Below, one piece after another: positions 1 through 29,836 of a stretch of 29,836 bases of DNA. The notes under the pieces are model-generated. The model did no database searches. It was not told the DNA's origin and saw only the letters and a list, made by a program, of their open reading frames with translations. The translations under genes and the position numbers were made by a program. The stretch covers positions 1 to 29,836 of the IMG/VR virus record IMGVR_UViG_3300005588_000078. One strand, 5' to 3'. The DNA comes from a virus. Position 1 is the stretch's first letter. Every line of letters starts with the position of its first letter.

Positions 1-117
1 GAGCGGCGGGAACGGGATCGCGCCGGAGCGCGTGTTCTGACAGCCCCAGGGCTGCCCGGTCTGACGGCGCCTGGCGAGGTGCCAGTAGCGCCGCTCGGTG
101 TGTGTGGTGGCCTGCAT
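1..117 (-). CDS. Possible divergent gene, 5' part only
   Basis: The minus strand is open from an ATG at 117 down to the left edge (39 codons). The peptide begins MQATTHTERRYWHLARRR and has a natural-looking mix of W, Y, H, Q and N, unlike most shadow frames here. The gene would diverge from the metalloprotease gene and share the 118-178 spacer, which carries a copy of the operator half-site. I do not recognise the product. The SD evidence is weak: an AAAGGTGA lies about 16 bases upstream. The plus strand of the same stretch could instead hold the end of another gene stopping at 40, so confidence is limited. Confidence 0.35.
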   Translation of the reverse strand, partial: MQATTHTERRYWHLARRRQTGQPWGCQNTRSGAIPFPPL

Positions 118-135
118 GACCCATACTATGAAGTC

Positions 136-147
136 ACCTTTCTAAAG
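136..147 (+). promoter_or_regulatory. Operator half-site copy
   Basis: ACCTTTCTAAAG closely matches CCCTTCTAAAG of the palindromic operator at 1361-1378, including the whole TCTAAAG half. The opposite half is not conserved here. It lies between the possible minus-strand gene and the metalloprotease gene, where a second repressor site would be expected. That it is an operator is inference. Confidence 0.3.
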
Positions 148-148
148 A

Positions 149-174
149 TGCAAGTGGGCTTGTGAGTTTTTTTT
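149..174 (+). terminator. Short hairpin with T8 run
   Basis: TGCAAG-TGGG-CTTGTG forms a small stem with two wobble pairs, followed by AG and eight T residues (167-174). The stem is weak but the T run is unique in this GC-rich window. It ends only four bases before the ATG at 179, so it would attenuate transcripts entering the metalloprotease gene. Confidence 0.35.
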
Positions 175-178
175 CGCC

Positions 179-922
179 ATGGCCCGGGCGAAGTCGCAGG
201 TATATGGTCTTCTCCCGCTCATGCTGGACGAAGACATGGACGCCGCGGCGGCGGCGCTGCTGATGCTCAACGGCCGAGAGCCGCCCGTCGACCCGTGGGC
301 GCTGGCCAGTTCCATGGGCTTCACCGTGCTCGACAAGCCGGGGCCCGCGTCGACGGTCGGCGTCTACATGAGCGTGGACGGGGGGATGCCCATCGAGCGC
401 CAGCGCTTCGACCTTGCGCACGAGCTCGGACACATCGCTGCATGGGAAACGGGGCTCGACGCGAAGGACTGCCGGATGGCCAGCGCCATCGCCGCGGCCC
501 TCCTCATCCCCGACCCCGCGATCAAGCGCGACCTATCACGCACCATGTGGGACCTCGCCGAGCTCGTGCCCGCCTACGGCGTGAGCTGGGAGGTGATGGC
601 GCGGCGACTTCCGAGGGTGGTTCCGTGCGTCTCCACGATCGTCGACAATGGTCGCGTGCGATGGCGTCAGCGGTCGCCCTGGCTATCTGGCCCACTGCGA
701 CCCGCGCCGCACCGACTCGAGCCGTGGGAGCGCCGCCTTGTCGACGCTGCCCTGGCGAGCGGCGAGCACTGCTACGCCGCGAATCTCGTATCGGCGTACG
801 TCGTGCGTCGCCAGGGATGGGATCGCGTGGTGCTGGTGTCGGGAGTTGAGGAGTGGGAGGCGCTCACGCGCATCCCCGACGCCGCTAGTCGGTTGCCGCT
901 CGCACTCGCTCAGCCAGCGTAG
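179..922 (+). CDS. ImmA/IrrE-family metalloprotease
   Basis: This 247-residue protein carries the zinc-protease motif HELGH at residues 81-85 (H81, E82, H85) in the setting FDLAHELGHIAAWE. This is diagnostic of the ImmA/IrrE (DUF955) family. Proteins of the family cleave a phage or ICE repressor, or act in DNA-damage responses. The family's usual N-terminal lead (AAAALLML..EPPVDPWALA..MGF) is present at residues 22-48. The C-terminal part, about 120 residues, has no recognised motif. The gene converges on the minus-strand HTH repressor gene and overlaps its end by 38 bases, so the repressor is the obvious candidate substrate (inference). The ATG at 179 lacks a clear SD and follows a T8 run; a start at the ATG at 218 would keep the whole domain. 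Confidence 0.85.
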   Translation: MARAKSQVYGLLPLMLDEDMDAAAAALLMLNGREPPVDPWALASSMGFTVLDKPGPASTVGVYMSVDGGMPIERQRFDLAHELGHIAAWETGLDAKDCRMASAIAAALLIPDPAIKRDLSRTMWDLAELVPAYGVSWEVMARRLPRVVPCVSTIVDNGRVRWRQRSPWLSGPLRPAPHRLEPWERRLVDAALASGEHCYAANLVSAYVVRRQGWDRVVLVSGVEEWEALTRIPDAASRLPLALAQPA

Positions 923-1328
923 CGAGCTCTAGATACGCCTTGGCGTCGGGCGTGCCGCCGAAGCGGCCGAAGGGGTCGCCTTTGAGGCCCTCGACGATCT
1001 CGGGCGGAAAGAGGTGTCCGAAGGCCGCCACAAACTCGTGATAGGCCGGTGGGCTCTCATCGCTGTCAATGGGGTCGCCGGTGCCGGTCTGAATCCAGCG
1101 CATGGCGATGCCGGTGCAGTCCGAGATCCGCTTCAGGTTGGTCGCGTTGGGCGCGTACTCGTCCTTCGTCCACGAGTTCACGGTCGGCCAGGAGACGCCG
1201 ACGCGCTCGGCGAGTTGGGTCTTGTTCAGCCCGGCGTACTGCATCGCCGCGAGGATGCGCTGCCCGATCGTACGTCCAACAAGGGCCACCATATCCGTCA
1301 CGTAACCGGACTGGGGTAGCGGCGTCAT
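885..1328 (-). CDS. HTH (XRE/CI-type) phage repressor
   Basis: This 147-residue protein has an N-terminal helix-turn-helix of the Cro/CI type at about residues 20-70; the segment TQLAERVGVSWPTVNSWTK is the core. The C-terminal half has no LexA/S24 autopeptidase signature, so RecA-stimulated self-cleavage is unlikely. Inactivation by the converging ImmA-like protease is an attractive alternative (inference). It is the only confident minus-strand gene. It faces the Cro-like gene at 1388 across an operator palindrome, the usual layout of a lysis-lysogeny switch. The start is ATG at 1328; an internal ATG at 1292 would remove 12 residues without touching the HTH. Confidence 0.85.
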   Translation of the reverse strand: MTPLPQSGYVTDMVALVGRTIGQRILAAMQYAGLNKTQLAERVGVSWPTVNSWTKDEYAPNATNLKRISDCTGIAMRWIQTGTGDPIDSDESPPAYHEFVAAFGHLFPPEIVEGLKGDPFGRFGGTPDAKAYLELATLAERVRAATD

Positions 1329-1351
1329 CGGAAGCCAGCCTCTTTTTTCGC

Positions 1352-1380
1352 TTGCGCCCTTCTAAAGGTAGCTTTAGAGT
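1352..1380 (+). promoter_or_regulatory. Candidate rightward early promoter
   Basis: TTGCGC (1352-1357), a 17-base spacer and TAGAGT (1375-1380) give a weak sigma70-like pair. The operator palindrome covers the spacer and the start of the -10. Transcription would begin at about 1387, next to the ATG at 1388, so the Cro-like mRNA may be nearly leaderless; no SD is visible before that ATG. Confidence 0.4.
1361..1378. promoter_or_regulatory. Operator: perfect inverted repeat
   Basis: TCTAAAG-GTAG-CTTTAGA is a perfect 7-base inverted repeat with a 4-base centre. It is AT-rich in a GC-rich region and lies in the 59-base gap between the divergent repressor and Cro-like genes. Size and position fit a dimeric HTH repressor site. 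A half-site copy occurs at 141-147. Confidence 0.75.
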
Positions 1381-1387
1381 GCCCCCC

Positions 1388-1591
1388 ATGAAGCTCGCGG
1401 ACTATGTAGAGCGAGAGGGGCGCGGCGCCATCGCCCGCATTTCTCGCGAATCTGGCGTCTCCTACACGACCGTTCACGCCATCGCGCGCCACGGTCAGAC
1501 GCTCTCCCGGTACGACCTGGCGAAGCAGATCAGCGACGCGACCGGGGGAGCGGTGACCGTGGAGGACCTCTGCGAAGAGGAGGCCGCGTGA
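1388..1591 (+). CDS. Cro-like small HTH protein
   Basis: This 67-residue protein is little more than one helix-turn-helix: IARISRESGVSYTTVHAIA at about residues 15-33, followed by LSRYDLAKQISDATGG, as in Cro/YdaS-type antirepressors. It is the first rightward gene opposite the repressor, so a Cro role at the shared operator is likely (inference). The ATG lies 9 bases after the operator and has no SD, which fits leaderless translation. The stop codon overlaps the next ATG by one base. Confidence 0.75.
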   Translation: MKLADYVEREGRGAIARISRESGVSYTTVHAIARHGQTLSRYDLAKQISDATGGAVTVEDLCEEEAA

Positions 1592-1656
1592 TGGTCTGGC
1601 AGGACCGGCATGACGTGACTGTCGGGCGGACCCCTCTCGCGGGGGAGTTGGCGTGA
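1591..1656 (+). CDS. 21-residue micro-ORF, possible leader peptide
   Basis: ATG at 1591 overlaps the stop of the Cro-like gene (TGATG) and has a strong SD, AGGAGG at 1578-1583, seven bases upstream. The peptide starts MVWQDRHDVTVG. It ends at 1656 in a GTGA overlap with the next start at 1653. Its exact fit between the neighbours suggests a translated leader that couples the two genes. The SD of the next gene (GGGGGAG, 1641-1647) can pair with CCCC just upstream, and translation of the micro-ORF would open that hairpin. No homologue is recognised. Confidence 0.5.
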   Translation: MVWQDRHDVTVGRTPLAGELA

Positions 1657-2189
1657 CCCGCACCGAAGCAACCGCACGGGTGCGCAGGGAGTGCGCGCGG
1701 GCCGGCCTGGCTCGCCACGTCGAGCGCTGCCGCCACGAGCACGGGCTGACGCAGGCGCAGTGCGCCGCGACGCTGGGCATCAGCGCGAGCCGCTGGGGCT
1801 ACCTGGAGGACCCCGACCACAAAGCGGCGATCTCGGTCGCCGACGTCGAGGCCCTCGGCGAGGTGTACCCCGACATGGCGCGCGACCTCATGGCGCGCGT
1901 GGTCGAGTCGCTGGGGCTGCGCGTGGTCGACGCCGAGCAGGCCAGCGAGGTGTACGACGACATGGCCGCGGCGGGGCGCGTGGGTGCGCTCGCTGGCCGC
2001 GTGATGGGCATGCTCGCCGAGGCGCTGGCGGATCGGCTGCTGGACCGCGGCGAAGCGGCGGCGTTGGAGCCGGTGCTGGCCGAGCTCGAGGCGCACACCG
2101 CGAGCCTGCGCGCTCGGGTGGGCGAGGCGGTGGCGAGCGGCGTGGACGCGGAGCGGCGGCTGACGGCTGTCGATGGAGGTGCGCGGTGA
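1653..2189 (+). CDS. HTH regulatory protein
   Basis: This 178-residue protein starts with GTG at 1653, five bases after the SD GGGGGAG. Residues about 20-60 contain a helix-turn-helix: HVERCRHEHGLTQAQCAATL followed by GISASRWGYLED, which resembles XRE-type domains. The remainder is alanine- and leucine-rich helix with a likely coiled coil (about 100-170), suggesting an oligomeric regulator. Its position just after a Cro-like gene recalls CII or other early regulators, but the sequence does not prove this. It overlaps the next gene by 4 bases. Confidence 0.65.
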   Translation: MTRTEATARVRRECARAGLARHVERCRHEHGLTQAQCAATLGISASRWGYLEDPDHKAAISVADVEALGEVYPDMARDLMARVVESLGLRVVDAEQASEVYDDMAAAGRVGALAGRVMGMLAEALADRLLDRGEAAALEPVLAELEAHTASLRARVGEAVASGVDAERRLTAVDGGAR

Positions 2190-2374
2190 GTGATCAGCTC
2201 AGATGGGAAAGCCGAGGGGATCGGCTCCACTTCACGGCATGCAAGCGCTTCCGCGTGCAAATGCACGGCGACGGGTGGCTGGCCGTCCGAGAGCGAGACA
2301 GGCGGCACGACGTCCTGCCCACGCTGTCCGACGCAAAGCGGTGGTGCGAGCAGATCGCGAAGTGTGCCGCATGA
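2186..2374 (+). CDS. Small GDGWL-motif protein
   Basis: A 62-residue protein beginning at GTG 2186 in a GTGA overlap with the HTH gene. It contains FRVQMHGDGWLAV followed by a predicted helix (LSDAKRWCEQIAK). The strand-strand-helix pattern with GDGWL resembles the next protein and the one at 12658, so it may be a distant member of that small family. Function unknown. Confidence 0.6.
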   Translation: MSDQLRWESRGDRLHFTACKRFRVQMHGDGWLAVRERDRRHDVLPTLSDAKRWCEQIAKCAA

Positions 2375-2568
2375 CCATCGCCGAACGCGTGCGCGTCGTC
2401 TCCACGGGCGACGGGTGGCTAGTGCAAGCGGTGCTCGACCCGCAGGGCGAGCCGGTCTGCGGCGGCTTCCACCGTCACGAGTCGACCGCCGTCCTCGAAG
2501 CGCGGCGCGCTCGTCGGGCGCTGCGGCAGCCGCAGGCGCTGGCGCATCTGCGGCGGCTCGCCGGCTAA
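2371..2568 (+). CDS. Small protein, paralogue of the 12658 gene
   Basis: A 65-residue protein with ATG at 2371 in an ATGA overlap. Its core GWLVQAVLDPQGEPVCGG is nearly repeated in the protein encoded at 12658-12963 (GWLVSMVLDPAGEPVCGG), and the DNA is clearly similar there too. It is therefore one copy of an internal duplication. A predicted C-terminal helix is rich in Arg and Ala. Last gene of the first early group; function unknown. Confidence 0.65.
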   Translation: MTIAERVRVVSTGDGWLVQAVLDPQGEPVCGGFHRHESTAVLEARRARRALRQPQALAHLRRLAG

Positions 2569-2576
2569 CCAAGTTC

Positions 2577-2595
2577 GGCCGGCTTCGCGCCGGCC
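2577..2595 (+). terminator. GC hairpin without T tract
   Basis: GGCCGGC-TTCGC-GCCGGCC, a perfect 7-base stem with a 5-base loop, lies 8 bases after the stop of the preceding gene. No T run follows; instead a C/A-rich, G-poor stretch begins. It may be a transcript-end stabiliser or a Rho-linked terminator. Confidence 0.4.
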
Positions 2596-2598
2596 CTC

Positions 2599-2640
2599 AA
2601 TCAACCCAACGACCGACCCACCAACCCAAGGACCGACCCC
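2599..2640 (+). promoter_or_regulatory. C/A-rich repeated leader, copy 1
   Basis: An almost G-free leader made of CCAACC/GACC units directly before the ATPase ATG. It shares the 14-mer CCCACCAACCCAAG (2617-2630) with the leader before the DUF669 gene. AAGGA (2628-2632) serves as SD at 8 bases spacing. Low structure could favour ribosome loading; C>G composition also resembles Rho-loading sites. Confidence 0.5.
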
Positions 2641-3378
2641 ATGGCATTCGACCTCTCATCCATCTCTTCCACGAAACAGGGCAAGCCTCCGCGCGTGATC
2701 GTCTACGGCGAGCACGGGCTGGGTAAGACCACCTTCGCGGCCGGTGCCCCGGCGCCGATCTTCATCCCGACCGAGGACGGCCTGGACAGCATCGACGCCA
2801 AGGCGTTCCCGCTCTGCCAGTCCTACGAGGACATTCTCAGCGCGATCGGCACGCTCTACAACGAGCCGCACGACTTCCGCACGGCGGTCCTCGACTCCCT
2901 CGATTGGGCCGAGGCGCTCATCGCCAAGAAGGTCGAGGCCGAGTTCAGCGAAGCGGACCGCAGCTATGGCAAGGACCGCTCGCTCATCGCGAACTTCATG
3001 CGCGAGATGCTCGAGGGCCTGAACGCCCTTCGGCTCGACCGCGGCATGGCGATCGTCCTGACGGCGCACTGCGAGATCCGCAAGTTCGACGACCCCACCG
3101 GCGACTCCTACGACCGCTTCGAGCTCAAGCTCAGCAAGCACTGCAAGCCGCTCGTGCAGGAGTGGGCCGATGTCGTCGGCTTCACCCAGATCAAGGCCAT
3201 CGTCCGCAAGGAGGACGCCGGCTTCAACAAGAAGCGCGGGCGCGCGATCGACCAGGGCGAGCGCGTGCTCCGCACCGAGCCGGCCGCCGCCTACGACGCG
3301 AAGAACCGTTACGGGCTTCCGCCCGAGCTGCCGCTGCTGTGGTCGGCGTTCGCCGATTCGTTGTCGGAGGCCGGGTAA
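2641..3378 (+). CDS. P-loop ATPase, Sak4/Rad51-like phage recombinase
   Basis: This 245-residue protein has a Walker A motif, GEHGLGKTT, at residues 23-31, following a strand (RVIVY). A Walker B-like strand AVLDSLDWAE lies near residues 82-91. The small single-domain RecA-like fold, with no other domain, matches the AAA_24 phage NTP-binding family (Sak4-like). Members of that family promote single-strand annealing or exchange together with an SSB. Its neighbours fit: a DUF669 SSB-like protein, a RecB/Cas4-like nuclease and a helicase follow. It probably acts in phage recombination-dependent replication. The ATG has a good SD in the C/A-rich leader. The stop overlaps the HNH start (TAATG). Confidence 0.8.
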   Translation: MAFDLSSISSTKQGKPPRVIVYGEHGLGKTTFAAGAPAPIFIPTEDGLDSIDAKAFPLCQSYEDILSAIGTLYNEPHDFRTAVLDSLDWAEALIAKKVEAEFSEADRSYGKDRSLIANFMREMLEGLNALRLDRGMAIVLTAHCEIRKFDDPTGDSYDRFELKLSKHCKPLVQEWADVVGFTQIKAIVRKEDAGFNKKRGRAIDQGERVLRTEPAAAYDAKNRYGLPPELPLLWSAFADSLSEAG

Positions 3379-3878
3379 TGCCTACCGCCCTCGACCGCTT
3401 CATGGCGAAGGTCCAGCCCGAGCCGAACACCGGCTGTTGGCTGTGGGACGGCGCCCTGATGAACAGTGGCTATGGCGCGTTCCGCTTCCGTGGTGGCACT
3501 CATACGGCGCACCGGGTCAGCTGGACCCTCCATCGCGGCGAGATTCCCGAGGGCGACGGCTACCACGGCACATGCGTCCTGCATCGGTGCGACGTCCGAT
3601 GCTGCGTCAACCCTGACCACCTCTTCCTCGGAACGAACGAGGACAACGTCCACGACATGTTTGCCAAGGGCAGGCAGTCGCGAGGCCACCACCCGCGTGG
3701 TGAGCGTCACAGCCAGTCTCGCCTGACGCGAGGCGAGGTTCTCCAGATCGTTCGCCGACGACGCGCCGGTGAGACCGGCGTGTCTGTGGCCAAAGACTTC
3801 GCGGTCACGCCCTCGGCGGTCGGCCGAATCATGACCGGCCGCGCATGGTCGCACGTGACCGGCATTCCGAAGCCATAG
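3378..3878 (+). CDS. HNH endonuclease, free-standing
   Basis: This 166-residue protein has an HNH_3-type domain: GYGAFRFRG near residue 30, AHRVSW, then CVLHRCDVRCCVNPDHLFLG at about 70-90, giving the His-Cys...Asn-His core with zinc-binding cysteines. The C-terminal part (about 110-160) is a predicted HTH DNA-reading segment (VSVAKDFAVTPSAVGRIM), common in homing endonucleases. It sits inside an otherwise standard ATPase-DUF669 pair, as expected for a mobile homing gene, and the two C/A-rich leaders lie one on each side of the ATPase-HNH pair. A packaging role is less likely since it is far from terL. Confidence 0.85.
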   Translation: MPTALDRFMAKVQPEPNTGCWLWDGALMNSGYGAFRFRGGTHTAHRVSWTLHRGEIPEGDGYHGTCVLHRCDVRCCVNPDHLFLGTNEDNVHDMFAKGRQSRGHHPRGERHSQSRLTRGEVLQIVRRRRAGETGVSVAKDFAVTPSAVGRIMTGRAWSHVTGIPKP

Positions 3879-3928
3879 CCAACCCAACAACCAACCGACC
3901 AACCCACCAACCCAAGAAAGAAAAGACA
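3879..3928 (+). promoter_or_regulatory. C/A-rich repeated leader, copy 2
   Basis: A G-poor leader of CCAACC/CCACC units that shares CCCACCAACCCAAG (3903-3916) exactly with copy 1 at 2617-2630. It then ends in an A/G tract (AAGAAAGAAAAGACA) just before the DUF669 ATG. The purine tract is a weak SD. Whether the repeat is a translation enhancer, a Rho-loading site or a recombination trace is unknown. Confidence 0.5.
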
Positions 3929-4378
3929 ATGAGACTAGACGGATTCAACGCAGAAGAGATCCAGCCCGACAGCTTCGATGCCCTCCCGGCCGGCTGGTAC
4001 GAGGTGATGATCGTCGAGAGCGAGAACAAGGAGACGAAGGCCGGCACCGGCTCGTATCTCCAGCTCACCCTCGAGGTCGTCAGCGGGGAGCACAGGGGGC
4101 GCAAGCTCTGGGACCGGCTCAATCTCGACAACCCGAATAGCACCGCGGTCGAGATCGCCCAGAAGACGCTCAGCGCCATCTGTCGCGCGGTCGGCGTGCT
4201 GCGTCCCCAAGACTCGGCCGAGCTCCACGACAAGCTCATGCTCGCGAAGGTCATCTCCAAGAAGTACGAGGGCGAGGACCGGAACGAGATCAAGGGGTAC
4301 AAGGAGGCCGGGGCCAAGGCGCCCGCCGCGAGCCGGGGTGCGTCGTCCGACGTGCCCGCCTGGAAGCGGGGCGCCTGA
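3929..4378 (+). CDS. DUF669 protein, SSB-like
   Basis: A 149-residue protein with the DUF669 layout: an N-terminal LPAGWYEVMIVESENKET strand pair, a central SYLQLTLEV..HRGRKLWDRLNLDN strand group at about residues 45-75, and a flexible Ala/Gly tail that ends in a Trp-containing tip (PAWKRGA). DUF669 proteins are found beside Sak4-type recombinases and RecB-like nucleases in phages and are thought to bind single-stranded DNA. Here it stands just before such a nuclease, which supports that role. The ATG follows the C/A-rich leader. Confidence 0.8.
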   Translation: MRLDGFNAEEIQPDSFDALPAGWYEVMIVESENKETKAGTGSYLQLTLEVVSGEHRGRKLWDRLNLDNPNSTAVEIAQKTLSAICRAVGVLRPQDSAELHDKLMLAKVISKKYEGEDRNEIKGYKEAGAKAPAASRGASSDVPAWKRGA

Positions 4379-4381
4379 TCG

Positions 4382-5473
4382 GTGGCTGCGCTCCCTCCCA
4401 CCTCTAGCCCCACGGTCGACGCGATTTTCGCGGCGTACGTGGACCGCGAGCGCCAGGCGCCGCGCCGGGTTCATCTCGGCGCGAGTCGCATCGGGCACGA
4501 GTGCGGGCGAGCCCTCTGGTACGAGTACCGGTGGGCGCTGCGGCCGGAGTGGGAGGGGCGCATGCTGCGCCTCTTCGAGTCGGGGCACCGCGAAGAAGCG
4601 CGGGTGATCTCGAACCTTCGACGGATCGGCGTGACTGTCGACGAGAAGGACGCGACCGGTAAGCAATATCGGTTTGGCCTGTTCGGCGAGCACTTCGGCG
4701 GCTCAATGGATGGCGCCCTCCTCGGGCTGCTCGAGGCCCCGAAGACCTGGCACGTCTTCGAGGGCAAGACGATGAACACCAAGGCGTTCGAGAAGCTGCG
4801 CAAGTCGGCTGTCTTGAACCACTCCATGGTTGCCGAGTCCGGGGGCGTGCGCGAGGTGAAGCCTCAGCACTACGCCCAGATGCAGATCTACATGGGGCTG
4901 TCCGGCATGACGCGGGCGGCCTACTTCGCCGTCTGCAAGGAGACCGACGCGATCTACTATGAGCGCGTCCACTTCAAGCGCGCGGTCTTCGAGCGGCTGG
5001 TGGGTCGAGCCGAGCAGGTGCTCAAGGCAACCGAGCCGCTGACCCGGATCAGCAGCGACCCCATGCGCCCGCCGTGCGTGTGGTGCGACTTCCGCGAGCT
5101 CTGCCAGGTCTCAGACTTCGACGAGCCGCGGACCGCGGACGTGAGCTGCCGGACCTGCGTCCACGCGACGCCCATCCTCGAAGGCGAGGGCGCGCGGTGG
5201 CGGTGCGAGCACCACGACAAGCCGCTGACCCCGCAGGCCCAGGCGCGCGCCTGCGACGAGCACCTGTTCATTCCCGCGCTCGTGCCGGCCGGCGAGCCGG
5301 TGGACGCGGGGGACGGCTGGGTCGCCTACAAGAAGCGCGACGGGCGCGTCTTCCTGAACGTCGCGGCGTCCGGCTTCCCGGCCAAGGACGCGCCGCACTA
5401 CGCGAGCGACGACCTGTCGAAGCTGCCGGCGTCCGCGCTCGGCGTGACCGATCTGGCCGAGGTCGCCGAGTGA
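4382..5473 (+). CDS. Cas4/RecB-like PD-(D/E)XK nuclease with Fe-S cysteines
   Basis: This 363-residue protein starts at GTG 4382, 3 bases after the DUF669 stop. The nuclease core shows D110 (GSMDG) and E127-G-K129 (FEGK), the PD-(D/E)XK signature, preceded by RIGHECGRALWYEY with C41. With C232, C235 and C241 (CVWCDFRELC) this gives the one-plus-three cysteine pattern that binds a 4Fe-4S cluster in Cas4 and AddB nucleases. A second cysteine group (SCRTC...WRCEHH, about residues 255-280) may bind zinc. It probably resects DNA ends for the annealing ATPase (inference). A 4-base GTGA overlap links it to the helicase gene. Confidence 0.8.
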   Translation: MAALPPTSSPTVDAIFAAYVDRERQAPRRVHLGASRIGHECGRALWYEYRWALRPEWEGRMLRLFESGHREEARVISNLRRIGVTVDEKDATGKQYRFGLFGEHFGGSMDGALLGLLEAPKTWHVFEGKTMNTKAFEKLRKSAVLNHSMVAESGGVREVKPQHYAQMQIYMGLSGMTRAAYFAVCKETDAIYYERVHFKRAVFERLVGRAEQVLKATEPLTRISSDPMRPPCVWCDFRELCQVSDFDEPRTADVSCRTCVHATPILEGEGARWRCEHHDKPLTPQAQARACDEHLFIPALVPAGEPVDAGDGWVAYKKRDGRVFLNVAASGFPAKDAPHYASDDLSKLPASALGVTDLAEVAE

Positions 5474-7071
5474 CCTACCAACTCCGCGACTACCAGCGCC
5501 AGGCCGTTGACGGGCTGTGGCGCTACTTCGAGACGAAGACCGGCAACCCGCTGGTCGTCCTACCGACGGGCTCGGGCAAGAGCCTGGTGCAGGCCGCGTT
5601 CATCCAAGAGGTGCGCGAGCGCTACCCGAGCGAGCGGATCCTGGTGCTCTCGCACGTCAAGGAGATCGTGCTGCAGAACGCGCGCAAGCTCGATGCGCTG
5701 CTCCCGCCCGGCACCGTGGGCGTCTACTCGGCGGGGCTCGGGAGTCGGGACCTCGGGTTCCCGGTGACGGTCGCCGGCATCCAGAGCGTGGCCCACCGCG
5801 CCGACGACCTCGGTCCCATCGACCTGGTGATCGTCGACGAGGCGCACTTGGTGCCGCCGAGCGGCGAGGGTCGCTACCGAACGCTGCTCGGCATCCTCAC
5901 CGAGCGGAACCCGCACCTCAAGGTGATCGGCCTGAGCGCCACGCCCTACCGCCTCAAGAGCGGACTGCTCCACCGGGGCGAGGGGCGTTTGTTCACCGAC
6001 ATCGCGGTCGACGTCCCGGTCGGCGAGCTGATCGCCAAGGGCTACCTCAGCCCGCTGCGCAGTAAGGGCGGGCACGCGCGGGCGGACGTATCCGGCGTGA
6101 AGACGCGTGGCGGCGAGTTCGTCAAGGGCGAGCTCGAGCGGGCCGTGAACCATGGCGAGCTCATCGAGGCGGCGCTGGATGAGGTCGAGCGCTTCGCACA
6201 CGACCGACGCTCGTGGATCGTCTTCTGCGCGGGCGTGGCCCACGCCAAGGCGGTCACCCTCTCGCTCCAGCGGCGGGGCATCTCGGCCGCGTGCGTGACC
6301 GGCAAGACCAAGCGACGCGAGCGGGACCTGGTCCTCGAGCGCTTCAAGGCGGGGCGCCTCCGCGCAGTCGTCAACGTGGATGTGCTGACGATCGGCTTCG
6401 ATGCGCCGGGCGTCGACTGCGTGGTGATGCTGCGCCCGACGCAGAGCGCCGGCCTCTACGTCCAGATGCTCGGGCGCGGGATGCGGATCGCGCCGGGCAA
6501 GGCGGACTGCCTGGTCCTCGACTTCGCCGGCAACGTCGAGCGCCACGGGCCGGTCGATGACGTCCAGGTCACCGACGGTCCGAAGCGCAAGGGTGCCGGG
6601 ACGGCGCCGGTCAAGCTCTGCCCCGAGTGCGATGAGTACGTGCGCGCCGCCGCTCGCGAGTGCGTCTGCGGCTACCTGTTCGCCGTCGACGCCAGGCCCC
6701 CGCACGAGAGCCAGGCGAGTCGCGCCGCGGTGCTCAAGGCGGACCGCAAGCCCGAAGAGGTGTTGGTGGACGGCGTTCGATTCAAGGTCCACCGCAAGCC
6801 CGGCAAGCCGCCGAGCCTGCGGGTCGAGTACCAGTGCGGGCTCGCGGTCTATCGCGAGTGGATCTGCCTCGAACACCAGGGCTTCGCGAAGCGCAAGGCG
6901 CACGCCTGGTGGAAGCGAATGGCCAAGAGCGACCCCCCGGCGAGCGTGGACGAAGCCATCGCGCGATCGGGTGAGGTCGCGAAACCGAGCGCCATCCTCG
7001 TGGCGAAGGATGGGAAATACATGCGGGTCAGCGGGTACCAGTTCGCTCCTGTCGCGGAGGCTGCGGAATGA
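5470..7071 (+). CDS. DEAD/DEAH-box superfamily 2 helicase
   Basis: This 533-residue protein starts at GTG 5470. Helicase motifs are clear: a Q-motif-like LRDYQRQAV at the N-terminus, motif I PTGSGKS (32-38), motif II DEAH (123-126), motif III SAT (156-158), and the C-terminal motifs near residues 300-345 (VDVLTIGFDAPGVDCVV, MLGRGMRI). A zinc ribbon, CPECDEYV...CVCGYLF, lies at about residues 384-400. The C-terminal 130 residues are lysine-rich and may bind DNA. Such UvrB/RecG-like helicases are common in phage replication operons and may help replisome loading or branch migration. It is linked by ATGA overlap to the primase gene. Confidence 0.9.
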   Translation: MTYQLRDYQRQAVDGLWRYFETKTGNPLVVLPTGSGKSLVQAAFIQEVRERYPSERILVLSHVKEIVLQNARKLDALLPPGTVGVYSAGLGSRDLGFPVTVAGIQSVAHRADDLGPIDLVIVDEAHLVPPSGEGRYRTLLGILTERNPHLKVIGLSATPYRLKSGLLHRGEGRLFTDIAVDVPVGELIAKGYLSPLRSKGGHARADVSGVKTRGGEFVKGELERAVNHGELIEAALDEVERFAHDRRSWIVFCAGVAHAKAVTLSLQRRGISAACVTGKTKRRERDLVLERFKAGRLRAVVNVDVLTIGFDAPGVDCVVMLRPTQSAGLYVQMLGRGMRIAPGKADCLVLDFAGNVERHGPVDDVQVTDGPKRKGAGTAPVKLCPECDEYVRAAARECVCGYLFAVDARPPHESQASRAAVLKADRKPEEVLVDGVRFKVHRKPGKPPSLRVEYQCGLAVYREWICLEHQGFAKRKAHAWWKRMAKSDPPASVDEAIARSGEVAKPSAILVAKDGKYMRVSGYQFAPVAEAAE

Positions 7072-9383
7072 ATCCCTGTCTCGAACGAGCGCTCGAAGCC
7101 CTCGAGGCCGGCATCAGCGTGATCCCGGTCAAGCCGGGCGGCAGCAAGGCGCCGGCCATTCCGAACCTTTCGACCTACTTCAAGCGCCACGCGACGCTCG
7201 ATGAGATCGAAGGCTGGTGGCGCGACCCTCGACGCGGCATCGGGTTCGTGGGCGGGGCCATCTCGGGGCAACTCGAGATCCTCGACTTCGACTCCGAGCA
7301 GGTCTTCGCCGACTGGCTCAGCGCGGTCGATGAGTCGGGCCTGGACTCGCTCTATCGGAAGATCGCGGCCGGATACGAGGAACGTACGCCCCGCGGTCGC
7401 CACCTGCTCTACTACTGCCCCGAGGCGAAGGCGACCGCGCTCGCCCGTCGGCGGGTCGGCGACGGCTGGAAGGGCTTCATCGAGACCAAGGGCTACGGCG
7501 GCTACGGCATCGCCGCTCCTAGCCCCGCGGACGTTCACGAGCTGCGCAAGCCGTACGAGCTCGTCTGCGGCGGCGTGCGCTCGATCGTCACCATCGACGA
7601 GGCTGAGCGCCAGGAGCTGTTCCGGGTCGCGCGCATCTTCGACCAGCACCCGCAGGAGGAGGCGGCGCCCCAGGTGTCGGTGCCGGTCGACCTGGACGGC
7701 GACCGCCCCGGCGACGACTACAACCGCAAGGTCGGCGTCGATCCGCGGATCCTCAAGTCGAACGGCTGGACCCCGGTCTACCGCAAGGGCGAGATGACGG
7801 CGTGGCGCCGGCCCGGCAAGAAGGACCGCGGGATCTCGGCGACCCTGAACTATGACGGCCGCGGCTTCTTCCACGTCTTCACCTCGTCGACCGAGTTCGA
7901 GCAGAACAAGAGCCACACCGGCTACCAGGTCTACGCCATCCTTGAGCACGGCGGCGACTGGTCGGCCGCGGCTCGCGCGCTCAAGGCGGACGGCTTCGGC
8001 GGGCCCGATCTGCCGACCGTGGACCTGTCGCAGTTCCGCGTGCGCCAGGAAGAGGCGCGCAACGTAGCGCCCGAGCCGACGGCTAAGGGCCGGTTCCCGA
8101 CGCACCTGCTCGACGTGCCCGGCATGGTCGGCGGGTTCCACAAGTACCTGACTGAGTGCGCTCATCACCCACAGCCGATCCTCGCGCTCGGCGCCGCCAT
8201 CGCGGCCACCGGGGCGGCGCTGGGGCGCCACGTTCGCAGCGAGACCGACCTGCGCACCAACTTCTACATCGCCGCCCTGGCGGAATCCGGGGGCGGCAAG
8301 GAGTGGTTGCGCAAGGGCATCCGCCGCGTGTTCGACGAGGCCGGCCATGGCCGCATGACGGCGGTCGACGGCGTGACCAGCGGGGCGGCCATCAACGGTG
8401 TGCTCGAGGAGACCCCGGCATGCCTGCTGATGTTCGACGAGATGGGCCACCTGATCGCCGGACTCAAGCAGGGGAACGAGACCGGGGTGCTCCCGACGCT
8501 GATGAAGCTGCACGGCCTCGCCGACGGCATCTACTACGGGCTGACCTACGCCAAGGACCGGCGCACCGGACGCCAGGGCACCGACTACAAGGTCGTCGAG
8601 CCCTGCGTCTCGGTCCTCGGGACGAGCGTGCCGCGGAAGTTCTGGGGCGCGTTCACTGGCGACGAGGTCGAGGACGGCTTTCTCAACCGGTTCCTACTGT
8701 TCCGGTCCGAGACCCCGCGCCCCGACTACCGGAAGATCAGCGCGAGTGAGAAGGCGGCGCCCGTCGTCCTCGTCGACGCGGTCAAGGCGTGGCGTCAGTG
8801 GGGCGCGCCGGGGATCGGCGAGCACGCGGAGGCTGGGGGCGGCGGACCGGGGGCCACGCGGCCCGGCCAGATCGCGGACGTCATGATGACGGGCGAGGCG
8901 GCGAACTTGCTCAGCGAGCTCGGCGAGCTGCGGGCTCAGGTCCGGGACCGGATCGAGCTGCTCGAGTCGCGGAACGAGGCGGCCATCGCGACGCTCTACA
9001 ACCGCGTCCCGGCCCACGCGATCCAACTCGCTCTCGTTCGCGCCGCTGGTCAGGCCGAACCGTGGGAGGGCGAGCTGCCCGAGATCGGCCGGGACGATGC
9101 CGAGTGGGGCGCCGAGCTCGCGCTCTACCTGGTCGAGTCGATGGCTGAGGAAGTGGGGGACCACGTGGGTGACAGCGAGCACGAGACGCGGGTGCGCAAG
9201 GCGCGCGCCTGGCTTCGGAAGAAGGGCGGGGCGACCAAGTCGGCGTTCACCAGGGCGCACCAGTCATGGAGCCCTCGGGAACGGGACGACGTCCTCAAGA
9301 GCCTCGAGGACGGGGGCGAAGTCGAGCGAGCCAAGGTGGCGACCAAGGGTCGGCCGCGGGAGGTCATCCAGTGGAAAGGGTAA
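7068..9383 (+). CDS. Primase-polymerase/DUF3987-type helicase fusion
   Basis: This 771-residue protein has two parts. The N-terminal 200 residues resemble the bifunctional primase-polymerase domain: GISVIPVKPGGSKAP at 15-29, WW..P..GIGFVGG at 50-63, and an acidic ILDFDSE (71-77) that could supply metal ligands. The C-terminal part from about residue 350 is P-loop ATPase-like, with AESGGGKE (405-412) as a degenerate Walker A and LMFDEMG (D457, E458) as Walker B, as in DUF3987 proteins. Fused primase and helicase domains would prime and unwind phage DNA. The C-terminal 100 residues look like a winged-helix tail. It ends the replication operon. Confidence 0.85.
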   Translation: MNPCLERALEALEAGISVIPVKPGGSKAPAIPNLSTYFKRHATLDEIEGWWRDPRRGIGFVGGAISGQLEILDFDSEQVFADWLSAVDESGLDSLYRKIAAGYEERTPRGRHLLYYCPEAKATALARRRVGDGWKGFIETKGYGGYGIAAPSPADVHELRKPYELVCGGVRSIVTIDEAERQELFRVARIFDQHPQEEAAPQVSVPVDLDGDRPGDDYNRKVGVDPRILKSNGWTPVYRKGEMTAWRRPGKKDRGISATLNYDGRGFFHVFTSSTEFEQNKSHTGYQVYAILEHGGDWSAAARALKADGFGGPDLPTVDLSQFRVRQEEARNVAPEPTAKGRFPTHLLDVPGMVGGFHKYLTECAHHPQPILALGAAIAATGAALGRHVRSETDLRTNFYIAALAESGGGKEWLRKGIRRVFDEAGHGRMTAVDGVTSGAAINGVLEETPACLLMFDEMGHLIAGLKQGNETGVLPTLMKLHGLADGIYYGLTYAKDRRTGRQGTDYKVVEPCVSVLGTSVPRKFWGAFTGDEVEDGFLNRFLLFRSETPRPDYRKISASEKAAPVVLVDAVKAWRQWGAPGIGEHAEAGGGGPGATRPGQIADVMMTGEAANLLSELGELRAQVRDRIELLESRNEAAIATLYNRVPAHAIQLALVRAAGQAEPWEGELPEIGRDDAEWGAELALYLVESMAEEVGDHVGDSEHETRVRKARAWLRKKGGATKSAFTRAHQSWSPRERDDVLKSLEDGGEVERAKVATKGRPREVIQWKG

Positions 9384-9390
9384 CGTCACC

Positions 9391-9439
9391 GCCGAAAACG
9401 GCCGAATCCCTCAATGATTTCGGCTTTCTTCATTTCTTC
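9391..9439 (+). terminator. Terminator of the replication operon
   Basis: GCCGAAA (9391-9397) pairs perfectly with TTTCGGC (9418-9424), followed at once by TTTCTTCATTTCTTC. An alternative stem uses CCGAAT with ATTTCGG. It lies 7 bases after the primase stop, so an intrinsic terminator is likely although the T tract is broken by C. Confidence 0.5.
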
Positions 9440-9527
9440 AGTTATTTCTTTCTACCCTATGACGGAGTCGGGGGGTGGGGGTGGCTCGCGTGCGCGAAGA
9501 GAGAAAGAAGAGAGGGGAGTAGTATTA

Positions 9528-9614
9528 ATGAAAGAAGGAATACTCTCTCTATTATATATAGTCTTCTCGGGCACTTGCGCCCCGACTTCTTTCCTCACGC
9601 CCTTGTTCCGGTAA
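9528..9614 (+). CDS. Possible 28-residue hydrophobic micropeptide
   Basis: ATG at 9528 follows GAGGGGAG (9512-9519), an SD-like site at 8 bases spacing. The peptide MKEGILSLLYIVFSG and its tail (CAPTSFLTPLFR) have a charged start, a hydrophobic stretch of about 18 residues and a basic end, like a tiny membrane peptide. Its codons (ATA, TTA, TAT, TCT) are unlike every neighbour. It sits wholly inside the AT-rich island, so chance in an origin-like sequence is a real alternative. Confidence 0.3.
   Translation: MKEGILSLLYIVFSGTCAPTSFLTPLFR
9567..9594 (+). terminator. Weak hairpin with pyrimidine tail
   Basis: TCGGG (9567-9571) and CCCGA (9581-9585) form a 5-base stem with a 9-base loop, followed by CTTCTTTCC. 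It could end transcripts coming through the AT-rich island. Confidence 0.3.
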
Positions 9615-9654
9615 GCGGAAAGCTGCTGGCGCAGCCCAGTGCGGAGGTCATCCG

Positions 9655-9891
9655 ATGACGCTCCACGCGCACTGCGATTGCTGCCCCAAAACGGCCCCTC
9701 TCGCGCCCGGCGACAAGCGGCCCGGGGGATGGGTCATGTGGACCGAGCGGACGGGCTCTGAGGTGCTCTCACGGCATCGCTGCCCCGAGTGCGCCGGAGC
9801 CGTCGTCACGTCCCGCGCGCGTCAGACGGTGCGGCGTGGGGACAGGGTGGCACCGGGTGCCAGAACGGAACAGGAGGGGTTGCGATGGTGA
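9655..9891 (+). CDS. Small zinc-ribbon-like protein
   Basis: A 78-residue protein with a good SD (GGAGG, 9643-9647). Two cysteine pairs, HCDCCPK near residue 8 and CPEC near residue 44, could hold one zinc ion. The C-terminal third is basic. It directly precedes and overlaps the DNA methyltransferase gene by 7 bases. Function unknown; a DNA- or protein-binding adaptor is possible. Confidence 0.6.
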   Translation: MTLHAHCDCCPKTAPLAPGDKRPGGWVMWTERTGSEVLSRHRCPECAGAVVTSRARQTVRRGDRVAPGARTEQEGLRW

Positions 9892-10625
9892 CGAAGGCAG
9901 AGGGACCGGGCTGGGTGCTGTACCTGGGTCGGTGGCAGGACACGCCACTGGCGGACGCGCGGGGCGCCACGGTCTTGACGGACCCGCCCTACACCCGCCG
10001 CAACATCCTCGGCTACCGATCGGGATCGGATGTCGACCTCAGCGGCAAGAAGGGCCAGTGGTCGATCCCCTACGCCGAGATCGGCGAGGACGATGCCCGC
10101 GAGCTTTCGCAGTGGGCCGCCAGCGCGGCGGCGTGGTGGTACGTCGCGTTCAACGACCACATCGGGTGGCACTGGCTCGAGCAGGGAGCGACCGACGCCG
10201 GCCTGCTCACCTTCGCCCCGGTCATCTGGAGCAAGACGAACCCGCCGCCCCGACTGCGCGGCGACGGCCCCGGGTCAGCCTGCGAGCACCTCATGGTGTC
10301 CCGCCAGCGCGGGCAACTGCCGGCGGCGCGCTCCGGCCATCGCCCGGGGCACTACCACGGTCCCGGGCAGAACACGCAGAGCAGCGACAAGATCGTCATC
10401 GGGCAGAAGCCGTTGTGGCTCATGCAGGCGCTCGTCCGCGACTACTCGCAGCGCGGCGACGTCATCCTGGAACCGTACGCAGGATCGGGCACGACGCTGC
10501 TCGCCGCTGTAACGGAGGGGCGCGAGGCCATCGGCGCCGAGGCGGACCCGGACCGGTTCGAGAAGGCGGCCGTCAGGCTCAGCTGTGGGTTCACGAAGTC
10601 GTTCGACTTCGGAGGCGCCGCGTGA
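9885..10625 (+). CDS. DNA methyltransferase, beta class (N6-adenine or N4-cytosine)
   Basis: This 246-residue enzyme has catalytic motif IV DPPY at residues 33-36 and the AdoMet-binding motif I, ILEPYAGSGTTLLAA, near residues 197-211. The order IV before I defines the beta class; DPPY rather than SPPY favours N6-adenine. The closing helix (EGREAIGAEADPDRFEKAAVRL) is typical. The target domain between them is short. No restriction enzyme gene lies beside it, so it is probably an orphan phage methylase protecting against host restriction or marking DNA for packaging (inference). ATG 9885 follows SD AGGAGGGG (9872-9879). Confidence 0.9.
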   Translation: MVTKAEGPGWVLYLGRWQDTPLADARGATVLTDPPYTRRNILGYRSGSDVDLSGKKGQWSIPYAEIGEDDARELSQWAASAAAWWYVAFNDHIGWHWLEQGATDAGLLTFAPVIWSKTNPPPRLRGDGPGSACEHLMVSRQRGQLPAARSGHRPGHYHGPGQNTQSSDKIVIGQKPLWLMQALVRDYSQRGDVILEPYAGSGTTLLAAVTEGREAIGAEADPDRFEKAAVRLSCGFTKSFDFGGAA

Positions 10626-10831
10626 CCCAGCAAGCAGCCGCGGGAGCGGCAGAGGAGGCGAGTGTGGAGGACGACCAAGAGAGGGCCCTCGAGGAGTTCC
10701 GGTATGCGGCCAGCCGCTACTGCGAGGCGCCGTCGACGGGCACACGGTACGCGCTGGAGATGGCGGCCGAGGAGTGCCGGCTCCTGGGGCTGGACCCTGA
10801 GCGCATCACGCCGACGGGGTACGACCAATGA
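10622..10831 (+). CDS. Small acidic protein, unknown
   Basis: A 69-residue protein at GTG 10622 in a GTGA overlap with the methyltransferase. The N-terminus is Ala/Glu-rich and probably disordered; the rest is predicted helical (ALEEFRYAASRYCEAP, RYALEMAAEECRLLGL). No family recognised. It is translationally coupled on both sides. Confidence 0.55.
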   Translation: MTQQAAAGAAEEASVEDDQERALEEFRYAASRYCEAPSTGTRYALEMAAEECRLLGLDPERITPTGYDQ

Positions 10832-11127
10832 CCCCCACCACCACCCGCGCGCGCGACCACGCCGCCCTGTCACACGCCGAGTGGCTGCGGTGCCAGTCGA
10901 CGAAGATCCGCCACGCCGCTGCCTCGGGCCCCGGCTGCCACGAGCCGCAGTGGCTCGCCGAGGCTGACCGCCTCGACGCCGCCGCCGACCGCCTCGAAGC
11001 GCTGGAGCGGGTGGCTGAGGCGGCTGACGAGGCCGTTGGCGACTGTCGCGACACTGAGGAGCGCGAGCGCCTGTGTGACGCCCTCGACGCCCTCGACGCC
11101 CTCGACGCCGGCCAGGAGGTGGAGTGA
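10828..11127 (+). CDS. Helical protein with C-terminal tandem repeat
   Basis: A 99-residue protein at ATG 10828 (ATGA overlap). Residues about 45-95 are heptad-like and charged (LAEADRLDAAADRLEALE), suggesting a coiled coil. The C-terminus is built from a 9-base DNA repeat that encodes repeated DAL units. No family recognised. The SD of the next gene, AGGAGGT (11114-11120), lies inside its final codons. Confidence 0.55.
   Translation: MTPTTTRARDHAALSHAEWLRCQSTKIRHAAASGPGCHEPQWLAEADRLDAAADRLEALERVAEAADEAVGDCRDTEERERLCDALDALDALDAGQEVE
11077..11109 (+). repeat. 9-base tandem repeat in coding sequence
   Basis: GACGCCCTC occurs three times in a row plus a partial GACGCC. The unit is in frame and adds Asp-Ala-Leu to the end of the helical protein, so copy changes alter length without breaking the frame. 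Confidence 0.85.
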
Positions 11128-11450
11128 TGGGCAAGCGTAGCCGAGACAAGGGCGCGCGAGGAGAGCGCGAGGCGGCGCGCGCCATGAGCGCGGTCACCGA
11201 TCTGGTGTGGCGCCGAGGCGTGGGCCAGTCGCGTCACGGCGCGGACGTGCCCGACATCGAGCGCGAGGACGGCGGGCCGGCCCCGTGGGTCGAGGTGAAG
11301 CGCGGCAAGCGCACCAACTGGCGCGCCGCAATGAAGCAGGCGGACGAGGCGACCGACGGACGCCCGGTGCTGGTGCTGACGAGAGACGACGGCGGCGAGT
11401 GGATCGCGCACATGCGGGTGAGCGACCTGCTGACGAAGGAGGTGGAGTGA
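11127..11450 (+). CDS. Small PD-(D/E)XK nuclease, resolvase-like
   Basis: A 107-residue protein. The pattern SRDKGARGEREAARAM (helix with E), GADVPDIE (D near residue 44) and WVEVKRGK (E-x-K near 55-57) is a compact PD-(D/E)XK core, like the VRR-NUC or Hjc-type resolvases of phages. It may resolve branched DNA before packaging. ATG 11127 is preferred over GTG 11124 because AGGAGGT lies 6 bases upstream. Confidence 0.7.
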   Translation: MGKRSRDKGARGEREAARAMSAVTDLVWRRGVGQSRHGADVPDIEREDGGPAPWVEVKRGKRTNWRAAMKQADEATDGRPVLVLTRDDGGEWIAHMRVSDLLTKEVE

Positions 11451-11620
11451 TGGAGAGCGAAGACGTGAGGCTGTTCGAAGTGCGTCTGCCCGTGGTGGTG
11501 GACGAGGAGCGGGGACTTGTCCTCGTGGTCGACCTGGAGCGCGCGACGCACTGGGTGCACCTGACGGACTGCGCGGGCGGCACCGTGTGGGCCAGCGACC
11601 TGCAGGAGGCCGACTTATGA
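11450..11620 (+). CDS. Small strand-rich protein, unknown
   Basis: A 56-residue protein at ATG 11450, whose A is the last base of the preceding stop codon. It reads as beta strands (RLFEVRLPVVVDEERGLVLV) and is acidic. SD AAGGAGGTGG lies within the end of the nuclease gene. No family recognised. Confidence 0.55.
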   Translation: MESEDVRLFEVRLPVVVDEERGLVLVVDLERATHWVHLTDCAGGTVWASDLQEADL

Positions 11621-12165
11621 CCTTCACGATCGACGGCATCGCGCTCGCCGACGACAAGTGCCGAGCGGTGCTGGCGTGGGAGAAGGACCCGTGCGCGTGG
11701 CCGTATTGCCTGCGGGTGATGCATGGAAGCGTCGTGCTGCACCCCGAGGGCATCAAGGTCACCCCTGACCTCATCGACCGCATCCGCGACCACGTGATGC
11801 CGTGGACGGAGGTGCGCCGCGATGAGGTGGAGCTGGGGGAGGAGTACCGATTTGCTGGCGAGACAGGGCCGACGTACATCGCGGGTTACGACATCGGGTA
11901 CATACACCTCGATTGGTCGTATGCCGCACGGGAGCCGCTACGATGCGCCGCTCGCGAGCCGGTCATCGTCCGCCGCCCCCGCAAGCCGGCGCTGACGCTG
12001 GGGGACTTGGAGCCGGGGCAGCGGTTCGTGCTGCGAGTGATCAGGAGCGCGGACCTCGTCAACACACGCACGAACGACGGATACGTCACGCCCGACTGGG
12101 TGCATGTGCCGGCCGTTGATGCGCCCGCCGGCCTCGACACCCCCGTGGAGCTCGTCGATGAGTGA
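11617..12165 (+). CDS. Hypothetical phage protein
   Basis: A 182-residue protein with ATG 11617 (ATGA overlap; SD AGGAGG near 11604). It has a mixed strand-helix pattern with many Trp, Tyr and Asp residues, and a second half opening with LTLGDLEPGQRFVLRVIRSAD. The latter resembles small phage domains that begin with 'levGdrF' and contain a conserved Asn-Thr-Asp segment (VNTRTNDGYVTPDW). No function can be given. It overlaps the next start by 8 bases. Confidence 0.6.
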   Translation: MTFTIDGIALADDKCRAVLAWEKDPCAWPYCLRVMHGSVVLHPEGIKVTPDLIDRIRDHVMPWTEVRRDEVELGEEYRFAGETGPTYIAGYDIGYIHLDWSYAAREPLRCAAREPVIVRRPRKPALTLGDLEPGQRFVLRVIRSADLVNTRTNDGYVTPDWVHVPAVDAPAGLDTPVELVDE

Positions 12166-12388
12166 CGAACTCACCAGGGAGTCGTGGGCCGATGCCGTGG
12201 CCGAGGCGCGCAGGCGCTGGAGCGCGCCGCCGGAACCGCGGGAGATCTACGTTGGGCCGTCTACCCTCGATGAGTTGGGCGCCCCGGCCGAGTGTCCCGA
12301 GTGCGGGTGCTCGGCGTGGACGTGGGGCAGCGAGAGGCCGACGCCGCTGGTCTGCGTCGATTGCGGGTGGAGTCGTCGCGATGAGTGA
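12158..12388 (+). CDS. Zinc-ribbon mini-protein
   Basis: A 76-residue protein. The N-terminal half is helical (SWADAVAEARRRW) and the C-terminal half holds CPECGC and CVDCGW, a classical four-cysteine zinc ribbon at about residues 46-71. The start is part of the GATGAGTGACGA repeat. Possible transcription-modulating or nucleic-acid-binding protein; no family named. Confidence 0.65.
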   Translation: MSDELTRESWADAVAEARRRWSAPPEPREIYVGPSTLDELGAPAECPECGCSAWTWGSERPTPLVCVDCGWSRRDE

Positions 12389-12665
12389 CGAGCTGAAGAC
12401 GCCCGAGCGGTGGGATGATCGCTGGGACGACAAGCCGCACGGTTGGGTGCAGTGGAAGGGTACCAACGTCTGCATGGACTTCCACTGCGACTGTGGGGCC
12501 GTCGGGCACGTGGACGGGCTGTTCGCCTACCACATCAAGTGCGGCGCCTGCGGCAAGGTCTGGGAGGTGGACGGGCACGTCTTCCTGCGGGAGCCGGGCG
12601 ACGACTACAGCGGCGAGTGCACGCTGACGGCAGCGATGGACGACGAGGGGGCGAGTGATGAGTGA
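12381..12665 (+). CDS. Zinc-ribbon phage protein
   Basis: A 94-residue acidic protein with HCDCGAVGH (about residue 35) and KCGACGKVW (about 53), a two-knuckle zinc ribbon with conserved VCMDF and FAYHI segments. Similar short proteins occur in many actinobacterial and proteobacterial phages with no known role. The start lies in the second GATGAGTGACGA copy. Confidence 0.65.
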   Translation: MSDELKTPERWDDRWDDKPHGWVQWKGTNVCMDFHCDCGAVGHVDGLFAYHIKCGACGKVWEVDGHVFLREPGDDYSGECTLTAAMDDEGASDE

Positions 12666-12963
12666 CGACCGCGTGCGCATCGTCGAGCAGCCTGACGGCG
12701 GGTGGCTCGTCTCCATGGTGCTCGACCCCGCGGGCGAGCCCGTCTGCGGCGGCTATCACCGCGACCTCGAGACGGCCGAGGCGGAAGCCGAGCGGGCCGA
12801 GGCGAGGGTGAGCGCATGGCGGCAGACGCACCTCGCGCGCTGGTCGGCGGCGCTGCGGGACGCGGATGACGCGATTCACGGGACGTGGCCGGGGGAGCGC
12901 TACGGGCTGGGCGAGATCATCCAGCTCGCTGGCGAGATGATGCGGGGGCGCCATGCGGAATGA
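12658..12963 (+). CDS. Small protein, paralogue of the 2371 gene
   Basis: A 101-residue protein whose first 50 residues match the 65-residue product of 2371-2568: VRIVE..GGWLVSMVLDP and GEPVCGGYHR against VRVVS..DGWLVQAVLDP and GEPVCGGFHR. It adds a helical tail (ETAEAEAERAEARV, then IIQLAGEMM). It represents a duplication within the phage of a strand-rich domain of unknown role. Starts in the third GATGAGTGACGA copy. Confidence 0.65.
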   Translation: MSDDRVRIVEQPDGGWLVSMVLDPAGEPVCGGYHRDLETAEAEAERAEARVSAWRQTHLARWSAALRDADDAIHGTWPGERYGLGEIIQLAGEMMRGRHAE

Positions 12964-13555
12964 GCGCTCAGCGGTCGCCGTCGGGTTCTGGGCCGCGCCG
13001 TTCGGGGCTCCCAGCAGGGACGTGGTCTTCCCGCTCCCCAACGTGAGGGCTACGCGCGAGGAAAAAATCGCCATCGCCGCGGACCTCGCGCGCCGCTTCC
13101 TGCGTTGGGCCGACGAGGGCGTCTTCTCGCGCCCCATCGCTCACGCCCTTCGCGCGGTCACCGCCGACATCGACGGATGCGACCTGACGCGCAACCTGCC
13201 CGACCTCCACGCTCACCCCCAGCCCCTCGACCTCGAGGCGGACGACGGTGACGTCGTGAGCCCCGCAGCGGAAGCACCGAGCAGGCACCCGGTCGGCCTC
13301 GGCGGACCAGCCGCAGCGGCAGAGGACGGCGAGGATGGGCACGGGGACAGCGTGGCACGGTTTGCGGCGTTCGTCCGCGAGCTGAGTGACGAGGCCCTCA
13401 GGGTCTCGCTGGAGTACGCGGAGTGCGAGCGCGCGTGCCCGGCCGAGGTGGTCGACATGCACGGCAGTTGGGCCGAGTTGCGGTGCCTGTGTGCCGCACC
13501 CGACGGCGACGACCCGTCCGGGCTTCTTGTCATCGAGCCGTGGGGTGCCGAATGA
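12953..13555 (+). CDS. Hypothetical protein with low-complexity middle
   Basis: A 200-residue protein, ATG 12953, overlapping the previous gene by 11 bases. The N-terminal part looks like a real helical domain (TREEKIAIAADLARRFLRW, about 34-52). The C-terminal part (RFAAFVRELSDEALRVSL, then AECERACPAEVV) is also natural. The middle (about 90-130) is Ala/Gly/Glu/Pro-rich and disorder-like. The opposite strand of that middle reads as a zinc ribbon, so a local rearrangement or overlapping gene is possible. A second start at GTG 13352 could make the C-terminal part alone. Confidence 0.5.
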   Translation: MRNERSAVAVGFWAAPFGAPSRDVVFPLPNVRATREEKIAIAADLARRFLRWADEGVFSRPIAHALRAVTADIDGCDLTRNLPDLHAHPQPLDLEADDGDVVSPAAEAPSRHPVGLGGPAAAAEDGEDGHGDSVARFAAFVRELSDEALRVSLEYAECERACPAEVVDMHGSWAELRCLCAAPDGDDPSGLLVIEPWGAE

Positions 13556-14331
13556 GCCAGCCGAAGATCCACCGCTGGGACGCCGACCTCGCAGGCGGCC
13601 TGGTCCGTGCGCTCTGCGGCCACATGCCGGCCGCCCACATGGCCCGCGGTCCCGAGCGCCAGGACGAGGTGACGTGCAAGGCGTGCCTGCGCAAGCTGGC
13701 CGCCGTCCCGTTCGCGCCTGGCGATCTGCAGCGCGACGAGCCATGGGTCGCCCCCGATCCCAAACCCGTCGACCCCGACCGCGTGGTCTGGGCGGACCTG
13801 CCCGCCCGCGTCCGGCGCCTGGCCGACGCGCCCAACCAGAGCCGCAGCCGGGGCCGCATGTGGAGCTCGCCCGAGGACGCGGCGCGCTTCGTCGCGGCGC
13901 TGCGTGCGGACGGCTACTCGGCGGGGTCGGCGAGCGGTGCGGTCGAGCGCATCGGTCAGGCCGGCACACGGGTGCAGACCTCGGGGCGCGCCGAGAACCG
14001 CAGCACGCAGCAGGCCGGCGCGGTCGCGGACGTCGAGGTCGCGGTGAAGCGAGCCACGGCTCGCCTGCGGCTGCCCGAGGGCGTGAGCGTGGAGCTCGCG
14101 CTGCGGGTGTGGCGGGACGCCAGGGTCGGCCGCCCGCTGACGGCTCCAGAGTGGGCCGGGCGAACGAGGGAGGAGCGCACACACTTCGTCGTGGACGACA
14201 CAGCGACGGTGGCGGGGCGCTACGGGCTCGACGCGGGGCTCGTGACGGCGGTCGCGCTCGAGGTGCACCGCGCACTGTACGCGGAGATGCGAGACCGGGG
14301 CTTGTGCCCTGGGGGAGGAGTGAGGACGTGA
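13552..14331 (+). CDS. Hypothetical protein with N-terminal CxxC motif
   Basis: A 259-residue protein. Residues 20-45 contain CGHMPAAH and CKACLRKL, a plausible zinc site. The rest is helical, with FVAALRADGYSAGSASGAVER at about 104-124, which resembles a short DNA-binding or oligomerisation helix pair. No family recognised. It overlaps the next GTG start by 4 bases. Confidence 0.55.
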   Translation: MSQPKIHRWDADLAGGLVRALCGHMPAAHMARGPERQDEVTCKACLRKLAAVPFAPGDLQRDEPWVAPDPKPVDPDRVVWADLPARVRRLADAPNQSRSRGRMWSSPEDAARFVAALRADGYSAGSASGAVERIGQAGTRVQTSGRAENRSTQQAGAVADVEVAVKRATARLRLPEGVSVELALRVWRDARVGRPLTAPEWAGRTREERTHFVVDDTATVAGRYGLDAGLVTAVALEVHRALYAEMRDRGLCPGGGVRT

Positions 14332-14813
14332 GCAAGGCAATCAAGGTGGGCGACGTGGTGCGCCTAAGGAGCGGTGGGCCCGAGATGGTGGTCGACGTGG
14401 TGCGTGACGAAGCCATTGGGTGCAGCTGGTTTCCGAGCGTGGACAACGGCCGCGAGACGATGTTCGAGCGACAGCCCGAGTCAGCGCGGTTTCACGTCAA
14501 CGCCCTCAGCGTCGTGAAGGCGGCCAAGACGGAGAGCAGTGGCACCGTCTTCATCAACTGCAACGCGCCGCCCTACACGCTGCTGATCGTGGGCATGGAT
14601 CTGGCCGACTGCGCCGAGGCGACGATCCCCACGGACGTGCCCAGCCGTCGCGAGACGGTGCGCGCCACGATTGGCGAGCCGCTGACCGGGCGACCGGTGG
14701 ACCGCGTGCTCCACGGGCCGCGGCTCCAGGCGCTGCTCGACCAGGACACGGACGAGGTGCAGCGCGCCCACAACTGGCACCGCGACGTGGTGCTGACGCG
14801 GGTGAAGCCGTGA
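14328..14813 (+). CDS. DUF2158-like N-terminus, unknown C-terminus
   Basis: A 161-residue protein. Residues 4-35 read KAIKVGDVVRLRSGGPEMVV followed by CSWF, the signature of the DUF2158 (YodC-like) family, small SH3-like proteins of unknown role. About 100 further residues follow that the family lacks, with NCNAPPYTLLIVGMDL near residue 80. SD GGGGGAGGAG (14311-14320) precedes the GTG start. Confidence 0.65.
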   Translation: MSKAIKVGDVVRLRSGGPEMVVDVVRDEAIGCSWFPSVDNGRETMFERQPESARFHVNALSVVKAAKTESSGTVFINCNAPPYTLLIVGMDLADCAEATIPTDVPSRRETVRATIGEPLTGRPVDRVLHGPRLQALLDQDTDEVQRAHNWHRDVVLTRVKP

Positions 14814-15121
14814 GCGGTGAGGCGAAGGCCCCGAGCATCTTCGACGACCTGCTGACGCCGCCGAAGCGCGCGCAGGCGGTGTTCGTAGCGAACATGGGCA
14901 TCCGGCCAGGCGCGATCGCGTTCCTGCGCCGCACGCCGGACGGCGCCGAGCTCATCATGACCAGCGGCCACCGGCACGAGCTGGCAATGGACGAGGGCGC
15001 CTTCGTTCTTCTCGCCGCCGGGTGGTGGGCCGCTGAGACCGGCACCTCGCTCCCCGAGGCCGGCAAGGTCGTGCATGACGCCATGGAGGCGTACGAGGCG
15101 GTCATGCGAGGCGAGTCGTGA
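14810..15121 (+). CDS. Hypothetical protein
   Basis: A 103-residue protein at GTG 14810 (GTGA overlap). It reads AFLRRTPDGAELIMTSGHRH followed by a hydrophobic FVLLAAGWWAAE that may be a buried helix. No family recognised. Confidence 0.55.
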   Translation: MSGEAKAPSIFDDLLTPPKRAQAVFVANMGIRPGAIAFLRRTPDGAELIMTSGHRHELAMDEGAFVLLAAGWWAAETGTSLPEAGKVVHDAMEAYEAVMRGES

Positions 15122-15318
15122 CCGTCCGCGAACTCATCGAGGCCCTGTCCGACTTTGACCCCGACGCGCTGGTGGTCACCCCGAACGAGGCCGGCGCCGC
15201 CAGCGAAATAGCCTGCGCACGGGTCGGCACCTACCACCCGCACGACTGGTGCGTCTTCGTCCCCGAGGGACGCGATCCGGCGGGCGACCCGGCCGTCCCT
15301 GCGGTGGAGTTGGCATGA
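15118..15318 (+). CDS. Small phage protein (TVRELIEALSDFDPDA type)
   Basis: A 66-residue protein, GTG 15118. The opening TVRELIEALSDFDPDALVV is a recurring start of small phage proteins of unknown function. The remainder is acidic and Pro/Ala-rich. Coupled to both neighbours by 4-base overlaps. Confidence 0.6.
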   Translation: MTVRELIEALSDFDPDALVVTPNEAGAASEIACARVGTYHPHDWCVFVPEGRDPAGDPAVPAVELA

Positions 15319-15506
15319 CCAACACCACCAAGTTGCGCCGCGTCGCCGATGAGGAGCCGCTCGGCACCGTGGTCGAGGTCCGCGACGACGGCACCGTGCG
15401 CATCGCCATGAGCTTCGCGCAGGCGCGCCGAGCCATGGAGGCTGGCATCGAGTTGACCGGACCGTGGGCCGCCATCGCGTGGTTCCTCGGCAAGGAGGGC
15501 ACGTGA
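15315..15506 (+). CDS. Small hypothetical protein
   Basis: A 63-residue protein, ATG 15315 (ATGA overlap; upstream GGTGGAG). Predicted strands (VVEVRDDGTVRIAM) then helices (FAQARRAMEAGI, AAIAWFLG). No family recognised. Confidence 0.55.
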   Translation: MTNTTKLRRVADEEPLGTVVEVRDDGTVRIAMSFAQARRAMEAGIELTGPWAAIAWFLGKEGT

Positions 15507-15912
15507 CCACCCCCGACGAGTTCCGCCGCGTCTTCCGCGCAGCCTGCGCGGGCGAGCTGCCGCTCACCCTCGGTGAGGACCCGGACCGCTACTGCGGCGT
15601 CGTCGACTACGAGGTGGCCGGCTGGCGCTTCGGCGTCTTCTGGGACTGCGGCGACTGGGACTACATCGACTACGTGACGACGCCCGAGGGCCGCCGTTAT
15701 GAGCTGTGGGACGAGCCGCACCACGGACTCGGTGGGCCCGACGAGTGGGGCGAGCTGGTGGACCTGTGGCCCGAGTGCGACGAGGCGACCGAGGCGCCAA
15801 CGCGGTCGTGCGCAGCTGGCCGTTTGGCGACGGGTCCCGCGAGCCGGCGCCGTGCAACTGCAGCTGGAAGCCCACGGCGCCGTCCGACCTCAACGAGCGA
15901 GGCGAGTCGTGA
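15503..15912 (+). pseudogene. Frameshifted gene of unknown function
   Basis: Starting at GTG 15503 the frame encodes a natural acidic, Trp-rich protein up to about 15795 (WRFGVFWDCGDWDYIDYV, ending LWPECDEATEA). After that it turns into Arg/Ser/Thr/Pro-rich text typical of a wrong frame and would run to 16003 through the next gene. The -1 frame continues naturally (VVRSWPFGDG, then CNCSWKP) and stops at 15912 in the usual GTGA overlap with a downstream GTG at 15909. The break lies at about 15790-15810. No slippery heptamer is visible, so a one-base loss or sequence error is more likely than programmed shifting. Confidence 0.55.
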
Positions 15913-15989
15913 CCGTTCTCGACCGACTCATGGTCGCCCTGTTCGTGTTCCACGCGCTGCGACCCCGACCCACACAAGGAGCCAAGCAG

Positions 15990-16256
15990 ATGACCGAAGA
16001 TGAGACGTGGCAGCGCCTGACCCACATGAGCGACGCCGAGTGCATGGCGCTGCTCGAATGGGTGATCGCACCGTGGACGCCAGTGCCCGACCGGCTCGAC
16101 GTGTTCAGCGCGTCGACTGGGCGACACGCTACGAGCGACACGACCGACCCCATGATCCGCTGGGAGAGCGGCGAGGCTATCCACGCGGACATCGAGCGGC
16201 TGTTGAACGAGCGGCTGTCGGTGGACTTCCTCGACTCGCGGGAGCGCAAGCGGTGA
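15990..16256 (+). CDS. Hypothetical protein, two possible starts
   Basis: An 88-residue protein from ATG 15990, chosen because AAGGAG (15976-15981) lies 8 bases upstream. The same frame is open from GTG 15909, which overlaps the previous stop (GTGA). That longer form adds 27 residues with a hydrophobic stretch (LMVALFVFHAL). The two starts could make a membrane-linked and a soluble form. The body is acidic and helical (TWQRLTHMSDAECMALLEWV). No family recognised. Confidence 0.55.
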   Translation: MTEDETWQRLTHMSDAECMALLEWVIAPWTPVPDRLDVFSASTGRHATSDTTDPMIRWESGEAIHADIERLLNERLSVDFLDSRERKR

Positions 16257-16531
16257 CCCCCCTCGCACTCCTCCACCTCGCCACCGGCACCGCGCCGACC
16301 GAGCTCGAGCGCGACGAGCAGGTCGCGCTGGCGTGGTCGCTGGCTGAGGAGCTGACGAGCGTTGGCCTGTGGGACGCGTACGAGCGGCTCCGTCGGACCA
16401 TGCCGCGAGGCGTCGGGGTCATGGGCTGCGTGGCGCTGGGCACGCTCGCGCTGGCCGCACGGCAGGCGTACCGGGCCGGCGACCGGGAGCGCGTCGCGGC
16501 GTGCTTTGGGGTGAGGGGGCGGGGGTGGTGA
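16253..16531 (+). CDS. Hypothetical helical protein
   Basis: A 92-residue protein at GTG 16253 (GTGA overlap). It is all-helical with a hydrophobic segment GVGVMGCVALGTLALAARQA (about 54-73) that could be a membrane helix or a buried core. No family recognised. Confidence 0.5.
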   Translation: MTPLALLHLATGTAPTELERDEQVALAWSLAEELTSVGLWDAYERLRRTMPRGVGVMGCVALGTLALAARQAYRAGDRERVAACFGVRGRGW

Positions 16532-16968
16532 GCGTGGGCGACAACATCGCCGCGGCGCGGGTTGCTCGCGGAATGAGCCGCGCCGATCTGGCGCGAGCAA
16601 TCGGGGTGAAGTACCCGAGTGTCTGGCGATACGAGAACGGCAAGAGCACTCCGCGGGCGCCCACCCTGTTCCGAATCGCGGAAGCGCTTGGCACGACCGT
16701 CGCCGGCCTCATGAGCGACGAAGGCGCGAGCCACCTCGTCGGCTCACTCTGCCACCGATGCGACGGGTGGGGTGTTATGGGTGAGGGCGACCCGGCGCAC
16801 GACTTGCCGCCCGAGCCCTCGCGCTGGGAGGTGCAGTTCGAGGACTCGATGGGCGAGCTGGGCTGGTGGCAGTTCCCGGACTTCGAGAGCGCCAAGGAGT
16901 GGGCCGACGAGATCGAGGGCGCGCGGCTCTACCGGCTTCGCCCGGTGCGCTGGAGAGACGACCCCTAA
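16528..16968 (+). CDS. XRE-family HTH protein with extra C-terminal domain
   Basis: A 146-residue protein at GTG 16528. Residues 4-62 form a full XRE domain: IAAARVARGMSRADLARAIG, then VKYPSVWRYENGKSTPRAPT and the closing FRIAEALGTTVAGLM. After a CHRCDGWG knuckle (about 73-80) follows a Trp-rich strand/helix segment (FESAKEWADEIEGARLYRL), which resembles small phage proteins of the GWL type. It may control the genes around the accessory/virion boundary (inference). It ends the run of overlapping genes. Confidence 0.75.
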   Translation: MSVGDNIAAARVARGMSRADLARAIGVKYPSVWRYENGKSTPRAPTLFRIAEALGTTVAGLMSDEGASHLVGSLCHRCDGWGVMGEGDPAHDLPPEPSRWEVQFEDSMGELGWWQFPDFESAKEWADEIEGARLYRLRPVRWRDDP

Positions 16969-16977
16969 AACGCGAAA

Positions 16978-16997
16978 CGCCCCACCGAAGTGAGGCG
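16978..16997 (+). terminator. Hairpin after the XRE gene
   Basis: CGCC-C-CAC-CGAA-GTG-A-GGCG forms a 7-pair stem with one mismatch and a tetraloop, 9 bases after the XRE stop. No T run follows, so an RNA-stabilising hairpin is as likely as a terminator. Confidence 0.35.
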
Positions 16998-17048
16998 CAG
17001 CGGTCCTGCCAGAACGCGGTCAGAGTAGCACGGACGAAAGGGGGCGCC

Positions 17049-17282
17049 ATGGGCGCGGCAGAAGACATGGGCATCGAGACGGCACACCTAAGCGTGGCGA
17101 AGGTGGCGAAGCACCTCGGCAGGTCCAAGAAGCAGATCCGGCGGTGGATCGACCGCGGCCTGTTCCCGAACGCGTGGCGCCCGCCCGGTGGTCAGTGGAG
17201 CATTCCGCGCACCGACGTCGAGGCGCTGACGAAAAAGTTCGCGGCGCGAACGCCGGGACAAGGGGGGACAAACGCGGAATAG
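17049..17282 (+). CDS. MerR/excisionase-like HTH protein
   Basis: A 77-residue protein. SVAKVAKHLGRSKKQIRRWI followed by DRGLFPNAWRPPGGQW and IPRTDVEAL is the winged HTH_17 fold of excisionases and AlpA-like regulators. No integrase lies nearby. It stands alone directly before the control region that precedes the packaging genes, so it may be a late-gene activator rather than an excisionase (inference). ATG 17049 follows an AAAGGGGG tract. Confidence 0.75.
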   Translation: MGAAEDMGIETAHLSVAKVAKHLGRSKKQIRRWIDRGLFPNAWRPPGGQWSIPRTDVEALTKKFAARTPGQGGTNAE

Positions 17283-17299
17283 AGTCCACCGCACCGACC

Positions 17300-17328
17300 T
17301 GGACAACTCGGTCTTGGCCTTGAATAGT
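17300..17328 (+). promoter_or_regulatory. Candidate late promoter
   Basis: TGGACA (17300-17305), a 17-base spacer and AATAGT (17323-17328) form the best sigma70-like pair of the 234-base gap before the packaging genes. The match is moderate; a phage activator may be needed. Confidence 0.3.
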
Positions 17329-17369
17329 GTTCCCAATGGTGAAGTTCGCCCAGACGCGGACCACCCCAC

Positions 17370-17396
17370 AAGCCTCGGCCTCGGTCGGGGCTTTCG
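17370..17396 (+). terminator. Intrinsic-terminator-like hairpin in the late leader
   Basis: AAGCCTCGGCC and GGTCGGGGCTT pair over 9-11 positions with two wobbles, followed by TCG. It lies between the candidate late promoter and the first late gene, so transcription must read through it. Confidence 0.45.
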
Positions 17397-17412
17397 CCGT
17401 TGAGATGCGAGA

Positions 17413-17440
17413 GCCTCACCGGCAGCGCTACCAGTGAGGC
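17413..17440 (+). other. Second hairpin in the late leader
   Basis: GCCTCAC (17413-17419) pairs perfectly with GTGAGGC (17434-17440) around a 14-base loop that itself contains AGCGCT. It could be part of an antitermination or attenuation leader or a protein-binding site. The rest of 17283-17516 shows no gene. Confidence 0.45.
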
Positions 17441-17516
17441 CCTCTGCGCCCCGCCTTGCGGCGTTGGATGTAGGCGGTGCCCGCAGCGTAGCGCGCCACA
17501 CTCAGCCCAGCCACCC

Positions 17517-17720
17517 ATGCTCACCTTCGACCACTTCGACGACGAGCGGTGGCAGAAGGCCCGAGCCATGGCCGCCGCTCACCGCGACATGCTCGACGTG
17601 CCGACCAGCGCTGCGCTCTACGCCAGCGGCGACCGCATCGACTACGTGGTGCGCAAAGGCGACGAGGCGCGGCTGCAACTGCACCTACTGGCCAGCGGCG
17701 GGGAGTGGGCCGAAGCATGA
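17517..17720 (+). CDS. Small hypothetical protein, first of the late genes
   Basis: A 67-residue protein, ATG 17517, without a clear SD. FDDERWQKARAMAAAHRDML is helical and followed by a strand segment (RIDYVVRKGDEARLQLHLL). No family recognised. It overlaps the next gene by ATGA. Confidence 0.55.
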   Translation: MLTFDHFDDERWQKARAMAAAHRDMLDVPTSAALYASGDRIDYVVRKGDEARLQLHLLASGGEWAEA

Positions 17721-17872
17721 AGCGCTGCGACACCGAGGGCTGCGACCAGCCGACCGAGCACCGCTGGTGCCCTGAGTGCTGGCTGGCGTTCGAGGACTTC
17801 GTTCGCGACCAGGCGGACGAGCCCGACGCGGCGCTTGCGTTCGCGACGCTCGACGACGAGGGCGAGCGGTGA
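17717..17872 (+). CDS. 51-residue zinc-binding mini-protein
   Basis: ATG 17717. CDTEGC and CPEC, 9-10 residues apart (KRCDTEGCDQPTEHRWCPEC), form a compact zinc knuckle, followed by an acidic tail. It lies directly before terS and overlaps it by 4 bases. Function unknown. Confidence 0.6.
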   Translation: MKRCDTEGCDQPTEHRWCPECWLAFEDFVRDQADEPDAALAFATLDDEGER

Positions 17873-18435
17873 GCGACGAGGACGCCAAGGAGGCGCCCGC
17901 CATCGCGAGCAAGTTCACGCCGGAGCTGGAGGCACGCATCCTTGCGCGCGTCCGTGAGGGCAACGACCTCATGATCGCGTGCCTCGCCGAGGGCGTGCCG
18001 AAGTGGCTCTACAAGGAGTGGCTGTCGGCCGCCCGCAACCCCGACGGCCGCCGCGCCAAGGAGCGCCCGAAGTTGCGGGAGCAGCTGGTCGCATGGCTCG
18101 AGAAGGTCGACCAGCATTACGCGCTCTTCGAGGCCGACTCCGTTCGCAGCCTGAACAACCCGCCGGAAAGCTGGTTCGACGCTCGGGGCCGCCTCGACAA
18201 GGGGCACATCAACCGCCTGACGTGGCTGCTGGAGCGCGTGCGACGGCAGCGCTTCGGACTGCGCGTGACCATCGATGACCTCCGCGACGAAGCCAGCAAG
18301 CGGGTCCTCGACCGGCTTCGTGAGGGGCTCGATCCGTCAACACTCGCGGTCGTCCTGGGAGTCCTCGATCCAGAGGGCAGCGAGGGCGGTGAAGGCGGGG
18401 GCGTCGACGGCGACGATTCCCTCCCTCTGTGCTGA
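17869..18435 (+). CDS. terS: Terminase small subunit (putative)
   Basis: This 188-residue protein starts at GTG 17869. Residues 15-50 form a helix-turn-helix, ELEARILARVREGNDLMIAC followed by LAEGVPKWLYKEWL, as in DNA-recognising terminase small subunits. The second half is helical (LLERVRRQRFGLRVTIDDL) and could form the ring. A flexible Gly/Glu/Asp tail closes the protein. The assignment rests on this layout and on the following terL gene, which it overlaps by 47 bases. Confidence 0.7.
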   Translation: MSDEDAKEAPAIASKFTPELEARILARVREGNDLMIACLAEGVPKWLYKEWLSAARNPDGRRAKERPKLREQLVAWLEKVDQHYALFEADSVRSLNNPPESWFDARGRLDKGHINRLTWLLERVRRQRFGLRVTIDDLRDEASKRVLDRLREGLDPSTLAVVLGVLDPEGSEGGEGGGVDGDDSLPLC

Positions 18436-19801
18436 GCCGCTCGCAACGTTCATTCCGCGGGTCTCGCCCCGCTTCGTCTATCCGCACTGGTTGGGCCCGC
18501 TCCTCGACGAGCTCGCCCGCGCCGAGGCCGCCCTACGGGGCGAGGGCCCACCGGTCCGCGTCCTCGTCTCGGTCCCGCCGCAGCACGGCAAGAGCACCGC
18601 GGTCCTCCACTGGCTCGCGCGCCTCATCGGCCGCTATCCCTGGCTCCGACACGCGTACTGCACCTACAGCGCCAGCCTGAGCACGCGCCAGTCGCGCGCC
18701 TGCCGCCGCATCTCGGTCGAGGCGGGCGTCACCCTGGACCCGAGCGCCCAGCGCCTCGAGGAGTGGCTCACGCCGCAAGAGGGTGGCATCTCGTGGACGT
18801 CCATCGGGGGTCCGCTCACCGGTAAGCCGATCGACGGGATCGGCATCATTGACGACCCGTTCAAGGATCGCCGCGAGGCCGAGAGCCAGGCCATCCGTGA
18901 GACCACTTGGGACTGGTACACCGACACCTTCCTCAGCCGCATTCACCCCGGCGCCTCGCAGTTCGTCGTCGCCACCCGGTGGCATGTCGACGACCTGAGC
19001 GGTCGGCTCGCCAAGCAAGGCGGGTGGACGGTCGTGAACCTTCCGGCCATCGACGAGGAGGGGGCCGCGCTCTGGCCCGAGGGGCGGCCGATCGACTGGC
19101 TGCTCGAACGCAAGTCCATCGTCGGCGAGTACGGCTGGTGGTCGATGTACATGGGCCAGCCCCGGCCCAAGGGCGGCGCGCTCTTCGACATCGCGACCAC
19201 CTGCAAGCTCTCGGACGTGCCCCGCACGGGCCGCGTCAGCATCGGTGTCGACCTCGCGTACACCAAGAAGACCAGCGCCGACTACAGCACGGCCGTCGTC
19301 CTTCGCGAGTGCGGCGGCAAGGTCTACGTCACCCACGTCCTGCGCGAGCAGGTCATGGCCTCCGACTTCGTCGAGCGCCTTCAGCGCCTCGGCAACCAGA
19401 ACCCCGGCGCGCCCATGGTGTGGCACGGGTCGACGACCGAGCGCGGCGGCGCCGACGCCATCCGCTCCCTCGGTCTCCCGCAGCTGCGGGCCAAGCTCGC
19501 GACCGCCGACAAGTTTGTCCGCTCGCAAGAGGTGGCCGCCGCCTGGAACCGCGGTGACGTCATCGTCCCGCATGACGCGCCCTGGTCGCGCGACTTCCTC
19601 GACGAGCTCCAAGCCTTCACCGGCGTCGGCGACCGCCATGACGACCAGGTCGACGCGCTCGCCAGCGCGTTCGATGGGCTGCCGAAGGGCAGCGGCAAGC
19701 CGCTCATCGGCGCGCCCCCTGTCTTCGGCACCGACTACGACCAGCGCTCTCCCGGCCTCAAGCGAGGCAACCCGACCCCGGCCAGCAAATGGGGCTGGTG
19801 A
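18389..19801 (+). CDS. terL: Terminase large subunit
   Basis: This is the packaging motor and headful or site-specific nuclease. From GTG 18389 (470 residues) the ATPase motifs are Walker A PPQHGKST (63-70) and Walker B IIDD (153-156). The RNase H-like nuclease has D288 (SIGVDLAYT) and DDQVD (418-422) as metal ligands. This is the P22/psiM2-like Terminase_6 type, not the Mu gp28 pattern expected with the Mu-like head genes. The start is inferred: the ORF is open back to 18275 but that part lies in the terS frame, and GTG 18389 has GAGGGC-type SD bases upstream and leaves a normal 60-residue lead. Confidence 0.9.
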   Translation: MKAGASTATIPSLCAEPLATFIPRVSPRFVYPHWLGPLLDELARAEAALRGEGPPVRVLVSVPPQHGKSTAVLHWLARLIGRYPWLRHAYCTYSASLSTRQSRACRRISVEAGVTLDPSAQRLEEWLTPQEGGISWTSIGGPLTGKPIDGIGIIDDPFKDRREAESQAIRETTWDWYTDTFLSRIHPGASQFVVATRWHVDDLSGRLAKQGGWTVVNLPAIDEEGAALWPEGRPIDWLLERKSIVGEYGWWSMYMGQPRPKGGALFDIATTCKLSDVPRTGRVSIGVDLAYTKKTSADYSTAVVLRECGGKVYVTHVLREQVMASDFVERLQRLGNQNPGAPMVWHGSTTERGGADAIRSLGLPQLRAKLATADKFVRSQEVAAAWNRGDVIVPHDAPWSRDFLDELQAFTGVGDRHDDQVDALASAFDGLPKGSGKPLIGAPPVFGTDYDQRSPGLKRGNPTPASKWGW

Positions 19802-19807
19802 TTTGCC

Positions 19808-21340
19808 ATGACCACCGCACCCGTCACCCAGCTGCGACCGCCCCGCGGGAGCAAGGCCGAGCCGCCGCCGCCGAACCGGTGGACGCGTCGGAGCGTGGTG
19901 CGCATCACGCCCGCGCAGCTCGCGGGCATCTTCTCGCAGCTCGAGCGTGGCGAGACCGAGCCGTGGGCCGATACGTGCGAGTACATGCTCCGCACGGACA
20001 CTCAGGTCCGCAGCACGTGGAACACGCTCCTCCAGTCGGTGGCCAGCGCCGAGATCCGGTGGGAGCCGAGCGTCGAAGACGACGAGCTTGCCCAGGCCGG
20101 CGCCGACTTCCTCAACGAGGCGTGGGACAAGGTCCGCTCGCGTGAGCGCACGATCCAGCACCTGCTACACGGCGAGGGCGTCGGCTGGTCGGTCGCCGAG
20201 CACGAGTGGCAGCGCATCAAGACGAGCCGCGGCTACGCCTGGTTGAGCCTCGCGCAGCACGTCGTCATGCCGCGCGACGTGAAGTTCGACCACGACTGGA
20301 TCCCCGCGGTCCGGTCCTGGGTCCGCACCAGCGAGCCTCGCGACATCGCCGACCACAGCGGCTCGATCTCGGGCGTGGCGCTGCGTGAGACGTGGCACCG
20401 CACCGACGAGGAGCCCGCGCGCTGGCTCGTCCACGTGCCCGGCGCCGTCGGCATCTCGCCGCAGATGGCGGGCATCCTCTGCGTGGTCGCCTGGCCGTGG
20501 CTTTTCAAGCGCTGGAACCAGACCTTCCGGCAGCAGGCCATGGAGCGCTTCGGCGCCCCGACGCCGTGGGGCACGACGCCCGAAGGGGCCGAGGACCCGG
20601 CGACCGAGGAGTTTCAGACGGCGCTCGAGAAGCTCAGCGCGGGCCACGCGATCGTGGTGCGTGAGGGGCAGACGATCGAACTCATCGAGCCGAGCCAGAA
20701 AGCCGGCGAGGCGTTCGACCTCGCCATCCAGTCGCAAAACGAGGACATCGCCAAGGGCATCCTTGGCAGCACCCTCAACACCGAGGGATCGAGCCAGGGC
20801 AACGGGTCGCGTGCGCTCGGCGAGAGCCAGGCCGACACGACCATCCTGCCCCGCGTCCAGGCCATGGCCGGGCGCCTCGAGCAGACGCTGGAGAACGACT
20901 TCGCGCGCCCGACTCTCGGCTTCAACGCCAAGCTCTTCGGCGGGCGCGTCCCGCCCATGCCGCGCTGCCGCGTGGTGCTGGAGCAAGAGGCGCCGCCGGT
21001 CGTTGACCGCTCCCTGGTCGATCTCGGCGTATACACCGCCAACGAGATCCGCCGCGGTGTGGGCCTCGAAGAGTGGACCGAGGAGCAGGGCGGGAGCCGC
21101 ATCGTCACCCCGGTGGCCAAGTCGGCCCCGGCGTTCGATCGCGAGCGCGAGGAGGTCGGCACGTCCGCCAGCCCTTTCGGCCGGACGCGCGAGAGGGGGC
21201 AGCTGACGCTTCCGTTGACCTCGACGCGGCGAAAGACTTCGCCGACGTCCGCCACCTCAGCGACGCGGACCGCGGGCGTGCCGTGGCCCGAATCGGGCGA
21301 CCCCGAGAGACCGCCCTCCGCGGCACCCTCGAAGCCGTAG
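19808..21340 (+). CDS. Portal protein, DUF935 (Mu gp29-like)
   Basis: The ring protein at the packaging vertex. Its 510-residue frame carries DUF935 features: ITPAQLAGIFSQLERGE near the start, SVASAEIRWEP and GWSVAEHEW near 77-140, WPWLFKRWNQTFRQQAMERF at about 230-250, and LVDLGVYTANEIRRGVGLEE near 405. From about residue 464 the sequence becomes a Thr/Ser/Pro/Arg-rich wrong-frame type (LTSTRRKTSPTSAT), while the -1 frame continues as the MuF protein. The real C-terminus is therefore probably at about 21200, and the product may continue into MuF through the G5 run at 21195-21199. Confidence 0.85.
   Translation: MTTAPVTQLRPPRGSKAEPPPPNRWTRRSVVRITPAQLAGIFSQLERGETEPWADTCEYMLRTDTQVRSTWNTLLQSVASAEIRWEPSVEDDELAQAGADFLNEAWDKVRSRERTIQHLLHGEGVGWSVAEHEWQRIKTSRGYAWLSLAQHVVMPRDVKFDHDWIPAVRSWVRTSEPRDIADHSGSISGVALRETWHRTDEEPARWLVHVPGAVGISPQMAGILCVVAWPWLFKRWNQTFRQQAMERFGAPTPWGTTPEGAEDPATEEFQTALEKLSAGHAIVVREGQTIELIEPSQKAGEAFDLAIQSQNEDIAKGILGSTLNTEGSSQGNGSRALGESQADTTILPRVQAMAGRLEQTLENDFARPTLGFNAKLFGGRVPPMPRCRVVLEQEAPPVVDRSLVDLGVYTANEIRRGVGLEEWTEEQGGSRIVTPVAKSAPAFDREREEVGTSASPFGRTRERGQLTLPLTSTRRKTSPTSATSATRTAGVPWPESGDPERPPSAAPSKP
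21194..21200 (+). other. G5 run joining the portal and MuF frames
   Basis: The portal codons are GAG AGG GGG CAG. A -1 slip of the GGG codon (or one extra G) gives GCA GCT GAC GCT and continues directly as AADASVDLDAAKDFADVRHL, the start of natural MuF sequence. The homopolymer is therefore either a frameshift site, a real indel or a sequencing error. Confidence 0.5.
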
Positions 21341-22191
21341 CGGCGCTCGAGCCGCACCTCGACGCACTGGCCGCCGGGCTAGCGGGGGTCGGCACCGAGA
21401 GCGAGGCGCGCGCCGTCCTGGAGCGCGTCCAAGCGCAGCTCGAAAGCGACACCGAGGTCGCGGGCGCCATCTGGCGCACCAATGCAAAGACTCACCTCGC
21501 CGGGCAACTCTTCGTCCGGGACATCGAACTCAAGCGCGAGAGCGTCTCGCTTGACCGCACCCCGCCGCCGACCTTCCTGAATCTCGACTTCGCCGAGGCC
21601 ATCGAGCACTTCGCTCGCCGCCGCATCCTCAGCCCCGAGGACTTCGAGGCGCTGCTCGACAGCGAGCGTTTCCGGGCGTTCACCGTGTCCCGCGCCGTCA
21701 GCGAGGGCGTCATCCGGCGCGCGTGGGCGCAGATACAGGCGGCCATGGCCGGCGACGGCACGGGCCTCGCCGACTTCATCGCCGAGCTCGAGGGCAGCGT
21801 CGACGGGGGCGGCTTCCCGGGCGGCGCACGGCGCTATCTGGAGTCGGTCTTCCGAACCTCCACGGCGACGAGTTATAACGCCGGCCGCTTCCGACAGCAG
21901 GTCGAGGCCACCAAGGGCGACGACGCCATCGTTTGGCAGTACGTGACCGCGGGCGACAATCGCGTCCGCAGCAGCCACCGCGCACTCGACGGCAAGCAGT
22001 GGGCCGTGGGCGACCCCGAAGGGCGCCGCGTCTACCCGCCGAACAGCTTCAACTGCCGCTGCGTCATGATCGTCACCGAGGACCGGGACGAGGCCGCGAT
22101 GCAGCGCGCCGCCGACGCGGCCGAGGCGCTGACCGAGGGCTTCGACGGAGCGCCGGGCGACGCCATCGAGGACGAGGCCGCGAGGGCCTGA
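21283..22191 (+). CDS. MuF-type minor head protein (SPP1 gp7/Mu gp30-like)
   Basis: A head morphogenesis protein. The MuF domain lies at about residues 180-265 from GTG 21283: YLESVFRTSTATSYNAGRF, then WQYVTAGDNRVRSSHRALDG and YPPNSFNCRCVMI, the conserved cysteine/histidine segment. Family members enter the capsid with the portal and assist assembly. The GTG has no SD, and natural coding sequence extends upstream in this frame to about 21199 without any other start codon. The protein is thus probably made as a portal-MuF fusion, and 21283 is only the first usable start. The C-terminus is Ala/Glu-rich. Confidence 0.8.
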   Translation: MARIGRPRETALRGTLEAVAALEPHLDALAAGLAGVGTESEARAVLERVQAQLESDTEVAGAIWRTNAKTHLAGQLFVRDIELKRESVSLDRTPPPTFLNLDFAEAIEHFARRRILSPEDFEALLDSERFRAFTVSRAVSEGVIRRAWAQIQAAMAGDGTGLADFIAELEGSVDGGGFPGGARRYLESVFRTSTATSYNAGRFRQQVEATKGDDAIVWQYVTAGDNRVRSSHRALDGKQWAVGDPEGRRVYPPNSFNCRCVMIVTEDRDEAAMQRAADAAEALTEGFDGAPGDAIEDEAARA

Positions 22192-22220
22192 ACCCACCCC
22201 ACCCGCAACCGAGACCGTGA

Positions 22221-22237
22221 GCGAGCCGCCGGCTCGC
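22221..22237 (+). terminator. Short GC hairpin
   Basis: GCGAGCC-GCC-GGCTCGC, a perfect 7-base stem, lies in the 83-base gap between the MuF gene and the next gene. No T run follows. It may define an RNA end or attenuate. Confidence 0.35.
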
Positions 22238-22274
22238 ATGAAGCCGAGGCCGGCCGCGCGGAACGAGGACACCC

Positions 22275-22592
22275 ATGAGCTACACGATCGAAACCTGGGA
22301 CCACCCCAGCGCGCCCAAGGGCGGCAAGCGCTGGCAACTCATGGAGCCCGGCGCGACCCGCCGGTGCGCCAAGGGCACCATCGACGCCGACGGCGCCATC
22401 GTCGTCACCGCGGGCCACGTCCCGGCCGACGCCGCCGACTGGTTCGAGGAGGCGTGCCGCAAGGCCGCCAAGCCCGCGCCGAAGCCGAGCCCAGTGCCCC
22501 CGGCGCCCGCGCGCCCCGTCTCGCTTCCCGCCCCCGCGCCGGAGCCCGCGCTCGCCAAGCCGAAGCGCAGGGCCGCCAAGAAGGCTGACTGA
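22275..22592 (+). CDS. Small structural-region protein with Ala/Pro/Lys tail
   Basis: A 105-residue protein. The first 65 residues form a compact domain (SYTIETWDHPSAPKGGKRW, then WFEEACRKAAK). The last 40 are Pro/Ala-rich and end in a basic KPKRRAAKKAD, a typical disordered DNA-binding tail. It lies between minor head and decoration genes, so a head-associated role is possible. Family unknown. Confidence 0.6.
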   Translation: MSYTIETWDHPSAPKGGKRWQLMEPGATRRCAKGTIDADGAIVVTAGHVPADAADWFEEACRKAAKPAPKPSPVPPAPARPVSLPAPAPEPALAKPKRRAAKKAD

Positions 22593-22594
22593 CC

Positions 22595-23545
22595 ATGTCG
22601 TTCACCGTATCCGCCGCCGTTCGCGAGAACGAGACGCTCGCCGACGATGGCCGCTTCTACTCCATCGCGCGTGACGCCGACTCCAAGGTGGTCGCCACCG
22701 GCCAGCTGCTCCCCGACGGCACCATCCGTCACGAGACCGGCTCGGTGCCCGACGGCACCACGGCCACCGCACTGGCTGCCGCCGCGGCTGCGGTCGTCGC
22801 CGACATCGCGGGCGAGCGCACGATCACGCGGGCTGACAGCAACACGCCGCGCGAGCGCACGTTCGGCGTCGCCGCGTCGACGAAGGTCCACAAGGGTAAG
22901 CTCGCCTGTCTCAACTCCAGCGGCTACCTGGTCGAGGGCAGCGCGACCACCGGCCTGACCTGCGTCGGCGTCTTCAAGGCGACCGTCGACAACAGCAGCG
23001 GGAGCAACGGAGACGTTGACGCCACCGTCTTGAGCGGTGGTCCGTTCCTGCTGGACAACACCGCGGACACCGCAGCGCAGATCACCGGCACCGTCGCCGG
23101 GCCGTGGGCGCTCAGCGACGGCCTGACGCTCATCATCGACACCGACGGCAACGGCGACCAGACCGCGACGTTCAACACCGCGGACTTTGCCGACATCGGC
23201 AACGCAACGTTTGCGGAGGTGAAGGTCGTCATCGAGACCGACACCACCGGCCTGACCGCCACCGAGTCGACCGAGGGCTACCTGGTGCTCACCAGCGACA
23301 CGAGCCCAGCGGACACCTCCTCGGTCAACGTCAACGCGACCAGCACCAGCGAGACCATCTTCGGCCTGGGCACCGACATTCAGTCGGGCATCGCCGACGC
23401 CATCGCCGACGATGACGTGGGCTCCAACTGCTACGCCACCACCGACGAAGCCGTCGGCCTCAGCTCCAACGGCAGCACGCGCAGCGTCGCGGGCCGCATC
23501 TGGGACGTGACCGCGGCCGGCGTCTGGGTGGTCTTCGAGAAGTAG
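22595..23545 (+). CDS. Decoration-like capsid protein with an inserted domain
   Basis: A 316-residue protein, paralogous at both ends to the 143-residue product of 25178-25609. TVDNSSGSNGDVDATV (130-145) matches YVDNSGGSAGDVNVEF, and GRIWDVTAAGVWVVFE (300-315) matches GTIERHESGYVWVAI. Between them, at about 158-272, sits an extra domain: PWALSDGLTLIIDTDGNG, TFNTADFADIGNATFAEV and GYLVLTSDT. This resembles a strand-rich domain seen in phage sheath and fibre proteins. The N-terminal 90 residues are a further extension. Probably a virion surface protein. Confidence 0.65.
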   Translation: MSFTVSAAVRENETLADDGRFYSIARDADSKVVATGQLLPDGTIRHETGSVPDGTTATALAAAAAAVVADIAGERTITRADSNTPRERTFGVAASTKVHKGKLACLNSSGYLVEGSATTGLTCVGVFKATVDNSSGSNGDVDATVLSGGPFLLDNTADTAAQITGTVAGPWALSDGLTLIIDTDGNGDQTATFNTADFADIGNATFAEVKVVIETDTTGLTATESTEGYLVLTSDTSPADTSSVNVNATSTSETIFGLGTDIQSGIADAIADDDVGSNCYATTDEAVGLSSNGSTRSVAGRIWDVTAAGVWVVFEK

Positions 23546-23553
23546 GGCCGACC

Positions 23554-25065
23554 ATGGCAACCGACACCCACGTCCTGTGTCTCGCACAGGCGCGACGCAC
23601 CAGTGCGCTCCGAGCCCTCGAGAAGGGCAAGCGCACCGTCCGCAATCAGATCGCCTACGAGGGCGAATGGGCCGGTCACCCGGCCGGCGAGTTCGAGTTC
23701 ACGCGCGCCCTGTTCGAGCAGATCATCGCGAACTTCGAGCGCCGCACGGACCCGGTTCCGCTCACCTATGGCCACCCCGACGGCGAGACCGCGTCGTGGA
23801 TGGGCGCCGCGGGCTGGATCCACGGTCTGGCCATCGACACCGACGAGAAGGGGCGCACCGCGCTCTTCGCCGATATGGAGTTTACCGAGCGCGCCGCGAG
23901 CCAGGTGCGCAACGGCGAGCAGAAGCACTGCTCCGTGGTCGTGGGTTTCGAGTCCATCGACGAGAAGACCGGCGAGCCCATCGGCGCCGAGCTCTTCGAG
24001 GTTGGCCTCGTGCTGAGCGCCTTCCTCGACGACATGCGCCCGCTCGCCGCGGGACGCCACCGAACCCCCCGCGCGCATGGCGCGGCCAACACACAGGAGA
24101 TCCGTGCCATGAGCATGAAGGACATTCTCAAGGAGGCGCTCAAGGAGCTGCCCGACGACGCCACCCGCGAGCAGGTGCTCGCGTACATGGATGCCGCGGC
24201 CAAGAAGGCCGAGGCCATCGAGGGCACCCCCGAGCCCGAGCCGGCCCCCGAGGCCGCCGCCGAGGACCAGGCCGCCGCCGAGGACCAGCCCGACGAGATG
24301 GCCGCCGGCAAGCCCGAGGGCGAGACCGTCGCCGCCGGTGACGAGCCGTCCGCCGACGCCGTGGCCGCCGCCGATGCGCCGGCCGAAGAGGTCGCCGCGG
24401 GCGACGCCGACCAGCCCGTCGAGATGATGGACGGCGAGGGCTCCACCGCGGAGAGCGCCGTGCAGACCGTCGTCGACGAGATCGTTGCGAGCGGTGGCGA
24501 CGCCGACCCCGTGGCGGTCGCCGCCTTCCTGCAGGATCGCGCGGGCGAGCTCGCCGCGATGTTCCTCGGCATGGGCGACGGCACCGAGGCGGACGCCGAG
24601 GCCGCGGCCATGGGCAAGCGCGCCGCGCTCGAGGCCAAGGGACTGCAGCGCAAGGTGGCCGCGCTCAGCAAGCGTGTCGCCGAGCTGGAGTCCGAGAAGA
24701 AGGCCGCCATCGACAAGGCGCTCGGCGAGAAGGTCGACGCGGCCATCGAGGCCGGCGCCTTCGAGAAGGCCGAGCGCGAGGAGCTGGTGGAGCTCGGCCG
24801 CAAGGCCCCCAAGCAGCTCGACACCCTCATCGCCAAGATGAGCGACGCCGCCCCGCCCAAGGGTCTGCCGCTCGGCCGCGTGGCCGCCCCGGCACCCGCC
24901 GCGGGCGACGACGTGAGCGACGGCGCGGGCCCGCAGACAGACGACGAGAAGGCGTACGTGGCGAGCCTCAAGAGGCGCGGCGTCAAGAACGTCGACGTGC
25001 GCCTCGGTCTCTACCGCGAGCAGAAGCAGAAGATCTCCGGCAACGAGGCGCACGAGCGCGTCTGA
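23554..25065 (+). CDS. Head maturation protease (Mu gpI-like)/scaffold
   Basis: A 503-residue protein. The first 175 residues match the Mu gpI protease: HPAGEFEFTRALFEQIIANF near 42-61, YGHP with H74, and KHCSVVV with S127, likely catalytic residues. The long acidic and Ala/Glu-rich middle (about 210-320) and the coiled coil (LQRKVAALSKRVAELESEKK, about 360-380) form the scaffold part. As in Mu I/Z, the scaffold can be made alone from an internal start at 24109. The protease would cleave scaffold and itself during capsid maturation. It precedes the decoration and major capsid genes, the standard order. Confidence 0.85.
   Translation: MATDTHVLCLAQARRTSALRALEKGKRTVRNQIAYEGEWAGHPAGEFEFTRALFEQIIANFERRTDPVPLTYGHPDGETASWMGAAGWIHGLAIDTDEKGRTALFADMEFTERAASQVRNGEQKHCSVVVGFESIDEKTGEPIGAELFEVGLVLSAFLDDMRPLAAGRHRTPRAHGAANTQEIRAMSMKDILKEALKELPDDATREQVLAYMDAAAKKAEAIEGTPEPEPAPEAAAEDQAAAEDQPDEMAAGKPEGETVAAGDEPSADAVAAADAPAEEVAAGDADQPVEMMDGEGSTAESAVQTVVDEIVASGGDADPVAVAAFLQDRAGELAAMFLGMGDGTEADAEAAAMGKRAALEAKGLQRKVAALSKRVAELESEKKAAIDKALGEKVDAAIEAGAFEKAEREELVELGRKAPKQLDTLIAKMSDAAPPKGLPLGRVAAPAPAAGDDVSDGAGPQTDDEKAYVASLKRRGVKNVDVRLGLYREQKQKISGNEAHERV
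24109..25065 (+). CDS. Internal scaffold protein (gpZ-like), in-frame start
   Basis: Within the protease gene, in frame, AGGAGA (24095-24100) lies 8 bases before ATG 24109, after a linker rich in Pro, Arg and Asn. Translation here gives a 318-residue protein (MSMKDILKEALKELPDDATR...) made of the acidic region, coiled coil and C-terminus, without the protease. The pattern matches the nested scaffolds of Mu (Z) and lambda (Nu3). Its production is inference. Confidence 0.6.
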   Translation: MSMKDILKEALKELPDDATREQVLAYMDAAAKKAEAIEGTPEPEPAPEAAAEDQAAAEDQPDEMAAGKPEGETVAAGDEPSADAVAAADAPAEEVAAGDADQPVEMMDGEGSTAESAVQTVVDEIVASGGDADPVAVAAFLQDRAGELAAMFLGMGDGTEADAEAAAMGKRAALEAKGLQRKVAALSKRVAELESEKKAAIDKALGEKVDAAIEAGAFEKAEREELVELGRKAPKQLDTLIAKMSDAAPPKGLPLGRVAAPAPAAGDDVSDGAGPQTDDEKAYVASLKRRGVKNVDVRLGLYREQKQKISGNEAHERV

Positions 25066-25177
25066 ACCCCAGCAGGTCGTGACGCACGCGGCGCCCACCC
25101 GGGCCTCGTGAGCGCCGACCTGCGCCCATCAACCCGGGTCCTCCCGGACAACCGATCCCCCAACAAAGGAAAACATC
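25066..25177 (+). promoter_or_regulatory. Leader of the capsid decoration/major head genes
   Basis: A 112-base gap. CCGGG-TCCT-CCCGG (25134-25147) makes a small hairpin, then follows a G-poor CA-rich stretch and AAAGGA (25165-25170), a strong SD 7 bases before the ATG. The unstructured leader should favour high expression. No clear promoter was found. Confidence 0.4.
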
Positions 25178-25609
25178 ATGGCTGCACTCTCCGCAGACAA
25201 GCTCCGGGAGTACCAGGATGAGCCGCAAAAGGGCTACGGCCCCGCTGGCGTCGACATCTTCTACGAAGGCGCGATGCTCAGCTGGAACACCAGCGGCAAC
25301 CTGGTCCCCGCATCCGATACCGCGAACGAGAACTTCGCCGGCATCTGCACCAAGTACGTGGACAACTCCGGCGGCAGCGCTGGCGACGTCAACGTCGAGT
25401 TCGAGCACGGGCACGTCGAGAAGCTCGCGTACTCCGGATCCGTGACCGCCGCCATGGCGGGCGAGTCCGTCACCGTCGTCGATGACCAGACCGTCGGTCT
25501 GGCTGGCGACACCACCAACGACATCGAGGTCGGGACCATCGAGCGCCACGAGAGTGGCTACGTGTGGGTCGCGATTCGCCGAGGCTACGCCGCCACCGTG
25601 GCCGCGTGA
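25178..25609 (+). CDS. Capsid decoration/cement protein
   Basis: A 143-residue protein with a strand-rich fold: GVDIFYEGAMLSWNTSGNLV, then YVDNSGGSAGDVNVEF and GYVWVAIRRGY. Small proteins of this kind lie just before gpT-type major capsid genes and stabilise the shell. It is paralogous to both ends of the 22595 protein. The strong SD and unstructured leader fit a highly made virion protein. Confidence 0.7.
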   Translation: MAALSADKLREYQDEPQKGYGPAGVDIFYEGAMLSWNTSGNLVPASDTANENFAGICTKYVDNSGGSAGDVNVEFEHGHVEKLAYSGSVTAAMAGESVTVVDDQTVGLAGDTTNDIEVGTIERHESGYVWVAIRRGYAATVAA

Positions 25610-25629
25610 GCCGGAAGGACTGACATCCA

Positions 25630-26556
25630 ATGGGACTCGCAGGATCCAACAACCTGGCGGCGGTCAACGCCGACTACATCGCGGCCTTCCAGGACTTCTT
25701 CGGGGAGGGTGTGCCGGGACTGGCGCACCACATCACCAAGGAGATCCCGGTCAGCGGCACCAAGCTCACGATCCCCAACACCCTCAGCTTCCCGCGCGTG
25801 CGCGAGTGGCTGGGCGGCAAGGTGGTCAAGAGCCTCCGCGCTCTGACGCAGGACATCACCCTCAAGACGTTCGAGGCCACCGTCGGCATCGATCGCAAGG
25901 AGGTGGACTACGACAAGAGCGGCACCGTTCAGGACACCCTGAACAGCTTCCTCGGTCAGCAGGTCTCGGCCTTCGATGACCTGCTCTTCGCGAAGCTCCT
26001 CGCCAACCCCACCGGGTACGACGGCGTCTCGCTCATCAACAACAGCCACCCCTACAGCAACTCCACCGGTGACAACCTCACCACGGACGCGCTCTCGTTC
26101 TCCTCGCTCGAGGCCATGGACACCGCCATGCGCGGCTTCCAGGACGAGACGGGCCGGCCGCTGAACATCACCCCGAACATGCTGCTCGTGGGTGAGAGCA
26201 ACCGCCACACCGCCCTGCAGATCACCGGCGCCAGCCGACCGATCTTCTACAACGCCAGCGGCGCCGAGGCTTCCAACTCGGTCATCGACGCGTGGATGAG
26301 CGAGAACCCGTTCGCCTCCCACATCGTCGTCGTGACCCCGTGGATCACCGGCACGCAGTGGTTCCTCATCGACTCGACCAAGCCGGGCGCCTCCCCCATG
26401 GTGGCGACCGTCGGCCGAGCCTTCGAGGCCATCCCCGCCACCGACAAGACGGACAGCCACCGCTGGCACCGCGACGAGTACCAGTACTCGCTCGAGGGCG
26501 ACTACGGGTTCGGCGCCGGCCTCTGGCAGCTCATCGGCGGCAAGATCGCGGCGTGA
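25630..26556 (+). CDS. Major capsid protein (Mu gpT-like)
   Basis: A 308-residue HK97-fold coat protein of the Mu gpT type: NADYIAAFQDFFGEG near the start, LTIPNTLSFPRVREWLGG at 45-62, and the landmark INNSHPYSN followed by SLEAMDTAMRGFQDETGRPL and LLVGESNR. It forms the icosahedral shell, with the protease and scaffold encoded upstream. SD AAGGA (25614-25618) is about 11 bases from the ATG. Tandem hairpins follow the stop. Confidence 0.9.
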   Translation: MGLAGSNNLAAVNADYIAAFQDFFGEGVPGLAHHITKEIPVSGTKLTIPNTLSFPRVREWLGGKVVKSLRALTQDITLKTFEATVGIDRKEVDYDKSGTVQDTLNSFLGQQVSAFDDLLFAKLLANPTGYDGVSLINNSHPYSNSTGDNLTTDALSFSSLEAMDTAMRGFQDETGRPLNITPNMLLVGESNRHTALQITGASRPIFYNASGAEASNSVIDAWMSENPFASHIVVVTPWITGTQWFLIDSTKPGASPMVATVGRAFEAIPATDKTDSHRWHRDEYQYSLEGDYGFGAGLWQLIGGKIAA

Positions 26557-26559
26557 GCC

Positions 26560-26632
26560 GCCGGGCGCTGGACGGCTCGCGCCCCACCTTTGACTGAGCC
26601 GTCACCCGGCGCCGCAGCGGGCAACCTGCGGC
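26560..26632 (+). terminator. Tandem hairpins after the major capsid gene
   Basis: First hairpin: GCCGGG (26560-26565) and GACGGCT (26571-26577) pair with AGCCGTC (26597-26603) and CCCGGC (26605-26610). Second: GCCGCAG (26611-26617) with CTGCGGC (26626-26632), followed by AAGACTTTC. These may stop or slow polymerase after the capsid gene, raising its level over downstream genes. Confidence 0.5.
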
Positions 26633-26657
26633 AAGACTTTCTGGAGGAGAGACCACC

Positions 26658-27359
26658 ATGACCGCCACCGCCACTCGAATGATCGTCCAGTCCAACAAGG
26701 GACCGCAGCGCGACAAGCCGCGCCGCGAGAACATGCGCCGAGTGCGCGTGACGTTCCGCAGCGAGCTTGGGCCCAACGCGCAGACCGTCATCGCTGGTCA
26801 GTGCCTGCGCAAGAGCCAGGCCGACGACCATGGCAGCGTACCCTTCGTCGCGTACGAGTCCGACATCCCGCGCATCGAGGCGCTCGTCGAGACCGACGCC
26901 GAGGGACTGCGCCGCGCCCGCGAGGTGTACACCCGCAAGCTCCACGACGAGATCCGCGACAAGCTGCGCGGCAGCGAGGAGCCCGGGGTGATGCACGACG
27001 CAAGCGGCGTCATCATCCCCGACGACCAGTCGCAGTGGCCCGCGGCCATCAAGCGCATCGAGCAGGGCTTCGGCGGCAGCGTCGAGGCCGAGTTCTTCGA
27101 CCTCACCGGCCGCGGCGTCAAGCCGCTCGAAGCGGTCGAGGTGGACGATGAGATTCTCGACCCGCCCATGAGCGAGCACGAGGAGTCGGTCGCCGCCGTC
27201 GCCAAGATGCTCGGCGGCGCGCAGGGCGGGGGCAACACCGCCGAGGTGGTCGCCGCGGTCATCGCCGCACTCGCCGACCAGGGCGTGATCCCGACGGGCG
27301 ACGCCAAGCCGCGACGCGCCCGCAAGAGCAAGTCCGACGCCGACGGATCGGGCGACTGA
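26658..27359 (+). CDS. Head-region protein (Mu gp35 position), unknown
   Basis: A 233-residue protein with a strong SD (GGAGGAG, 26642-26648). The first 60 residues are basic and strand-like (RRVRVTFRSELGP). The middle is helical and the C-terminus basic (KPRRARKSKSDADG). Its place between the major capsid and gp36-like genes equals that of gp35 in Mu-type heads; no sequence motif confirms homology. Confidence 0.65.
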   Translation: MTATATRMIVQSNKGPQRDKPRRENMRRVRVTFRSELGPNAQTVIAGQCLRKSQADDHGSVPFVAYESDIPRIEALVETDAEGLRRAREVYTRKLHDEIRDKLRGSEEPGVMHDASGVIIPDDQSQWPAAIKRIEQGFGGSVEAEFFDLTGRGVKPLEAVEVDDEILDPPMSEHEESVAAVAKMLGGAQGGGNTAEVVAAVIAALADQGVIPTGDAKPRRARKSKSDADGSGD

Positions 27360-27368
27360 CCATGGTGA

Positions 27369-27386
27369 CCCGGGTGGGGACCCGGG
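27369..27386 (+). terminator. Hairpin, first of two
   Basis: CCCGGGT-GGGG-ACCCGGG, a perfect 7-base stem, lies 9 bases after the preceding stop. It has no T tract and precedes the stronger terminator at 27401. Confidence 0.4.
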
Positions 27387-27400
27387 CGCCTCTCCTCCCA

Positions 27401-27450
27401 GGCCCCGGGCGGGACCCCATCCCTCCGCCCGTCCGGGGCCGACCTTTATT
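27401..27450 (+). terminator. Intrinsic terminator
   Basis: GGCCCCGG (27401-27408) pairs perfectly with CCGGGGCC (27433-27440), extended inward by GCGG/CCGC, and followed by GACCTTTATT. This is the most terminator-like structure of the window. It separates the head genes from the connector/tail genes; readthrough or an unseen promoter must serve the latter. Confidence 0.6.
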
Positions 27451-27464
27451 CCGCGAGCGCTGAC

Positions 27465-27920
27465 ATGCCGACGAACTACCTCGACACGGACGACTTCGAC
27501 GCGCTCGTGGATGGGCGCACGCGTCTGGTCCTCTTCGACGACACCGCGGCCGAGGACGGGACCGGCTACTCGTCGACCCTCTTCGACCGGGCGTGTCAGT
27601 TCGCGTCGATCCGAGCTCGCGCCGCCATGGAGCGCGCGGGCTACTCGCCGGGCGCCTCGACCACCGAGGACGGCGTGAAGATGGTGGCGCTCGCCGCGGT
27701 CGTGGCGTTCGCCTACGGCCGCAAGAGCCTCTCGGTCCCCACGGCCACGCAAGAGATCCTCGCTGGCCTGCTCGAAGACGTGGGCGTCGGCGACGTGCCG
27801 ATCCCCGGCATCGAGCCCTCGGCCGACCAGGGTATCGGCGGCGTGGAGACCACGAGCCGCTCGACCACCTCGACCAGCGGGCGACCCTCGATCTTCGACA
27901 GTCTCGACCGCGATTGGTAG
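27465..27920 (+). CDS. Head-tail connector, Mu gp36-like (DUF1320)
   Basis: A 151-residue protein: NYLDTDDFDALVDGR at the start, then a helical FDRACQFASIRARAAMERAG and VKMVALAAVVAFAYGRK, the layout of DUF1320 proteins. Such proteins bind below the portal as an adaptor. The C-terminus is a Ser/Thr-rich tail ending FDSLDRDW. Position before a gpG-like gene supports the call. Confidence 0.75.
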   Translation: MPTNYLDTDDFDALVDGRTRLVLFDDTAAEDGTGYSSTLFDRACQFASIRARAAMERAGYSPGASTTEDGVKMVALAAVVAFAYGRKSLSVPTATQEILAGLLEDVGVGDVPIPGIEPSADQGIGGVETTSRSTTSTSGRPSIFDSLDRDW

Positions 27921-27925
27921 CACCC

Positions 27926-28438
27926 ATGGCCGACGTCAAGATCAGCCTCGATCTCGACGACGCCATCCGCGGCCTCGACCGCATGGCCCTGCCCGTCCTC
28001 GAACGGCTGGGCAACCTCGAGCCCGTGCTGCGCAAGCGCGCGGCCCTGCTCGATGGCGTGGTTCAGACCTCGTTCCGTCAGAGCAAGTCGCCGCTCGGCG
28101 AAGCGTGGGCCGCCCTCGCGCCGTCCACCATCGAACGCCGACGCAAGGGCTCCAGCAAGCCGCTGGTCGACACCGGTCAGCTGCGGCAGTCGGTGACGAT
28201 CGTCGCCAGCAAAGACCGGATCACGTTCGGCATCAGCGGTCCCGCGCAGGGCTACGCCCCCGCGCACCAGTTCGGCACCAGCCGCGCCGGCCGCAAGCGC
28301 AGCGTCAAGATCCCGCGCCGCGCGTTCCTCCCGATCACGCCGCAGGGCGAAACGTCGTTCGCGACCGGCCCCGCCAAGGCGTGGTTCGACAAGACCGGCG
28401 AGGCGATCGTCGCCTACGTCCTGCACGGCAAGACCTGA
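27926..28438 (+). CDS. Virion morphogenesis protein, Mu gpG-like
   Basis: A 170-residue protein of the phage virion morphogenesis/tail completion family (Mu gpG type): SFRQSKSPLGEAWAALAPST, LVDTGQLRQSV and YAPAHQFGTSRAG then IPRRAFLPI are the conserved landmarks. It probably joins neck and tail. ATG 27926 lies 5 bases after the gp36-like stop. Confidence 0.85.
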   Translation: MADVKISLDLDDAIRGLDRMALPVLERLGNLEPVLRKRAALLDGVVQTSFRQSKSPLGEAWAALAPSTIERRRKGSSKPLVDTGQLRQSVTIVASKDRITFGISGPAQGYAPAHQFGTSRAGRKRSVKIPRRAFLPITPQGETSFATGPAKAWFDKTGEAIVAYVLHGKT

Positions 28439-28441
28439 ACC

Positions 28442-28981
28442 ATGGCCACCCTCGCCACCTCCGCGATCACGACCGCGATTCGCGAAGTCATCGAGGACGG
28501 CACGGGCTCCGTCCGCACGATCACCAGCGGCGACTACCTGCCCGGCGAGACGTCGGCGCGCAGTGTCCCGGGCCTGTCGCATGACGCGCTCATCGCGCCG
28601 CGCGCTGAGGTGCGAATCGTCGAGACGGCGCGCCACGAGGCGAGCCCGGCGATCACCGGAAGCTTCCAGCTGGTCGCCCTCGAGATCGAGATCCGTCTCG
28701 TCCGGTCGCTGACCACGTTCAAGCTGCTCGACCACGACGCCCGGCAAGCCGTCTACGACCTCGCCGCCCGCGACGGCGACGTCCTGGCGCAGGCGCTGAC
28801 CTGGCCCGGGAACCTCACGCAGACCGCCGCGAGCGCCGCCACGGGGCTCGTGAGTGGCTGCCTTCGCACCGACTGGCGCAGCGCCGTCGGGACCGTCGAG
28901 GCCGACGGCTCCGACCACGGCCGCCTGGTCACCACCCACCGATTTACTGCGATCGCAAAGGTCGCCCTCGCCACGAGCTGA
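28442..28981 (+). CDS. Putative tail terminator/neck protein
   Basis: A 179-residue protein. ITTAIREVIEDGTG at the start and a strand-rich centre (FQLVALEIEIRLVR, about 78-91) agree with tail-terminator proteins (Mu gp37/DUF1834 or lambda gpU-like), as does the slot between gpG-like and tail-tube-like genes. Sequence motifs alone do not prove it. Confidence 0.6.
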   Translation: MATLATSAITTAIREVIEDGTGSVRTITSGDYLPGETSARSVPGLSHDALIAPRAEVRIVETARHEASPAITGSFQLVALEIEIRLVRSLTTFKLLDHDARQAVYDLAARDGDVLAQALTWPGNLTQTAASAATGLVSGCLRTDWRSAVGTVEADGSDHGRLVTTHRFTAIAKVALATS

Positions 28982-28990
28982 CCCCGCCCC

Positions 28991-29836
28991 ATGACCATCG
29001 AACAGCACGCCATCGCGCGGACCGCCCTGCTCAAGGAGACGGCGTTCGCGACCGACGAGACCGCCACCGGTACGTATCTCGACCTCCCCGTGATCGAGAA
29101 CTCGGGCCAGCTCACGCTCATCAAGGACGAGCTCGCCGTCGACATCCAGCAGCAGCACCTGTACGGGCGCGCGCTCGCGGTGCTCGGCAAGAAGTCGGCG
29201 ACCTACACGTTCCAGGTGCCGTGCTACGGCTACGGGACCGCGGCCGGCGACGGCGTGGACTCGGCGGCCGAGGACGCCAACGCGCTGCTCCAACTGCTCG
29301 CCGTGGTCTTTGGTGGCATCGACGCAGAGAACACGGGCAGCGACGTGAGCAGCGCCGCCAGCTCCACCAGCATCACCCCGACCAGCGCGACCGACTTCCT
29401 CGAGGGTGTGCCCATCGGCTGGGCCAACAGCAGCGGCAATGTCGAGGCGCGCGTCATCCGCAACGAGGTCGCTGGCGTCGTCACCGTCAAGAGCGCGTTC
29501 AGCGCCACGCCGTCGAGCTCCGACGTGCTCTACGCCGGGACCACGATCTACCCGACGCAGGACCCGCAGGACACGATCCAGATGATCGTCGAGGGCGCCG
29601 AGCAGTCGGACCGCTGGCTCCTCATGGGCGGCCAGCTGTCTGCCGCGCCGCAGCTCACCCGCGCCAACGGTGAGGTGCCCATGTGGACGTTCACGCTGAC
29701 GTTTGCGGACTGGGCGAAGGAGCCGGACGCCGCGATCACCACGGCCTCGTACTCGAACTACTCGCCGACCTACGTGCACGGCGACTTCGCCATGAAGGTC
29801 AGCGGCTCGGGCGTCACGACGCACACGCAGTACGAC
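28991..29836 (+). CDS. Tail-tube-like protein, 3' end missing
   Basis: ATG 28991; the frame stays open to the right edge (282 codons). TIEQHAIARTALLKETAFATD is the usual N-terminal arm, and repeated strands (SATYTFQVPCYG, VPMWTFTLTF) fit a tail-tube fold. An Ala/Ser/Thr loop lies near 100-125. Whether the tail is contractile cannot be told: no sheath gene is in view. The stop lies beyond the window. Confidence 0.6.
   Translation, partial: MTIEQHAIARTALLKETAFATDETATGTYLDLPVIENSGQLTLIKDELAVDIQQQHLYGRALAVLGKKSATYTFQVPCYGYGTAAGDGVDSAAEDANALLQLLAVVFGGIDAENTGSDVSSAASSTSITPTSATDFLEGVPIGWANSSGNVEARVIRNEVAGVVTVKSAFSATPSSSDVLYAGTTIYPTQDPQDTIQMIVEGAEQSDRWLLMGGQLSAAPQLTRANGEVPMWTFTLTFADWAKEPDAAITTASYSNYSPTYVHGDFAMKVSGSGVTTHTQYD

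Follow-up and report, generated by a model that had tools for sequence, protein, structure and literature searches.

Predicted programmed -1 frameshifting inside a Mu-type portal gene would yield a minority portal-MuF fusion in an uncultured virus

In an uncultured virus represented by the IMG/VR record IMGVR_UViG_3300005588_000078, the coding sequences for the portal protein and for the MuF head protein lie in two reading frames that pass directly from one into the other, and comparison with related sequences leads us to propose, with a probability of roughly 0.85, that the two are joined by programmed -1 ribosomal frameshifting at a C_CCU_UUC heptamer, which would produce a minority portal-MuF fusion and set the ratio of portal to fusion. 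The window referred to throughout is the whole stretch of DNA that was analysed, positions 1-29,836 of this record. That portal and MuF are united by a programmed -1 change which sets the ratio of portal to fusion had been put forward in an original prediction made from the window alone, and this central idea is well supported by the comparison of relatives; the slip site proposed at that time is replaced here by another.

The portal gene (19808-21340, plus strand, with its stop codon at 21338-21340) directly follows the large terminase gene (18275-19801) and encodes an unshifted product of 510 aa assigned to phrog_113 and to the Pfam family PF06074 (E=2.9e-50), whose Portal_Mu domain is complete in the window and spans approximately residues 55-415. 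The MuF frame, which is -1 relative to the portal frame, is open from 21007 to a stop codon at 22189-22191 and matches Phage_Mu_F (Pfam, E=8e-19) and phrog_220 (E=7e-33); the Phage_Mu_F domain itself (PF04233) occupies 21757-22071 on the plus strand, corresponding to residues 229-333 of the ORF opened at 21073. Both the ORFs and the Pfam matches agree with the earlier observation that portal coding runs on into MuF coding in the -1 frame without a start codon. The portal/MuF pair sits between the terminase and the genes for a Mu-like protease (23554-25065) and a Mu-like gpT major head protein (25630-26556), and does not precede a tape measure gene, the position that characterizes the tail assembly chaperones G/GT. 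Pfam also identifies an AAA_24 ATPase (2641-3378), a Prim-Pol primase with DUF3987 (7068-9383) and an N6/N4 DNA methylase (9789-10625), such that a Mu-type head module adjoins replication genes of a different type.

In Mu-type portals, core and C-terminal tail ordinarily share one frame, and most of those surveyed reach the end of the profile (positions 515-522); zero-frame homology of the window's portal stops at position 440-446 of 523. The tail is found in the -1 frame, the first ~115 residues of which resemble the C-terminal tail of 145 Mu-type portals (hhalign: 70 columns, probability 88%, single-comparison E=2.9e-6). Taken together, this match and the early end of zero-frame homology place the shift, on profile evidence, inside the portal gene, ~115 residues ahead of the usual portal/MuF boundary. 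Since the Portal_Mu domain is itself complete, the portal assignment stands. The -1 frame extension (21178-22191, plus strand) comprises a linker, the portal C-terminal tail (to ~21560) and MuF, and the product reached through it would be a fusion of 794 aa composed of portal core, portal tail and MuF. MuF sequence had been predicted to begin at about 21199; natural coding in the -1 frame is indeed present there, but the portal tail comes first and MuF proper follows at ~21560.

The same -1 change occurs at the same place in three relatives: IMGVR_UViG_3300040801_003416 (L094; portal 50% and MuF 63-64% identical to the window), IMGVR_UViG_3300006467_000251 (L183; 47% and 64%) and IMGVR_UViG_3300043395_001869 (L175; 30% and 35%). 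Together with the window these constitute class 1, of which no more than four members were found; two contig scans of sequenced genomes with MuF alignments, host genomes included, returned no relative. A second contig, IMGVR_UViG_3300027828_000146, starts at window position 20793, is identical over 9044 bp, passing through the junction, and extends 3155 bp beyond the window end. These sequences decide whether the frame change is genuine. In-frame portal-MuF fusions do exist, at loci L216, L040 and L178 and in Microbacterium phages (PMC7302621), and the plain alternative offered at the outset was that the true gene is such a fusion, broken by a sequencing or assembly error at a run of G residues. 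Recurrence of the same change in four diverged sequences and in an identical second contig, along with a downstream portal-frame tail conserved through synonymous changes, a pattern that would not arise from an error, leaves this account with a negligible probability, and on these comparisons sequencing error is effectively refuted. Equally hard to credit is the notion of gene decay in a defective prophage lineage, with no fusion made: the contigs are uncultured fragments, but both frames are conserved on either side of the junction across 30-64% identity, and the adjoining head genes are intact.

The MuF frame also seems to lack a place at which translation might begin afresh. As originally claimed, it has no start codon up to GTG 21283: GTG 21073 lies ahead of the homology, and from there to GTG 21283 the frame contains no ATG, GTG or TTG. 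The MuF frame of L094 is interrupted by a stop 21 nt upstream of the conserved heptamer described below, and none of the three codons occurs from that point to 168 nt after the heptamer; in L175 they are absent from -240 to +225 relative to it. No start in L094, L183 or L175 corresponds to the window's GTG 21283 (+111 from the heptamer), and common alternative start codons are likewise missing from the MuF frame near its conserved start in class 1. By its domain the protein belongs to the MuF/SPP1 gp7 head morphogenesis family (PF04233), in which an own gene with an own start is common, though not defining; here no start codon stands at the conserved beginning. Because the MuF frame has no conserved start codon in the window, L094 or L175, independent MuF initiation is unlikely. 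Portal and tail-MuF might nevertheless be separate proteins were MuF translation to begin at an unconventional codon, or to resume by coupled re-initiation close to where the portal gene ends, and phages related to RcapMu lend this some plausibility, since in two of their loci (L213 and L214) a separate tail-MuF gene has an ATG overlapping the portal stop and RcapMu MuF itself is annotated with a late start. For class 1 we consider such an arrangement improbable, given the missing start codons, the unmatched GTG 21283 and portal stops that fall at differing positions ~115-166 nt past the heptamer, none of them next to a start.

If the two frames are instead connected by programmed frameshifting, the best slip site is predicted to be CCCTTTC at 21172-21178 (plus strand), read C_CCT_TTC with portal codons CCT TTC and -1 frame codons CCC TTT. 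An alignment of the window, L094, L183 and L175 leaves CCCTTT as the one hexamer near the junction that does not vary; the portal frame reads C_CCT_TTC in the first three and C_CCT_TTA in L175, the most distant, and both versions are canonical X_XXY_YYZ heptamers in the zero frame, located where the two frames overlap. No second in-frame XXXYYYZ occurs in the window's portal gene, and the window genes outside the junction contain 6 in 5402 codons. The motif is also conserved beyond codon needs, in that CCCTTT is common to all four sequences and the rare codon CCT, which accounts for 4% of Pro codons in the window genes (10/248), is shared. Rare codons encode 25-26 of the conserved residues; any two of the close relatives have only 2-4 of these codons in common, and over the whole fusion just two are common to the window, L094 and L183, one of them the CCT of the heptamer; in L175, the TTA of the heptamer is the sole TTA among 64 Leu codons. 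In Escherichia coli, H_HH.U_UU.Y heptamers (C_CC.U_UU.C included) rank with the most efficient, and a shift of >0.1% is seen at C_CC.U_UU.A without a stimulator (PMC4066793).

The slip had originally been assigned to AGG GGG within a G5 run, which lies as described at 21195-21199 (plus strand), 23 nt downstream of the heptamer. AGG_GGG is not a tandem-slip site, and the run is not conserved: the region reads AGAGGGGGC in the window, CCGGGGC in L094 and CGCCGGC in L183, and is absent from L175; at the G5 site itself L094 reads CCGGGGCAG and L183 reads CGCCGGCAG, and L175 is without a G run. Because the run differs in L094 and L183 and is missing in L175, while C_CCT_TT(C/A) is invariant, we reject it as the slip site. 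The comparison of junctions called for earlier thus found the frame change shared by L094, L183 and L175, and the G run not kept.

Beyond the slip codons, the unshifted portal continues for 53 residues (21179-21340, plus strand) in a tail that contains QLTLPLT (21200-21220, plus strand). This motif, QLxLPLT, overlaps the -1 frame linker and is kept in the portal frame of the window, L094 (4002-4022) and L183 (6363-6383), and not in L175; it resembles the bacterial sliding-clamp-binding motif (QLxLPL type), an odd element in a portal protein. Across its seven codons in the window, L094 and L183, on which the selection test rests, each pair differs by 3-4 synonymous vs 1-2 non-synonymous codon changes in the portal frame, and by 0 synonymous vs 5-6 non-synonymous changes when the region is read in the -1 frame. 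Selection on the portal frame extends to ~21220, past the point near 21199 at which natural coding in that frame was earlier said to end. Purifying selection on the portal frame persists past the heptamer, and this indicates that the unshifted protein too is in use, so that two products would be made. The same selection, which runs through QLxLPLT 28-48 nt past the heptamer, could be explained if the -1 shift were real but took place downstream of CCCTTT, at ~21199-21225, so that QLxLPLT would be placed in both products. We regard a slip in this interval as unlikely: it contains no in-frame XXXYYYZ or other canonical heptamer and no conserved motif, its G5 run is not conserved, L175 lacks QLxLPLT yet retains CCCTTT, and dual coding is in any case expected if both products are made.

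Slippage at CCCTTTC might be assisted by an internal Shine-Dalgarno-like sequence, AGGAGGT (21150-21156, plus strand), which leaves a gap of 16 nt between AGGAGG and the heptamer. Sequence and spacing are the same in the window, L094 and L183, and L175 has GGGAGG at 13 nt. AGGAGG is partly explained by the codons for E-E-V, and because it overlaps these Glu-Glu codons its role as a stimulator is suggestive only. The -1 frameshift of dnaX likewise combines a slippery heptamer with an upstream Shine-Dalgarno-like stimulator; the dnaX spacing is roughly 10 nt, shorter than the 16 nt here, its shifted product is the shorter one whereas the window's is the longer, and no hairpin was found here. Pseudoknot-free folding of 40-100 nt downstream in the four class-1 sequences gave no RNA structure that beats shuffles or is shared, and on this result a downstream hairpin is not favoured as a stimulator.

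From the conserved heptamer and the two conserved frames we infer a division of labour among ribosomes. Most would read the portal gene to its stop at 21338-21340 and make the 510-residue short portal; a minority would slip back one base on C_CCT_TTC (21172-21178), with tRNA-Pro re-pairing from CCU to CCC and tRNA-Phe from UUC to UUU, possibly stimulated by the internal AGGAGGT, and would then read the portal C-terminal tail and MuF to 22189-22191, giving a 794-residue fusion that would be incorporated into virions. In the assembled portal ring the C-termini of the subunits point into the head, and for this reason the slip frequency would set the number of MuF domains held at the portal vertex within the head. 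The gp7 protein of SPP1, which is of the MuF type, attaches to the portal, is taken into the procapsid at a few copies and supports infection (PMC6316719); what gp7 accomplishes through binding would here be accomplished through recoding, by a fusion produced at a fixed rate.

A comparable arrangement is found in the cultured Rhodobacter phages RcapMu and RcWaterboi and in EBPR siphovirus 4, each with a short Mu-type portal and MuF in the -1 frame. In all three records the portal stop lies one codon past an A8/A9 run, and the -1 frame (RHVCFAE...GPVERI...) leads straight into MuF, with the first start 63-98 nt later. RcapMu (JN190960) thus resembles class 1 in its short Mu-type portal and in a MuF frame without a usable start, and differs in having an A8/A9 run, one codon before the portal stop, instead of CCCTTTC. 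The record describes the portal as 'shorter than related mu-like phages; possible +1 frameshift would allow readthrough' and MuF as lacking a good ribosome-binding site, so its authors noticed the oddity, and their annotation is the first hint of the same arrangement. In the RcapMu (L184, 592-3545) and RcWaterboi (MW677528; L190, 592-3524) loci, MuF was published with a late start codon, and the conserved -1 reading opens ~90 nt before the annotated start, at the A8/A9 run at the portal end. At position 532 of the RcapMu locus, the record also marks a 'potential -1 frameshift' in a small gene (RcapMu35) just before the portal.

A scan for RcapMu-type loci recovered 30 more. An A8/A9 run with a -1 relation is present in 20 loci (the three records included), usually with no usable start, and 16 of the scanned loci have no other A8+ run in the DNA examined; L205 and L207, with A6 and A8 runs, are exceptions with a different frame relation, and L215 and L220-L222 were left out of the judgement on this set. 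In L213 (2983) and L214 (2956) the portal tail and MuF form a separate gene with an ATGA overlap with the portal stop, and L210-L212, L216 and L217 have in-frame portal-MuF fusions. With -1 loci at A runs, separate genes and in-frame fusions side by side, one family thus appears to possess several ways of expressing the portal/MuF pair. Among the in-frame fusions, L210-L212 (~2983-2991) and L217 (2923-2931) retain A9 at the junction, where a -1 slip meets a stop within four codons and slippage would give a short portal. Slippage at the A8/A9 runs of RcapMu-type loci may be ribosomal or transcriptional. The runs are unrelated to CCCTTTC, yet they occupy the same place in the portal, and we read these loci as a probable independent parallel that supports frameshifting in class 1. 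In other lineages, A runs with a -1 change at the portal/MuF junction were seen in L141 (A9, 3781-3789), L110 (A10, 1324-1333) and L030 (A10, 4554-4563); L110 and L141 are candidates only, and the L030 contig contains another frame break, so an error is possible there. L108, L117 and L180 looked similar in the survey and were set aside, with neither a heptamer nor an A run that explains the shift.

Frameshifts in phage tail and capsid genes are already known (PMC6316719). The lambda tail assembly chaperones G/GT, whose -1 frameshift was described by Xu, Hendrix and Duda (2004; as cited in PMC6316719 and PMC7302621), resemble class 1 in having two overlapping morphogenesis frames and a -1 shift at X_XXY_YYZ, and, as proposed for the class-1 products, in a fixed ratio of short and long product; the genes here are portal and MuF, on the head side, with a structural ring protein as the short product. 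The major head protein of phage A2, with a -1 frameshift (as cited in PMC5009743), and SPP1 gp17.1, with a +1 frameshift (PMC6316719), each have a C-terminally extended minor form that is built into the virion, as the fusion here would be; the base protein in the present case is a portal and the extension is another known head protein, MuF. In-frame portal-MuF fusions of Microbacterium phages in clusters EA3/EA5/EA8 and EB (PMC7302621) combine the two in one polypeptide, as the class-1 fusion would, but in a permanent 1:1 ratio, whereas the class-1 fusion is proposed to be a minority product. No report of a portal-MuF frameshift was found in the literature searched, most subscription journals, and with them the RcapMu paper, lying outside the search, and the accessible portion of a 2016 recoding review makes no mention of portal proteins; frameshifting for the portal/MuF pair seems not to have been described before.

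Only the outline is known of how a few copies of MuF come to lie inside the head at the portal vertex, and a portal-MuF fusion made by frameshifting, if true, would provide a direct and measurable mechanism for MuF copy number. Because MuF-type proteins can carry toxin domains (PMC6316719), the mode of their expression matters. The comparison also exposes mis-annotation, in that the MuF genes of RcapMu and RcWaterboi have a seemingly artificial late start. We lean towards the view that tailed phages in general use portal-to-MuF recoding to control stoichiometry, that this device has arisen repeatedly, with C_CCT_TTY here and A8-A9 in RcapMu-like loci at the same point in the portal, and that the mixture of short portal and portal-MuF would be the selected state, since slippage in the in-frame fusions that keep A9 (L210-L212 and L217) would make the short portal. 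If general, this would constitute a conserved head-side recoding site of tailed-phage genomes, comparable to the frameshift of the tail chaperones.
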